Shown here: positions 1-64,000 of the stretch, one piece after another | Layout of the letters: each line of letters begins with the position of its first letter | How positions within the stretch are numbered: position 1 is the stretch's first letter | DNA from: Candidatus Eisenbacteria bacterium | GTDB lineage: Bacteria > Eisenbacteria > RBG-16-71-46 > JAFGJU01 | Direction of reading: 5' to 3' | DNA: 64,000 nucleotides | Assembly (NCBI GenBank): GCA_026388185.1 | Contig: JAPLKG010000017.1 | Span: 1 to 64,000 of the forward strand | The notes under the pieces: model-generated | Databases searched by the model: none | Told to the model about the DNA's origin: nothing | Seen by the model: the letters and a program-made list of their open reading frames with translations, nothing else | Program-made: the position numbers and the translations under genes

Positions 1-51
1 CCGCGTGCTCAGACAGAGGCAGCTCCGGACGAACTGAAGAAGATGTGGTAA
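1..51 (+). CDS. C-terminal end of an unidentified protein (partial)
   Basis: An open frame enters from the left edge and ends at a TAA at 49-51, giving the tail PRAQTEAAPDELKKMW. It is hydrophilic and helix-like. Nothing identifies the family, and the frame may be chance because only 16 codons are visible. It would be convergent with the truncated repeat protein next to it. Confidence 0.25.
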   Translation, partial: PRAQTEAAPDELKKMW

Positions 52-99
52 CCAACACACGAATACTAGCCTGATGATCGTCGGTAAATCGCTCTCCTC

Positions 100-1200
100 T
101 CACACAAAAAACATACTTGACTCCAGCCAGATCCATACTACCCCACCAGCACCATCTAAGGCGATCGTCGGCTGATACTGACTCCCCGTTGCCGTGCACA
201 GCGCTACCCCATTCGCAGCCCACTGAACAACACCCCAACCATTCACCCTCTGCGCATAGATGTCCCAGTTCCCGCTGCGGTAGTCATACCACGTCACAAT
301 CGCCCCACCAGCACCATCAGATGTGATCGTCGGAGACCGCTGATCCCCCGTTGCCGTGCACAGCGCTACCCCATTCGCAGCCCACTGAACCGCGCCCAAA
401 GCATCGATGCGCTGCGCATAAACGTCATTCTCCCCGCTGCGGGCGTCATACCACGCCACAATCGCCCCACCAGCACCATCTGACGTGATCGTCGGATACA
501 CCTGATTCCCCGTAGCCGTGCACTGCGCTACCCCATTCGCAGCCCACTGAACCGCGCCCAAAGCATCGATGCGCTGCGCATAAACGTCATAGTCGTCACC
601 GCTGCGGGCGTCATACCACGCCACAATCGCCCCACCAGCACCATCTGACGTGATCGTCGGCCACCCCTGATCCCCCGTTGCCGCGCACAACGCTACCCCA
701 TTCGTACCCCACTGAACCACGCCCAAAGCATCGATGCGCTGCGCATAAACGTCATTCTCCCCGCTGCGCCGGTCGAACCACGTCACAATCGCCCCACCAG
801 CGCCGTCGGACGTGATCATCGGATACACCTGATCCCCCGTTGCCGTGCACAGCGCTACCCCATTCGCAGCCCACTGAACCGCGCCCAAAGCATCGATGCG
901 CTGCGCATAAACGTCATTGTTCCCGCTGCGCCAGTCATTCCACGTCACAATCGCCCCACCAGCACCATCGGACGTGATCGTCGGATACCCCTGATTCCCC
1001 GTTGCCGTGCAGATGGCCACACCATTAGCCACCCACCGAACCGCACCCAAAGCATCGATGCGCTGCGCATAGACGTCACTGTTCCCGCTGCGAGAGTCAC
1101 ACCATGTCACAATCGCCCCGCCAGCATCATCTGAGGCAATCGTCGACTGATACTGATCCCCCATCGCCGTGCACAGCGGATTACCGTTATCCGCCCAAAA
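100..1200 (-). repeat. 162-bp coding tandem repeats, about 6.8 copies
   Basis: Seven near-identical blocks of 162 bp (one has a 3-bp insertion, reading SGDDYDVYAQ) encode the 54-residue units of the surrounding gene. The high identity between copies at DNA level suggests recent amplification or gene conversion. Such arrays are prone to copy-number change and to collapse during assembly. Confidence 0.85.
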
Positions 1201-1281
1201 GCCAAAAGAACACATCGGAAGTCCCACGACCACCAAGAACCCGACCATCGACACCCCGAACACTCTCATTAGCCTATTCAT
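100..1281 (-). CDS. Secreted tandem-repeat (propeller-like) protein, C-terminally truncated
   Basis: The likely start is the ATG at 1281: an AAAGGAG lies 8 bases upstream, and it gives a clean signal peptide (MNRLMRVFGVSMVG, hydrophobic to about residue 28). The longer frame has no such context. The mature part is about seven copies of a 54-residue unit with the core DGAGGAIVTWYDYRSG followed by DVYAQRIDALGAVQWAANGV. The pattern resembles BNR/Asp-box-type beta-propeller blades and the repeats of the protein at 61855-63603. The last unit breaks off after GAGG and the frame ends GVVWIWLESSMFFV, with no C-terminal sorting domain, unlike the related proteins in this window. It is probably exported to the surface. 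The substrate is unknown, and the gene may be a 3'-truncated remnant. Confidence 0.75.
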   Translation of the reverse strand: MNRLMRVFGVSMVGFLVVVGLPMCSFGFWADNGNPLCTAMGDQYQSTIASDDAGGAIVTWCDSRSGNSDVYAQRIDALGAVRWVANGVAICTATGNQGYPTITSDGAGGAIVTWNDWRSGNNDVYAQRIDALGAVQWAANGVALCTATGDQVYPMITSDGAGGAIVTWFDRRSGENDVYAQRIDALGVVQWGTNGVALCAATGDQGWPTITSDGAGGAIVAWYDARSGDDYDVYAQRIDALGAVQWAANGVAQCTATGNQVYPTITSDGAGGAIVAWYDARSGENDVYAQRIDALGAVQWAANGVALCTATGDQRSPTITSDGAGGAIVTWYDYRSGNWDIYAQRVNGWGVVQWAANGVALCTATGSQYQPTIALDGAGGVVWIWLESSMFFV

Positions 1282-1683
1282 CTCCATCACTCCTTTCCTC
1301 CGAGGGTCGGCCCTCGACCCAAAAGGTCCAGACCAGAAGGATCTCCCGTCGTATGAACCGAGCGACACCCAGGACGGCAAGACATACCGCAACCAGCCCT
1401 TCGCCGAAACGAAAAAGCCTCACCGGGGGCCAGTGAGGCTAGTGATCCCTGCGAAAAGCAAGCACAATGGACCGTCTTCGGAAACATCCTTCTGCCCGCC
1501 ATCATGATATGTGAAAGAGAAGAACTGAAGCTGCCAGTTGCTTTCGCCTGTTGCAAGCGTGGAATATATCACCAGAGTACCGCCAACGCAAGCAAAAAAC
1601 TCCTGTCGTATTAGCAAAGTAATAATGTCCTATTGTGCGGTTGTGAGTGCTTGGCTTTTCCCATTCGCCCGGCCGGCAATACA

Positions 1684-1716
1684 AGAGGGGTGACCAGAAT
1701 GTCTGGTCACCCCTCT
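1684..1716 (-). terminator. Strong hairpin, probable terminator of the efflux operon
   Basis: A perfect 15-bp inverted repeat (arms 1684-1698 and 1702-1716) encloses a 3-base loop. It lies about 100 bases past the macB stop codon. On the minus strand it is followed only by a weak T-rich stretch (TGTATT), so termination efficiency is uncertain. It could work in both directions between the efflux operon and the repeat-protein gene. Confidence 0.6.
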
Positions 1717-1746
1717 CAATTCGAAACAACCCTATGGAGACTATGG

Positions 1747-1824
1747 TTACTTGAGCAGAATCATGCGGGTCGTATCATCTTCTTCAGTTTCTGAAGTTCT
1801 CGGCTTTACACGTCTCCTATTCAT
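1747..1824 (-). pseudogene. 25-codon frame overlapping the macB stop, possible remnant
   Basis: An ATG inside the last codons of macB opens a 25-residue frame ending TTRMILLK. That ending resembles the basic-hydrophobic terminus of FlgD-like/T9SS-type sorting domains (compare KKIVVLK at 48778). No ribosome binding site of its own was seen beyond coupling to macB. It may be the broken end of a secreted-protein gene, or chance. Confidence 0.2.
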
Positions 1825-3772
1825 GTCGCAATGCCTCGATGGGGTTCAAAGTGGCGGCTTTGCGTGCTGGATAGAATCCGAAGAAGAGCCCTATTGCGAA
1901 GGCAAAAGAAAACGATAGCACCACGGAGGCAGGCGTGACTACCGTCGGCCAGCCTCCGAAGCGACTTGCAAGTTTGCTCGCCACCAGTCCCAGGAAAACC
2001 CCAACCAGCCCTCCGCTCAATGACACAATGATCGCCTCGACGAGAAACTGACCAAGGATGTCGCGCGGCTGGGCACCGATTGCCTTGCGAATGCCTATCT
2101 CCCTCGTCCGCTCGGTCACCGATACAAGCATGATGTTCATAATCCCGATCCCGCCGACGACGAGGCTCACGATTGCAATCCCCGCCAGCAGCATGGTGAA
2201 TGTCTTGCTCGTCTCCTTCACGGTGGAGAGAATCTCCGCCTGCGAGTCCACGTGGAAATCGTCCTCTTGCCCTTCCCTAATCTCATGATTCTCCCGCAGG
2301 AGGCGTGTTATCTCTTCCGTGGCCGTGTCCATCACGCTCTGGGATTTTGCCTCAATGTTGATGGACGACAGGTGGTCCACGCCGAACAGCCGCTTCTGTG
2401 CAGTCGCCAAGGGGACGAGGACGATGTCGTCTTCATCCCTCCACCCGCTGCCGCCCTTCTCTTTCATCACGCCGATGACTTGAAACGTGCTTCGCTTGAT
2501 CTTGATGTATTGCCCTATGGGATCCTCAGTTCCGAAGAGGTTTTCCACCACCGTTTGCCCCAGGACGGCTACCCGGCGCAAGTATCGGTTGTCGCTTTCG
2601 CTGATGAAAGAGCCCTTCGCCAATTGAAAGTTGTTGACCTCGGGAAAATTGGGCGTAACTCCGCTAATGCCGGTGTTCGTGTTCTTGTTCCCAAAGACTA
2701 CCTGGGCGTTCCCTGAGAATGTGGCGTCGACTTTGGCGACGGACGGACATTCTTCCGCGATGGCCAGAGCGTCTGCATACGTGAGGGACGTGACTCCTCC
2801 CATCGCCCCCCTGGCAGGTCCCGTCGTTTGGGCACCTGCGCGCACCATCAGAAGGTTCGCCCCCATCTGGCTTATCCTTTGCGTGATTTGCAGGCTCGCT
2901 CCTTGACCAATCGCTACCATGGCAATCACAGCCGCCACGCCTACCACGATGCCGAGCATCGTCAGGAAACTGCGAAGTTTGTTTGAGAAGATGGAAAACA
3001 CGGACACAAGCAGGCTCTCTTTTAGTTCGGAGATGGAGAACACTCTCTTTTTCTTGCCACTGCGTCTCGGCAAAGAAGCCCTGTCCACTTGAGCTCCACC
3101 GGCGTTCCTGGTGTCCTCCACAAGCCCACCGTCCCGTAGGCGGAGGATTCGCTGAGCGTGTGCCGCCACCGAATTATCGTGCGTCACCAAGATGACGGTC
3201 ACGCCCTTCCTGTGTGACTCGGTCAGGATCGCCATTATCTCGCCGCCGGAAACGGAATCGAGGTTGCCCGTCGGTTCGTCCGCGAGGAGGATCGCCGGAT
3301 CGTTGACGAGCGCCCTCGCGATGGCGACGCGTTGCTGTTGTCCTCCCGACAGTTCTCTCGGTCGATGGCGGGCTCTATCCTCCAGCCCGACGGAGCGCAA
3401 TGCATCAATACACGTCTGCCTTCGCTTACCGTGATTGCCGGCGTATATGAGCGGGAGTTCAACGTTGGAGAGGGCGCTCTGCCGTGGCAACAGATTGAAC
3501 GTCTGAAACACAAAACCTATTTTTTCGTTTCGTATTTGGGCAAGCTCGGAATCGGAGAACTCGCTCACGTTGACGCCGTCAAACAGGTATTGTCCGCTTG
3601 TGGAGACGTCGAGACATCCCAAGATATTTAGAAGAGTGGACTTGCCCGAGCCCGAGGGACCCATGATGGCAATGAACTCGCCGTCTTCGATCTTGAATGA
3701 GACGTTCTTGAGCGCGGGGACCTCTATGTCCCCCATTCTGTAAATCTTGTCGACGTTCCGCAGCTCTATCAT
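1817..3772 (-). CDS. macB: MacB-type ABC transporter, fused ATPase and permease
   Basis: At 651 residues it matches the usual MacB length (about 650). The ATPase domain comes first: Walker [10 protein letters not shown] at 38-46, signature LSGGQQQR at 141-148, Walker B ILLADEP at 161-167 and the switch histidine THD at 197-199. A membrane helix at about 266-290 follows, then a periplasmic MacB_PCD domain and three C-terminal helices from about 525 (FtsX-like permease). MacB works with a MacA adaptor and TolC to drive periplasmic substrates (macrolides, peptides, lipoproteins) out of the cell by mechanotransmission. The start ATG overlaps the macA stop (ATGA), so the two are translationally coupled. 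The actual substrate cannot be read from the sequence. Confidence 0.93.
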
Positions 3773-4773
3773 CTTCGTCCCATGAACATTGGTATCCGCG
3801 GCCGAGAACTCGTCGTCTGCGTACTTGACGGCGTGCTCCCGGTTGTTACGGTTTCACTGAGAACCACCGTGTCGCCCGCCCTCAAGCCCTCGGTTATCTC
3901 GATCGTTTTCCCATCAGTGATCCCGGTTTTGACGCTTCGACGAATCGGCCTGTCTTCGAGAACTGTAACGAAGCTGTCTCCGTTCTCCTCAGAAACCGCG
4001 CCCTTGGGAATCACGAGTATGCTGTCCTTGCTCGCCACCACGAATTCCACGTTGGCGGTCATTCCGGAGGCCCAGTCGCCGGGCACTTGCACGGGCTCCA
4101 CCATCACGTCGTATTCCACCACGCCCGAGACCAGGGTACCCTCGCGGGAGATCTTGGTCACCCTGGCGTTCACGCGCTCATCAGGAAAGGCGTCGAGCAC
4201 CACCCACGCCTTCTGTTTCACTTTTATCTTGCCTATGTCTGCCTCGTCCACCTGGACGCTCGCCACCAGCCTGTCGGCGATCGCGAAGAGGACGGTCGCT
4301 GTGGTCACGTTCTGTCCGGGCTCGCAGGAGCGCATTATCACCTCTCCGCGTATCGAGTTGGTGAGAGGCACTAGTTTGTACGCCTTGTCTGCAATCTCGG
4401 AGGCCTCCTTCGCCTGCTTGATGGCTTCCTCGTCATTCTTCTCTTGGGCGGATTCAAGCGCGGAGCGGGCCGCGTCCAGGAGCGCAATTCTGTCTTCGCT
4501 GGAAATCCACGCGAGGATGTCTCCTTCCTTCACCCTGTCGCCTTCGTTGACTTCCACTTTGTCTATCCTGCCGCTGACAGACGAGCTGACCTCGACTCTC
4601 GTGTAGGGTTCGATCGTCCCCGTGGAAAGCACCTTGACCTCTATGCTGCCCGATTCGACTCTGGCAGTCTCGTAGGCGGGTTGATCCGTGTTGGCGAGAC
4701 GTCTTTCTCGAAGGTAAAAGAGTCCGGCCAAGATGATCAGCACGGGGATTATTATGAAATACAGTTTCTTCAT
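3769..4773 (-). CDS. macA: MacA-like periplasmic adaptor (membrane fusion protein)
   Basis: The chosen ATG (MKKLYFIIIPVLIILAG) overlaps the tolC-like stop as TAATG and has a GGAGG upstream. A longer frame to 4791 adds only six residues. An N-terminal signal anchor is followed by a biotinyl-lipoyl half-motif (VSGRIDKVEVNEGDRVKEGD), a short helical hairpin rich in Ala/Glu, the second lipoyl half (GQNVTTATVLFAIAD) and beta-barrel domains ending in a Ser/Thr/Arg-rich tail. The family links the inner-membrane MacB to the outer-membrane channel. At 334 residues the hairpin is shorter than in E. coli MacA. Confidence 0.9.
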   Translation of the reverse strand: MKKLYFIIIPVLIILAGLFYLRERRLANTDQPAYETARVESGSIEVKVLSTGTIEPYTRVEVSSSVSGRIDKVEVNEGDRVKEGDILAWISSEDRIALLDAARSALESAQEKNDEEAIKQAKEASEIADKAYKLVPLTNSIRGEVIMRSCEPGQNVTTATVLFAIADRLVASVQVDEADIGKIKVKQKAWVVLDAFPDERVNARVTKISREGTLVSGVVEYDVMVEPVQVPGDWASGMTANVEFVVASKDSILVIPKGAVSEENGDSFVTVLEDRPIRRSVKTGITDGKTIEITEGLRAGDTVVLSETVTTGSTPSSTQTTSSRPRIPMFMGRR

Positions 4774-6023
4774 TAACTCGTCCTCCCACACGCCTTCTCC
4801 AACCTGGCAGCGGATACCCGGAGATTGTACAGCGCGCTTAGCTGGGTGGTCTCCGCCTGGGTAAGACCGGTTTCCTTCTGCTGCAGGAAGAAATAGGACG
4901 TCTTTCCTTGCTCGTATTGCAGCTTCGTCAGTTCGTACATATTGCGAGCGGCCTCCAGAGTCGACTTGTTCACTTCGATGATACTTTGTGCCAATTCCCA
5001 GGTCGAGTAGGCTTGCTCGACCTCTTCTTCTATCTGCTGCTGCAGTTCCCGGATTCGATCGCTCTGGCTCTCGAGCGACAAGGTGGCGTCCCGGACTTTC
5101 GCCTTTCTTGAGAAGCCGTCAAAGATGGGCAACGAAACACTAATCCCTGCACCCCAGTTGTCCCTCTGGTCCAGAAGTTCGCTGCCCTGCAAACCGTACG
5201 ATGAGGAGAACGAAACGCCGGGAAGATAGTTGCTCCTGGCCTGTGTGACCTGAGCTTGGAGCGCACCAGTGTTGGCCGTTGCAGAGAGCAGCTCGGGTCT
5301 TCCAACCATTGCCTCCTCGATCAGACTCTCGAGTGGCGGAAAGTCGATCTCTGCGTCCCGATACTCCAGGACCACCTCCGACCTTCTAGGTCTGCCAAGA
5401 AGCAGGTTGAGCTCGACTCCAGCAAGGACCAATTCATCTTTTGCCCGCTTATCATCGTATTCTGCCTGAAGCACGTTCGCCTCGGCTTCTTTCACTGCAG
5501 GCGAGCTCTCTCTGCCTGCCTCGTATTTTAGATTGATGAGCACGAGGTCCTCTCTTCGTCTCTTGACCACGTCCTGCACCAGGGTGATCTGCTCCTGCTT
5601 CTGCAGTATCTTGAAGAAAGCCCCCTTCACTTGGAGGATCAGTTCGTCCTCCGACAGATGATACGCTTCCTTCGCCACGTCTACTTTGGCCGTGGCCGCA
5701 TCCACGGCGGCCTTCCGATATCCCCCGTCGTAGATGGTGTAGCTCAGACCAATGCTGGTCGAGTAGCTCCCCTGCCGATCCCCAAAGGAGCTTCCCGAAT
5801 TTCTGTAGCTGGAGGAGAGGTCTACGCCCGGGTAGTAAGAGGAATGGGCAGACGTCACGCCGACGTTGGATCTCTCTATCGACGTCTTTTGCTGAACGAG
5901 CGTCGGGTTGTTCTGTCTTGCAAGTGAAATGCAGTCCTGGAGAGTCAGTGGCTGTTCTGCAAAAGAGTCGACGCTCAAGATTGTCACCAGGAGGATAATC
6001 ATCGAACAGAGTCTCCGAATCAC
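4773..6023 (-). CDS. TolC-family outer-membrane efflux protein
   Basis: This 416-residue protein has a signal peptide (MIRRLCSMIILLVTILS, cleavage near SFAEQ). Two outer-membrane efflux protein (OEP) repeats follow, each starting with a motif like LQDCISLARQNNPTLVQ and continuing into long coiled helices (for example the Gln/Glu-rich LQQQIEEEVEQAYSTWELAQ). It forms the trimeric exit duct for the MacAB pump encoded just downstream and is the first gene of the operon. The 249 bases upstream (6024-6272) hold no gene, and I saw no convincing promoter hexamers there. Confidence 0.92.
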   Translation of the reverse strand: MIRRLCSMIILLVTILSVDSFAEQPLTLQDCISLARQNNPTLVQQKTSIERSNVGVTSAHSSYYPGVDLSSSYRNSGSSFGDRQGSYSTSIGLSYTIYDGGYRKAAVDAATAKVDVAKEAYHLSEDELILQVKGAFFKILQKQEQITLVQDVVKRRREDLVLINLKYEAGRESSPAVKEAEANVLQAEYDDKRAKDELVLAGVELNLLLGRPRRSEVVLEYRDAEIDFPPLESLIEEAMVGRPELLSATANTGALQAQVTQARSNYLPGVSFSSSYGLQGSELLDQRDNWGAGISVSLPIFDGFSRKAKVRDATLSLESQSDRIRELQQQIEEEVEQAYSTWELAQSIIEVNKSTLEAARNMYELTKLQYEQGKTSYFFLQQKETGLTQAETTQLSALYNLRVSAARLEKACGRTS

Positions 6024-6272
6024 GTCACTCCCCTTTTCGTTTCTATTCGCGGGTAACTCTAACCGCGGGAACGCTCTCGTTTGACGACCGTAACTCTTCT
6101 TCTCGATTTTCTACTATTTTTGACACCTTCACGACCGGCAAACTTGCGGTCTATTCCACAGTTTCCCCAACGAATAAGGCAACTGTCGCTCCGGGTGCTG
6201 CTGGCGCGACCGGCGAATAACTCCTTGGAAGATAACAAACTAGGGGGTGCCGGAAGGTCTGCCGGCGACTCT

Positions 6273-7205
6273 TCAGATCGCCTGTCGCTTCGTGGCGCAG
6301 AGCATCACTGAAAGATGATTCATTTGGTTGCGGTCGTCACGAAAGTCCCGATGCAGATGGGGTCTTATTCTCTCAAAAGCAGGGCCATCGAGAGTCAGTA
6401 GCGGGGTCATCACAATGTTCTCCCATCCCCATCTCTCAAAGGCCTCTCTGTACTGAAACGGTCTCACCCGGTTCGGGATGCCTCTGAATCGGAACAGGTC
6501 GTACACCTTTTGACCATATCTATAGATGTTGTTTGGATCTCTCTCACGTATCCACCTGGAATGAGTCATCATGCCTATTTCTGTGACAATTACTGCTCCG
6601 CTTCTGGCCACCAGACTCAATTGCCGTACGGTGCTCTCGACGTCGTCAAAATGCTCAAACGATGCCTGGCTGAAGATGAGGTCGATTCTCTCCTTTCCAA
6701 ATGCGGAAACCGCGTCGAAATCGTCCCGGCAGACGTAATTCAGCCTGTCACTGCTTCCTTTCCGTGTCATTTCAAGTTGTCCCCGAAGAGAATCGAGATC
6801 CGCAGCGATATCCGCGCACTTCAGGCGTTCGAAAAAGTACTCGTAGAAGCCACCGGGAACGTCCTCAACCAGATTGTTGACGTCGATGGCGCTGTAGCGG
6901 CCGACGCCTTTTGCCAGGAGATACAGACCGACACCGAGATCGGAACCGGGCCCCAGCTCCAGAACACTCTTACCGACAAAAAAATCGTTTCTGCCGGTGT
7001 AGCCCTTCAGAAAAGAAAGCCACTTCTCGACCACTCCGAGGTCATATTCGGCACATCTGCGGTACTCACTGATGGAAAACGGCTTGGGAGACGAATACCC
7101 TTTGAGCGTACTCCTGGCTTTTGAGAGAAACAGGAATCCCAGTCCTGCCACATGGTAGAACAGATTTTGAAGTCTCGTGTGTAGCTTCCGTTCTAGGCCG
7201 GCCAT
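6273..7205 (-). CDS. Class I SAM-dependent methyltransferase
   Basis: The 310-residue protein shows motif I VLELGPGSD at 81-89, an acidic end of strand 2 (SAIDV) and the motif IV-like block DLIFSQASFEHFDDVESTV. These place it in the Rossmann-fold methyltransferases of the Methyltransf_11/23 type. The sequence resembles methyltransferases found near glycan or lipid biosynthesis genes (a pattern such as MTHSRWIRERDPNNIYRY), but nothing identifies the acceptor. It stands alone on this strand between the efflux operon and the DUF5916 gene. Confidence 0.8.
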   Translation of the reverse strand: MAGLERKLHTRLQNLFYHVAGLGFLFLSKARSTLKGYSSPKPFSISEYRRCAEYDLGVVEKWLSFLKGYTGRNDFFVGKSVLELGPGSDLGVGLYLLAKGVGRYSAIDVNNLVEDVPGGFYEYFFERLKCADIAADLDSLRGQLEMTRKGSSDRLNYVCRDDFDAVSAFGKERIDLIFSQASFEHFDDVESTVRQLSLVARSGAVIVTEIGMMTHSRWIRERDPNNIYRYGQKVYDLFRFRGIPNRVRPFQYREAFERWGWENIVMTPLLTLDGPAFERIRPHLHRDFRDDRNQMNHLSVMLCATKRQAI

Positions 7206-7298
7206 TTGAAGACGTGCCTCCCGGTGGTCTCCACAATCGTTTTCGAGCGAGCAAGGTCAGGGCTACAAGGCCAGGGCCGAATTACTCGGAAGAATTAC

Positions 7299-9491
7299 TC
7301 AGAAATAGAAGAGGTATTTTATCTTGAACACGCTGGTTCTGTCACTGACGTGCAATCTCTGCGGAAGCAGACTCCCGCCGCCGTCGTATTCGTCGCTCCT
7401 GTCGCGGACCTCGTTGATCGCAAAGTAAATCCAGCTCTTGGGGCGGAAATTGTACGAGAAGAGCAGCCCGCCGACCGCCTGCTCTATCTTCTCGGTAGAT
7501 CGTACGTACACGTTGTCGAGGTACACGCGGACGTTCAAGTTGTTCACCGGCGTCAGGGAGAAGAAGGGACGAGTGTTGACCGTGACGTCCTCGATTCGGT
7601 TCTCCGGAGTCCATTCGGCAAAAACGTTCAGATCCGTGCCCACCTCGAGCATGTCCAGCGCCCGCCAATCGATTTCACTCTCCGACCAGAAGTAGGGAGC
7701 CAGGTAGTCACGCGCGAAGTTGTAGGTCTTTGAGTAGCCGCCGGACAGTGACGCGTCCCACTTGGGAGAGATGTTGTACCACGAAGAGAGATTCAGGTCG
7801 TAGGAAGTGAACTCCTTTTCCAGATCTTTCGAACGCCCCGTCGAAAGACTCAGTTCGTATCCCCAGTCGTTGCGGAACTGCATGTTGAACCCCAGGAGGG
7901 CGATTCTATCGGTGAAGGCGTCGGCCTTCTCGTATTGCAGAATCCCGCCCACGTAGACGAGAGCTTGTTGGACACAGCCCTCATCGAAGTACCAGCGAGG
8001 GCCGGCCAATCCTGTGAATTCGGCCGTGCCTTTCCACGGCACGAAGCCCACCTCACTCACGTCGAAATCTTCGCCCACGTACCTGCTTCGCGCGGCTAGC
8101 AGCCATTTGTCCTTGGGCACCCTCAATCCTGCAGACGCGGCGAAATCCCCTCGCGATTCCCTGTAAGACCGCGCGACCTGATAGGCAAGCTGCCAATCCG
8201 CTCCGCGAAAAGCTCCGTCAACATCGATGACTCCCGTCTTCTCGCTGTCGGTGTTCTTGCCGACGTACAACAAGCCGACGGAGGAATTGTCCAGGATTTG
8301 CTTCTTGACTCTCACGGAGCTGAACAGTGCCTGCGGTTCCGTGATGCTCTCTCCGTCTGACTCATAGTCCTTCTCGTCCGTCACTGCCAAGAAACCGCCG
8401 TATTCCCATTCGCCGGCGCGTCCGAATGCCTTGGTCCCCAGCAGCAGAGGCACTTCGCTACCGTCCGGAAGCTTCTTCCCGATTCTCCTGGAATAGAAAA
8501 GCTCGAGCGGCTCGTAGAAACCGGAGTTATTCTCGCGGCCGGACGGCATGAAGACTTCATTTCCTTCGGTGAAAAAGGGACGCCTTTCGTCGAAATACGA
8601 CTCGTAACGGGAGATATTGAAGGCGTAGGGGTCCGCCTCAATCTGCGCGAAGTCGGGATTGCCGGTCAACTGGAACGTCAACCGTTGCGACGGATTGTAG
8701 AAAATGTCGACGCCCGCATTCGGGCTGAGCTTGTACCTGGAGTCGTGCAGGTACTCAGCTTTCAAGATGCCCACGGGATAGATTTCCAGGTTCAGGCCTC
8801 TCACGGAGGGACGGAAATCTTCAAGAACCAGCCGGCCGAATTTCGAGATTCTCTGGCCCTCGTTCTCTTCGTACGGACACCAGTAGATGTCTTCTTTCGT
8901 TGTCGGAATCCAGCGATCGAAATCGAGACCCCACGCCTCGAGGCCTTCTCGATACTGAATCGAACGATAAGGGATCTCCATTTCGATGACGAATCCCCAG
9001 TCGTAGATTCTGGCGGCCGAGAACCAGACGCCGTCCCAGTTGTAGTCGCGGTTGCGGGCGTCGTCCAGCAGTCTGCAATCCGCTCGCACGCCGGCGGCAG
9101 AAACGGCGAACTTGTACGCCGTGCGCCTGTCTCCGAAGGTATCGATCATGAGAGAGACGACGTCACCCTCGAAGTCATCGAGCGTGCCCTTGCTGCGCTG
9201 AATGTTCTTTCTTTCATCCTGGCAGATCATGAGGCAATAAAGCGCATCATCCGTGGTGAGAACTTTCGCAGTGGTTTTTCGGGAAGGCTCCTTACCATGG
9301 AAAGGCTCGAACTCTACAAAGTCGGAGGTCGAATCGGTCTGGCTCCAGAGGGGATCGATAACTCCGTCAACGGCCGGGCCGGACTGAACCTTCCTCAGCA
9401 CCAGTGCCCTTTGTGAATCCGCCCGAACCTCCGACGGCCCCACGGTGAGTAGCACACATATTACCGCAAGGAAGATAATCTTGTTTCTCAT
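7299..9491 (-). CDS. Outer-membrane DUF5916 protein with CBM9-like N-terminal domain
   Basis: The 730-residue protein has a signal peptide (MRNKIIFLAVICVLLTVG). A carbohydrate-binding-family-9-like beta-sandwich spans about residues 35-220 (marks include AVDGVIDPLWSQT and FVIEMEIPYRSI). A long run of alternating amphipathic strands follows and ends in FKIKYLFYF, whose terminal Phe is typical of BAM-inserted barrels. This is the standard DUF5916 architecture. The function is unknown; surface glycan or polymer handling is plausible. The ribosome binding site is weak, and a hairpin sits just upstream of the start. Confidence 0.85.
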   Translation of the reverse strand: MRNKIIFLAVICVLLTVGPSEVRADSQRALVLRKVQSGPAVDGVIDPLWSQTDSTSDFVEFEPFHGKEPSRKTTAKVLTTDDALYCLMICQDERKNIQRSKGTLDDFEGDVVSLMIDTFGDRRTAYKFAVSAAGVRADCRLLDDARNRDYNWDGVWFSAARIYDWGFVIEMEIPYRSIQYREGLEAWGLDFDRWIPTTKEDIYWCPYEENEGQRISKFGRLVLEDFRPSVRGLNLEIYPVGILKAEYLHDSRYKLSPNAGVDIFYNPSQRLTFQLTGNPDFAQIEADPYAFNISRYESYFDERRPFFTEGNEVFMPSGRENNSGFYEPLELFYSRRIGKKLPDGSEVPLLLGTKAFGRAGEWEYGGFLAVTDEKDYESDGESITEPQALFSSVRVKKQILDNSSVGLLYVGKNTDSEKTGVIDVDGAFRGADWQLAYQVARSYRESRGDFAASAGLRVPKDKWLLAARSRYVGEDFDVSEVGFVPWKGTAEFTGLAGPRWYFDEGCVQQALVYVGGILQYEKADAFTDRIALLGFNMQFRNDWGYELSLSTGRSKDLEKEFTSYDLNLSSWYNISPKWDASLSGGYSKTYNFARDYLAPYFWSESEIDWRALDMLEVGTDLNVFAEWTPENRIEDVTVNTRPFFSLTPVNNLNVRVYLDNVYVRSTEKIEQAVGGLLFSYNFRPKSWIYFAINEVRDRSDEYDGGGSLLPQRLHVSDRTSVFKIKYLFYF

Positions 9492-9504
9492 CTTCGTGCT
9501 CGGC

Positions 9505-9526
9505 GAGTCCCTGAATCGAGGGACTC
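9505..9526 (-). promoter_or_regulatory. 8-bp stem hairpin in the leader of the DUF5916 gene
   Basis: The perfect inverted repeat GAGTCCCT / AGGGACTC with a 6-base loop lies 13 bases upstream of the start codon. It could hide the weak ribosome binding region or act as a protein-binding site. Nothing else explains it. The rest of 9492-9673 shows no gene. Confidence 0.35.
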
Positions 9527-9673
9527 TAAAGACATGTCATCGGCGCCCGTCACTCGGGCCCGATACGCGACATACAGTACGCAGAATCGGGGAATATGTT
9601 GCACTCAAAGACGAACGAGAGGCGCGACCGCCTTCGCGCGGGCCTGCGGCCTTGCTGTTCGACTGCGTTCCGG

Positions 9674-10609
9674 CTATCTCCAGGTGCGCTCAACCTTCCT
9701 GATGAGGAAGAACGTGCCGAGGCCGAGGCATAACATGGCCACAAAGAAGAGCGGATATGCAATCTTCCACGACCGTTCCAGGCCGATCATGGCCGAGAAT
9801 TCCGACATGCCCCCAACGCCGGCAAAAAAGCTCGGAATAGCAACGGCGATGACAATGGCATTGAGGTTCTTCATCATGACGTTCAGGTTGTTGCTGATTA
9901 TCGAAGCGCGAGCATCCATGAGGCTGGAGATGACCTGGGAGTAAATCTGGGCCATTTCGTAGGACTGGGCGTTTTCTATGGCTATGTCGTCGAGGAATTC
10001 CGCGTGAGTCGTCGAGAGCCCAAGCTTGCTCGCGCTTGTTTTGAGCCGTTCGATGACGCGGCCGTTCGAGCTGATTCCCTCCAGGTAAAATACGAGGCTC
10101 TTCTCCAACGTGAACATGTTGAGCAACTGCCGGTTATTTATGGAGGAGTTTATCTGCTCTTCGAGTTCGTCGCTGCACATACTGATGGCCTTGATGTGCC
10201 CCTGAAAATGGGCCGTGGACATGTATAGGAGTTTAAGAACCACGTCTTGAATGGAATCGACCTTGGCGAATTGTCGACCGTAAAACAGCGGAATGTCCTC
10301 CGCGAGCAAAATAATGAGTCGGTTGGAGAACATGAAAAGACCGATGGACTCGACGTTGAAGAGAAAGCTGTCCTTCCCGGTGTAGCGCTTCGGCTGCTTT
10401 ATGATCAGCGCCAAGTGGTCGGGCTCCATTTCCATTCGCGCAAGCTCGTTGGAGTCCAGGGAAGAGTGCAGCGTGTGTTCATCGATATTGAGACTCTCGA
10501 TGAGGTATTTCCGTTCAGTCTCGTCGGGGTTGACGTACACGTAGATTGGACATTCTTTGTCCGAACTCTCCACGATTTTGCCCCCGCAGAAAGTGAATTC
10601 CTTCACCAT
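9674..10609 (-). CDS. CorA-family divalent metal transporter with altered GMN motif
   Basis: At 311 residues it has the CorA layout: an N-terminal soluble alpha/beta domain, a long helix, and two C-terminal membrane helices (about 249-266 and 283-303) with a basic tail RKVERTWR. The loop after the first helix, which is YGMN in canonical Mg2+ channels, reads GGMSEF (266-271). The Asn that contacts hydrated Mg2+ is therefore replaced by Ser. Variants of this kind are known among CorA-like proteins of unproven specificity. The start ATG has GAGGAGG 9 bases upstream. It probably forms a pentameric channel in the inner membrane. Confidence 0.87.
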   Translation of the reverse strand: MVKEFTFCGGKIVESSDKECPIYVYVNPDETERKYLIESLNIDEHTLHSSLDSNELARMEMEPDHLALIIKQPKRYTGKDSFLFNVESIGLFMFSNRLIILLAEDIPLFYGRQFAKVDSIQDVVLKLLYMSTAHFQGHIKAISMCSDELEEQINSSINNRQLLNMFTLEKSLVFYLEGISSNGRVIERLKTSASKLGLSTTHAEFLDDIAIENAQSYEMAQIYSQVISSLMDARASIISNNLNVMMKNLNAIVIAVAIPSFFAGVGGMSEFSAMIGLERSWKIAYPLFFVAMLCLGLGTFFLIRKVERTWR

Positions 10610-10715
10610 GTTCGTTTACCTCCTCGCGTCTCAACGAAATGAGCCATTCTAATTCGCTGCGATCAGCCAGCATAGCATCAAGTCATGTTGGAAGCAATCT
10701 CAAGCCGGGAGAGTC

Positions 10716-12041
10716 TTACAGCGCCGCAGGAATAGGCCGGCGAGACCGCTCACTGTTTCGGCGCCGCCTGCCAAACCACTCCGCCGCGGCCCCCACCCCC
10801 AGCGTCGCGAAGATTATCATCAATGGGTACAGCTCGAGACTGTACCTCCCCCGTACGGCGAAGTTCATGTAGAAAAGCGTCTGCCAGATGAAGACACAAC
10901 AGATCAGCAAGCGCGCGCTGTCACGAGGCAATCTAAGAGATACTGCGAGCCCGAGCAGGAAAAGCGGCAGCAAGAACGACATGAGGAGGATGATTGCGAG
11001 TCCCTCGCGAAAGTTGTAGCTCATTATGTTTGGGCTCGTCCACCACAGAAAGAGAATCCTGGTGAGGCTGCGCTGCACGGTTTCAACGGGATTGCGGAGC
11101 ATGTAAGCAAGACCCTGGCGAAGCAATTTGCGATCGAAGCTCGCCTCATTCATGGTCGCGAGTTCGCCACGGTCAATCAGGTGTGCTTGGACGGCGGCAT
11201 CCACGCAAAGCACATTGTAGCTCGAGTTGGCGTAGGCGTTGTGTGAGCCCGCCAGGTTGAAACCGAGATTGGTGGCGACCGGGACCAAACCGCGGAGAAC
11301 AAGCGCGTTGCGTATGGTCCACGGTGAAAGGACCAGTGCGGCGACAAGCAATATCTGCCCGGTGATGGAAAAAGCCCGCGCCCAACTGATGCGCGCCCTG
11401 CGCAGGCCGAAGGGCAGAAGGACGATTGATCCAAGAAAATAGGGCAACGAGTAGCCCAAGAGTCCGTAGACGGCCCCGGCGCGAGCCGCGCGCCAGAAAC
11501 CGGGGCGCCGTGCGACACCGTCAAGTAGTAAGAGCAACCCCGGAATCACTGCCGCATGGAAGCAAGCGGGAGTAAGCCTTATCGAGTAGATCATCAGGGG
11601 CGGCCAAAGAGCGACAGCGTAGCCGGAGAACCAGGCCAGATCTCCTCTAATGAACCTGGCCGCAAGTCGTCGGGTCCAGACGGCACAGAGAGCAAAGAAA
11701 ACCCCCTGCACGGATTGAACCAGTCCAATCCAGTGAGCCGGTAGTACGGTCTTGGAAAAGACCAGGAAATATGAGTAGAACGGAGGAAAGAAGGCATGAC
11801 GAGGAATCTCCGTTCCGTAGAAGTTGAATACGAAACCTCTGCCGGCAAGAACGTTCTGCGCCACCACTGCCCACTCCAATCCCGAGCCATGCTCACCCCT
11901 GAGTAACTGGGTCACCCCCAGGTGCACAAGATATGCGAACAGAAACAGACTCAGTTCGAGTGTGGCCATGCGAGGCAGGCGGCGCGGTGCGGCCTGGTTC
12001 GAGAGGGTGAGTACTAGGCTTTCAGCGGGCATATGCTCCAA
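10716..12041 (-). CDS. GT-C type membrane glycosyltransferase-like protein
   Basis: This polytopic protein of 441 residues has about ten hydrophobic segments. The first loop contains the acidic, Gly-rich stretch HGSGLEWAVVAQNVLAGRG, as in family 39-like polyprenyl-phosphate-dependent transferases. A large extracytoplasmic segment with AGSHNAYANSSYN lies between later helices. It would transfer a sugar from a lipid carrier on the periplasmic face. The acceptor is unknown. The start is ambiguous: TTG at 12041, or the ATG three codons later. Confidence 0.65.
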   Translation of the reverse strand: MEHMPAESLVLTLSNQAAPRRLPRMATLELSLFLFAYLVHLGVTQLLRGEHGSGLEWAVVAQNVLAGRGFVFNFYGTEIPRHAFFPPFYSYFLVFSKTVLPAHWIGLVQSVQGVFFALCAVWTRRLAARFIRGDLAWFSGYAVALWPPLMIYSIRLTPACFHAAVIPGLLLLLDGVARRPGFWRAARAGAVYGLLGYSLPYFLGSIVLLPFGLRRARISWARAFSITGQILLVAALVLSPWTIRNALVLRGLVPVATNLGFNLAGSHNAYANSSYNVLCVDAAVQAHLIDRGELATMNEASFDRKLLRQGLAYMLRNPVETVQRSLTRILFLWWTSPNIMSYNFREGLAIILLMSFLLPLFLLGLAVSLRLPRDSARLLICCVFIWQTLFYMNFAVRGRYSLELYPLMIIFATLGVGAAAEWFGRRRRNSERSRRPIPAAL

Positions 12042-12091
12042 CCGCGTGATAGAACCGGGTCTACAGAATCAGACGAGTTCGCGACCTCTTT

Positions 12092-12427
12092 CTAGAAGCG
12101 GACCTTCTCCGGAGGCCTTCGATCAGGGACATAGACGTGAGGGACTTTCCCTTCGTTCCACTCTTCTGAGGAATAGAGATTGCAGAAGCACGTCCCGTAT
12201 TCCTTGACGTCCGCCTCTCGGTAGGCGCACGGGCAGATTATGTCCCTGTCGGATTCGCGATCGCCTGACGCCAGCCTGCAGGGACAGCTCATGTAACCGT
12301 ACCGCTCTTTGTTGGCAACGAGCGCCTCAATGACCTCGGAGGCCTTCGTCTTGTCTTTGTTGAAATAGTATCCCTTTGGTTCCTGCAGTTTTCTCAGGGC
12401 TTCGTAAAGTTTCTCGATGTCGCTCAT
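12092..12427 (-). CDS. Ferredoxin-thioredoxin reductase catalytic subunit-like protein
   Basis: The ATG at 12427 follows GAGGTGG and gives a 111-residue protein. Six cysteines are arranged CPC (48,50), CPC (65,67) and CFC (80,82), the catalytic-subunit pattern that holds a [4Fe-4S] cluster next to a redox disulfide. Spacings are 14 and 12 residues, whereas the plant enzyme has 16 and 8. This variant recurs in anaerobes. No variable (FTR-A) subunit is nearby. The upstream neighbour on the same strand is a small glutaredoxin, the likely disulfide partner, so the pair would pass ferredoxin electrons to protein disulfides. Confidence 0.88.
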   Translation of the reverse strand: MSDIEKLYEALRKLQEPKGYYFNKDKTKASEVIEALVANKERYGYMSCPCRLASGDRESDRDIICPCAYREADVKEYGTCFCNLYSSEEWNEGKVPHVYVPDRRPPEKVRF

Positions 12428-12445
12428 GTCCAACCACCTCGGTCT

Positions 12446-12480
12446 CAGACTGACGTACGTCTCCAACGTCCGTCAGTCTG
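12446..12480 (-). promoter_or_regulatory. Hairpin between the glutaredoxin and FTR genes
   Basis: A 10-bp perfect inverted repeat (CAGACTGACG / CGTCAGTCTG) continues, after one mismatch, with a further 4-bp stem (ACGT/ACGT). It lies just before the FTR ribosome binding site. It could attenuate, stabilise or set the ratio of the two products. There is no T-tract, so simple termination is unlikely. Confidence 0.45.
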
Positions 12481-12506
12481 CGGTTCGTCTCAAACCTAGA
12501 TTGACG

Positions 12507-12764
12507 TCATGTTATTCCCAAAGCATTCCTGATCTCATCTTCCTTGTAGCCCACGATTACCTTGTCTCCGATTATGATGGTGGGAAATGAGTACTGGGGA
12601 TTCAGTCTCTTGACCTCCGCAAGTGCTGCCTCCCGCTCCTTGCCCGTAAGCAAATCCACGTCCGTGGCCTCATATTTCACCTTGCACTCGTCAAGAAACT
12701 TCTTCGTAGCCTTGCAGTAACCGCACGTACTGAGGGTGTACATTCTTACTGGTCTCTGCTCCAT
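12507..12764 (-). CDS. Glutaredoxin-like protein (CGYC)
   Basis: Starting at the ATG preceded by GGAGGGGCGCC, the product is 85 residues. It has the thioredoxin fold signature: beta strand VRMYTLS, active site C14-G-Y-C17, cis-proline SFPT at 59-62 and the GYKEDEIRNAL C-terminal helix. It is probably an NrdH/Grx-type carrier reduced by the adjacent ferredoxin-thioredoxin reductase subunit rather than by glutathione. The two genes are 79 bases apart with a hairpin between them. Confidence 0.9.
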   Translation of the reverse strand: MEQRPVRMYTLSTCGYCKATKKFLDECKVKYEATDVDLLTGKEREAALAEVKRLNPQYSFPTIIIGDKVIVGYKEDEIRNALGIT

Positions 12765-13069
12765 GGCGCCCCTCCTCTTGGATTCACAGACATCGATCGC
12801 ACAATGTCTGCTCACAGAGTTTGGTCGTGAACTCCAAATGCGCGAGCTCTGGCCGGATTATTAGTGACGGCAATTGTCACACGTGACGCCGGCCAAGACA
12901 AGCGGATTGTCAGGGCATCCTGCGACGACCGCCACCCGAGCGATTCCTCCGGCCTGCAGTGAGTCGCGAGGGCCTTCTTGTCACTCTCACGTGTTTCTTG
13001 ACAACCTCAAGCCGGGAGTGGTAGTTTTGGTTCTTTCAGGCGGCTTCTCTGCAATTCATGGAGGAACGC
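12765..13069. other. Intergenic region between divergent glutaredoxin and etfB genes
   Basis: No coding region is seen. It holds a nested inverted repeat at about 12850-12895 (outer arms TGGCCGG/CCGGCCA, inner GTGAC/GTCAC) that could bind a regulator shared by the two divergent units. A possible etfB promoter lies at 12998-13027. Confidence 0.5.
12998..13027 (+). promoter_or_regulatory. Candidate promoter of etfBA
   Basis: A consensus -35 TTGACA (12998-13003) is followed after 18 bases by TAGTTT (13022-13027), a four-of-six match to the -10 hexamer. It lies about 43 bases before the etfB start. The -10 is weak. Confidence 0.35.
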
Positions 13070-13861
13070 GTGCAAGCGATTGTGTGCATCAAACAAGTTC
13101 CAGAGATCCCAAACGTGGGCATCGACCCCCGCACGAATACTCTCATCAGGGAGGGAATCCCCAGCATCATCAACCCGTTCGACATGTACGCGATTGAAGA
13201 GGCTCTCCTGATGAAGGACAAGTTTGGCGGCAAGGTCAGCGTGATAACCATGGGACCTCCCCAGGCAGTGGAGGCTCTGCGAGAGGCCCTTGCCATGGGC
13301 GCGGACGAAGCGTTTCTTCTGAGCGACAAGGGATTCGCGGGCTCAGACACGTGGGCCACGTCGTACGCGCTCTCGAAGGCCGTAGAGAAGATCGGTGAGT
13401 ACGACATCATCTTCTGCGGCAAGCAGGCCATCGACGGGGACACCGCCCAGGTCGGCCCTGGCGTCGCAAGGCGTCTCGGCATTCCTCAGCTCACTTACGT
13501 GTGCAAGATCAGGGAGATCGACCTGGCGGCAAAGAGAATTGTCGTCGAAAGGATGCTCGAGGCCGGAAAAGAAGTCGTCGAGTCGAAGCTCCCCGCCCTC
13601 GTCACGGTGGTCAAGGACATAAATCAACCGCGCTTCAGAACGCTCATAGGAATCAGGAAGGCCACTCAGGCGCAGATTCCGGTGCTGAAGCCGGCGGACA
13701 TCAACTGCGAAGACGCCAAGATAGGCCTGTTGGGTTCGGCTACCGAGGTCGTGAAAATTTTCACCCCGGAGCCTCGGAAGGGCGGACAAGTCCTCGAGGG
13801 CGAGCCTGAGGAGACCTGCGAGATTCTTGTTCAGAAGCTGATGGACGCAAAGTTTCTGTAG
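13070..13861 (+). CDS. etfB: Electron transfer flavoprotein, beta subunit
   Basis: The GTG at 13070 is preferred: GGAGG is 5 bases upstream, and it gives MQAIVCIKQVPE, the usual EtfB opening. The longer ATG frame would include that ribosome binding site. At 263 residues the protein has the full EtfB fold with the nucleotide-binding region AIDGDTAQVGPGVARRL and AMGADEAFLLSD. It pairs with EtfA encoded 19 bases downstream. EtfAB accepts electrons from acyl-CoA dehydrogenases (two are encoded at 35-39.5 kb) or, in bifurcating forms, from NADH. I cannot tell which from the sequence alone. Confidence 0.93.
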   Translation: MQAIVCIKQVPEIPNVGIDPRTNTLIREGIPSIINPFDMYAIEEALLMKDKFGGKVSVITMGPPQAVEALREALAMGADEAFLLSDKGFAGSDTWATSYALSKAVEKIGEYDIIFCGKQAIDGDTAQVGPGVARRLGIPQLTYVCKIREIDLAAKRIVVERMLEAGKEVVESKLPALVTVVKDINQPRFRTLIGIRKATQAQIPVLKPADINCEDAKIGLLGSATEVVKIFTPEPRKGGQVLEGEPEETCEILVQKLMDAKFL

Positions 13862-13880
13862 TAGAGACGAAGGGAGTTTC

Positions 13881-15080
13881 GTGGCAAATCTTAGGGTCAA
13901 CGAAGAAACCTGCACGGGGTGCGGTGCTTGCGTCGAGAGCTGCCCCTTCGGCGCATTGATTCTCGAGGGTGAGTTTGTGCGCATCGCAGACAACTGCAAC
14001 GATTGCGGCGCGTGCGTGAGCTCGTGTCCCAGCGAAGCTCTCATTCTCGAAAGGCCCAAGCAGGCGCCTGCGGTTGACTTGTCTCAGTACAAGGACGTGT
14101 GGATCGTCGTGGAATATGAGAACAAGCGCGTCTCGCACGTGGCACTTGAGCTTCTCGGCAAGGGCAGGGAGCTTGCGGATGGACTGGGTTCCAGACTCTG
14201 CGGCGTCATATTGGGCGAATCGATCTCAGAGCTTTCACAGGAGATCTTTGCTCACGGCGCGGACGTCGCGTACGTGGTGGAGAGTCCGTCACTCCGCAAG
14301 TATCGAACGGACCCCTACGTCGACGCCGCCGCGTTCTTGATAAGAAAACACAAACCCGAGATAGTGCTGGTAGGAGCCACGACCACCGGCAGGGATTTTG
14401 CGGGCGCCCTCGCGACCGAAATCGGCACCGGCCTCACCGCAGACTGCACGGGCCTTGAGATCGAGTCCGAGACGAAGAATCTCCTACAGACGAGGCCTGC
14501 CTTCGGCGGCAATATCATGGCACAAATCGTGTGCCGCAGGCACAGACCTCAGATGGCCACTGTCCGTCCCAAGGTGATGGAGCTTCCGCGGCGAGTAGAC
14601 GGAAGGAAAGGCGACGTCGTCGCAGAGAAGATTGACTTCGACGAGGAGAAGTTTCTTACCAGGGTGCTTGAATTCATCAAGGAAGAAGGCTCGACCGTGA
14701 ATCTCGCTGACGCCAACGTGATAGTCTCGGGGGGACGGGGACTCGGAGAGCCGCAGAATTTCAAGGTCGTCGAGGAACTCGCAAGGGTTCTCGGCGGCGC
14801 GGTAGGGGCATCTCGGGCCGCCGTGGACGCGGGTTGGATCCCCTATCCCCATCAGGTCGGGCAGACCGGAAAGACCGTGAGACCCAAACTCTACGTGGCT
14901 TGCGGCATTTCGGGAGCCATTCAGCATCTCGCCGGCATGCAAACGTCCGACATCATTGTCGCGATAAACAAGGACCCCGATGCTCCCATCTTCAAAGTGG
15001 CCACCTTCGGAATTGTGGGAGACCTCTTCAACGTAGTCCCCCTCCTCACAGAAAAGTTCAAGAAGCGCCTCGGAAAATAG
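13881..15080 (+). CDS. etfA: Electron transfer flavoprotein, alpha subunit, with N-terminal 2[4Fe-4S] ferredoxin domain
   Basis: It begins at a GTG. Residues 1-60 are a bacterial-type ferredoxin module with Cys at 11, 14, 17, 21 and 39, 42, 45, 49. The EtfA domain follows, ending in the FAD-binding part with VACGISGAIQHLAGM and INKDPDAPIFKVATFGIVGD. The total of 399 residues is about 60-70 longer than plain EtfA, owing to the ferredoxin module. The form is known from anaerobes, where it suggests electron exchange with low-potential ferredoxin. The gene ends 4 bases from the convergent PLP-enzyme gene. Confidence 0.95.
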   Translation: MANLRVNEETCTGCGACVESCPFGALILEGEFVRIADNCNDCGACVSSCPSEALILERPKQAPAVDLSQYKDVWIVVEYENKRVSHVALELLGKGRELADGLGSRLCGVILGESISELSQEIFAHGADVAYVVESPSLRKYRTDPYVDAAAFLIRKHKPEIVLVGATTTGRDFAGALATEIGTGLTADCTGLEIESETKNLLQTRPAFGGNIMAQIVCRRHRPQMATVRPKVMELPRRVDGRKGDVVAEKIDFDEEKFLTRVLEFIKEEGSTVNLADANVIVSGGRGLGEPQNFKVVEELARVLGGAVGASRAAVDAGWIPYPHQVGQTGKTVRPKLYVACGISGAIQHLAGMQTSDIIVAINKDPDAPIFKVATFGIVGDLFNVVPLLTEKFKKRLGK

Positions 15081-15084
15081 AACC

Positions 15085-16284
15085 CTAGATGTGCTCCATC
15101 GCCTGGTCCAGGTCGTAGATCAGGTCTGCGGCGTCTTCCAGACCCACGGAGAGTCTTATGAGGCCCTCGGTGATGCCCACTTCTTCGAGTTCCTGTCTCG
15201 AGTAACCCGTGTGCGTCATCGACGCGGGGTGCTGAATCAAGGTTGCAACGTCTCCAAGGCTCACTGCCAGAACGCACAGCCTGACGCCGTTCATGAGTTT
15301 GCGCCCGGCGTCCCTCCCTCCCTTCACCTCAAAGGCTATCATGCCGCCCGGACCGCGCATTTGTCTCTTTGCGAGCGCGTGCTGAGGGTGCGAGCTCAAC
15401 CAGGGAAACCACACTCTCTCCACCTTGGGATGAGAGGACAGGAACTCCGCGACTGCAAGAGCGTTCTCCGAGTGCCTTTCCATACGAATGTGAAGCGTCT
15501 TGAGTCCCCTCAGGAGCAACCAGGCGTTGAAAGGACTGATGCATCCGCCCAGGTCTCTCACGAACTCCTTTTTCATTTGCTTGATCTTCTGGGCCGGGCC
15601 CACGACGATGCCCGCGACCGTGTCGCCGTGTCCGCCTATGTACTTCGTCGCGCTGTGGACCACAAAGTCGGCGCCGAGCTGAAGCGGGTTTTGGTAGTAA
15701 GGAGTGCTGAAGGTGTTGTCCACGGCGAGCGCAATCCCACGCCGTCTCGTGATTGACGCTACTGCGGCTATGTCAATCAGCTTCAAGGTCGGATTGGCCG
15801 GGGTCTCTATGAAGACGAGTCTTGTTCTTCCGTCAATTGCCCGCTCGACGTTCTCAGGTACCGAAGCGTCCACTTCGACGACCTCGAGGTTCAGGCGCTC
15901 GAAAGTGTTCCTGAAAAGCTGGTGTGTGCCTCCGTACAACGTGTCCGATGCGACGATCCTCTCTCCACTCTTGACGAGACTGACCGCCAGCGAGACTGTC
16001 GCGGCCATTCCGGAGGCCGTCGCAGCGGCAGCTTCTCCGCCCTCCAGAAGAGCCATCTGTTTCTCGAGAACTGCCTGCGTGGGATTTCCCAGCCTTGTGT
16101 AGTAGTAACCTTCTTGCTCGCCTGCGAATATGGCAGCGCCCTGCTCTGCGCTTTCGAACGCGAACGTCGAGCTCTGAAAGATTGGGGTGGACAGTGGATC
16201 GACGTGCACCTGTTTCTCGGTCTTCTCGTGTCCTTCCCTACCGTGCACCGCCAGCGTTGCGAATCTCAGTTTTCGGTCTTTCAT
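15085..16284 (-). CDS. Cys/Met metabolism PLP enzyme (methionine gamma-lyase or cystathionine gamma-synthase family)
   Basis: Starting at ATG 16284 (GGAGGAGC upstream), the product is 399 residues. The phosphate-binding YYTRLGNPTQ (about 61-70), TLYGGT (about 116-120), DNTFSTPYYQNP and the PLP lysine K214 in SATKYIGGHGD define the family. The residue that is Cys in classical methionine gamma-lyases (TLYGCT) is Gly here. The enzyme could therefore be a methionine gamma-lyase variant, an O-acetylhomoserine sulfhydrylase or a cystathionine gamma-synthase. If it is a lyase it would release 2-oxobutyrate, which feeds propionyl-CoA and thus the mutase pathway at 27-44 kb. Confidence 0.9.
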   Translation of the reverse strand: MKDRKLRFATLAVHGREGHEKTEKQVHVDPLSTPIFQSSTFAFESAEQGAAIFAGEQEGYYYTRLGNPTQAVLEKQMALLEGGEAAAATASGMAATVSLAVSLVKSGERIVASDTLYGGTHQLFRNTFERLNLEVVEVDASVPENVERAIDGRTRLVFIETPANPTLKLIDIAAVASITRRRGIALAVDNTFSTPYYQNPLQLGADFVVHSATKYIGGHGDTVAGIVVGPAQKIKQMKKEFVRDLGGCISPFNAWLLLRGLKTLHIRMERHSENALAVAEFLSSHPKVERVWFPWLSSHPQHALAKRQMRGPGGMIAFEVKGGRDAGRKLMNGVRLCVLAVSLGDVATLIQHPASMTHTGYSRQELEEVGITEGLIRLSVGLEDAADLIYDLDQAMEHI

Positions 16285-16421
16285 GGCGTTCTTGCTCCTC
16301 CCGAACGGGCTTAAAGCCCACCGATGCCCAAACAGACAACTTTCCCACAAATCCGCACGTCATGTCAATTGCATTGAGAATCGCACCGGCACGCCGTTCG
16401 TGGCTCGCCGTTCGTCACGTC

Positions 16422-16450
16422 TTGACCGTCAGACCCTCGCGTGATATTGT
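16422..16450 (+). promoter_or_regulatory. Candidate promoter of the GT39 gene, leaderless layout
   Basis: TTGACC (16422-16427), a 17-base spacer and TATTGT (16445-16450) stand only 9 bases before the ATG at 16460. If used, the transcript would start at or very near the start codon. That agrees with the absence of a ribosome binding site there. Confidence 0.3.
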
Positions 16451-16459
16451 GCCAGCACG

Positions 16460-18109
16460 ATGAGTTCGAACCTCTCCTCGACCACACCCGGGTGCACGGA
16501 CCGGCTCGACTACTACGCCGACGGATACCGCCACCAGCGACTCTACGTGGCTCTCCTGATCTTGTTGGCGCTTTTCCTGAGGCTCTATCGCCTGTCCAGC
16601 CAGAGTATCTGGGTGGACGAGATGCTCACGCTGTTCTGGAGTGGCTTCAGTGCGCCGTTCATTCCGGCGGACGTATTCACGAATCTGCACAGCCCGCTTC
16701 ATTCGCTGGTCATGTTTCTCTGGACGAGACTGGCCGGGGAAAGCGAGTTTGCGCTGAGATTTCCTTCGGTCGTCTTCAGCGTCCTCTCCTTGTTCGCGAT
16801 CTACAGGCTCATTCTCAGGCTCTCCGGCCCTCGAACGGCCGCGGTCGCTCTCGCGGTGATGGCGCTCTCTCCTTTTCACGTCTGGTATGCCCAGGAGGCC
16901 CGCAACTACAGCATGTTGCTCTTCTTCTCGGCCCTGTCCTTTGAGAGTTTCTTGAACCTTCTCTCCGAGCCCGATAGAAAGAGCTTCGGGAAGTACGTGC
17001 TCTTCACTTTCGCAGCCTTTCTGTCCAACATGAGCGCGGTCTTCGTAGTGGCCGTGCAGGACGTGTTCTTCTTGATCTCACGCCGAAAGCTCTCGTTCCG
17101 AAGCCTCGTCTTTGCGCACGTAATCTTGGCGTTCCTCCTTCTTCCCTGGCTTGGCGAGATGCTTCACAGGGTCGAATTCCTCCGACTCGCTAGGACTGCG
17201 CCATACGTGGGCACCGAATTCCTGCGGGGCCAGACCACGTTCACACCGTTTGCCGTTCCCTACACCTTCTTCGTCTTCTCTCTCGGCTATTCCTTCGGGC
17301 CCAGCCTCGCAGAGCTTCACGAGTCGGCACGCCTCGCGAGCTTCGCTCACTACGGTCCTGTTCTTATCCCCGCAGCCATTGCCTTCTCGCTCGCCGTACT
17401 GCTGGGAATCATCTCCTTGAGAAACAGGACGAAGCTTCTTTCGTTACTCCTTGTGTGGATAGCACTTCCACTAGTCGTCGTTTCCTTTTTTGCGATCAAG
17501 AACTTCAAGCCCTTCAATCCCAGATACTTAATGGTGAGTTACCCGGCGTTCGTCTTGCTTCTCGCGGAAGGCCTGCGGCTCGGGGGAGCCAGAGCCGTTG
17601 GTCCTGGCGCGAGTGAGCCGGAGGGAACCGTCAGGCGGCGGGGCATGGTATCTTTCCTGGGGACCGCGATGCGACTGGCCCTTTGCGCCCTCGTTCTCGG
17701 GACAATGCTTCTTTCCTTGTGGAACTACTACCGGGTGCCGCGCTACGGAAAGGACGACTTCAGGGCCGCGTCCAGGACTCTTGAGGCGGAGTTCGCGCCG
17801 GGCGATATGGTGTTCACGGAGGGAACGTACGAACCTTTGCTCTATTATCTTCGACACGGCCACTCGGGCCAGGGCGGAGCACCAATCACGTTTTTGCCTC
17901 TCTATCCGGAAATGGTCGGGAACGATGCCAGGGTGCGTGACTATGTTCTGGAGAAGGCCCGAGAAGCAAACCGTGTCTGGCTCGTGACATCCAGGCTTTG
18001 GAATTTGGATCCGGAAAGAAAAGTGCCCGCACTGTTCCAACAGATGTTTCTCGCCGAAAGGGAGTTTCACTTTCAGGGCGTGGACGTCGTCCTCTACTCC
18101 AAGAGATGA
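16460..18109 (+). CDS. Family 39-type membrane glycosyltransferase
   Basis: The 549-residue protein has a short cytoplasmic N-terminus, then a first helix followed by the catalytic-loop motif SIWVDEMLTLFW with the Asp-Glu typical of GT-C/PMT_2 enzymes. It also has the second-loop motif WYAQEARNYSML, again typical of the family, and about ten membrane segments before a soluble C-terminal periplasmic domain (from about residue 420). It would move a sugar from a polyprenyl-phosphate donor to an extracytoplasmic acceptor. The acceptor is unknown. No clear ribosome binding site precedes the ATG. Confidence 0.85.
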   Translation: MSSNLSSTTPGCTDRLDYYADGYRHQRLYVALLILLALFLRLYRLSSQSIWVDEMLTLFWSGFSAPFIPADVFTNLHSPLHSLVMFLWTRLAGESEFALRFPSVVFSVLSLFAIYRLILRLSGPRTAAVALAVMALSPFHVWYAQEARNYSMLLFFSALSFESFLNLLSEPDRKSFGKYVLFTFAAFLSNMSAVFVVAVQDVFFLISRRKLSFRSLVFAHVILAFLLLPWLGEMLHRVEFLRLARTAPYVGTEFLRGQTTFTPFAVPYTFFVFSLGYSFGPSLAELHESARLASFAHYGPVLIPAAIAFSLAVLLGIISLRNRTKLLSLLLVWIALPLVVVSFFAIKNFKPFNPRYLMVSYPAFVLLLAEGLRLGGARAVGPGASEPEGTVRRRGMVSFLGTAMRLALCALVLGTMLLSLWNYYRVPRYGKDDFRAASRTLEAEFAPGDMVFTEGTYEPLLYYLRHGHSGQGGAPITFLPLYPEMVGNDARVRDYVLEKAREANRVWLVTSRLWNLDPERKVPALFQQMFLAEREFHFQGVDVVLYSKR

Positions 18110-18150
18110 GAAAGGGCGACCCGGGTGCGGACCAGTGAGCGGAGGTTCGT

Positions 18151-19128
18151 TTGAAGCTTGTGATAATACATGCAAGGGCCTTCGAATACGAAGCCTTGAT
18201 CAGGGCTGAAGTGAGGGACGATCTTCCCGATCTTGAGATAGTGGCCGCAAGAGACAAGAACGACCTTCCCTCCTCGATCGAAGACGCGGAGGCAATACTC
18301 GCGTGGCGCATTCCAAAAGACATCATAAGGAGGGCCACCGGCCTGAAGTGGCTTGCCTCGACCGGAGCCGGAGTCGATCATCTGCTCTTGCCCGAGTTGC
18401 CCCTCGACGTCCAGATTACCAAGGCACCTCCCATCTTCGCGGAAGCGATATCTGAATACGTGATGGGCTACACGCTGTACGTGTCGCTCGGTATGGAGAA
18501 GATTCTCTTCAACGCGCGCAACAGAGTGTGGTCCGTGCCGGAGCATTTCAGGCTTTCCGGAAAGCTCATGGGGATTCTTGGGATGGGCACGATAGGAACC
18601 CACGTCGCAAGGGCGGCGAAACTTTTCGGAATGAACGTCTGGGGAGTGAGGAGGACTGCTGAACGGGCCGGTGCGACGCCGGCACAGGGGACCCAGGCAG
18701 CCTCAGGGGGAGCCGACAGGATCCTTGGCAGAGACGAACTCGAAAGTTTCCTGCCTCACCTGGATTTTCTGGTCCTCACTCTCCCCCTCACCGAGGAGAC
18801 AAGGGGAATGATAGGAAAAGACGAGATTTCCTTGCTCAAGCCCACGTGTTGGATAATCAACGTCTCCAGGGGTCGAATAGTCGACGAAGACGACCTCGCT
18901 CGGGTGCTCGGCGAGGGAAAACTGGGAGGGTACGTCTCCGATGTTTTCGCCTCCGAACCTCTTCCTGAAGACAGCCCGCTGTGGAGACTCCCCAACGTGA
19001 TTATCACGCCGCACTATGCCGCGTTGACACAGCCGGAAGAATTCGTGCCCCATTTCGCGGACAACCTGAAAAGATTCGCGAGGGGCGAGGCCCTTCTGTT
19101 CCGGATTGACAGGGAAAAAGGCTACTAG
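18151..19128 (+). CDS. D-2-hydroxyacid dehydrogenase family protein
   Basis: It starts at TTG with GGAGG five bases upstream, giving 325 residues. The nucleotide-binding fold shows GMGTIG at 144-149. The catalytic Arg lies in NVSRGRIVDEDDL, and the catalytic His in IITPHYAALTQPEEF. These features fit the NAD(P)-dependent D-isomer 2-hydroxyacid dehydrogenases (glyoxylate/hydroxypyruvate reductase-like group). The substrate cannot be fixed. Its stop codon shares a CTAG with the convergent DUF6485 gene. Confidence 0.9.
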   Translation: MKLVIIHARAFEYEALIRAEVRDDLPDLEIVAARDKNDLPSSIEDAEAILAWRIPKDIIRRATGLKWLASTGAGVDHLLLPELPLDVQITKAPPIFAEAISEYVMGYTLYVSLGMEKILFNARNRVWSVPEHFRLSGKLMGILGMGTIGTHVARAAKLFGMNVWGVRRTAERAGATPAQGTQAASGGADRILGRDELESFLPHLDFLVLTLPLTEETRGMIGKDEISLLKPTCWIINVSRGRIVDEDDLARVLGEGKLGGYVSDVFASEPLPEDSPLWRLPNVIITPHYAALTQPEEFVPHFADNLKRFARGEALLFRIDREKGY

Positions 19129-19325
19129 CCCCTGACGGTCTTGGCAAGGTTTCGCAACGACCTATCGTAGGTTCTCTCCGCTGCCGTCGGAAAGAGACAG
19201 CCCGGCGCCTCGTCACTCTTTCTGTGGTACGCTATGCACTCGCAACAATTTCCTTTTCTCGCGCAGGGTTCGTACGTGCACGTACAGTTCTTCAGGTTAT
19301 TCTTCTGCGACGGGCAATCAACCAT
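19125..19325 (-). CDS. DUF6485 family cysteine-rich small protein
   Basis: The 66-residue protein (second ATG preferred because the spacing from GAGAGG is better) contains eight Cys in the pattern CPSQ, CTCTYEPCARKGNCCEC and PGCLFP, followed by the conserved AAERTYDRSL helix. This matches DUF6485, a small metal- or Fe-S-binding-like family of anaerobes with unknown function. It overlaps the convergent dehydrogenase gene by 4 bases. Confidence 0.85.
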   Translation of the reverse strand: MVDCPSQKNNLKNCTCTYEPCARKGNCCECIAYHRKSDEAPGCLFPTAAERTYDRSLRNLAKTVRG

Positions 19326-19359
19326 CATTACCTCTCTTGGACCACAACGTCGGAATCGG

Positions 19360-20781
19360 TTACGGAGAAGAGGGAAAGTAGAACAACGTCATGTTGATTC
19401 CGACCGTGTCCGTAATCAGAAGAATCGGCGTTAACACCGGCTCTTCGCCCACAAGCTCGCCGTAGATGCCCACCGGCTCGATCGGCGGTCCTTCGTCCGG
19501 ATCAAGTTTGTGATTGTGATTCGTGTCCATGTAGCACATCACATAGTAACAGCCAAAGAACAACGGTGAACTGGTGTAGGCTCCAAACCCCAAGGGCAAA
19601 ACCTGCACGTCAACCGGTTCCCCGGCGCCCCCCTGGGTCGGATCATCCGCAAAGAACACAACATAGGTCGTGTCTGATTCCGTCACTTCTCCCTTCGACA
19701 CCGTACCGGAGATGGTGGAATACTGGAATTGATACTCGAGCTCGAAATTCACTCCGCTCCGAGTGTGGCCGGCAGAGACAGTGATCGGGTCGGGTTGGGC
19801 ATCATCGTCGGTATCGTACATGCCACACGGTTCGCCGGCGTCAGGCTCCCCGGAGAGATTGAGATCCATGAACGCGCCTACGTAGCAGGTGCCCGGCGGA
19901 ACGGGGTCGATGGTGTAGCTGCCCGGCCCGTCCATGATGGCAGATGCGACCGGATCCCTAAAACCGAGATCTCTGAATACGACTATGTTCACCGACGTGT
20001 ATGGAGGCGTCCCGGAGTACTCGATGGTTCCGGAGACAGCGCCGGCGTCCCCTGTAACAAAGCTCCATGCGTACGCCGAAGCAAGATGATTCCCCGTCAC
20101 GTCAGTTGCACCTGTGTTGACGCCGGCGTAATACGTTGCGTAATTCCCCAGATGACTGGCAGGCGTAAAGACGACCCTCGTGTCGCCGGCCTCCCACACG
20201 AAACTCCCGGCCAGGTTTCCACCGCCGGAAGCCCGCTGGACGTAAAAACTGGTTTCAACGGAAGTGCGATTCATCTTCTCACTGAACTCCGCCGTGACCG
20301 TGGCCGTAGTGTCCACACCGCGCTCGCCGTCCTCCGGGTCAGTGCTTGCCACGACCGGGGCAGTCGTGTCCAGTTCGCTGCTGCCCTCGAACCCGAGCGT
20401 TTGAGTGCCCATGGCATTGCCCGCCAGGTCCTTCACGGCCGTCACAGACAAAACGTAAGAAACGGACGCTTGGGCGGAAGTCTCGATGGACACTGTCTTC
20501 TCGTCAGCCAGAAGCACCACGCTCGAAATCGTAACCGGACTGCCACCGCCGGCGGGCGTTATTGAGTAGTGGGACGAGTTCTCTGACGAACTCTCCTCGA
20601 CCTTCTCGTTGAAGACAACTTCCACGTGGTACACATCAATTCCCGTGGCCGAACTGACAATGGGAGGCGTGGTGTCCACGTCGGGCTCGGATGTGTCCTC
20701 TTTTCCACAGCCGGCCCCCACTACGAGAAGGCTCACAAACAGCGCGATCAGAACCCAGGAACTCGCTCTTTCACAATGCAT
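19360..20781 (-). CDS. Surface lipoprotein with Ig-like (Big_5) and carboxypeptidase-regulatory-like domains
   Basis: Start ATG 20781 follows AGGAGG at 6 bases. The lipobox LLVVGAGC puts the lipidated Cys at 25 of 473 residues. Two bacterial Ig-like (SbsA/Big_5) domains follow (TTPPIVSSATGIDVYHVEVV and TAPVVASTDPEDGERGVD openings; NAMGTQTLG and HLASAYAWSFVTG ends). Two prealbumin-like regulatory domains then begin AVSGTIEYSG and ISGTVSKGEV. Both contain an EF-hand-like acidic loop (DLNLSGEPDAGEP and DTNHNHKLDPDEG), so calcium may stiffen the stalk. It is probably anchored to the outer membrane; the ligand is unknown. Confidence 0.8.
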   Translation of the reverse strand: MHCERASSWVLIALFVSLLVVGAGCGKEDTSEPDVDTTPPIVSSATGIDVYHVEVVFNEKVEESSSENSSHYSITPAGGGSPVTISSVVLLADEKTVSIETSAQASVSYVLSVTAVKDLAGNAMGTQTLGFEGSSELDTTAPVVASTDPEDGERGVDTTATVTAEFSEKMNRTSVETSFYVQRASGGGNLAGSFVWEAGDTRVVFTPASHLGNYATYYAGVNTGATDVTGNHLASAYAWSFVTGDAGAVSGTIEYSGTPPYTSVNIVVFRDLGFRDPVASAIMDGPGSYTIDPVPPGTCYVGAFMDLNLSGEPDAGEPCGMYDTDDDAQPDPITVSAGHTRSGVNFELEYQFQYSTISGTVSKGEVTESDTTYVVFFADDPTQGGAGEPVDVQVLPLGFGAYTSSPLFFGCYYVMCYMDTNHNHKLDPDEGPPIEPVGIYGELVGEEPVLTPILLITDTVGINMTLFYFPSSP

Positions 20782-21103
20782 CTTGGACCTCCTTGTTTCT
20801 CGACGGTCAAGAAGCCACCGAAGTGTCCGGACGCGATCGTGCCCCGACGGCGTGACTGATAGCACAGTGCCCCGCGCGTGTCAACCGACTGTCGCGCCGG
20901 GATCGGCGGAGCCTCCGGATCGTCACACGTCAAGACGACAGCCCGCGGTACTCGTCCGCGATTTGCCGCCGCGACCGCGGGAGCGTCCTTGACGCCCGCT
21001 TGTCCTGCATGCTAGCATGCAGGACAAGACGCAAGGGGGCAAGAGCGGACACACGTCTGACGTGCTTTTGTTGACTGAATCGTGGTTCACGTGGGGATTT
21101 GCG
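20782..21103. other. Intergenic region with a 30-bp perfect palindrome
   Basis: It lies between the divergent lipoprotein and GT4 genes. Apart from the palindrome at 20999-21028, I see no gene. An in-frame ATG at 21017 lies inside the palindrome but has no ribosome binding site, so the GT4 start was placed at 21104. Confidence 0.6.
20999..21028. repeat. Perfect 30-bp palindrome
   Basis: The half-site CTTGTCCTGCATGCT is followed immediately by its exact reverse complement, with no spacer. It is 75 bases before the GT4 start. It could be an operator for a dimeric regulator or, if transcribed, a stem. It lacks a T-tract on either side. Confidence 0.8.
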
Positions 21104-22165
21104 ATGAAAATCTGTTTTCTCGGTGACGCTTCGATGAATCATGTGGCAAGGTGGGTGAACTACTTCGTTGATAGAGGACATGATTGCTTCGTGATCAGCC
21201 TGGAAATGGGCCAGAAGTTCAAGTGTCCATTTCATCACGTGCACATGCCTCCGCTTCCCCCCTTCGCCAAGTATCCTCTTTCCGCCCTCCTGGTTTCGAG
21301 CCTGGTGCGCAGCTTCGACCCCGACGTGATGAACGCCCTCTTCATACCGAACTACGGTCTTGTTGCGGCCATACTCAACGCCAGGCCGCTCGTCGTAACC
21401 ACGATGGGTTCGGACGTTCTTGTCGCTCCGAAGAAGAGTCCATTTCATCGCTGGAGGACAAGATACGTGCTCTCCAAGGCCGACCTCGTCACCTCCGACG
21501 CGTGGATGATGACGGAGAAGATAATCTCCTTCGGAATCGAGGCCGGAAGAGTGCTCACCGTACCCATGGGTGTCGACAGCACAATATTCAACATGGAGGG
21601 AAGGACCCCGCACTCCATGAAGGAACCCCTGATCGTGAGCACGAGGCAGCTCGGACCGCTTTACAACGTCTCACAGCTCGTCGACGCCATCCCAGAGATC
21701 CTGAGAGCGGTCCCGGGGGCCAGATTCGTAATCGCCGGCACCGGCTCGGAGCAGCAGAAGCTGGTCGAGGCGACGAAGCGTTACGCCATATCGGCATCCG
21801 TGAGCTTCCCGGGATGGCTGGACCCTCTTCAACTCTCGTCTCTTCTCAAAGAGGCCACGATCTACGTCTCGACCTCGACGTCAGACAGCACGTCCGTTTC
21901 TCTTCTCGAGGCCATGGCCTGCGGCACGTTCCCCGTCGTGAGTAATATTGCAGGAAACAGGGAGTGGATTGAGAATGGAATAAACGGGCTTCTCTTCGGG
22001 CTAGGAGGCCCTTCCCCGCTTGGCAAGGCAATCGTAGGTGCATTGTCTAACGAGCAACTCATCGCTTCTGCCACGGGAAAGAACAAGGAGATCATCGAGA
22101 AAAAGGCAATCTGGACCGACAACATGTCGGTCGTGGAGGGCGCGCTTGCAGTGCTCGGCAAGTGA
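21104..22165 (+). CDS. Glycosyltransferase family 4
   Basis: From ATG 21104 the protein has 353 residues in two Rossmann domains. The N-terminal one opens MKICFLGDASMNHVARWVNY. The C-terminal one contains the donor-binding VIAGTGSEQQKLVEAT and the E-x7-E type motif STSDSTSVSLLEAMACG. It would transfer a sugar from a nucleotide-sugar to a lipid- or glycan-linked acceptor at the inner membrane. It lies alone, convergent with nuoN. Confidence 0.9.
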   Translation: MKICFLGDASMNHVARWVNYFVDRGHDCFVISLEMGQKFKCPFHHVHMPPLPPFAKYPLSALLVSSLVRSFDPDVMNALFIPNYGLVAAILNARPLVVTTMGSDVLVAPKKSPFHRWRTRYVLSKADLVTSDAWMMTEKIISFGIEAGRVLTVPMGVDSTIFNMEGRTPHSMKEPLIVSTRQLGPLYNVSQLVDAIPEILRAVPGARFVIAGTGSEQQKLVEATKRYAISASVSFPGWLDPLQLSSLLKEATIYVSTSTSDSTSVSLLEAMACGTFPVVSNIAGNREWIENGINGLLFGLGGPSPLGKAIVGALSNEQLIASATGKNKEIIEKKAIWTDNMSVVEGALAVLGK

Positions 22166-22225
22166 GCAGGACCGGCAGAAGCAGGAGAGCAAGTACGAGG
22201 ATCGGCGCAGGCTCTGATTGCGGTT

Positions 22226-23695
22226 CTAGAAGATCGCTGCGACCGCCGAGGCAACAAGACTCGCAACACCCGACGGAAAAATCCCAATCACAATTGTGCC
22301 AAGAACACAGATCGTAAGGGCCACGATTGTCGCCCGCGACGAGGAGACTTCTATTCCCTCGGATTCTTCCTTCTTGTACATGAGGAACACCACTCTCATG
22401 TAGATGTATACCGACACCAGACTATTCAAGACGCCGATGACGGCCAGGCTCGCGTACCCGGCCCCAACAGCGGCGCTGAATACGTAGAACTTGCCGAAGA
22501 AGCCCGCCGTAGGAGGGATCCCCGCGAGGGAGATCATGAAGACCGCCATGGCCACGGACAGGAAAGGATGACGTTTGGCGATACCCGAGAAAGACGATAT
22601 CTCGACGGCCTCGACCTCGGCCCGTGTCAATAGGGTCACCACTCCAAACGCCCCGATCGTCATGAACGTGTAGGCAAGGACGTAGAAAAGGACGCCGGAG
22701 TAACCCGCCTCGGTCCCGGCAGTGAGAGCCACGAGGACATATCCGGCGTGGGCGATGCTGGAGTATGCGAGCATGCGCTTGATGTTCGTCTGCACCACGG
22801 CGACGACGTTCCCCAGGGTCATCGTGCACACCGCCGCCACCCAGAGAATCCTGGAGAGGTCGAGCTGGATTACGGGCACGCTGACGGCAAAGATCCTGAT
22901 GAATGCCGCCAGAGCCGCCGCCTTCGAAATCACCGACATGTAGCCGGTTATCGACGTCGGCGCACCCTCGTAAACGTCGGGAATCCACATGTGGAATGGG
23001 ACGGAGCCGACTTTGAAAAGGAGCCCCACCAGCAGCATGGCGCAGGCAGCGAGCACCAGCGGGCTCGGCAACCGCGAACCCGAGGAAAGCATAAATTGTA
23101 GGTTCGTGTACAGCGTGCTCCCGGTGGCGCCGTAGCAGAGCGCAATTCCGTAGAGGAAGAAACCGGAAGCAAAGGCTCCGAGGACAAAGTATTTCACGGC
23201 CGCCTCGACGGAGATACTTCTTTCCCTGAAGAATCCGCTCAGCACGCATAGACAAAGCGAGAAGATCTCAAGACCCAGGAAGAGGACCACCAGATCCCCT
23301 GCCGACGCCATCAGCATCGCTCCTGAGGTCGCGAACAGCATGAGTGAGTAGTACTCTCCTCGCTGGATGTTCTCCCTTCTTGCGTACGAGGACGAAATTA
23401 GCAGCACAAGTGCAGTCCCCAACAGAAACAGAAGCCAGAAAAACGAGGAGAACCTATCAAGGCTGATTGCGCCTCCGAAACCGTCGATTTTCCTGCCCCA
23501 CAACAATGCGATCGAGATTGCTGCGACCACGACGCCGAGCAACGAAACGTACACCAGGATCCACTTCCTCCTCACCGGCAACAACATGTCTGCCAGAAGC
23601 ACGACGATCGCGGAGCCGACCACAATGGTGAAAGGCAAGGCGGCAGCGAAACCCATGTCGGAAAATCGCAGTACCGAAGTCTCGGAACCTACCAT
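22226..23695 (-). CDS. nuoN: NADH-quinone oxidoreductase subunit N
   Basis: This full-length antiporter-like subunit has 489 residues (ATG at 23695, GGAG five bases upstream) and about 14 membrane helices. Conserved segments include the Glu-bearing GLEIFSLCLCVLSGF, the Lys in VEAAVKYFVLGAFASG, LLFKVGSVPFHMWIPDVYEG and NIKRMLAYSSIAHAGYVL. It is one of the three proton-pumping modules of complex I. The other two, NuoL and NuoM, are missing between it and nuoK. The 69 bases upstream (23699-23767) can be read as a short tail (KLIRRVVELN, then stop) in the frame of nuoK, possibly a nuoM remnant. Confidence 0.95.
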   Translation of the reverse strand: MVGSETSVLRFSDMGFAAALPFTIVVGSAIVVLLADMLLPVRRKWILVYVSLLGVVVAAISIALLWGRKIDGFGGAISLDRFSSFFWLLFLLGTALVLLISSSYARRENIQRGEYYSLMLFATSGAMLMASAGDLVVLFLGLEIFSLCLCVLSGFFRERSISVEAAVKYFVLGAFASGFFLYGIALCYGATGSTLYTNLQFMLSSGSRLPSPLVLAACAMLLVGLLFKVGSVPFHMWIPDVYEGAPTSITGYMSVISKAAALAAFIRIFAVSVPVIQLDLSRILWVAAVCTMTLGNVVAVVQTNIKRMLAYSSIAHAGYVLVALTAGTEAGYSGVLFYVLAYTFMTIGAFGVVTLLTRAEVEAVEISSFSGIAKRHPFLSVAMAVFMISLAGIPPTAGFFGKFYVFSAAVGAGYASLAVIGVLNSLVSVYIYMRVVFLMYKKEESEGIEVSSSRATIVALTICVLGTIVIGIFPSGVASLVASAVAAIF

Positions 23696-23767
23696 CACAT
23701 CTCCGGTCTAATTCAATTCCACGACCCGTCTGATCAGCTTCGACGCCGGTGTGACCTTTCGCACCGA

Positions 23768-24274
23768 CTACTTCAACAACCAGAAGGCAAGGACGGCGAT
23801 CGCACCCAGGGCGACCGACAGAGCGTAACTCTGAAGCGCGCCTGTTCGGACGCGCCTCAACGCTCTGCTTCCGGCTTTTGCCGCGGAGGTCGAGCCGTTC
23901 ACCGCGCCGCCCGTGACCGGCGAATCAAACGACCTCCAGAGCGTAGACGCAAGCCTCGCCGCCGGCCTCACTAAAACAGCACCATGAATCTCGTCGACGT
24001 TCGTGGTCTCCCTGACCCTGAAGACGGCCAGCACGATGGCAAGCCCTACCGCCACTTCCGCCGCGGCTATCGTCATCACAAAAAGCGCAATTATCTGTCC
24101 GTCCATGTTGCCGATCGCCCGCGAGAAAGCCACGAAGGCCAGGTTGGCCGCGTTCAGCATGAGCTCCACGGACATCAGGACCACGAGCAGGCTCCTTCTG
24201 AGAAGAACTCCACTCACTCCGATGACAAAGAGCATGGCACTGACTGCAAGATAGTGACTGAGTGTCACCGGCAT
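23768..24274 (-). CDS. nuoK: NuoK with a NuoL-like C-terminal tail (apparent in-frame deletion fusion)
   Basis: Residues 1 to about 96 are a normal NuoK with three helices and the conserved membrane glutamates E37 (MSVELMLNA) and E73 ([12 protein letters not shown]), ending in the usual NVDEIH. Ordinary NuoK stops there at about 100 residues. This protein runs on to 168 with [20 protein letters not shown] and [20 protein letters not shown] plus a final helix. That tail reads as the extreme C-terminus of NuoL (typical form RLQTG...YAL..LLG). The simplest reading is an in-frame loss of most of nuoL, joined near base 23985. The start has a strong AGGAGGGGCG. Confidence 0.9.
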
Positions 24275-24286
24275 CGCCCCTCCTTC

Positions 24287-24799
24287 CTACGTTTCTTTCT
24301 TCTTCACGACGACGACGGCACCTACGACGGCGACGAGAAGAAGAACGGAGGCGACTTCGAATTGGAACAGGTAGCGTGCGAAAAGCTCCCTGCCGACGGC
24401 CTGCACCGTGCCGAAGGTCAGGCTCGGCTGCGTCATCCACGCCTCCTTCTTGACCCACATCGCGCCGGCAACGGCTATGATGAGAGTCTGGATTAGAAGC
24501 ACTACCATCAGGACAACCGCCGCGAGCCTGTGCGCCAAAGACGAATGGAAAACCGTCACTTCTTTCTTCACGTTGAGCAGCATGACGACAAACAAGAACA
24601 GCACCACTATTGCTCCGGCATACACGATCACCTGCAAGGCCGCCACGAACTGTGCGCTCAGGAGAAGAAACAGAAGCGCGAGCGACAACAGACAGACGAC
24701 CAGGAACAGAACGCTGTGCACCGGGTTTTTTCTCGATACGACCAGTGTCGCAGAGCTAACCGCAACCAGAGCACCCACAAAAAAGAGCAGGTTGGTCAA
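24287..24799 (-). CDS. nuoJ: NADH-quinone oxidoreductase subunit J
   Basis: The 170-residue membrane protein starts at TTG with an AAGGGGGGG five bases upstream. It has five helices and the NuoJ signature QVIVYAGAIVVLFLFVVMLL, whose pi-bulge helix gates coupling between the Q-module and the pumps. It lies 12 bases ahead of nuoK. The usual upstream gene nuoI (a two-cluster ferredoxin subunit) is absent from the 51-base gap to nuoH. Confidence 0.95.
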   Translation of the reverse strand: MTNLLFFVGALVAVSSATLVVSRKNPVHSVLFLVVCLLSLALLFLLLSAQFVAALQVIVYAGAIVVLFLFVVMLLNVKKEVTVFHSSLAHRLAAVVLMVVLLIQTLIIAVAGAMWVKKEAWMTQPSLTFGTVQAVGRELFARYLFQFEVASVLLLVAVVGAVVVVKKKET

Positions 24800-24850
24800 C
24801 TAGACCCCCCCTTCTGCGAACCCTTAGTATTGCGAGAACGGTTTCCATCT

Positions 24851-25834
24851 TCAGTCCACCAGAGCGAGGACAACGCCCGTTGCGACGATGTTCGCGACGG
24901 AAAGCGGCAGGAGCACCTTCCAACTGAACTTCATCAACTGGTCGTATCTGAATCTGGGCAGCGTTGCTCTCACCCAGACAAACAGAAACAACAAGACAAA
25001 GACTTTCACCAGAAACCAGACCACGGGGGGCAGGAAGGGTCCCTGCCAACCGCCGAGGTACAGTGTCGTGACCATGGCCGAGGCCGTGATCATGTTTCCG
25101 TATTCTCCGAGGAAGAACATTGCGAATTTCGTGCTGCCGTATTCAGTGTGGAACCCGCCTACGAGCTCGTTCTCGGCCTCGAGCAGGTCGAAGGGAAGCC
25201 TGTTCACCTCGGCAAACGAGGCCACAAGGAAGACCAAGAAGCCCATTGGTTGCAGGACCAGGAACCACAAGTGCGCTTGACCGTCCACCAGATCCGAGAG
25301 ACTCATTGAGCGCGTGATCATGACGACGCCTATTACGGAAAAGGCGAGGCAGAGCTCGTAGCTCACCATCTGTGCCGCCGAACGAAGTCCTCCCATTAGC
25401 GGGTACTTGCTGTTAGAAGCCCAGGCCCCGAATATGATGCCGTAGACTCCCAGCGAAGAGATGGCAAACACGTAAAGAACCCCGATGTTCACGTCCGCAA
25501 CGGAGAGAGATATCTTGCGGCCGAACAGATGTATCTCGTTGCCAAACGGGATAACGGCAAACGTGGCAAACGCCGCGGCCAGCGACAGAACGTGGGCGAG
25601 AATGTATATGGGGCGGTCCGCCTGTGACGGAACAATGTCCTCTTTGAGCAACAGCTTTATCCCGTCCGCGATGGGCTCCAGAATGCCCGCGGGATCCACC
25701 CTGGTCGGTCCCACGCGCACCCGTGTGCGGGCCACAACCTTCCTCTCCAAAAGAGTGAGATAAGCCACCGTGAGCAGCAGCGCCACGAAAACCACGACGG
25801 ACTTGATTAACGCAAGCAACACGTACTCAAGCAC
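24851..25834 (-). CDS. nuoH: NADH-quinone oxidoreductase subunit H
   Basis: The 327-residue protein starts at GTG. It has eight helices with the quinone-channel motifs GPTRVDPAGILEPIADGIK and the acidic loop EVNRLPFDLLEAENELV, GFHTEYGSTKFAMFFLGEY. NuoH anchors the hydrophilic arm and forms the quinone tunnel. None of the hydrophilic-arm genes (nuoB-G, I) is present in the window. Its start overlaps the stop of a 30-codon frame by 8 bases. Confidence 0.96.
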   Translation of the reverse strand: MLEYVLLALIKSVVVFVALLLTVAYLTLLERKVVARTRVRVGPTRVDPAGILEPIADGIKLLLKEDIVPSQADRPIYILAHVLSLAAAFATFAVIPFGNEIHLFGRKISLSVADVNIGVLYVFAISSLGVYGIIFGAWASNSKYPLMGGLRSAAQMVSYELCLAFSVIGVVMITRSMSLSDLVDGQAHLWFLVLQPMGFLVFLVASFAEVNRLPFDLLEAENELVGGFHTEYGSTKFAMFFLGEYGNMITASAMVTTLYLGGWQGPFLPPVVWFLVKVFVLLFLFVWVRATLPRFRYDQLMKFSWKVLLPLSVANIVATGVVLALVD

Positions 25835-25919
25835 TGACTTTCTTCAACCTCACTCTGGTGACGGGTTCTCCGGTTCCAGTGAGTTCGAGCGCGCTTTCGG
25901 ACAATTCAGTTCCCTGCAC
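25827..25919 (-). pseudogene. 30-codon frame between nuoA and nuoH, possible nuoG tail
   Basis: A GTG-started frame ends at a TGA that overlaps the nuoH start, as expected of a coupled upstream gene. Its terminus GEPVTRVRLKKVSA is the kind of basic beta-strand end seen in NuoG-type subunits, and nuoG normally precedes nuoH. A GGAGG from the nuoA end lies 10 bases upstream of the GTG, so it may be translated. It is probably what remains after loss of nuoB-G; a genuine small gene is possible. Confidence 0.35.
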
Positions 25920-25924
25920 GTCTC

Positions 25925-26284
25925 TCAATCCTCCCAGTCAAACACGCCCTTCTTCCACAGGTAGACATATCCGATGAAGAGAATAAGCATGAAAAGACCC
26001 ATTTCTGCCAGGCCGACGAAACGCATCCTTCGGTACACCACGGCCCACGGATAGAGGAAGGCCGCCTCGATGTCGAAAATCAGAAACACCATCGCGATCA
26101 GATAGAACCGCACGGGGATGGGCTTCCTTGCGTCGCCACTCGGGACGATTCCACATTCGTAAGGTGAAAGCTTGGCCGAGGTGGGTTTCTTGCGGCCGAG
26201 AAAGTGGGAGAGAGCCAGCACCGCCAGTGCCGCGGACGCCGTGAGTGTTATCCAGATGAGAACGGGAACGTATTTCAAGAGCAT
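25925..26284 (-). CDS. nuoA: NADH-quinone oxidoreductase subunit A
   Basis: From ATG 26284 the protein has 119 residues and three helices. It carries the conserved loop SPYECGIVPSGDARKPIPVR and RFYLIAMVFLIFDIEAAFLY, including the redox-sensitive loop Cys and the Asp-Glu pair of helix 2. It is first in the nuo cluster, 76 bases after a good promoter. The gene expected next, nuoB, is missing. Confidence 0.96.
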   Translation of the reverse strand: MLLKYVPVLIWITLTASAALAVLALSHFLGRKKPTSAKLSPYECGIVPSGDARKPIPVRFYLIAMVFLIFDIEAAFLYPWAVVYRRMRFVGLAEMGLFMLILFIGYVYLWKKGVFDWED

Positions 26285-26359
26285 GAAGCAGAGCCTTCGG
26301 AAAGAACCCTCGCAAGACCGGGACAGACTCAACAAACCGGAGAGAAGTGTCGGCTCTGA

Positions 26360-26388
26360 ATGCTAGAGCAACGGATGTGGGGTGTCAA
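26360..26388 (-). promoter_or_regulatory. Promoter of the nuo cluster
   Basis: On the minus strand, TTGACA (26383-26388), a 17-base spacer and TAGCAT (26360-26365) precede nuoA. The -35 is consensus and the -10 matches four of six. No other unit reads this way from here. Confidence 0.5.
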
Positions 26389-26443
26389 GCGGTCATAGTT
26401 GATCCGGACGGTATCGGTACATGATCGGCACACAAACGGCAAG

Positions 26444-27385
26444 CTAGTCGCCGGATTCCTCCCCTTCGGCGCCGCTGGCTCTGACCTTTATCGAACCATC
26501 CGTCGTGGAAACAGAGACGGTGCCGCCACCACGTCCGAGTCTTGCGGATACCTTTCGCTCCGTCATCGCGCTGAGTTCGGCAGGAACAGCGATAGAAATG
26601 TGTCCGTCCGTGGTCGAGGCCTCAAGGTCGGCCGACAGGGAGGGAGGAACGCCCAACGTTATCGACCCGCAGACGGACGAGAGCACCCATTGTCGTGACA
26701 CCGCGCTGCCCTCGGCGGCCTCAACGCGGATCCCTCCGTCAACCGACTTGACGCTCAAGCCCGAGAGTATCCCTCGGACCCTGATGCCACCGTCCGTCGT
26801 ATTGACGCTCACGTCTCCGCTGACGTCCTTGATCGAGCAGCCGCCGTCTACGGTCCGGCACTCGATTGCACCCTCCACACCTTGGGCGTCGATCGATCCG
26901 TCCACGGTGGAGAGTTTGTGCGCACCCTTGATCTCGCTCACGCGCACGTCGCCGTCGACCGTAGAAACAGCGAGGGCACACTCTCTGGGAACGGACAGCT
27001 CGATGTCGACCTTCCAGTCCGACCCGAGGCGCCACAACTCCGAGAGTTCCGTGTGTCTCTTCCTTTCCACTCTGATGGAGAGCGAATTGTCCTCGTGGGA
27101 TATTATGACGTCTATTTCTTTCATCAACTTGAGAGCATCCTTCTCGTTTTCCGCCCTCACGCTGACCACGCCTGTGACGGAGACTTCATTCTTGTCCCAC
27201 GCGTTCACGTGAACAAAACCGTCGAGATTTTTCACGGTGACGCGCGCGGGAGTCCTTATGGCGTACGACTTCTCGAACTCATTCTTGTACCGGTTCCAGT
27301 CGTGGCGTGCTCCACCAACGCAACAGCACGAAGAAAACAGAAGCGCAAAGCACAGAACTCCAAACAGAAGCACTCTCGTCTTCAT
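26444..27385 (-). CDS. Lipoprotein with DUF4097 beta-helix repeats
   Basis: The ATG at 27385 follows AGGAGG. A lipobox LLFSSC puts the lipid Cys at 20 of 313 residues. From about residue 90 the sequence is a series of short beta repeats of the type VSTVDGDVRVSEIKGAHKLS / VDGSIDAQGVEGAI, as in DUF4097 (adhesin-like, polypeptide solenoid) proteins. Family members often sit with membrane-stress or anti-sigma genes, but none is adjacent here. The protein is probably periplasmic or surface anchored; its function is unknown. It stands alone, with 27386-27541 showing no gene. Confidence 0.85.
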   Translation of the reverse strand: MKTRVLLFGVLCFALLFSSCCCVGGARHDWNRYKNEFEKSYAIRTPARVTVKNLDGFVHVNAWDKNEVSVTGVVSVRAENEKDALKLMKEIDVIISHEDNSLSIRVERKRHTELSELWRLGSDWKVDIELSVPRECALAVSTVDGDVRVSEIKGAHKLSTVDGSIDAQGVEGAIECRTVDGGCSIKDVSGDVSVNTTDGGIRVRGILSGLSVKSVDGGIRVEAAEGSAVSRQWVLSSVCGSITLGVPPSLSADLEASTTDGHISIAVPAELSAMTERKVSARLGRGGGTVSVSTTDGSIKVRASGAEGEESGD

Positions 27386-27541
27386 GAGAACCTCCTGCAA
27401 AAATCACACCGTCCTAAAGTCAGGTCGTCTTGGGTCGTCGCATGCAAGGCGTCACCCTCCGCAAAACGGACACAATCGCGGTGTCACCGAGCGGAGGGCG
27501 GCCTAGCGGTTAATACGTCGGATTCCCCTCGGAAGTTTCGA

Positions 27542-29092
27542 CTAAAGCGGAATGTTCCCGTGCTTCTTCGGAGGCAGGCTCTGCCTCTTGTTCTGGAGCA
27601 TCTCGAGGGCGCTTATGAGCCGCGGCCTCGTCTCCTGGGGCTCTATGACGTCGTCCAAGTATCCGAGTTCCGCTGCTATGTATGGGTTCGCGAACTTCTC
27701 GTTGTACTCCTCGACGAATTTCGCTCTGGCGGCCTCCGGGTCCTTGGCCTCCGCGATCTCTCTCCGATACATGATGTTGACGGCGCCCTCGGCGCCCATG
27801 ACAGCGAGTTGAGCAGTGGGCCAGGCCACGTTGTAGTCGCCGCGCACGTGCTTGCTGGACATGACGTCGTATGCGCCGCCGTAAGCCTTCCTGGTAATCA
27901 CTGTCAGCTTCGGGACCGTGGCTTCACAGTACGCGTACAGCAACTTGGCGCCGTGCTTGATGATCCCGCCGTACTCCTGTTCGGTACCGGGAAGAAAGCC
28001 GGGCACGTCCTCAAAAGTCACGACGGGGACGTTGAAGGCATCGCAAAATCTCACAAATCTCGCCGCCTTGATTGACGACTTTATGTCCAGAACGCCGGCC
28101 AGCACCTTCGGCTGGTTGGCCACGATCCCGACGGATCTCCCGTCGAGGCGCGCAAAACCGACCGTGATGTTCTCCGCGTAGTCCTTCTGGACCTCGAAAT
28201 ACTCTCCGTCGTCCACCACCCTCTTTATGATCTCTTTGATGTCGTAGGGCTTGCTCGGATCGTCGGGGACAATCTCGGCCAGCTCCGGGTCCATCCTGTT
28301 GGGGTCGTCGGTGCACGCCGTCCTGGGGGGATCTTCCATGTTGTTCTGCGGCACGTAGCTCAGAAGCTTCCTGATGTGCTGTATGCCGTCGCGACAGTCT
28401 TCTGCCGCAAAATGCGCAACCCCGCTCTTCGTGCTGTGCGTTATCGCTCCGCCCAATTGTTCAAACGTGACGTTCTCGTTCGTCACGCTTTTTATCACGT
28501 CGGGGCCGGTCACAAACATGTGGCTCGTGCCCTTCACCATTACGATGAAATCCGTGATTGCGGGCGAATACACTGCCCCTCCGGCACAGGGGCCGAAGAC
28601 TGCAGAAATCTGAGGCACGACACCGGAGGCGAGAGTGTTCCTAAGAAAGATCTCCGCGTAGCCCCCGAGGCTCGATACGCCTTCTTGTATTCTGGCTCCG
28701 CCGGAGTCGTTCAGTCCCACTATCGGCGCACCGTTCATCAATGCCAGATCCATGATGTTGCATATCTTCTTTGCGTTTTCCTCGCTGAGCGTGCCTCCGA
28801 AGACCGTGAAGTCCTGGGCAAAGACGTACGTCAGCCTGCCGTCGATGCGGCCGTGGCCCGCGACTACCCCGTCTCCGGTTATCCTCTTCGAATACATCCC
28901 GAAGTCGCGACACCTGTGCGTGACAAACACACCCAACTCCTGAAACGTGCCTCTGTCCAGCAGGAGCTCGATTGACTCTCTGGCCGTAAGCCTTCCGGAA
29001 GCGTGAATCTTCTGAATTCTCTCGGCCCCCCCACCGAGCAGGGCCTTCTTCTTGCGACTTCTGAGCTCCCTGATCCGAGCTTCGTTTCCCAT
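27542..29092 (-). CDS. Acyl-CoA carboxylase carboxyltransferase subunit (propionyl-CoA carboxylase beta type)
   Basis: Starting at ATG 29092 (AGGAGG upstream) the protein has 516 residues, the normal length. Both crotonase-like halves are present: [20 protein letters not shown] with the oxyanion-hole partner [17 protein letters not shown] in the first, and [19 protein letters not shown] plus [19 protein letters not shown] in the second. It would move CO2 from carboxybiotin to propionyl-CoA, making methylmalonyl-CoA. Biotin carboxylase and carrier genes are divergent at 29.6-31.6 kb. A role as the alpha subunit of a Na+-pumping decarboxylase is less likely because no beta subunit is present here. 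Confidence 0.93.
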
Positions 29093-29436
29093 TTTCCTAC
29101 CTCCTGGTACAAAGCGCAAAACCCGTGGGCTGGGGGGCCCGAGGCGAGATCGCCTGGGCGTGAGAGTTGAGCCAACCGCACTCGTCGTGCGCGCCAATCG
29201 CGACCGGCACCGGCACCCAAAGCTAACGCCGGCGCGCGGCCCGGTCAAGCACGGAATGTGGGCGGGAGTGGCGCGCCTCGGTTACGCGCCGCCTCCAGTC
29301 CGCCTTGAAAAGACAGACACCGAGTGCTATATTTGGGTGTGGAAAACGCCTGATCTCCAAGATGCTCGTTCTCACGGGTGTCTGAAGTCGTGTGTCACGC
29401 CGCTCGCGGCGCGGTCAGAAAGGGAGCGCGTCAAGG
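29093..29436. other. Divergent control region between carboxylase subunit genes
   Basis: This GC-rich region is without a gene and separates the carboxyltransferase gene from the plus-strand carboxylase-mutase operon. It contains a strong plus-strand promoter at 29305-29333. No inverted repeat stood out. Confidence 0.5.
29305..29333 (+). promoter_or_regulatory. Strong promoter of the biotin carboxylase-mutase operon
   Basis: TTGAAA (29305-29310), exactly 17 bases, then TATATT (29328-29333) give a near-consensus housekeeping promoter in a GC-rich setting. It lies about 100 bases before a 33-codon membrane ORF and 250 before the biotin carboxylase gene. Confidence 0.6.
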
Positions 29437-29538
29437 ATGAATCTTGGAAGAATAGTGGCCTTGCTCTTGGTGGTGTTCTGTCTTCTGGTGCTGGTGGGAT
29501 ACTTGGTGCATCTCCACCCCGGCATAGGGTTGCGATAA
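29437..29538 (+). CDS. 33-residue single-pass membrane protein
   Basis: The ATG is preceded by GGGAG ten bases upstream (and by an AAGG touching the start). The product is almost entirely one hydrophobic helix: MNLGRIVALLLVVFCLLVLV, then a short His-rich end HLHPGIGLR. It opens the operon of the biotin carboxylase 47 bases downstream. Carboxylases of the sodium-pump type have a small membrane subunit (OadG/MmdD), but that is longer and has a Pro/Ala linker, so homology is not claimed. It may be a leader or a membrane tether. Confidence 0.5.
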   Translation: MNLGRIVALLLVVFCLLVLVGYLVHLHPGIGLR

Positions 29539-29585
29539 GATCGTGAGTTCAACCACCCGCGCACAGTAGGGGCAGGAGAAACCTG

Positions 29586-31109
29586 TTGCTCAAACGAGTT
29601 CTCATTGCCAATCGTGGAGAGATCGCTGTCAGGATCATCAGAGCCCTGAAGGAGACGGGTATTACCGCCATAGCGGTCTACTCAGACGCTGACAGAGAGT
29701 CTCTGCACGTGAGACTGGCCGACGAAGCTTACCGAATCGGACCTCCGCCCAGTGAAGAAAGTTACCTGAGAATAGACACCATCGTCTCGACGGCCAAGAA
29801 AGTCAAGGCCGACGCGATTCATCCCGGCTACGGCTTCCTGGCGGAGAACGAGGATTTTGCCGCAGAATGTGAGGCGAGGCGGGTGATTTTCATAGGCCCT
29901 CCGAGCAGCGCCATCAAGGCGATGGGAAACAAGCTGGTCGCCCGAAAAACTGCCGTCGCCGCCAAAGTGCCGATCATTCCGGGCACCACCACCGCCACGA
30001 GAGATTTGAAGCAGGCCAAAGCTGCGGCCAAAAAGCTGGGCTATCCGATCATGGTCAAGGCTGCGGCAGGTGGAGGTGGAAAGGGACTCCGGGTCGTGAG
30101 AAGCGATGAAGAGCTTGAGAGCTCAATCCGACTCACCCGGGGCGAGGCCAAGGCGGCCTTCGGGAACGACGAGCTCTACATCGAAAGATATATCCCCAGA
30201 CCCAGACACATCGAGATGCAGATACTGGCCGACAAGCACGGCAACTGCGTCTATCTCGGAGAAAGAGAATGCTCCATTCAGAGGAGACATCAGAAAGTAA
30301 TCGAGGAGACGCCTTCGGTCGTAGTGACTCCCGCGATGAGAAAGCAGATGGGCGAGGCCGCCCTAAGAATCGCAAAAGCGGTGGGCTACACAAACGCCGG
30401 CACGGTCGAGTTCATTGTTGACGAGAAGCGCGATTTCTATTTCCTGGAGATGAACACGCGACTCCAGGTGGAACACCCCGTGACCGAACTCGTGACGGGC
30501 ATAGACATAGTGAAAGAGCAACTGCGCATCGCCGCGGGAGAGAAGCTGTCCTTCGAGCAAGACCAGATCTCCCCGCGCGGCCATGCGATCGAGTGCCGCA
30601 TTTACGCCGAGGACCCGTACAACTCGTTTCTTCCCTCCGCAGGAAGAATCCGACGGCTCAGGCTTCCGGAAGGTCCGGGAATCAGGAACGACACGGGGAT
30701 CTTCCAGGGATACGAGGTCAGCGTCTATTACGATCCGCTCCTGGCGAAACTTGTCGTCTGGGCAAACACCAGGAATGAGGCCATGGAGCGCGCCCGGCGA
30801 GCCCTGCGCGAGTATTTGATCGACGGGGTGGCGACGACTATCCCCTTCCACAAGTGGATAATGGAACAGGAGGAGTTTGAGAAAGGAAACATACACGCCG
30901 ACTTCATAGACGCGAACTTTACTGGAGCTACCCCGATGGAGGACGAAGAACTCCTCAGGGCCGCCCTCATTTCTGCGACGCTTGACGTCTTCGAGAAGGG
31001 GAAAAAAGTCTACGTGCCTCCGACAAGCGAAGGAAAGGCGCGAGGTGGCGCCTGGAAGCTCTACGGAAAGCTGAGAGGACCTCATGAAGTATATCGCCTC
31101 GGTAGATAA
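29586..31109 (+). CDS. accC: Biotin carboxylase subunit of acyl-CoA carboxylase
   Basis: The TTG start has GCAGGAGAA upstream and gives the classical opening [17 protein letters not shown]. The 507-residue protein has the ATP-grasp lid [13 protein letters not shown], the [32 protein letters not shown] and [12 protein letters not shown] blocks, and a C-terminal domain ending just before the biotin carrier. It carboxylates biotin with bicarbonate and ATP. The reading frame overlaps the biotin carrier gene by 26 bases, so they are coupled. Confidence 0.94.
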
Positions 31110-31590
31110 GAGACGGTACGAACTGGACGTGGAGCTTCAGAACGGAAGACACGTGGTGAGGCTCGGAGGAAAGAAATACGAGGTCGATCTACGAAGGATC
31201 CCCGGCAGTCCGGTCTTCTCGATGCTGATAGCAGGCAAGTCCTACGAGGTTGACGTGAGACGCGAGGCCGAATGGTTGAATGTTTCCGTCCAGGGCGAGT
31301 TGTATCGCATCTCCGTCAAGGAAGAGCTGTGGGCCACGGCCGCCGCCACGACGGCAACGAGCGCCGAGAGCGGCGTCTATCACCTCAAGACGCCCATGCC
31401 CGGACTCGTCGTGGACATCAGAACCAGAGTCGGAGATAAGGTACAACGGGGGCAGGCCCTCATGGTGATAGAGGCCATGAAAATGCAGAACGAGCTCTAC
31501 GCCCAGGCGGGCGGAACAGTGAAGGAAATCCGTGTGAAGGAGCAAGACGCGGTAGACCCTACCAGGATATTGATGGTCATAGAATCGTAA
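31084..31590 (+). CDS. Biotin carboxyl carrier protein
   Basis: The 168-residue protein has an N-terminal beta-rich domain (residues 1-80, resembling the BT domain that docks carriers to the carboxyltransferase), a short Ala/Thr linker at 85-95 and a biotinyl domain with the biotinylation motif EAMKM, Lys133. Its start lies inside the end of accC. It shuttles carboxybiotin to the carboxyltransferase encoded on the other strand at 27.5-29.1 kb. Confidence 0.93.
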
Positions 31591-31701
31591 TCTCTCGCGT
31601 GGCCGTGAGGCGGGTACAGGCGCGATGCATCCGGCACGGCCGCTCGGCGGGCGCGAGCGTAGTTTCGGGACGAGGATCTCCAGTAAGAGCACGAGTCTTC
31701 C

Positions 31702-33363
31702 ATGGCTGAGAACAAACAGGAAAAGCTCCGAGCCGAACTTGAGAAATGGAAACAGGCGCTACCTCCACCGAACAAGCCCGGCGAGAAAATACTTCACTTC
31801 GAAACGCAGAGCGGAATTCCCTTCCGAGAACTCTACACTCCTCTCGACACGCCGTCTTTCGATTATCAAGAGAAACTCGGCTTCCCAGGCGAGTCGCCCT
31901 TCACCAGAGGAATCCAACCCACCATGTACAGGGGGAAACTCTGGACGATGCGGCAGTACGCCGGTTTCGGCTCCGCAGAAGATACAAACCGCAGGTTTCA
32001 CTATCTCTTGAATGCCGGGCAGACGGGCCTGAGTGTCGCCTTCGACTTGCCTACGCAGATGGGCTACGATTCCGACCACGAGCTTTCCCAAGGGGAGGTG
32101 GGCAGAGTCGGAGTCGCCATAGATTCCGTGGACGACATGGAGACTCTCTTCCGGGGAATACCGCTGGACAAGGTGAGCACGTCCATGACCATAAACGCCA
32201 CGGCCATGGTCCTGCTTGCCATGTACATCGCAATCGCCGAACGCGCCGGAATCAAGGGTGAGTCGCTGACCGGAACCATCCAGAACGACATTCTCAAGGA
32301 GTACGTGGCCCGCGGAACCTACATATTCCCTCCGCGCGAGTCGATGAGACTCACCACCGACATCTTCGCCTATTGCAGAGACCGGCTTCCGTCCTGGAAC
32401 CCGATAAGCGTGAGCGGCTACCACATCAGAGAAGCGGGCTCGACGGCCGTGCAGGAAGTGGCCTTCACTTTCGCCAACGCCGTGGCGTACGTGGAGGCGG
32501 CAATAGATGCCGGACTTGGGGTAGACGAGTTTGCGCCGCGGATTTCCTTCTTCTTCAATTCGCACAGCAATTTCTTCGAGGAAACGGCCAAGTTCAGGGC
32601 AGCAAGAAGGCTCTGGGCAAAGATCATGAGACACAAGTTTGGTGCGAAAGCGCCTGCCTCGATGCGGCTCCGTTTTCACACTCAGACCGCGGGCTCGACG
32701 CTCACTGCGCAGCAACCCGAGAACAACGTGGTCAGAGTGGCACTTCAGGCTCTCGCCGCCGTCCTGGGGGGAACACAGTCTCTCCACACCAATTCCTTTG
32801 ACGAGGCCCTCAATCTCCCCTCCGAGACCTCGGTTCGGACGGCGCTGCGTACCCAGCAGTTGATCGCAGAAGAGACGGGTGTGGCCGACGTGGTCGATCC
32901 GCTGGGAGGTTCCTATTTCGTCGAATGGCTCACGGACAGGATTGAGGAGAAGGTCGAGGAATACATCAAGAAGATAGAGAACATGGGTGGGGCCGTCGCG
33001 GCGATAGAACGAGGTTACATGCAGCAGGAGATACACGAAAGTGCTTACAAGTATCAGAAAATGGTTGAAGAAGACCGCGTAACTATCGTGGGATTAAACA
33101 AATACAGAACCGATGAAGACCCGGGTCCGTCGAGCTTTTCTCACGATCCCGAGATAGAACGGCGGCAGCACGAGCGGCTTCGCACTGCCAGGGCGTCTCG
33201 CGGTGAGGAATGGAAGTCTTCTCTCACCGCTCTCAGGAGGGCCGCGGAAGGAAAAGAAAACCTCTTTCCCTACATCCTCTCTGCCGTGAAGGCCAAGGCC
33301 ACTCTGGGAGAGACGTGTGATGTATTGAGAGAGGCGTGGGGCGAGTACAAGAGGAAACAGTAA
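31702..33363 (+). CDS. Methylmalonyl-CoA mutase, catalytic subunit
   Basis: At 553 residues it is the TIM-barrel catalytic part without the B12-binding domain. The substrate-reading residues are those of true methylmalonyl-CoA mutase: Tyr86 in TMRQYAGFG (Y89 in the Propionibacterium enzyme) and Arg204 in [12 protein letters not shown] (R207 there). Further family marks are [14 protein letters not shown] and [15 protein letters not shown]. It turns (R)-methylmalonyl-CoA into succinyl-CoA using adenosylcobalamin. The only B12-binding subunit gene seen is at 40298-40711 on the other strand, so it may be shared with the second mutase. Confidence 0.94.
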
Positions 33364-33384
33364 CAGCAGAACAAGGAGGTGGCC

Positions 33385-33885
33385 TTGAGAGAAAAACGTA
33401 CCAGAGCTTCGGCGAGAACGAAACCGACTAACCCCTCGCCGGCAAAGGCGCCCGCTCGGAATGCGATCCCGTCTGCGCCTCCGTTCTCGACCGGAATCGA
33501 ACACATCGGAATCGCCGTGAAGGACATCGACAAGGCCGCGGCTTCGATGCGCACGATTCTCGGCGCCAGGGTCCTCGAGACGATAGTGTCCCAGGAACGC
33601 GGCCTCAAGCTCGCCTTTCTTGACGTGTCGGGCACCAGGGTGGAGCTGTTGGAGCCCCTCACAAAAGAAGGAACCGTGGCGAAATTCCTGGAGACCAAGG
33701 GTGAGGGGTTTCATCACATCGCGTTCAAAGTCCGTGACATTCAGAAAACGCTCTCTCTTCTGAGGCAGGCAGGGGTCAAGCTGGTCGAGCCGGCGCCGCA
33801 AAAAGGCGCGCACGGGAACCTGTTGGCCTTCATCCATCCTTCGTCCGCGTGCGGCGTGCTGGTTGAGCTTTGCGAGAGGAAATGA
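33385..33885 (+). CDS. mce: Methylmalonyl-CoA epimerase
   Basis: TTG 33385 is the likely start (AAGGAGG five bases upstream); an in-frame GTG at 33379 overlaps that site. The glyoxalase/VOC fold contains the metal ligands in IEHIGIAVKD and FHHIAFKVRD and the C-terminal GVLVELCER. The first 35-40 residues are an Ala/Pro/Lys-rich extension absent from usual epimerases (about 135-150 residues). It interconverts the (S) and (R) forms of methylmalonyl-CoA between the carboxylase and the mutase. It ends the plus-strand operon. Confidence 0.92.
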   Translation: MREKRTRASARTKPTNPSPAKAPARNAIPSAPPFSTGIEHIGIAVKDIDKAAASMRTILGARVLETIVSQERGLKLAFLDVSGTRVELLEPLTKEGTVAKFLETKGEGFHHIAFKVRDIQKTLSLLRQAGVKLVEPAPQKGAHGNLLAFIHPSSACGVLVELCERK

Positions 33886-33930
33886 GACGAATCTCCGGAC
33901 GTTGATAGGCCGCGTGATTCTGAGGGCGCC

Positions 33931-35016
33931 CTAGTACCTCTCGAACAGCTTTCCCCACTCCGTCTTCATGAACTCCGCCACGCGTTTCTTGCCAACGCAC
34001 GGATACCAGTAGACGTCGTGGTACAGCCTGGAGGCCAGGAAGGACCAGGGCACAATCGGACTCCTCAGCAGGCATTTCTCAAACGGCTTTAGAGGACCGT
34101 GGTAAATCATTTTCTGGCCGCGACTTGCGAACGTCTCCTCGTTTGCCTTGAAGTGGAAATTGACGCCACTCACGTCTTCTCCGACTATCTCGATCTTGCT
34201 GACGTCGCCGCAGCCAAGCCCTTTCTCGTGAGCCAGGCGGATGAACTTGAGCGAGAGGGGGTCAAAGCCCATCATCTTTGCCGCCACCGCATCAATGGCC
34301 ACCGAGTCTCCACTCGCAAGGATGTAGTTCTTGACGTGAGGCCGCATCGCCCTCGGTCCCGGGCCGTCACCGGCCACGGTTCCGTCCATCACGGCAAAGA
34401 CTCCCTTGTGGATTTCCTTCTGAATGACGAGGAGATCCACCAGCGTCTCGTGAATCACCCCGTGGGTCCAATGTCGCCGCTCTTGTAGAAGTCCTCCGAA
34501 CGCGTTCTTCATGGCCCCCGTCATCGTCGTAAAAACGTGAGTCTTCATCGTGGGAAGGTGGATGATGCTCTGCCCGATGAGCGGCTCGGGAATGTAGATC
34601 CCGTCCGGAAAGACCTTGTCGAGTGCGAGCATCGGCTCCTTGGGCTCGTAACGGACCCACTGCACGGCAGGCTCGTTCAGGAAAATCGGCTCCAGACCGT
34701 ATTTCCTGAGAATGGGCTCGAGCTTGTTGTTGACCTGTCCGGGGTGAGGGTCCACCACGACGGTGCTGTTGTGCACGGGTATGAGTTTCTTCGTGTCGTA
34801 GCCGTCGGAGACCAGTTTCTTGATGACTCCCTCTAGTTGCCAGGGGCTCGTGGAGCAGCCTGGAAAATAGTGGTGCCAGGAGATGTTTATCTTGAGACAC
34901 ACCTGTGCCTCGGTAGAGACGAAGTCCCGGTAGTGCGCAAGGTCCAGGAGCTTCCCGAAATCGTCCACCACTGTCTCGGGTTTCGTCTTCAAGACTGCCA
35001 CAACCGAACGGTTCAC
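33931..35016 (-). CDS. DUF362 domain protein
   Basis: The 361-residue protein matches the DUF362 (PF04015) family: N-terminal CLKINISWHHYFPGCSTSPW, central LPTMKTHVFTTMTGAMKNAFGG and SGDSVAIDAVAAKMMGFDP. The family is found in anaerobes, often fused to ferredoxin domains, and its reaction is not established. No Cys-rich cluster motif is present here. It is last in the long minus-strand acyl-CoA operon, 114 bases after the acyl-CoA dehydrogenase, so membership is possible but not sure. Confidence 0.85.
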   Translation of the reverse strand: MNRSVVAVLKTKPETVVDDFGKLLDLAHYRDFVSTEAQVCLKINISWHHYFPGCSTSPWQLEGVIKKLVSDGYDTKKLIPVHNSTVVVDPHPGQVNNKLEPILRKYGLEPIFLNEPAVQWVRYEPKEPMLALDKVFPDGIYIPEPLIGQSIIHLPTMKTHVFTTMTGAMKNAFGGLLQERRHWTHGVIHETLVDLLVIQKEIHKGVFAVMDGTVAGDGPGPRAMRPHVKNYILASGDSVAIDAVAAKMMGFDPLSLKFIRLAHEKGLGCGDVSKIEIVGEDVSGVNFHFKANEETFASRGQKMIYHGPLKPFEKCLLRSPIVPWSFLASRLYHDVYWYPCVGKKRVAEFMKTEWGKLFERY

Positions 35017-35130
35017 TTGACTCTCCTTCCCCTTCCGCAGACTACCCCTTGAAAAGCGCCGGAGGGCGTCTTTGTGGCCATCAATCGCCGGCCGGCCTCG
35101 CAGAGCCCTACTTACCTGGCGAAACGCACG

Positions 35131-36279
35131 CTACACGATTTCTCTCAAAACAGACGCTGCAATGACCATCTTCTGCACTTCCGAGGTGCCTTCGTAGATC
35201 TGCGTGATTTTGGCGTCCCTGTAGTTCCGCTCGACTGAATACTCCCTCGTGTAGCCGTAGCCGCCGTGAATCTGTATGGCATCGGAAGCGCATTTCGTGG
35301 CCAGCTCCGAGGCAAAGAGCTTGGCCATGGCGGCCTCCTTCGAGAAGTACTTCTGTGTGTCTTTCGCAACGGCCGCCTTATACACGAGCAGCCTCGCCGC
35401 CTCAATGTTTACGGCCATCTCGGCGATCATCCACTGGATGGCCTGGAATTCCGCGATGGCCTTCCCGAATTGCTGGCGCTGCTTCGAGTATCTGACGGCA
35501 GTCTCGAAAGCCGCCTCGGCAATGCCGAGTGCCTGCGCCGCCACCCCGATCCGACCTCCGTCCAAGGCCTTCAGGGCGACCTTGAAACCCTCGTTCACGT
35601 TCCCGAGAACGTTCTCTTTCGGGACTCTCAAATCCGTCATGACGAGTTCGGCGGTGCTTGACGCCCTTATTCCGAGTTTGTGCTCGAGCGAGCCCACCTT
35701 GAACCCGTTCCATCCCTTTTCCACTATGAAGGCGGTGATTCCCTTCACTCCCTTGGACTTGTCCGTCGCGGCGAGAAGAATCACGAAGTCGGCCATGTTT
35801 CCGCTCGTGACGAATATCTTCGTGCCGTTTATGACGTAGCTGTCCCCGTCAAGGATTGCCGTCGTCTGCTGGTTGCCGGCGTCGCTTCCTGCGTTGGGTT
35901 CCGTGAGAGAGAAGGCACCCAGCTTCTGGCCCTGCGCCAGCGGAGTGAGATATTTTTTCTTGTGCTCGTCCGTTCCAAACTCATGAATCGGACAGCAGAC
36001 GAGCGAGTTGTTGACCGACATTATGATGGCCGTCGATGCACATTTCTTTGCGATTTCGACGAGCGCAAGCACGTAGCTGAGTGTGTCGTATCCCGCCCCA
36101 CCGTACTGGGTCGGAACGGTCATGCCCATGAACCCCAACTGACCAAGCTTCTTCACAATCTCGGCGGGAAACTTCTCCTCCTCGTCCAACTGCGCTGCCA
36201 CAGGTCCTATTTCCTTCTGGGCGAAGTCTCTGGCGGCGTCCTGAATCATTTTCTGTTCGTCAGTCAACTCAAACTTCAT
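35131..36279 (-). CDS. Acyl-CoA dehydrogenase (short-chain type)
   Basis: The 382-residue flavoprotein has the FAD/substrate blocks [17 protein letters not shown] and FVTSGNMADF. The catalytic Glu lies in QIYEGTSEVQKMVIA, the position used by butyryl-CoA-type enzymes. The start ATG has GGGAGGAAAAC. It would oxidise (or, with a bifurcating Etf, reduce) a C4-type acyl-CoA. The gene order dehydrogenase-thiolase-Hbd-dehydrogenase supports butyryl-CoA metabolism. Substrate is inferred from context. Confidence 0.93.
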   Translation of the reverse strand: MKFELTDEQKMIQDAARDFAQKEIGPVAAQLDEEEKFPAEIVKKLGQLGFMGMTVPTQYGGAGYDTLSYVLALVEIAKKCASTAIIMSVNNSLVCCPIHEFGTDEHKKKYLTPLAQGQKLGAFSLTEPNAGSDAGNQQTTAILDGDSYVINGTKIFVTSGNMADFVILLAATDKSKGVKGITAFIVEKGWNGFKVGSLEHKLGIRASSTAELVMTDLRVPKENVLGNVNEGFKVALKALDGGRIGVAAQALGIAEAAFETAVRYSKQRQQFGKAIAEFQAIQWMIAEMAVNIEAARLLVYKAAVAKDTQKYFSKEAAMAKLFASELATKCASDAIQIHGGYGYTREYSVERNYRDAKITQIYEGTSEVQKMVIAASVLREIV

Positions 36280-36350
36280 GTTTTCCTCCCTCTAGACAGA
36301 CGCAGTCCCACACGGGAAGCGTTCGCACATGAACAAGTGGCTGCCCGCGC

Positions 36351-37202
36351 CTACTTGTAATCGTAGAATCCCTTGCCTGCCTTTCTCCCGAGGTAGCCCG
36401 CGGCGACCATCTTACGGAGCAGAGGACAAGGTCTGTACTTGGAATCGGAGAATCCCGTGAAGAGGACCTCCATGATGTTGAGACAAATATCCAGGCCGAT
36501 GAGATCGGCCAACTGAAGCGGCCCCATGGGATGGTTCATGCCGAGCTTCATGACCGTGTCTATGGCCTCCTTTGTCGCGACTCCCTCCATGAGGGCGTAG
36601 ACGGCCTCGTTGATCATCGGCATCAGAACACGGTTCGAGATGAATCCCGGAAAATCGTTCACTTCAACCGGGGTCTTGCCTATCTTCGTGCCGAGCTCGA
36701 AGATGGTCTTGAACGTTTCGTCACTCGTGGCTATGCCCCTTATTATCTCGACGAGCTGCATCATGGGCACGGGGTTCATGAAGTGCATGCCTATGAACCT
36801 GTCCGCCCTCTTGGTGACCGCGGCTATCTGCGTGATTGAGATGGATGAAGTGTTGCTCGCAAGGATTGTCTCGGCCGGACACATCGAGTCGAGCTTCTTG
36901 AAAAGGCCCGTCTTGGTGTCCGCATCCTCGACTATGGCCTCCACTATCAACTGCGACTTGCAGGCGTCGGCGAGATCAAGGCTGCCCTTGATTCTGCTCA
37001 ACGTGGCGTCCTTCACTTCCTGAGTGATCTTCTGCTTTTCAAGCATGCGGCCGAGGTTCTTTTCTATGGTGCCTCTGGCCCTGTCGATAAACTCCTGCTT
37101 GACATCAACGATGGTGACGGGGAATCCGTTCTGAGCAAAGACGTGGGCGATCCCGTTCCCCATGGTTCCCGCCCCGATGACGCTGATAGTTTCGATCTTC
37201 AT
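36351..37202 (-). CDS. hbd: 3-hydroxybutyryl-CoA dehydrogenase
   Basis: At 283 residues it is the single-domain short form. It has the NAD-binding [17 protein letters not shown], acidic strand end TIVDVK, the catalytic His in [17 protein letters not shown] and the C-terminal [17 protein letters not shown]. It converts 3-hydroxybutyryl-CoA and acetoacetyl-CoA. Its start lies 4 bases after the thiolase stop. The crotonase that would link it to the acyl-CoA dehydrogenases is not in the window. Confidence 0.95.
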
Positions 37203-37206
37203 GACA

Positions 37207-38391
37207 TCACCTCATTTCGACGCTGAGGGCGACGGCGTTGCCGCCTCCCAGACAGAGTGTTGCTAGGCCGGCCTTGGCCTGCCTCTCCTTCATGGCATAC
37301 AGCAAAGTCGTGAGAATCCTGGCGCCGCTGGCGCCGATCGGATGGCCGAGGGCAACCGAGCCACCGCGGACGTTGACGCGACTCCAGTCCCAACCGAGTC
37401 CCTTGCCGTCTGCCAGCGCCTGCGCGCTGAAGGCTTCGTTTGCCTCGATGAGGTCGAAATAATCCATCTTCTTCCCCAGCTTCTGGAGCAGGGCCTTGAC
37501 GGCGAGGATGGGTGACTCAAAGAGATCGGCCGGCGGCGTTCCGGCCGTGGTGTAGCCGGTGATCGTTGCGAGAGGCGTCACTCCGAGCTTCGTTGCGGCG
37601 TCCGACGACATCACGACCACCGCTGCGGCGCCGTCGTTCGTCGAGGGAGCATTACCGGCGGTTATGGTCCCGTCCTTTGAGAACACCGGACGCAGCTTGG
37701 AAAGCGACTCGACGGAGCAGTCGGCTCTCGGCCCCTCGTCCGTAGTAAAGAAAATGGGGTCGCCCTTCTTCTGCGGAATCTCGAAGGCCACGATTTCCTG
37801 AGCGAACTTCCCTTCCTTCATGGCGCGCACGGCCTTCGCGTGGCTTTCCGCTGCGTAGCGGTCCTGGTCTTCCCGAGTGATGCCGAACTTCTTCGCAGTC
37901 CCTTCGGCAAGAATCCCCATGTGACAGTTCCCGTAGGGATCCCAGAGTCCATCGGAAACCATCGAGTCAAGGAGCTGCCCGTGTCCCAGTTTGTATCCGG
38001 TCCTCGCCTGGGCAAGAAGATAGGGACAATTGCTCATGCTTTCCATGCCGCCGGCCACGGCCACTTCAATGTCACCGGCCTTGATTGCCTGGGCAGCGAA
38101 AACGACGGCCTTCAAACTGGACGCACAGACTTTGTTGATCGTGACGGCGCCGACAGTGTCGGGAATGCCTGCCGCCAGGGCAGCCTGTCTTGCTGGCGCT
38201 TGGCCGACGCCGGCCTGCACCACGTTACCCATCAGCACTTCATCCACATCGGAACTCTTGATGCCGGCCCTCTTGACGGCCTCCTTGATCGCGACTGCTC
38301 CGAGTTTTGGAGCAGAAAAACCCGAGAGGCTTCCGAGAAAACGGCCGATAGCGGTGCGAGCTGCGCTAGCAATGACGACTTCTGTAGCCAT
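37207..38391 (-). CDS. atoB: Acetyl-CoA C-acetyltransferase (thiolase)
   Basis: From ATG 38391 (AAGGAG at 8 bases) the protein has 394 residues. The acyl-accepting Cys is in [12 protein letters not shown], the His in [17 protein letters not shown] and the second Cys in [15 protein letters not shown]. It cleaves or forms acetoacetyl-CoA. It is coupled to hbd and lies 25 bases after the second acyl-CoA dehydrogenase. Confidence 0.95.
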
Positions 38392-38416
38392 GCCATTCAC
38401 TCCTTGTCTGAGGTTT

Positions 38417-39550
38417 CTATCGCAGAAGTTCCCTCGCGATGATAAGTCTTTGAATCTCCGACGTTCCCTCCCCTATCTCGGTCAGTTTTGCATCTCTGAA
38501 GTATCGTTCAACCGGATAATCCTTCATGTAACCGTAACCACCGTGTATCTGAATGGCCTTTGTCGTCGCCCGCATTGCAGTTTCCGCGGCAAAGAGTTTA
38601 CACATGGCGGACTGGGAAGTGACCTTGGCCCCCTTGTCTTTCTGCCTGGCCGCGTAGTACACGAGATGCCTGGACGCGGCAATCTCGGTGGCCATGTCTG
38701 CGAGCATCCACTGAATCGCCTGAAACTCACAGATCGGTTGTCCGAATTGTTTGCGCTCCTTCGAGTACTTGACGCTCGCGTCGAGCGCACCCTGGGCGAT
38801 ACCGAGGGCGAGCGCACCGATACTTATTCTCCCGCCGTCCAGCGCGTTCATGAAAATCGAGAAGCCCTGGCCTTCCTTGCCCAGCAGATTCTCGCGGGGA
38901 ATGCGACAGTCTCTGAACACAAGCTCACAAGTATCGGAACCCCGCAACCCAAGCTTGTTTTCTTTGGTGCCCGCCGAAAATCCCGGCGTGCCCTTCTCCA
39001 CGATGAATGCGCTTATCCCCTTCGTACCCTTGCCCTTCTCCGTCAACGCGGTGGCAACACAGATCTCCGCTACGCTGGCGCTTGTTATGAAGATCTTTGT
39101 GCCGTTGATAACGTAGCTGTCCCCGTCCCTCACGGCCGTAGTCTCGGTGCCGGCGGCATCCGAACCTGCGTTTGGCTCCGTGAGCCCAAACGCGCCTATC
39201 TTCTCGCCGCTGGCGAGGGGCACCAGGTACTTCTTCTTCTGATCCTCGGTGCCAAAAGCGTAGATGGGATAGCAGCCAAGCGAGACATGCGCGGCAAGCG
39301 TGATGCCGGTAGAACCGCAAACCCTCGATAACTCCTCAACGGCTATTGCGTAGGAAACGGTGTCAAGGCCGGCGCCACCGTACTCCGCAGGAAAGCAAAT
39401 CCCCATGAGCCCCATCTCGCCCATCTTCTTGATGGTATCCCAGGGGAACTCGCACGTCTCGTCGATCTCTTTTGCCTTGGGCTCGACAACCTCCAGAGCG
39501 AACTTTCTGACTGTCTTCCTGACCATTTCCTGTTCGGGCGTGAGCTCCAT
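38417..39550 (-). CDS. Acyl-CoA dehydrogenase (second copy)
   Basis: From ATG 39550 (GAAGGAG six bases upstream) the protein has 377 residues. It carries [29 protein letters not shown] and the catalytic Glu in [13 protein letters not shown]. It resembles the enzyme at 35131-36279 but differs in many positions, so the two probably differ in substrate (for example butyryl- versus isobutyryl- or 2-methylacyl-CoA). EtfBA at 13-15 kb is a candidate electron acceptor. Confidence 0.93.
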
Positions 39551-39561
39551 CGTCTTCTCCT

Positions 39562-40275
39562 TCAACGAAATGTGACGCCAAGGCCGACCGCGACACCCAC
39601 AAAATCAAAACCTTTCTTCGGGACGGCGACACTCTGTTCTTCATCCGCGGACGCGAGTGCACCGATGCCCCCAAACGAACCCTCTATGAAAGCGGAAAAG
39701 GGCGACTTTCCGAATCCCACCTTGCTCCCGACGGACACCGAGTAGCAAACGCGAACGGCCGACTCGGACTTCCGCCGGCTCGTGCTCTTGCCCTCGTATT
39801 CCACCGAGGTGAGAGTAGGTCCCACGCCCAGACCAAGGTATGGAGAAAGGGTGTTCTCCCGTCCTGCGGGAAAGATTCTCGCAAACAGTTTGACGCCCGC
39901 GTTCGACAGCCTCTTCTCAACGCTCTCAAGACTGTCGCTGTAACCCGGCACCGACCCTTGGTAAGAATCGGCGTTGTCAGCGTAATCCACCGAGACGCCC
40001 ATCGCCCAAGAATCACCGCCTATGCCGAGCGCAGCCGAAGGGGACTTTGTGTCAAAAAACCAGGGAGTCTCCTCTGCCTCACTCACAAAGAGATAACCCA
40101 AGGAAGCGTCCAGGCTGAGCAACAGGCGGGCGTACGCGAAAGTGGGCGCGCACAAGAGCAAGACGAGCGCGACGAGAGACGCGGCCGCGAAGACGCCCGT
40201 GTAATGACCCTGAATTCCTCTGTAGGCGCGACTCAACTCTCGACTCCCGCTGTTCAAGAAAACACGGCCGCACAC
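39562..40275 (-). CDS. Outer-membrane beta-barrel protein
   Basis: A hydrophobic export segment ([20 protein letters not shown]) is followed by about 180 residues of alternating strands with [18 protein letters not shown] and a C-terminal [11 protein letters not shown], ending as BAM-recognised barrels do. The start is uncertain: GTG at 40275, or a TTG at 40236 with GGGAG upstream, which gives a shorter, more usual signal peptide. It resembles small OmpA/OmpW-like barrels. Its place inside an acyl-CoA operon suggests uptake of a related small acid, which is inference only. Confidence 0.75.
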
Positions 40276-40297
40276 CGGACGTTATACGGCCTCGCCA

Positions 40298-40711
40298 TCA
40301 TACGTTTGCTCTGGACGAGCCTTCGAACCACTCTTTCAGGTAGCCCGTGATTTCCGTCGTCCGAGAACCAGGGCCAAAAATCCGCGCAACTCCGATCTTC
40401 TGCAACTTGTCGACGTCGCCCTGCGGAACAATGCCGCCACCCACGATAAGTACGTCGTCCACGCCCTTCGCCCTGAGAAGCTCAAGCACTCTCGGGAAGA
40501 GGGTCATGTGAGCCCCCGAAAGGATGCTCAATCCTATGACGTCCACGTCCTCCTGTATGGCGGCCGCCACAATCATCTCCGGCGTTTGGTGCAGGCCCGT
40601 GTAGATCACTTCCATGCCTGCATCGCGCAAGGCGCTTGCGACAACCTTCGCTCCCCTGTCGTGACCGTCCAAGCCGGGCTTGGCAACAAGCACCCTCACT
40701 TTTCTCTGCAT
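40298..40711 (-). CDS. B12-binding small subunit of an acyl-CoA mutase
   Basis: The 137-residue cobalamin-binding domain carries the base-off motif: DGHDRG at 15-20 with the cobalt-ligating His17, SILSG in the middle and VGGGIVP near the end. It has GGAGGAACAGT before the ATG. It would complete either mutase catalytic subunit in the window. Its gene follows the ICM-like one by 60 bases, which points to that partner first. Known isobutyryl-CoA mutases (IcmA/IcmB) use exactly this split layout. Confidence 0.94.
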
Positions 40712-40771
40712 ACTGTTCCTCCGGCTCTCGCGCCACGCGAAGCTCTTCGAATAACGCGAAGTCGCTCGAAA

Positions 40772-42433
40772 TCAGAAAATCGGGATCTCCTTGTATTCTC
40801 CAAAAACCGACTTGAGCACGTCTGTCATCTCACCGAGCGTAGCGTAGGCACGCGAGGCCTCGAGAATGGGCGGCATGAGATTGTCGGTGCCCTGCGCGGC
40901 CCTCTTCAAGGCTTCCAGGCGGCGTCTCACAAGCTCGGAATCTCTTCTCGCCCTCAACGCCTTCACCCTGGCAACTTGAACTCGCTCCACCTCCTGGTCG
41001 ATCGTGAGAAGGGGGATTTCGATTTTCTCGTTCTCGACGACGTACTCGTTCACCCCGACGATTATCCTTTTCTTGCCTTCGATCTCTTTCTGGTATCTGT
41101 AGGCGGCGTCGGAGATCTCTTTCTGGAAAAAGCCCTTCTCGATCGCCCTGACGACTCCGCCGAGACGTTCAATCTTGTCGAAGTACTCGTAGGCCCTTTT
41201 CTCAAGTCTGTTCGTCGCGGCTTCGACGTAGTAAGAACCTGCGAGAGGATCGACGGTGTCCGGGACGCCGGTCTCGAAGGCGATGACTTGCTGCGTTCTC
41301 AAGGCCACCTGCACGGCCTTTTCTGAAGGAAGCGCGAGGGTTTCGTCCATCGAATTAGTGTGGAGTGACTGGGTGCCTCCCAGCACCGCCGCGAGCGCCT
41401 CGTAGGCCGTTCTCACGATGTTGTTCTCGGGCTGCTGAGCCGTCAGGGAACAACCGGCGGTCTGCGTGTGAAATCTCAAGAGCAACGACTCTTTCTTCTT
41501 TGCACCGTATTTCTCTTTCATCTCGCGTGCCCAGATTCGGCGCGCCGCACGGTACTTGGCGATCTCCTCGAAGAAATCTATGTGAGAATTGAAGAAAAAG
41601 GAAAGCCTCGGCGCGAAGCGATCGACGTCGAGACCTGCCTTGATACCCGCTTCCACGTAGCCAAATCCGTCAGCCAGCGTGAACGCCAACTCCTGGGCGG
41701 CGGTTGAGCCCGCTTCTCTGATGTGATACCCGCTGATGCTTATCGTGTTCCATTTAGGAACGTGATCGGAACAGAAAGCCATGATGTCCGTAATGATTCG
41801 CATCGAGGGATCCGGCGGGAATATCCAGCTCTTCTGAGCGATGTATTCTTTGAGAATGTCGTTCTGGATCGTGCCCGAAATCCTGTCGGGACTCACTCCC
41901 TGCTTCTCAGCCACGCAGATGTAGAACGCAAGGAGAATGGCGGCAGGGGCATTGATCGTCATGGAAGTGCTGACCCTGTCCAGCGGAATCCCGTCAAACA
42001 GGACCTCCATGTCTTCGAGGGAATCGATTGCAACTCCGCAGCGTCCCACTTCGCCCGCCGCCTTCGGGTGATCGGAGTCGTAGCCCATTATGGTGGGCAT
42101 GTGGAAGGCGACGCTCAAGCCCGTCTGGCCCCGGTCAAGAAGGAAGTGATATCTCCGGTTCGAATCCATGGCAGTTCCGAACCCCGAGAACTGCCGCATC
42201 GTCCAGAGCCTTCCCCTGTACATGTTGTCTCTGACTCCCCTCGTAAAAGGATACTCACCGGGGAAACCGAGATCCTTCAGGTACTCCATGTCCGGTATAT
42301 CATCCGGGGAATAGAGTATCTCCACCGGCTCACCGGATATGCTCTGGAAAAGAGCGTCCCTTTGCGGAGAAGACTTCTCGTATTTCTCTTTCCACTTCGT
42401 CTTTGCTTGTCTCATCGTCTCCATGTCATCCAT
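40772..42433 (-). CDS. Acyl-CoA mutase catalytic subunit, isobutyryl-CoA mutase-like
   Basis: The 553-residue TIM-barrel subunit is clearly related to the enzyme at 31702-33363 but has Phe82 in TMRQFSGFG and Gln200 in [12 protein letters not shown]. The methylmalonyl-specific residues at these places are Tyr and Arg. The Phe/Gln pair is the established mark of isobutyryl-CoA mutase, whose substrate lacks the carboxylate. The expected reaction is isobutyryl-CoA to n-butyryl-CoA with adenosylcobalamin. It is encoded between the MeaB chaperone gene and the B12-binding subunit. Related mutases for other branched acyl-CoAs are possible. Confidence 0.88.
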
Positions 42434-42495
42434 GGCGACACCCTACCTCACGTCTCGACCGAGACACCACCAGACCGATCCTGTAACACCTCGAT

Positions 42496-43461
42496 TCACG
42501 AGTCGCCGGCCGTTTTCAGACTTCTCAGAAGACTCTCGGCCGACCGGTACGGAGTCGACGCGCCGGCAAGCACCTTCGTCGTCTCGTCGTCTATCAACTG
42601 CGAAAGCTGATTCTGTTTCCACTCTCTTTCCAGTATGCGCGCGCGCACAACACCCGTTATCTTGGACCGCACACACTCTCTGCGTCTGATTTCAATCTTG
42701 CCAGAGGAGACGAGAATCCCCAGACGTTCTTCTATTCTGCGAAAGAGTTCGTCCACGCCTTTCCCGTCCAGTGCGACGGTAGAGACGACAGGGGGCCTCC
42801 ATCCGTTGTCAGTCTGTTTGAGCTCGAGCGCAGATTCGAGTGCCCTTCTGGCGAGCTCTGCACCTTCTCTGTCGGACTTGTTCATGACAAATATGTCGCC
42901 TATCTCCATGAGACCGGCCTTCATGGCCTGGATGCCGTCGCCCGATTCCGGCACCAGTACGACGACCGTGCTGTGCGCAGCTTCCGCCACTTCGAGCTCG
43001 CTCTGCCCGACACCGACGGTCTCCACGACTATTCTGTCGGCCCCGAAAGCGTCCAGCACCTCACAGACGTCGAGCGTCTTCCACGCCACGCCGCCGCTAC
43101 TCCCACGAGAAGCCATGCTGCGTATGAAGACGTCTTCGTCCAGAAACACTCTACTCATCCGAACTCTGTCCCCGAGAAGCGCACCACCGGAGAAGGGACT
43201 CGTCGGGTCCACGGCGACAATACTCACTTTCAGTGAGGACTCCCGCATTTGAAGGGCGAGTTGCTCTACGAGAGTGCTTTTCCCCGCACCCGGGGGTCCG
43301 GTTATGCCGATACGCAGGGCTCTGCCGGTCATCGGATAGAGGGCGTCGAGAATTGCGGCCGAGTCGGGATGGTCATTCTCGACCATGGTGATTATCCGAG
43401 AAAGCGCGACTCTGTCGCCGTCACGAAAGCTGTTGAGAAGACTCTCGGTCGATCTTGCCAC
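42496..43461 (-). CDS. meaB: MeaB-type GTPase chaperone of B12-dependent mutase
   Basis: The GTG at 43461 gives 321 residues, the usual length; the frame extends further upstream into cobO without a start signal. The P-loop GPPGAGKST is at about 55-63, followed by VDPTSPFSGGALLGDRVRM, ETVGVGQSE and NKSDREGAEL (guanine specificity). MeaB gates cofactor loading and protects the mutase from inactivation. It lies between cobO and the mutase subunit, the expected order for cofactor delivery. Confidence 0.95.
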   Translation of the reverse strand: MARSTESLLNSFRDGDRVALSRIITMVENDHPDSAAILDALYPMTGRALRIGITGPPGAGKSTLVEQLALQMRESSLKVSIVAVDPTSPFSGGALLGDRVRMSRVFLDEDVFIRSMASRGSSGGVAWKTLDVCEVLDAFGADRIVVETVGVGQSELEVAEAAHSTVVVLVPESGDGIQAMKAGLMEIGDIFVMNKSDREGAELARRALESALELKQTDNGWRPPVVSTVALDGKGVDELFRRIEERLGILVSSGKIEIRRRECVRSKITGVVRARILEREWKQNQLSQLIDDETTKVLAGASTPYRSAESLLRSLKTAGDS

Positions 43462-43519
43462 TACGATTATCCCACGAGAGACGTTTCTTCCGGCAGGAAA
43501 ACCCTCGGGCGATCGAAAC

Positions 43520-44053
43520 CTAGTATTCGATGCCCTCTCTGGCTTCCACTCCCGCCACGTAATGATGTTTAACTTCAAGCATCTCGCTCACTGTGTGAGC
43601 GGCGGCTCTGAGCTTCTCGTGAGCGTATCTTCCGGTCAGAATGAGCTCGACATGTGGAGGCCTTTGCTCCAGGAGGTTAAGCACGTGGTCGAGAGGTATC
43701 AGCCCGTAGTCCACGGCGACGTTCACCTCATCCAGGATGATCATGTCGTACTCGTCGGACCCCAATGCCTCTCGCGCCTTGTCGAAACCCTTGCGAGCAA
43801 GCTCGACGTCCTCGGCGCAGGGATTCCCCTTCTCCACGAAAGAGTCTCTGCCGAATTGGATTATTTCGAATCCGGGAACATGCTTGACCGCGTCGAGCTC
43901 CCCGTATCGCCTGCCCTTCATGAACTGTATCATGAGAACCTTGAATCCGTGTCCGGCGGCTCTCAGGCCGCACCCGAGGGCGGCGGTAGTCTTGCCCTTG
44001 CCGCTGCCGGTGAAAACCTGCACGGTGCCCTTCTTGAATCTCTTCTGCTTCAT
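43520..44053 (-). CDS. cobO: ATP:cob(I)alamin adenosyltransferase, CobO/BtuR type
   Basis: From ATG 44053 the protein has 177 residues. It has P-loop GSGKGKTT (16-23), FMKGRRYGELDAVKH, LDEVNVAVDYGLI and the ending HHYVAGVEAREGIEY, typical of the family. It makes adenosylcobalamin, the cofactor of both mutases, and is the first gene of the long minus-strand operon. The TTGACT/TAGACT promoter lies 55 bases upstream. Confidence 0.95.
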   Translation of the reverse strand: MKQKRFKKGTVQVFTGSGKGKTTAALGCGLRAAGHGFKVLMIQFMKGRRYGELDAVKHVPGFEIIQFGRDSFVEKGNPCAEDVELARKGFDKAREALGSDEYDMIILDEVNVAVDYGLIPLDHVLNLLEQRPPHVELILTGRYAHEKLRAAAHTVSEMLEVKHHYVAGVEAREGIEY

Positions 44054-44107
44054 ACGTCCCGGGCCTGCGAACCTCAAGGCAGAACACGCGATACGCCAAA
44101 ACGTTTA

Positions 44108-44136
44108 AGTCTACATCCGGACGGGCGTCAAGTCAA
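44108..44136 (-). promoter_or_regulatory. Promoter of the cobO-meaB-mutase operon, with a repeated element
   Basis: On the minus strand TTGACT (44131-44136), a 17-base spacer and TAGACT (44108-44113) precede cobO. The 11-mer TTTGACTTGAC that contains the -35 occurs again 27 bases upstream (44154-44164). The repeat may be a regulator site or an alternative promoter. Confidence 0.45.
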
Positions 44137-44542
44137 ATGGTTTTCGCCTCGATGTCAAGTCAAAGGGAAAGGTAGTTTCTCGCGAGTGCCAGCGGCTGGC
44201 CGGCGTCTGACGCCACGGCCATCCTGTGTCCACAATCGACCCTGCGGAGTTGACCCCACAGATGCAGAAATTAGCAGAAAGAACACTTGACAGGACATGC
44301 GGCTTACTTAGAATATGTGATGAACTAGGCAGCGGCAGACGAGATATCACGATCTACCTTATTTGTGAGCCCGGGTACGCCCGTGCTAGCCCGCGCTGGG
44401 CGCGCCAATAGACACACTGGCCCACTAACACTTCTTGATGCTTTCTAATAAGAGGAAGGTTCCTCTCATGAAGTGCTTATCTGTCAGCCTACGTTTCCCA
44501 TGTCTCCACTCTCAACCTCATATCGGGAAGGGGATTCCTCTT
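44137..44542. other. Divergent intergenic region, cobO operon versus secreted-protein island
   Basis: No gene is seen. It holds the second TTTGACTTGAC copy, a plus-strand promoter at 44287-44314 and a small perfect inverted repeat AGAGGA-AGGT-TCCTCT at about 44451-44466. The stretch before the ATG at about 44469 resembles the one before the true start at 44543 (GGAAGG..TCCTCTCATGAA versus GAAGGGGATTCCTCTTATGAA), as if the initiation region had been duplicated. Base composition changes here towards the island. Confidence 0.5.
44287..44314 (+). promoter_or_regulatory. Strong promoter of the secreted-protein island
   Basis: Consensus TTGACA (44287-44292), 16 bases, then TAGAAT (44309-44314, five of six). 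The first coding start in this direction is at 44543, giving a leader of more than 200 bases. Confidence 0.5.
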
Positions 44543-45334
44543 ATGAAACACTCATTCCTCTGGGCGTTGGTTCTTCTTGTGTTGTGGTCTGTGCCTGGCT
44601 GCAGCTCGACCGAGAGCAAGCACAGCGCCACGATCGTGATTGCTGAAGGCAACTCGCTGGTCTACAAGAAGGCCGGGCCGAATGAGCCTACAACGTTCTA
44701 CGGGACCGGGAGCAGGATAGTTGTGGAGTTGATCGGTGACACCTGCTACGTGAACGGTCAGGCTTACCTGCCCCAGCCCGCTGTCCCACCGACGGTATAT
44801 CCCCTGGAAACCCTGAAGAGTAAGTACGGCAAGGTGCCGTTTGTCCTGGAGTATGTGCGCGGTCACTCCGGTGATGAGACGGAGGTGTGGAACGAGGCTT
44901 GTCGTGAGTGGGAGGAGCAACCGCTGTTACTGGCGCGCGAGGTGGTGCGGCGGTATGCATCCGACGTGCGGAGTCATAGCATGACTCCTGAGGCTGCAGC
45001 GGATACCGCGGTGGCGACGCTGCGTGCGAGCCCTTTTGTAGTGTCTGCGCACGAGGATGAGCGCTCTCGCCAAGGCAACTTGGTGTGCCGCATGATTTCG
45101 GTGCAGTGGGCAGGAGAAAGTGATTGGGAATTGCTCCTGCTTGATCCTCACCCCATTCTGGATTGGCCTCGTCCGAAGCCCATGAAGCTGGAGGAGTTCA
45201 AGTCTTTTGTTCACCTCTTGCGCAGCCTGGAGGGCAAGGGCCCCGTCACTATCGAGCTCAAGGGAGGCAACCTGAATTACATCAGCGGCCCCGGTACTCG
45301 GGAGAGAATAGAGGAGCAGAGGAGGGGTGAGTGA
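44543..45334 (+). CDS. Lipoprotein of unknown function
   Basis: The ATG at 44543 gives a classical lipoprotein signal (MKHSFLWALVLLVLWSVPGC, lipid Cys at 20) and has AAGGGGA upstream; the longer frame does not. The 263-residue product has a beta-rich N-terminal part and a helical middle (LLLAREVVRRYASDVR). I do not recognise the family. The TGA stop overlaps the next ATG (TGATG), so it is translationally coupled to the large secreted protein and probably acts with it. Confidence 0.75.
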   Translation: MKHSFLWALVLLVLWSVPGCSSTESKHSATIVIAEGNSLVYKKAGPNEPTTFYGTGSRIVVELIGDTCYVNGQAYLPQPAVPPTVYPLETLKSKYGKVPFVLEYVRGHSGDETEVWNEACREWEEQPLLLAREVVRRYASDVRSHSMTPEAAADTAVATLRASPFVVSAHEDERSRQGNLVCRMISVQWAGESDWELLLLDPHPILDWPRPKPMKLEEFKSFVHLLRSLEGKGPVTIELKGGNLNYISGPGTRERIEEQRRGE

Positions 45335-48300
45335 TGAAGGCGTCCAAGCTCTGTCTGGTGGGGCTACTGGCTATGCTTATGATCCCGGCCGTTTTTTCGT
45401 CCGTGTGGTCAGACCGCTGCCATAGCACCAACACCGGTGTTCTTGGTTGGTATCCCGTGTTTTGGGATGAGCGGGATTCCTGTGGTTGTACGTACCACGA
45501 AATGATAGATAATCTTGTGTACGGGGCTTCAAAGGTGGATGCAAGCGCCAAGTACTATGTCCAATTTGACAAGAACGATCCGCCGGAACCCATCTCTACT
45601 CTTTATAGGGAGGCGCCCTCGCATCGGACCGTGTTCGTCGCCAGTCATGGTAACCCCTGGGGATTTGTCGGCGCCTTCTACAATGACTCGACCTCCCGGA
45701 ATACTGCCTATACCCAGTTGGTTCAAGCCGGTTGGCGTGACAGCATCGAGATCTGGAAGACCAAGCCGCCTCCCGCCTACGGTATCTGGGTCTGGAATGC
45801 AGGCATCAGTAACAAGATCGCCGGGCGCATGGATTCGGAGCGCATCATCGGAGGCTTCTACTGCTACTCGATGTCTACGATGTCATCCTGGGGCGTCGCT
45901 ACGAACGGCCCGGGAACCTTCTTCGGCTTCGCAGACACCGTAGGCTGTGAGAAGTGCGATATCATGGAGACCATCATCGCTAGGATGGGTTGTCTTTCGC
46001 CCTGGTACGGTCCTCAGGCTGAAGATGCGGTTCGCTTTATGACGGACGATGTGACCCTGGTGGGCCACAAGCACAACCAGTACAATTGCCGTTGTCGCGG
46101 TTGTCGGGGTCACTGCGTCGATAGTACTGAGGTCCAGCCCTTGGGGGGGTGCAACAGGCTCACCTGGACGGCCTATTGTGAATACACTTATTGCATCTAC
46201 AGGAGCGACCATCCCTGGGGTCCCTACGTGCAGCTCACCGGGAATGCGGAAATCACCACGGAGGACTTGATCCACTTCACATGCATGGACAACACAGTTG
46301 AGTATTCGCGCCCATACTGGTACAGGTTCTGGGATGACGTGTATGTCGGCTCTGGGACACCCGAGGGTCTACCGGAGCCGACTCTTCCGAGCAGGCCGAC
46401 GGGTCTCATCGCAGTTGGGGATACCACGGACTGTGGCGATACTGTCTTCCTCTCGTGGGGGGAGAGCGCGGGAGCAGACTCATACTATGTTTTCCGGTGT
46501 GTCAGTGAGACTCTTGACGAGTGCGTTCCAGTGCCTGAGTTTCTTGGATCGACTACATCCCTAAACTACGCTGACACTACGGCGGGCCCGGAGCTTACCT
46601 ATTCTTACAGTGTGTTGGCTTGGAACGAGACTGGCTCGTCTGAGGAAAGCGCGGCAGTGTCGATACGGAAGCTTGAGAATGTATCGCCCACGGCATCTCT
46701 GGTTTGGGTGAACGACGACAATCTGCTGCTGTGTCCGGGCGGGGATGCAGACTCACTTGTTATAGGCGTGATCCTTCTGGATGTTTGTGGGGCATTCGTC
46801 GGGGGCGAACCTCCGTCCGAGGTGTACGCCGTGCTTGTTAAGAGTGAGGGGGACGTGCACGTTTGCGGCGGCGACACGCTGAGACCGTCTAGTGCGACTG
46901 ACGGAACCGGGCATACACAAATTGTGGCTCATCACATTGGTGGATGTGGGACTGTAGGCGTGCGCGTCTACGCGGAGGGCCAGGTGCTTGCTCAACAACC
47001 CACGGTTGTCTTGAGGGGTCCCGATCTTAACGCAGACGGTGCCGTTGACCTGCTTGACTGGGTGAGGTGGGTCGCTGGAGGCGAATGCACCGATCTCAAC
47101 TGGGACGGGATAGAGGGAAACACACTTGATTGGATCATTTTCAATGCGCACTGGCCTCACACAGCTAATCCTACAATTGCAGTCAACGCCCCGAACGGAT
47201 CTGAGTGGTGGAACGACGGCGATGAGAAGGAGATTACCTGGCAGTTCACTCCAACGCAGATGCGGAATGCGTACAACAAGGTGGATCTGTCCCTTTCCGT
47301 TGACGGAGGTGCAACCTACACCCAGCCCATAGACAGCCTCCTGGCAAATGACGGCTCCTGCGTGTGGACGATTCCTCAAGAGCTATCCTCCGGGGAGTGC
47401 AAGGTGAGGGCAATAGCGAGAGACGTCCATGGGTGCAGCGTATCGGACGTGAGCGATACATGCTTCGCGATTGCGGCAGTGAAAAGTGGCTTTGTGGCTA
47501 CGGACACGACTTGGGGCTCACCCGTGAGCGTGGTTGGCGACGTTGTCGTGGTAGAGGGAGCGCGTCTCGACTTAGTTCCTGGCGCCGTTGTGAGATTTGA
47601 CACTCTGGACGCTCTTCAAGGAGGAGCGGACACAGGGAAATGCGAGCTCATTGTCATGGGTGGCATAGAGGCACAGGGTAGCGAGGCGAAGCGGGGTGGA
47701 GCTTTCGTCGCTTTCGGACGCTCCTCAGGCCAGCGATTGGCGTGGGATAAGGCTTACGCCCACTAGTTCGGACAACCTGCTAGACAACTGCGTGATCAAG
47801 TACGCCTACACCGGTATCGAGGCTTGCACGACTGCTGTCAGCGTGGATTCATGCACGATTTCTGATTTCTCGAACGACGGGGTAAAGGCAAGCGGTTCAA
47901 CTGTGACGATAACGGGTAACAGCATATCGCTTGGGAGCACGGGGGTGAGAGGGATCGAGCTTGTGAACACGAGCGGGAGTGCTAGTTACAACGTGATTAG
48001 TGGGTCTTCTCAGGGTACTCGTTACGGGGTACAGTGTTCCGGCGCCGGTTCAGTGTCGCTGTCGCACAATGAGTTTGAGGGCATGTACATTGGGATCAAG
48101 GGGTACGGGACCTCTCAGTTGGACATCAGCGACAATCTCCTTACGGGCAATGTGTCGCAGGGAGTTGGTGCCGAGGGTAGTTGTGAGATGACCCTGAGGA
48201 GGAATCGCATTAGTGACTACGGGTACTTCGGGGTTGCGTTGAAGAACAGCGCTTACGTGAACCTTGGTGCGGAGCCAGACTCCGGTATGAACAGTATTCC

Positions 48301-48778
48301 GAAGAGGCCTCCTGTGAGCAGTTATTGTGTGCTGAACAAGAGGACGGTCACGGTGATGGCGGAGGCGAACTGGTGGGGTACGGACATGCCTCTTCCGAGC
48401 TACTTCTATGGTCCCGTGGATCGGATTCCGTATCTTACGGAGGATCCCCAGTTGGAGTTTGCCATGAGGGCGCCGGAGCAGGTCTTGGTGATTCCGAGGG
48501 CAGCTTACGTCGTGCAGAACTATCCCAACCCGATGAATCCTGTGACGACGATTGAGTACGGGGTGCCAGAGGACGGGGCGCGGGTAGCGGTGAAGGTGTT
48601 TGACGTTTCGGGGCACCTTGTGAGGGTGCTTGTCGATGGGGTCAAGCCTAAAGGGGTACATGTCGTGAGTTGGGATGGTGAGAGTGAGGCCGGGCGGCGT
48701 GTTGCTTCTGGGGTATACGTGTACGAGGCAGTGATAGGTGAGTATCGAGTGAGCAAGAAGATTGTGGTTCTGAAGTAG
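45334..48778 (+). CDS. Large secreted multidomain protein with putative caspase-like domain, broken by a frameshift
   Basis: A signal peptide (to about residue 23) is followed by a Cys-rich domain. Hydrophobic strands in it end in SHG (His106) and FYCYS (Cys178), the clan CD (caspase/gingipain) catalytic layout. A CRCRGCRGHC cluster is at about 253-262. Next come a fibronectin-like domain, a dockerin-like pair of calcium loops (DLNADGAVDLLD and DLNWDGIEGNTLD), an Ig-like domain, a right-handed beta-helix and a FlgD-like C-terminal domain ending SKKIVVLK. The frame shifts in a run of four G at 47693-47696. Removing one G joins EAKR to VELSSLSDAPQ and restores one protein of about 1,145 residues. 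Without that, the two halves end at 47766 and begin near 47696. Confidence 0.75.
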
Positions 48779-48801
48779 CCCTTGAGGGGAAGAGGTGAGC
48801 C

Positions 48802-49326
48802 ATGAGGTCGAGAATTTTCCTGCTGTTTTTCCTGCTTCTCGCGCTGCCTGTCATGGCCGTGGAGGCGCGGGAGCTTGTTGTTGAGGCGACCGATGTTGTT
48901 GCGATTCGTCCTTCGGTTGCTTCTCAGGACATGCGTTTGCTGATCAAGTTCGCATTGCCCGAGGCTCTGTCCCGGAACTCTGTGGATTTTGCCTGTGCGG
49001 AGTTTGACGTCGGTTGTAGGGGGGCCAAAGGTGCGGTCTCGCTTGAGGCATTTCAGGTCACGACAGCTTGGGACAAGGCGAGTGTGAGTTGGGCCGGGCC
49101 GTGGAAGAAGGTTGGTGGTGACTGGGACGATGACGTATCGGCAGAATGTGTTCTGCCCGTGGGTGACGGGAAGACCGCGTATCTGGACATTACAGATTTT
49201 GTGAATGTGTGGTTGGAGGAACCTTCGAAGAACTTCGGGATTCTTGTGAAGGTCTCGGAGCCCCTCTCGGGGAGCTTCTCCCGCGACGAAGCACAGGGAA
49301 GACCCAGGCTTAGGATCCTGTACTAA
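48802..49326 (+). CDS. Secreted DNRLRE/CBM96-like domain protein
   Basis: The 174-residue protein has a signal peptide (MRSRIFLLFFLLLALPVMAV). One beta-sandwich domain of the DNRLRE type follows: LIKFALPEAL near the start, the Trp pair ...AWDKASVSWAGPW, GGDWDDD, and LDITDFVNVWLEE, ending in RPRLRILY. Such domains bind polysaccharide or serve as wall-protein modules. It follows the large secreted protein by 23 bases and has the same base composition, so it belongs to the same unit. Confidence 0.8.
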   Translation: MRSRIFLLFFLLLALPVMAVEARELVVEATDVVAIRPSVASQDMRLLIKFALPEALSRNSVDFACAEFDVGCRGAKGAVSLEAFQVTTAWDKASVSWAGPWKKVGGDWDDDVSAECVLPVGDGKTAYLDITDFVNVWLEEPSKNFGILVKVSEPLSGSFSRDEAQGRPRLRILY

Positions 49327-49398
49327 GCCGCCCCACCACCCGGAAGCATCTAGAAGTTAGTGGACCGGTTGTTTGCAAGCTTGCTGCACGAGGAACAC

Positions 49399-50691
49399 TC
49401 ACCTCCTCAGCAACCCTTTCCCCAGCGAGTGTTCCTTCCAGAGATCCCTGAAGTCCCGGAAGGCCGTCAGCTTTCGCTTTCCGAGAAACGCCATCAGGCA
49501 CTCAAATGCCACCCATCCGAAGTAAACGACCGTGATTTCTTCCCTGACGCCTGGCATCACGAATTGAACGAACCAAAGCAGGAAGAGACCGACGGCCTCG
49601 TGCACCCTGAATTCCATGTTTGCAAGAAGCATGAAGCCGAGGATCGACTGAGCCATCGTGAGCAGGATTTCCGTCCTCTGGTGATGATCGAAGACGATGG
49701 TCGAGTACCCACCCGAGCTCACACTGTAGACGATGGGGATCATGGCCACGAGCAGCGTCCACTGGTTTATGTTGGAGGAGACTATGTTCATGAAACCCAT
49801 GGGAGCTTTTCTGACCGTCTTCGCCCAATAGAACGCGCTCAACTTCTCTGGAAACTCCGACAGGAACGGCGCGACCCATTGCACGAACACAAATTGCGAC
49901 ACGCCTAGACTTACGGCGAGAGCGAGCATGCTGTGCAGGAACGGTCTGGCGACAAGAAGTATGCCTACCCCCCCAACTATGAAGAGCGACGCAATCGCGA
50001 CGTGCTTCCAGAACGAACTGAGAGACAGAATCTTTCGTGGGATACTCTCGAGGTCTTCAATCTTCTCGGGCTCCTGCGGAGGCACCTTTCTCACGACCGC
50101 TAGGTATGCGAGATACATGCAGACAAGAAAGATGCTGTCGATCATGTTCAGCGTGCCCTTGAAATATATGAGCCAGAAGTAGGCCAGAGGAGCCACGAGC
50201 CCCATGATTTCGATCGAGTGCTCCTTCTCCAGGACGATTGACTCGAAAAAGCGTGGTTCCGCCGCGGCATTGGGGCTCGAATTCAGGCGATGATATCCTG
50301 CCCTTGAGCGGGCGGCCGCACCACCACCGGCTCGCGACGCGACGCCGGAGGACTTGCCGGCGGACAGAATCCTGCGGTTTCTCCCGGCGGCAACGGCGGC
50401 AGTGAAATACACCAGCGGCCAACCCAGCCCGACAAGAAGACGGAGGGAACCGGTAAAGTTGGCCGTGATGAGAGGGACGTTTCTCTCCCAGGCAATCACT
50501 GCCTCGACCGCAAACTCTGGGAGTGTCTGGAGCCAAGCCAGGATCGCAAGCGCCAGTCCCTGCGAGACAAGAAACTGTGCGCTCTCGGCGGCCCACGCAA
50601 GCACGAAAGACGCAAGGACTACACCGGGAAACGTCCAGAGTGCATGGACAGCGTTTGCGGCGGACTTGCTAGAAGACGTTTCTGAGAACAA
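49399..50691 (-). CDS. Sodium/calcium exchanger family protein
   Basis: The TTG start has AAGGAG six bases upstream. The 430-residue membrane protein has two inverted halves, each with an alpha-repeat. The first reads LPEFAVEAVIAWERNVPLIT and the second APFLSEFPEKLSAFYW, with SSNINQWTLLVAM completing it. The conserved acidic residue in each repeat is the ion ligand of the CaCA superfamily. A central cytoplasmic loop follows helix 4. It probably extrudes Ca2+ (or another cation) in exchange for Na+ or H+. It is a divergent member. Confidence 0.8.
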   Translation of the reverse strand: MFSETSSSKSAANAVHALWTFPGVVLASFVLAWAAESAQFLVSQGLALAILAWLQTLPEFAVEAVIAWERNVPLITANFTGSLRLLVGLGWPLVYFTAAVAAGRNRRILSAGKSSGVASRAGGGAAARSRAGYHRLNSSPNAAAEPRFFESIVLEKEHSIEIMGLVAPLAYFWLIYFKGTLNMIDSIFLVCMYLAYLAVVRKVPPQEPEKIEDLESIPRKILSLSSFWKHVAIASLFIVGGVGILLVARPFLHSMLALAVSLGVSQFVFVQWVAPFLSEFPEKLSAFYWAKTVRKAPMGFMNIVSSNINQWTLLVAMIPIVYSVSSGGYSTIVFDHHQRTEILLTMAQSILGFMLLANMEFRVHEAVGLFLLWFVQFVMPGVREEITVVYFGWVAFECLMAFLGKRKLTAFRDFRDLWKEHSLGKGLLRR

Positions 50692-50782
50692 GCGAGACTC
50701 CTTGATTCAAGCGCGGCCCCGTGACACAATCGCGGCCTGTTGACGCGATCCCAGTCTTGTGACCTAACCGTGACTCTCTGAT

Positions 50783-51976
50783 TCAAGCGCCCAGATCAGT
50801 CCTCATTCTGAGCAATGACATGACGTCACCTCTTGTGAGAATGCCGACCAGTCTCCCACCGACCACGACCGGCAGTTTGCCCAAGCCATTCTTGATCATC
50901 TTGGCCAAGGCATCCACGGCCTCATCCTCGGGACGAACCACAAGCTCTTCCGACACCGGCGCCATCACGTCCGAGGTCCTTGTCAGATGCCATTGTTCTC
51001 TCGGGATATGCTTTACGTGGCTCAGATCCACGACCCCTACCAACGTTTCCCCGTCCACTACGGGAAAACTGCTGAATCTAAAGCGGAAGAAAAAAGACTC
51101 AACAAGCACATCGAGCGTGAGCGATGGACTCACGTACACGACATCCGTGCTCATGGTCTCCCTTACTTTCACGCCGGACAGGGCCTTTCTCACGAGAACA
51201 TGCTGATAACTCCCTTCGGCGGCCTGCTGTAGAAATAGGCCCACCAACACCAACCATGCACCAGTGAAATCGCTCATGACGAAGATCACAAGTAGGCCCA
51301 ACACTATGAGAAGGACGGCAAACCCTTTACCAAGGTTGGACGCAAACCTGGTGGATTTGCCGACGTCGCCGCTTCTCTTCCAGAGAATTGCCCGAAGAAG
51401 TCTGCCACCATCCAGAGGAAAACCGGGAACAAGATTGAAGAGGAGGAGAGCCGCGTTGGCGTAGCCCAAATACTTGAAAAGAGCCACGAAAGGAGAGTCC
51501 AGCGCCGGGGCGTGGAAGAGCTGGAAAGTCACCGCCGACGAGCGCCCTTGCAGAGCGTAAAGAAGCACCGATAGTCCGTAAAAGAAGAACGACAGCACAA
51601 GGCTACAGGCCGGCCCTGCCGCGGCCACCTTGATCTCGGTGCCCGGATCCTCGGGCTCTTTGCCGAGCTCCGCGATTCCTCCAAAAATGAAGAGAGTGAT
51701 TCCTTTTATACCAAGACCCAGTCGATTGCCGACGAAGGAATGGCTCAATTCGTGAAGAAGGACTGACGCGAACAGCAACAGCGCATAGGCAACGCTGCAA
51801 GCCCATATTGTCGCGGCGCCGAAGGTTCCGTAGGTCTCCCTGAAATTCTCGTGCATGCTCCATATCACCAACCCCAGCACGATGAACCAGGTGTAGTTGA
51901 TCGAGATGCGTATCCCGCCCACCGTGAGAAGACTGAATCCTCTTCTTATCAAACCTCTCGTCAAGCCTCTCATCAA
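50783..51976 (-). CDS. Site-2 protease family metalloprotease with CBS domains
   Basis: This 397-residue membrane protease has the zinc site HELSH (His75, Glu76, His79) in helix 2 and the second motif NLVPGFPLDGGRLLRAILW, which provides the third ligand. Two CBS domains follow from about residue 270 (VRETMSTDVVYVSPSLTL and DVMAPVSEELVVRPEDEAV). It cleaves membrane-embedded substrates, and the CBS pair probably senses adenine nucleotides. The substrate is unknown. Confidence 0.93.
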   Translation of the reverse strand: MMRGLTRGLIRRGFSLLTVGGIRISINYTWFIVLGLVIWSMHENFRETYGTFGAATIWACSVAYALLLFASVLLHELSHSFVGNRLGLGIKGITLFIFGGIAELGKEPEDPGTEIKVAAAGPACSLVLSFFFYGLSVLLYALQGRSSAVTFQLFHAPALDSPFVALFKYLGYANAALLLFNLVPGFPLDGGRLLRAILWKRSGDVGKSTRFASNLGKGFAVLLIVLGLLVIFVMSDFTGAWLVLVGLFLQQAAEGSYQHVLVRKALSGVKVRETMSTDVVYVSPSLTLDVLVESFFFRFRFSSFPVVDGETLVGVVDLSHVKHIPREQWHLTRTSDVMAPVSEELVVRPEDEAVDALAKMIKNGLGKLPVVVGGRLVGILTRGDVMSLLRMRTDLGA

Positions 51977-52029
51977 ACCTCCGATTCCGGCTTGTGCCGC
52001 GCGCGGGGCCGCCGCATCCGCGACATTCT

Positions 52030-54709
<2,680 letters not shown>

Positions 54710-54769
54710 CTTGACGCGCCGGGGATTAGAGCGCCGGCGGCTCGATGTGCTCCGCCTGCTCGGGCGTGG

Positions 54770-56221
54770 CTATCCCTTTATCACGCCGACGGGTGTCGTC
54801 CTCGCCACCTTTCTCGATATCCCTGCCTTGTGCACCACGTTGACGACCTCGGACACGTCCTTGTAGGCCTCCGGCATTTCTTCTGCGAGCGTCGCCCGAC
54901 TGGCCGACATGACCACAATGCCTTTGTCCTCGAGGTCCTTCACGATGGAGCGTCCTCGTGCATCGCGCATCGCCTGCCTGCGGCTCATGAGCCGCCCTGC
55001 ACCGTGACACGTACTGCCGAAGGTCTCGTGCAGCGCCTTCTCCGTGCCAACGAGCAAGTACGAGTGGGTTCCCATGTCTCCCGGGATGAGAACGGGCTGC
55101 CCGATGTCCCGGTATTTTTGCGGCACCCTCTCGTCACCCCGCGGAAACGCTCTCGCTGCCCCTTTCCTGTGAACGCAGACCTCTTTTTCCTTGCCATCCA
55201 CTACGTGTCTTTCCACTCTCGCCACGTTGTGTCCGAGGTCGTAGACGAGACGCATGCCAAGCTTGTTCGGCCCGGCCTTGAAAACTTGTTCAAAGGTCTC
55301 ACGGGTCAGGTGCGTGAGGACCTCTCTGTTCGTGTAAGCATAATTCACTGCGCACGCCATGGCGCTGAGATACTCTCGTCCGAGCGGAGAGTCTATGTAC
55401 GCGCATGCAAGCTGTTTGTCGGGAAGCTCGATGCCCAATGTGGTGTACTCGCGCGTCATAACCCGGAGGAAATCGTCGCAAATCTGATAGCCGAAGCCGC
55501 GCGAGCCGGAATGAATGATCACCGTGGCCTGATTCAAGAAAAGTCCCATGCTCTCTGCAATATCCGGCTCGTATATCTCGTCGACGTATCCCACCTCGAC
55601 AAAGTGATTGCCCGAACCCAACGTGCCGAGTTGATCCTTGCCGCGCTCGTAAGCTCTCTGGCTCACAACTTCGGGATTGGCGCCCGCCATGAACCCGCCT
55701 TCCTCCGTGGAATCTAAGTCTTCCGAAAGGCCGTATCCATGCTCCACCGCCCACCTTGCGCCGACTTGAAGCATCTTCTTCGCTTCCGCCCTGGAGAGCT
55801 TGACGCTCCCGGTCGAACCGACTCCGCTCGGTACGTTGTTGAACAGAGCGGCGACCAGATCCTTGATTCTCGGCCGCACCTCGTCCACGTGCAGATCGGT
55901 GGCAATCAGCCTGCAGCCGCAGTTGATGTCGTAGCCCACGCCTCCGGGCGAAATCACTCCGCCCTCTACGTCGGTCGCCGCGACGCCACCGATCGGAAAG
56001 CCGTAGCCCCAGTGAATGTCAGGCATTGCGAGAGAGTATTTGACAATGCCGGGCAGATGAGCAACGTTTGCCACCTGCTGCGGACTCTTGTCGGCTCTGA
56101 TGCGCGCCATCATCTTCTCGTCGGCATAGATTATTCCCGGCACTCGCATGCGGCCCGTCTTTGCAATCATCCACCTGTAGTCATCGAGCTTTTCAAATCT
56201 GATGCCGGTTTCGTCGCTCAA
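54770..56221 (-). CDS. rtcB: RNA-splicing ligase RtcB
   Basis: TTG 56221 has GAGGAG seven bases upstream and is preferred over the longer frame to 56260. The 483-residue enzyme has the metal-site strand GGVGYDINCGCRLI, IIHSGSRGFGYQI, HRKGAARAFPRGD and TCHGAGRLMSRRQA, which contains the guanylylated His. It joins 2',3'-cyclic phosphate or 3'-phosphate RNA ends to 5'-OH ends using GTP. It is encoded with archease and LigA in one minus-strand run. The biological role in bacteria is RNA repair. Confidence 0.96.
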   Translation of the reverse strand: MSDETGIRFEKLDDYRWMIAKTGRMRVPGIIYADEKMMARIRADKSPQQVANVAHLPGIVKYSLAMPDIHWGYGFPIGGVAATDVEGGVISPGGVGYDINCGCRLIATDLHVDEVRPRIKDLVAALFNNVPSGVGSTGSVKLSRAEAKKMLQVGARWAVEHGYGLSEDLDSTEEGGFMAGANPEVVSQRAYERGKDQLGTLGSGNHFVEVGYVDEIYEPDIAESMGLFLNQATVIIHSGSRGFGYQICDDFLRVMTREYTTLGIELPDKQLACAYIDSPLGREYLSAMACAVNYAYTNREVLTHLTRETFEQVFKAGPNKLGMRLVYDLGHNVARVERHVVDGKEKEVCVHRKGAARAFPRGDERVPQKYRDIGQPVLIPGDMGTHSYLLVGTEKALHETFGSTCHGAGRLMSRRQAMRDARGRSIVKDLEDKGIVVMSASRATLAEEMPEAYKDVSEVVNVVHKAGISRKVARTTPVGVIKG

Positions 56222-56341
56222 TTTCGATCTCCTCGTTCCACTGCTGAGGCGCACGCTCAAAAAGCAAGAGGGCGATCGTGATCGACCTCTTCCAGGTACG
56301 CGGGAACCAAATTGTGTTCTGCCAGCCAGGCGAAGGAAAGC

Positions 56342-57094
56342 CTACTCTTGGCTCTCTTGAGCCTCGCCTGTCATCGGAACGAATCTCACCGGTATGACGT
56401 CCCTCTTCGTGATTCCTTTGTCTTTTTTCGTCACCACGACCAGCTCCTGATAAACATCCCCCACCGGGATGGACATTTTTCCGCCAACCTTGAGCTGATC
56501 TATCAACGGCTGCGGGATGTGGCCGGGAGCAGCGGTCACGATGATTGCGTCGAAGGGAGCCTCGTCCGGCCATCCTCCGTAACCGTCTCCGCATTTGACC
56601 TTGACGTTCTTGTAACCGAGCCGCTCCAGTGTCTCGCTGGCTCTTCTCGCGAGGGGCTCCACGATCTCTATCGAATAGACTTCCTTGGCAATCTCGGCCA
56701 GCACGGCAGCCTGATATCCAGAGCCAGTGCCGATCTCCAGCACCTTCGAACTCTTGTCGAGATTCAGAGTCTCAGTCATCAAGGCCACGATGTATGGCTG
56801 GGAGATGGTCTGCCCATCACCAATCGGCAACGGCTCGTCCGCGTAGGCATACTTCCTGTATGCTTCAGGCACAAACTCGTGCCTCGGCACGTTGCGCATG
56901 GCGGCGAGCACGAGGGTATCCGCGACACCTCGCTTGACTATCTGCTCGTCCACCATTCTTGAGCGTTCGAGGAAAAAGCTATCCGGCGCTTCGCCATTGT
57001 CCTGACCCTTTTTCTCATCTTCCGGCTGGCACGAAAACAAGACAAGAAGAGCAGCGCCAGAAAGAAAAACAGAAAACATGATCCGCCTCAACAT
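56342..57094 (-). CDS. pcm: Protein-L-isoaspartate O-methyltransferase, lipoprotein form
   Basis: A lipoprotein signal (FLSGAALLVLFSC, lipid Cys at 22 from the first ATG) precedes a complete PCMT domain: MRNVPRHEFVPEAYRKYAYA, SAM motif VLEIGTGSGYQAAVLAEIA, DGYGGWPDEAPFDAIIVTAA and VGGKMSIPVGD. It methylates isoaspartyl residues of aged proteins. The signal places it in the periplasm or on the outer membrane, where SAM supply is a puzzle. The exact start (first or second ATG) is uncertain. Confidence 0.92.
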   Translation of the reverse strand: MLRRIMFSVFLSGAALLVLFSCQPEDEKKGQDNGEAPDSFFLERSRMVDEQIVKRGVADTLVLAAMRNVPRHEFVPEAYRKYAYADEPLPIGDGQTISQPYIVALMTETLNLDKSSKVLEIGTGSGYQAAVLAEIAKEVYSIEIVEPLARRASETLERLGYKNVKVKCGDGYGGWPDEAPFDAIIVTAAPGHIPQPLIDQLKVGGKMSIPVGDVYQELVVVTKKDKGITKRDVIPVRFVPMTGEAQESQE

Positions 57095-57103
57095 GGGTGG
57101 GGC

Positions 57104-57412
57104 TCACCCGCCGGACTTCAGCTTGATCTCAACCGAGCTGATCTTTCCATCCATAGTGAGCGGCTTGTCCCTTCGATCGTCGATCTTCAGACTCGTGAGG
57201 ACCCTGTTCGCACCTTTGCGAAAGCACGCCTCGTGTATTTCCTTGGCCAAGGCAAGAATCCTGTCGAGATCGCCCTCCACCGACGTGCACATCGGACCGA
57301 GCCGTGACTTGAGACCACTCTTTCTGATGACCCGGTGGGCCTCTGCCACATACTCGCTTATGCTGGAGCTTCCGGTCCCAACTGGGATGACGCTAATCTC
57401 GCAAACGGGCAT
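57104..57412 (-). CDS. MTH1187/YqgV family (thiamine-binding-like) protein
   Basis: ATG 57412 gives 102 residues beginning MPVCEISVIPVGTGSSSISE, the family's start. A DUF77/MTH1187 ferredoxin-like fold follows with GLKSRLGPMCTSVEG and a final beta strand SVEIKLKSGG. Related proteins bind thiamine-like ligands. An upstream in-frame ATG (MGDTAVC) would add 17 residues and overlaps the NifU-like gene's end less plausibly. It follows that gene by 65 bases. Confidence 0.88.
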   Translation of the reverse strand: MPVCEISVIPVGTGSSSISEYVAEAHRVIRKSGLKSRLGPMCTSVEGDLDRILALAKEIHEACFRKGANRVLTSLKIDDRRDKPLTMDGKISSVEIKLKSGG

Positions 57413-57477
57413 GCCCAACACCCCCTTCACGCAAGAATCTGTGCAGACAGCAGTGTCGCCCATTTCCGCGGGCGAAG

Positions 57478-57708
57478 CTAAGGGACAGCGACAACGCGTG
57501 TCACTCCGGGGACTTCTCGCTTCAGAGTCTCTTCCACGCTCAATCTGAGAGTCATCGTTGATGCCGGGCACCCCGCGCAGGCGCCCTTCAGTCTCACCTT
57601 GACAACCCCGTCTTCTACGCCGACGAGTTCGATGTCACCGCCGTCCATGAGAAGACCCGGTCTTATCTTGGTCAAGGCCGCCTCGACCTGTTCCTTCAAT
57701 CGCTCCAC
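57478..57708 (-). CDS. NifU C-terminal domain (Fe-S scaffold) protein
   Basis: The 76-residue protein is a stand-alone NifU-like domain: LKEQVEAALTKIRPGLLMDG, the cluster-binding pair Cys44/Cys47 in GACAGCPASTMTL, and the end PGVTRVVAV. It assembles or transfers [4Fe-4S] clusters. The start has a good AAGGAGGTGG. Neighbouring ferredoxin, DUF116 and FTR genes all encode cluster or Cys-rich proteins. Confidence 0.95.
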   Translation of the reverse strand: MERLKEQVEAALTKIRPGLLMDGGDIELVGVEDGVVKVRLKGACAGCPASTMTLRLSVEETLKREVPGVTRVVAVP

Positions 57709-57749
57709 CTCCTTCCTCTCAACTCGCTGTGTCTCAGATCATCCGATTT

Positions 57750-58604
57750 TCACTGCATACTACACTGTGAGCTCGAACGCTTCAAGAGAATCCAAAGTGC
57801 GGCGTCCACCTTGTCGACGATAACCTTGGTATTCCTGCACGGGCCCTCCGGCCTCCAATTGGAGACTGCAATCACGGGAACCTTTCTAATCTCTCTCAAT
57901 GCCGCCACCAGCTCCCTCTCACATGCTACGCCCACGACTCCGTCAGGACGAAATTCGTCGACCATCTTCCGGGCAAGACTGCCCCCACCCACTATGCGGG
58001 TTTCAAAACCGTACTTGGGAAGAAGTAGTTTCAGCTCACACACCGAGCAGGAACCGCATTCGGCACAATTCCGGATGTCACCACTCAGCATTATGGAGCA
58101 AGCGGAGTTCTGGAGACACTGAGGCAGAAGCAGAAGCACGCGACTTCTTACCTTGTCGCTTGTTTCGGCCTTCACGAGCGCATTGTTGAATTCAAGAAAC
58201 GAAGCTATGACCTTGTCGGACGAGATGCCGCATATGGTCCCCAGCCTTTCGGAGAGAGGCAGAAGAAAACATACGACCCACAGTTGTCCGAGGGAACGAG
58301 GGAGAAGTCGCAAGCCGGTGCTTGCCGAAGAGAACTCTGAGACGGTCAAGATGACTGCCGCGACGCCCCCAAGCTTTATGGACAAAGACAAACCGAAGAG
58401 AGCTCTTTCACCCAAGGCCGAGAAACGGGGTTCCAACAGAAAGAACAAAAGCCAGAGGAGAGCCACTATCAGCACGAGGGAAAACGACGAAAGGAAAAGA
58501 AAGAGCTTTCTCCCTTGGCCGGCAGTGTCAAGGCTCCGCTCATTCCGTTCCCCTTCTCGCCACAACGGCCCCAATTGCGTTTGCATTTCGCACCAAAGGG
58601 CCAC
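57750..58604 (-). CDS. DUF116 family membrane protein
   Basis: Two to three N-terminal membrane helices (FLFLSSFSLVLIVALLWLLF is the first) are followed by a soluble DUF116 domain with a Cys cluster: LLPQCLQNSACSI, then NCAECGSCSVCELK, and GVVGVACERELVAAL. The Cys pattern suggests metal or Fe-S binding on the cytoplasmic side. Function is unknown. The start is uncertain: GTG at 58604 or ATG six codons later, neither with a clear ribosome binding site. Confidence 0.85.
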   Translation of the reverse strand: MALWCEMQTQLGPLWREGERNERSLDTAGQGRKLFLFLSSFSLVLIVALLWLLFFLLEPRFSALGERALFGLSLSIKLGGVAAVILTVSEFSSASTGLRLLPRSLGQLWVVCFLLPLSERLGTICGISSDKVIASFLEFNNALVKAETSDKVRSRVLLLLPQCLQNSACSIMLSGDIRNCAECGSCSVCELKLLLPKYGFETRIVGGGSLARKMVDEFRPDGVVGVACERELVAALREIRKVPVIAVSNWRPEGPCRNTKVIVDKVDAALWILLKRSSSQCSMQ

Positions 58605-58693
58605 ATCGGCCCAAACTCAGGCTGTCTCAGGTTCGTTCTCACAACGTCGGACGAGGCAAGAGTGGTCTGTCTGGCTCCACGCGGGGCTTGATA

Positions 58694-58870
58694 TTACTCC
58701 CCAGCGGGAACGCATGCGTCCACGGGGCAAACTTCCGCACAATTGCCGCAGTCAGTGCACTTTTCCGGGTCGATTTCGTAGATATTCTCGCCTTCGCTGA
58801 TTGCGGCTGCGGGGCATTCGGGTTCGCACGCGCCGCAAGAAATGCACTCTTCCGTAATCTTGTAGGCCAT
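58694..58870 (-). CDS. 2[4Fe-4S] ferredoxin
   Basis: From ATG 58870 the product is 58 residues with two classic motifs: Cys 9, 12, 15, 19 ([12 protein letters not shown]) and Cys 38, 41, 44, 48 ([12 protein letters not shown]). It is a low-potential electron carrier and a plausible donor for the FTR-like subunit or partner of EtfA. An in-frame upstream ATG (58906) has no site and would overlap the protease gene. Confidence 0.96.
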
Positions 58871-58895
58871 CTTCAATCCCTTCCGTTCGTTCGAG

Positions 58896-61829
58896 CTAGT
58901 ACCCACCTGAAGCTCTCAACACCAGGACTTTCCTGACTACAGCCCCGGTCGGCCACTCTAGTCTCAAGAAGTATACCCCAGAGCCCACATGCTTTCCAGA
59001 GTAATCCTTGGTATCCCACTCCAGGCTGATAGGCTCTGAGCCGGCAGCCCCCGAGGCGCCAGGCCCATCGTACAGGTTCCTGACAAAACGACCTGCGGTG
59101 TCGAATAGTCTAATCGAAATGTGATCGCCCGCAGACCCACCGGGAGTCCACGCTCGCAGTTTGAGGCGATCAGTCACGGGGTTGGTCGAAACGAGTTCCA
59201 ATCTGGCAGAACCGGAGCCTCTGGTCGAGGTCTGGATCATCACGGGACCATACACGAGGGAAGAGCTCCCCTCCACGCCCACCCAGTACTTGTATTCGAC
59301 CCCGGGATCGACATCACAATCCCTAAAGTCATAGTAGTCGCCCGCGAACACCGGCTCACTGCTGATCTTGCACATTCCCTCCGTGCCGTCAGGGCCCGGC
59401 GACCTCCAGACAGAAAATGGAAGGCTTCGCAATTCGCTGTCCGCGTTCCAGGAGAGCAACACACAGCCGGCGACCTCGGAGGCAACAAGTGAACTGATCC
59501 AGATCGGGGTGGATGTGGTCACCACCGCCAGCGAGTCGATATACCACCCGCGGGCCACGGTGGAATCGGAACTACTGAGAAACCTGAATCTCAACTGTAT
59601 TGCCGAGTTGATGTAGGAAGAGAGATTGAATTCAGCTCTTTCCCACTGCGCCTCGTTGCCGGAGAAAACACCTCTGTCTGCGTAAGGAAACTCTTCAATG
59701 GCCTTGAGTTCATAAGGGTATCCGCCGATGGGAACGAGCCGGGTCCAGGGCGAGCCGTTGGAAGAAATTTCTACAAATCCCCCGGCCAGGGCCCCATCCG
59801 CATCAACGGAAGCATCAATCCAGTGATAGAAACGGAGCCGTGGCTCGCTCCCTACGAGCATCACCGGAGTGACGAGAGCGGCGTCGGTTCGCGGAGAGTA
59901 AACTCCCGAATCAGCGTTCGCGCAGGCCCAACTATAGACTCCGTCAAAGGCTCTGTCCGCACTAAGGTGCCACTCGTCATGCCAGCCTACTCTGGCGGCA
60001 TAGTGCACCCATCCGACGGGATGTTCCATGTCATCTTTGAATCCAAAGACATTGCCGACTCCCACCAGTATGCTGTCCTGAGTGAAGAATCCTGAGTCTG
60101 ACCAGACACTGATGTCGAACCAGGCCCCGAAAGGATCCGCTGAGAGCGTGTCGGAGACCGTGAAAGTGAATGGCGGATACGACCAGCGCTCGGAATTGGG
60201 ATGTATCGTCCCGAAAGCAGCGGAAGAGCTTCCCATCGTTACGCAAGAGGAGCGCGGCACCAGGATGCCGGTTACGCCCGTAGCGTCGCTCCCCGAGTTC
60301 TTCAAATAGAGCTTGAGCGAGACGGTCTCACCCGGGTCCGGGTTGCCGTCGTTGTTGCCGAGGCTGTCCTTGACGACGAAACTACTGACACTCACCTCCG
60401 GCCCCATCTCCACCCAGATGCCTGCAGTGAGCAGACTCTCGGCCTGAGCGATGTCGAAGACTCTCACGCGTGAGTCTACCCCACCGTATCCCAGACTTCC
60501 CGGAGTGGTCTCGTAGCCGAAAATGGACTTCAGTAGACTCCCGGGGTAGGGATCCCCGTCGTCTCCAAGATTGGCGTTGTTCTCGAGGTGCCACAGTCCA
60601 TCGGCCTGCTCTAGTGCCACCTTGTAGCGGAAGGCGTTGTCATTACTGCCCACGTCCTCGTCCACGTGGTAAATCAGGAGACCGTGCCCCGGCAGATACT
60701 CGTCAAAACCGATCTTCTCCCTTCTCTCGAGCAGGAAATACTCTCTGTCACCGGTTCCGCCGTTCCACAGCTTGTAGATCGCTGATTCCCGCTCGACCGG
60801 CGGAAATGAAGCTTCCTCGATGTTGGTTGCTGGAATCACGGGAGTTGTGAACCCGGCCTTTATCTTGCTCCAGGCGTCGAGATGTCCCGGTCGCATTCCG
60901 AGGCCGTTCCATCCCCCGAAGGCCATCAGAGACCAACTGCCGAGCCCCCGCGAGCTGTAGTCTCTGTCGTACAAGTCAGGAATGCCAAGAATGTGAGCAA
61001 ACTCGTGACAGAAGACTCCGGTTCTGCTGTCCTCGGCCAGCATCGTGTAAGGCCATACCATTATTCCGTCCACGATCTGCTCAAACAAGACCACCCACGT
61101 GTGTGAGTGAATGTTCGTCGTGTCGAGCGTCGTCTCGTACCCGGGCCCCGCATGAACGATGAAAAGGGCGTCGACGTAGCCGTCGTCGTCACCCGAGTCC
61201 GGTACGCCGTCCGGCCCGTCATTGTCAAAGTTCGAAAAGTTGACTTCCCAGTCGGCGGCAACCACGGCATCCTCCGTCAGCTTCTGGGCGTTGTACGGAT
61301 AGGTACCGATCCCCCTCTTGCCGGCCACGTAGTAGCTGTATGGATGCGGCATTCTCAGCCAACGGGTGGCGGCTCCGGTCACGTTCAGCTTGCCGTCTGA
61401 GTTCTCGAGAAAATACTCGCGCAAACTTCCCGTGGGGCGCTCGCCAATGCTAAAAAGGAGTCTGTCGTAATAGGATGGAGGATAATTCACCGTGTCAGCA
61501 GGATTGTCTTCAAAATCGACGAGTATGACTACTGCCCTCAAGTTGAGGGTGGACGTCCCATTGATCGGCAGCGTGCCGTTCGGGAAGGGCGAACGCGACG
61601 AGGGCACGTTAAGACCTCGCTCGTAGGCATCGTTTTCGACCGGTAGTTGCGCCTCGACGAAATCTCCGAGCCTTCCCTCCTTCTCGAGGCGATCGAGTAG
61701 GTCAGGCCTGATCGGCATGCAGACAGACGAAGAAGCCAGACCTGCAAGCGCCGCAAAGACCATCAGGACCAGAGCGCACAATTTTCTCGGCCACGGCCGC
61801 CCGCCCAGCATCAGACGTTCTCGACTCAC
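58896..61829 (-). CDS. Secreted M6 family metalloprotease with FlgD-like C-terminal domain
   Basis: The GTG at 61829 (GGAGAG six bases upstream) gives 977 residues with a signal peptide ([19 protein letters not shown]). The catalytic domain has [14 protein letters not shown], the zinc site [16 protein letters not shown] (HExxHxxGxxD) at about 274-289, and [16 protein letters not shown] mid-region of beta-sandwich domains (MAM/CARDB-like) follows. The end is a FlgD-like domain with [19 protein letters not shown] and [20 protein letters not shown]. It is related to immune inhibitor A peptidases and probably degrades extracellular protein. Confidence 0.93.
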
Positions 61830-61854
61830 GCGCCGCTCTCCTTGAACGTAGAAT

Positions 61855-63603
61855 CTAGTTGAGGAACACAACCTTCTTCTCAAAACGCTTACCGCCCATC
61901 TCGAGCGTCACAAAGTAGACTCCCGGACTTATCGACAAACCGGAAGTCTTGACAGGATCCCACGGAAGGCTGGTGACTCCGACGGAAGCCGATCCCGAGG
62001 CCATCTCCCCCACCGTCCTTCCGGTCACGTCCACAAGGACAAGCCTGAAGGGGGTCTTGTCCTTCTCCGCAGCGAAGGTCACGCTGATCGCTCCCCTCGA
62101 AGGATTGGGCCAGACTGCCAGGCGCGGTGAGGTCGCCGCGGAAGGAGGAAGATACCGAATGCTGACCGGCCCGTAAAGAACCTGCTCATCACCTTCCAGG
62201 ATCCCGAGAAAATACTGATACGTGACGCCTGCGCTCACGTGAGTGTCCAGAAACTTCTCCTCCCCGAACAAAGACTCTTGAGTGATTTTTGTGAGCAAAC
62301 TTCCGGTATCGTCTTCTCTGTATATGTCAAAGAATGCGATGCTGCCTTGGGAGTCCATTACCCAACTCACCAATATGCCCTCGGCGGTACACTCGGCATC
62401 GAGAGCAAGAAGCTCCATTCCCACGAGCACGGGCTGTATGCCCAGCTTGTAGTAGATCTCAAAATTCAGATCCCTGTTGTCGGCCCAGACCACGTGCACG
62501 TTGCCCGAGCGGTCCGCGACCACGGAGGGATTCCACGAGGTTGAAGCGTCGCTCGTCAGCCTTGTCTCGACGGGATCCCAACCGGGCCCCTCGGAGCTGC
62601 TGACCCTGCGATAGTAGATCTCGTCGTTGCCGTTTCTGAAGTCCTCCCACACGATGTGCAGGCTTCCCTCGCGGTCTACAGTCACGGACGGATTCGACGA
62701 GATGCCAGGATTATAGCTGAGTCGCTTCTCGTCTCCCCAACCGATCCCGTTCAGATAGCGCCGGAAGTATATCTCAAAGTTGCCGTTTCTCTTGTCAGAC
62801 CACACGACGTAGGCATCTCCATCTGCGTCGGCACCAACCGAGGGGCTCCACGCCAGCTGACCGCCCGTGCTGACTTGGAAGACACTGCTCCAGCCGGAGC
62901 CGGGTGCATATGTCGTGTGGTAAATCTCGTAGTTGCCGAGGACGTTGTTGGCCCACACCACGTGAACATTGCCGAGGTCGTCTGAAGCCACCGAGGCACT
63001 CGCACACGTCCCGGAACCGGAGACGAGATCGAGCGGGTCACCGATCCAGCCGTTCTTCCACTCTCTGTAGAAAACGTCGGATGCCTGACCATTGCTCTGG
63101 GTCCAGGTGACGTGGACCGAGCTATCACCGGCGAGTGCAACGCAGGGGCTCGAACACGCGAGCGTTCCCGTGCTCACAAGACCCGAATCAAGAAGAGCAT
63201 CTGCGTGGGGATAGAATCTGGCGAAACTGACGGAGAAAGCGGATCCGTCCGAATCATCAATCCAAACCACGAACACGCTGGTATCCGGCATGACTACAAG
63301 GGACGGGTCGCGTGAAATTCCGGAGTTGGTCGTGAGCCTTCGCGGCTGAGGAGGCCACGCGGAGAGCGAGTCGAACATGACGTATTCAATCTCGTAGTTT
63401 CCCGGCTCGTCGTCGTGCCAGACGACGTGGATATTTCCGAGGCTGTCAGCCGCGACACAGTGTGCGTTGCCTGTCGAGAGACCGGATCTACCGGGGTCAA
63501 AAGTGAGACGCCTGTCGGATTGCCAAGAGGCGTGAGTGCTCGAGGTCAGCGAGACAAACAGAAGCACACCCAGGGCCGAGGAAAGGAATTTACCCGGTTT
63601 CAT
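61855..63603 (-). CDS. Secreted repeat (BNR-like propeller) protein with FlgD-like C-terminal domain
   Basis: ATG 63603 gives a signal peptide (MKPGKFLSSALGVLLFVSL) and 582 residues. About seven units of 45-55 residues follow the pattern GNVHVVWADNRDLNFEIYY, PSVVADRSG, typical of BNR/Asp-box propeller blades. They match the units of the truncated protein at 100-1281. A fibronectin-like segment precedes the C-terminal domain (TPFRLVLVDVTGRTVGEMAS; SPGVYFVTLEMGGKRFEKKV). It lies 25 bases upstream of the M6 protease gene, with which it is co-oriented. Confidence 0.9.
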   Translation of the reverse strand: MKPGKFLSSALGVLLFVSLTSSTHASWQSDRRLTFDPGRSGLSTGNAHCVAADSLGNIHVVWHDDEPGNYEIEYVMFDSLSAWPPQPRRLTTNSGISRDPSLVVMPDTSVFVVWIDDSDGSAFSVSFARFYPHADALLDSGLVSTGTLACSSPCVALAGDSSVHVTWTQSNGQASDVFYREWKNGWIGDPLDLVSGSGTCASASVASDDLGNVHVVWANNVLGNYEIYHTTYAPGSGWSSVFQVSTGGQLAWSPSVGADADGDAYVVWSDKRNGNFEIYFRRYLNGIGWGDEKRLSYNPGISSNPSVTVDREGSLHIVWEDFRNGNDEIYYRRVSSSEGPGWDPVETRLTSDASTSWNPSVVADRSGNVHVVWADNRDLNFEIYYKLGIQPVLVGMELLALDAECTAEGILVSWVMDSQGSIAFFDIYREDDTGSLLTKITQESLFGEEKFLDTHVSAGVTYQYFLGILEGDEQVLYGPVSIRYLPPSAATSPRLAVWPNPSRGAISVTFAAEKDKTPFRLVLVDVTGRTVGEMASGSASVGVTSLPWDPVKTSGLSISPGVYFVTLEMGGKRFEKKVVFLN

Positions 63604-63760
63604 CGTGAGCGTCTTCCCCTCGCCCAGAACCCCGGCAGAGATTCGCCAAAAAGCCCTCACAGACGTAAAACACCCCCCTTCCGCACAAAACCTCAAGTCT
63701 GCTAGGGACCACAGGCTCCAGCAATATCGTACAGCCGCACGAGGAGAAAAGTCAAGGAGA

Positions 63761-64000
63761 TTACGGGAACCTAACGATCCTTCCCAGGGCGACCCGGATT
63801 TTCTGCTTCTCGTCCTGAGACGGAAAACGCAAGAGCCAGAGAAGAAGGAGAAAAACGAGCGATCCAGCCGTCTTCACGCCAACGGCCCCCAAACCGGTCA
63901 GGGGTATGATCGCAAGGCACAGATAAGAGACGAGACCGGCGAGCACGATTTTCAGAATCCTGATGAGCTCGTAGGCCACGGGAAAAAGCCTTCTCAACAC
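63761..64000 (-). CDS. C-terminal part of a probable polysaccharide flippase
   Basis: The last 79 residues of a membrane protein enter from the right edge. A basic-aromatic helix (YELIRILKIVLAGLVSYL), two more hydrophobic helices and a short charged tail (DEKQKIRVALGRIVRFP) resemble the end of MATE/MOP flippases of the Wzx type. The stop is followed by 157 bases (63604-63760) without a gene before the propeller-protein start. Confidence 0.55.
   Translation of the reverse strand: MLRRLFPVAYELIRILKIVLAGLVSYLCLAIIPLTGLGAVGVKTAGSLVFLLLLWLLRFPSQDEKQKIRVALGRIVRFP

Follow-up and report, generated by a model that had tools for sequence, protein, structure and literature searches.

Peptidases of clan CD (families C11, C13, C14, C25, C50, C80 and C84) are the closest described counterparts of the system considered here. 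According to an excerpt of PMC4357240, strands beta3 and beta4 of clan CD structures carry the His and the Cys at their ends, and the Gly beside the His is conserved in all families of the clan. In the same excerpt, the distance between His and Cys is given as 42-49 in caspase-7, PmC11 and MARTX-CPD.

The window, a stretch of 64,000 nucleotides from a contig of Candidatus Eisenbacteria, carries a pair of overlapping genes: one for a lipoprotein and one for a longer protein whose N-terminal domain shows His-Gly followed by Cys, as in clan CD. We consider it somewhat probable that residues 25-260 of the longer protein form the catalytic domain of a secreted His-Cys hydrolase working like a clan CD peptidase. 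The locus comprises the following features:

44543-45334, + strand: partner lipoprotein gene, 263 aa (translation); a signal peptide and a VPGC lipobox were read from the sequence.
45332-45336, + strand: TGATG overlap between the partner stop and the start of the main gene (sequence).
45334-47766, + strand: open frame encoding the main protein (810 aa), ending at a stop beyond the apparent frame break.
45406-46113, + strand: N-terminal domain (N-domain), residues 25-260, putative His-Cys hydrolase (alignments; leave-one-out profile E 2.5e-33).
45646-45651, + strand: His105-Gly106 with the putative catalytic His (His 45646-45648, Gly 45649-45651), invariant in 6/6 aligned proteins.
45862-45864, + strand: Cys177, putative nucleophile after a hydrophobic stretch, invariant in 6/6 aligned proteins.
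45991-45993, + strand: Cys220, perhaps disulfide-bonded, invariant in 6/6 aligned proteins.
46087-46116, + strand: C-x-C-x2-C-x3-C cluster, residues 252-261, in which only Cys254 (46093-46095) is invariant.
46108-47685, + strand: shared C-terminal chassis, residues 259-784, with 62% identity to an M23-bearing paralogue.
47686-47698, + strand: approximate reading-frame change; homology to the paralogue carries on in the other frame.
47696-48778, + strand: second-frame continuation with a right-handed beta-helix and a FlgD-like / T9SS type A sorting tail (Pfam, NCBIfam).

The main protein starts with a signal-peptide-like stretch, as read from the sequence, and the C-terminal boundary of its N-domain was set by the paralogue match, which begins at residue 259. 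The initial annotation had ended the feature at 46150. This end was wrong: the open frame continues to 47766, and homology extends in another frame to 48778. Since the beta-helix and tail modules lie in another frame in the window and are unbroken in the paralogue, the frame changes near 47690, and it does so before the export tail of the gene. Either a genuine mutation or an error in the sequence could account for the break. The TGATG coupling to the lipoprotein gene, noted earlier, was confirmed at 45332-45336.

In general, the motif proposed by the same annotation was found at the predicted place: both SHG and GGFYCYS are present in the window protein. Their numbering (His106 and Cys178) was one too high when counted from the start at 45334, and the residues are His105 and Cys177. 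Each had been said to end a hydrophobic strand. The six residues before the His indeed rank 1st in hydrophobicity among the 230 six-residue stretches of the window domain, and the six before Cys177 rank 5th of 230.

A search with the window domain revealed two distant relatives (identity in the matched regions 34% and 33%; E 7.4e-28 and 7.2e-14), and a three-row profile added one further relative (L014/L017, E 4.6e-23). The contigs of the first two are assigned to Candidatus Eisenbacteria, and kinship labels put the window's genome in the same class. The profile of the partner gene led to a fifth locus, L053, and that of a second domain, described below, to a sixth, L062. With the six-row profile, 3 of the 47 genomes of the phylum yielded N-domain proteins, six in all; the very low E-values of this search are so by construction. 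The same profile yielded no seventh member in a search of 385 genomes that included these. So far, the family has been seen only in Candidatus Eisenbacteria. As a single query, the window protein found no relative in a collection of genome contigs, and one scan of viral contigs gave none either. In the literature on Eisenbacteria peptidases, gingipain/C25/caspase-like proteins and clan CD families, no title on the N-domain family was present among the matches listed.

Membership was assessed with a leave-one-out test against 999 shuffled decoys per member. It upheld four N-domains, namely those of the window, L007, L008 and L017 (2.5e-33, 3.4e-36, 1.6e-21 and 2.1e-19). The N-domain of L062 reached E 0.00083, a value that supports counting this protein in the family. 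The N-domain of L053 gave E 0.12, no better than decoys (best decoy 0.1), and E 0.01 against an earlier four-row profile. Because this domain scores like decoys, the membership of L053 rests on its second domain (2.7e-29), its partner gene (6.2e-16) and the motif, which stands where it is expected. Some other matches were not counted as members. One, from G369 (E 0.0059), is a DNA polymerase III alpha and was gone with the six-row profile; another, L003 in the window's own genome, had E 0.67; and a third, L006 (8.6e-5), covers query residues 229-308 only, beyond most of the domain.

The alignment of the six proteins leaves no more than six invariant residues: Pro83, His105, Gly106, Cys177, Cys220 and Cys254 (domain numbering + 24). 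The four secure members share 17 invariant residues, including His105, Gly106 and Cys177. The window domain contains 7 His and 10 Cys, of which one His and three Cys (Cys177 among them) are invariant in the six proteins, and its identity to the five other aligned proteins is 14-33%. These counts, at such low identity, suggest that the conservation of the motif is more than chance. L053 and L062 both show HG and Cys, though they were recruited via other leads; their local HMM alignments span the Cys and not the His, whose register there comes from MAFFT. The N-domain family, with the motif at its conserved core, is real, conserved, unrecognised and small, and has a plausible catalytic dyad.

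It is worth stressing that the His-Gly and the Cys were named from the window sequence before any relative was known, which we grade as the strongest evidence.

The surroundings of the two residues also resemble clan CD. In every one of the six proteins a hydrophobic stretch precedes the Cys (rank 1-13 among 230-255 stretches), and in three of them one clearly precedes the His (rank 1-17). The residues before the His are moderately hydrophobic in two others (rank 25 and 41), whereas those of L017 lack this character (rank 148 of 235). The spacing differs from that of the clan: in the six proteins the His and the Cys are 72, 82, 73, 80, 87 and 82 residues apart, that is 72-87, as against 42-49 in the three structures quoted in the excerpt of PMC4357240. 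The L017 gene is also interrupted by an in-frame stop codon behind its signal peptide. Like the long spacing and the frame break of the window gene, this counts against the hydrolase reading.

Residues 25-260 gave no significant match in Pfam, NCBIfam or PDB sequences, and no clan CD family matched the N-domain in any of these searches. The earlier statement that no known family was recognised overall thus holds for the N-terminal domain; it does not hold for the C-terminal part, which has recognisable modules. The clan CD idea stands in a similar position: the order of His-Gly and then Cys is conserved, but the profiles of clan CD families were not matched.

To place the domain, it was compared with profiles of three families, with weak signals at most. 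In five members PF01364 (C25) went unmatched, with E-values allowed up to 10, and the hhalign score against C25, 14.0, was equalled by 15 of 40 shuffled controls. PF00656 (Peptidase_C14) gave no Pfam match; its hhalign score was 18.9 (controls about 10), with an alignment out of register and an E-value that was not significant. PF12770 (CHAT) likewise had no Pfam match and scored 17.0 in hhalign (controls 11), HG lying on HG over 24 columns only, again with an E-value that was not significant. In both of two runs, none of the 40 column-shuffled controls scored as high as C14 and CHAT, though such controls are lenient because shuffling disrupts local hydrophobic runs; for example, profile A9 reached z 2.2 against the partner profile, to which it is expected to be unrelated. 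The C25 profile was built from 19 of 20 loci (L035, whose match was off the standard offset, was excluded), the C14 profile from 9 of 11 (without the short matches L070 and L071) and the CHAT profile from 19 of 20 (L080 was excluded for its offset). C25 and CHAT are both caspase-like. As power controls, hhalign gave 34.2 for CHAT-C14, 36.1 for C25-C14 and 21.7 for C25-CHAT. With the C25, C14 and CHAT profiles unmatched, we assign the N-domain to no named family; in its predicted working it is most like a clan CD peptidase.

A caspase-like fold is a prediction here. The AlphaFold model of the window domain, made from three sequences, had a pLDDT of 33.8 and no strand before the His or around the Cys. 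For the domain of L007/L015, again from three sequences, the pLDDT was 36.8. Both values are low because there are too few related sequences. In the low-confidence L015 model, H89 ends strand 81-89 and C171 lies within strand 165-173; we read this model as compatible with a caspase-like fold, and not as evidence for it. Foldseek and VIA-align searches with it returned unrelated proteins and nothing significant (best E 0.083, best Z 3.6), and no clan CD entry was among the best 50 matches of each.

The chassis aligns over 529 columns with a paralogue from the same genome (L009:5491-9024), in which a beta-helix and a FlgD/T9SS-type tail follow without a break. The paralogue shares this chassis with the window protein and differs from it at the N-terminus, where Peptidase_M23 (6.7e-10) replaces the N-domain. 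In L063, the N-terminal slot is occupied by Amidase_3 (1.3e-15), and the protein carries the second domain of the relatives (5.1e-23). The N-domain is exchanged on related chassis. Since M23 and Amidase_3 are both hydrolase families found in the same slot, an enzyme would be expected as the N-domain of the window protein. By our reading, the chassis also holds FN3-like and Ig-like modules; a Kre9/KNH Ig-like match at residues 620-688 was below the cut-off.

In the second frame, Pfam recognised Beta_helix (1e-13) and FlgD_ig (6.2e-10), and the T9SS type A sorting domain TIGR04183 scored 32.6 bits (cut-off 23) in frame after the break. SprA is present in the same genome, where it scored 551 bits together with in-frame neighbours (cut-off 200). 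Of 46 genomes of the phylum, 45 (among them that of the window) have SprA, and in 38 it was above the cut-off. Its presence in the phylum and in this genome fits the T9SS-type tail. In having such a tail and, probably, in being secreted, the window protein resembles gingipains (C25), as do five family members through a C25-related second domain. It differs from them in that its N-domain is not C25 by profile and in that the C25-like domain lacks the His and is absent from the window protein.

This second domain (profile A8) is some 315 residues long and is present in 5 of the 6 N-domain proteins (E 1.9e-34 in L062); its absence from the window protein is indicated by the lack of any A8 match in that genome. 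It is homologous to L064 (A8 E 7.0e-6, and 7.5e-7 in another search), itself a clear Peptidase_C25 member (PF01364, E 3.6e-29). The C25 profile matched none of three second domains, and the hhalign scores of the second domain against C25 were not significant: 20.1 in one comparison, and 18.5 in another whose controls had a mean of 15.6 and a maximum of 22.0. Because the direct match between A8 and C25 was not significant, the relation rests on the chain from A8 through L064 to PF01364. At the place of the C25 GHG, the A8 rows have GFGT, GRGT, GVTT and GLAT, L062 has GFGE and L064 has GNGS, with His in none of them. In L064, the C25 profile puts GHG on GFW and the A8 profile puts GlGt on GNGS, and there is no His under either. 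A Cys remains, its context being A/G-P-x-C in the four A8 rows and AGC in L062. With no His at the GHG place and a Cys still there, the second domain looks like a decayed gingipain domain.

Decay of this kind bears on the N-domain too, which might itself be a catalytically dead or non-enzymatic caspase-like domain, or another alpha/beta domain, whose motif is kept for structure or for a ligand, as in an adhesin or a sensor. The gingipain-related domain that all family members but the window protein carry lacks the His, so the lineage does retain decayed peptidase domains. However, the invariant residues of the N-domain, besides one Pro and one Gly, are His105 and three Cys only, and the His that was lost from the decayed second domain is kept here. 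We regard a dead N-domain as unlikely.

The Cys content of the protein allows another reading, in which the conserved His and Cys would bind zinc or form disulfides in a metal- or disulfide-centred domain instead of taking part in catalysis. There are 12 Cys in residues 1-262, and the invariant Cys177, Cys220 and Cys254 could make a His-Cys3 site together with the one invariant His. On the other hand, the relatives do not keep the CxCx2Cx3C cluster as a whole: the initial annotation had put it at about 253-262, it lies at 252-261, and its second Cys alone (254) is invariant. A metal site needs neither a Gly after the His nor a hydrophobic stretch before the Cys. Cys in secreted proteins are more often oxidised, which we also count against this reading. 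Taken with these points, a metal- or disulfide-centred domain seems distinctly improbable.

The domain might also belong to a clan other than CD in which His likewise precedes Cys, for instance as a sortase (clan CL) or with an L,D-transpeptidase-like fold. According to an excerpt of PMC12445089, the His-Cys dyad is found in clans CD, CL, CP and CQ, and such an enzyme would suit a slot that holds M23 or Amidase_3 in relatives. Sortases, however, require a conserved Arg that follows their catalytic Cys, and none of the 13 Arg of the window domain is invariant across the six proteins. There was also no Pfam match to sortase or L,D-transpeptidase-like families, and we consider this reading very improbable.

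The clan CD-like hydrolase that we prefer would have a partner of its own. The lipoprotein (44543-45334) gave no significant match in Pfam or NCBIfam. Its pairing with the main gene, proposed from the window, recurs throughout the family: a partner homologue adjoins all six N-domain genes, upstream in five loci and downstream in L062 (4.5e-8). The homology of the partners was upheld by leave-one-out values between 7.6e-21 and 1.5e-10 in the four rows of the partner profile and by a match of 4e-13 between the window and L007. Among the matches of the partner profile shown, down to E 15, neither the gene preceding the M23 paralogue nor the one preceding the Amidase_3 protein appeared; in the case of the M23 paralogue, this gene encodes a PQQ-type beta-propeller protein. 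On this small sample, the presence of the partner beside 6/6 N-domain genes and the lack of a match upstream of the M23 and Amidase_3 proteins suggest that it goes with the N-domain, not with the chassis. The pairing is not exclusive, as three more copies of the partner (two in G015:C78 and one in G012:C63) occur in genomes with no N-domain match. The G012:C63 contig stops 842 bases past the partner gene, and those gaps of G015 that were read contain no N-domain gene.

An excerpt of PMC3677877 gives the gingipain propeptide as about 200 residues long. By analogy with this propeptide, the likeliest role of the partner is to serve the N-domain enzyme specifically, as its anchor, chaperone or inhibitor.

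The steps of the proposed mechanism would be as follows. The window protein would be secreted, probably via T9SS. One strand of its N-domain would end in His105-Gly106 and a later one in Cys177; His105 would activate the thiol of Cys177, which would attack an extracellular peptide (or amide) bond. Cys220 and Cys254 would probably stabilise the domain. The C-terminal modules would serve as a reusable chassis that exports and positions whichever enzyme precedes it, and the co-translated lipoprotein would serve this enzyme as its anchor, chaperone or inhibitor. We infer that the two genes may indeed form a new surface peptidase system, as had been proposed.

A more far-reaching version of this proposal, which we find doubtful, is that of a new peptidase family resembling clan CD, seen in Candidatus Eisenbacteria alone so far. 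In it, an active His-Cys domain would precede a decayed gingipain domain on a T9SS chassis with exchangeable enzymes, and the partner would act in trans as an inhibitor-chaperone that replaces the built-in propeptide of gingipains. If the hydrolase reading is true, the caspase-gingipain clan gains a family that is unrecognised by sequence. It would also suggest that T9SS surface enzymes of these bacteria are built by N-terminal enzyme swaps on a common chassis, and it would offer a simple two-gene system that pairs an enzyme with a probable private regulator.

Apart from the family studied here, the phylum is rich in clan CD-type enzymes, and each of 46 genomes examined has C25 peptidases.

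The second domain, the gingipain (C25)-related domain without its His, also occurs at a locus outside the N-domain family, L063, where it lies within a multidomain protein:
1772-6547, minus strand: Amidase_3, C25-like second domain, fn3, Ig-like domain and FlgD-type tail.

Judged from its domain composition, this protein is a putative T9SS-type amidase carrying a decayed gingipain domain. At another locus, L064:2629-4719, we found a member of the Peptidase_C25 family (3.6e-29) with no His at the catalytic GHG position, probably another type of decayed gingipain within this phylum, distinct from the second domain. C25 peptidases were present in all 46 Eisenbacteria genomes, a single one of which has 29 matches, and an SprA-like T9SS translocon was observed in 45 of the 46.

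Homologues of the partner lipoprotein were also observed away from N-domain genes. One short contig (L051, regions 3895-5363 and 7093-7845) carries two of them, and the N-domain has no match in the same genome. A third adjacent gene (3895-4608) is similar in size to the partner homologues; its E-value of 0.99 is barely better than the 1.5 of decoys.

Residues 20-330 of the L062 protein and L007:4979-6625 (minus strand), both loci of N-domain family members, have in common a module of secreted type, roughly 300 residues long and 69% identical between the two. Within the same genome, one gene fuses this module to the partner and another to the N-domain protein.

Reading frames of two genes appear interrupted. 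In the window, an apparent mid-gene frame change lies at 47686-47698, past which the match to the intact own-genome paralogue (L009) runs in another frame to 48778. In the family member L017 (gene around 7480-10314), an in-frame TAG is located just past the signal peptide; apart from this early stop, the frame is open through to the protein end.

The window also contains three consecutive genes:
40772-44077, minus strand: methylmalonyl-CoA mutase, MeaB GTPase and cobalamin adenosyltransferase (CobO/BtuR).
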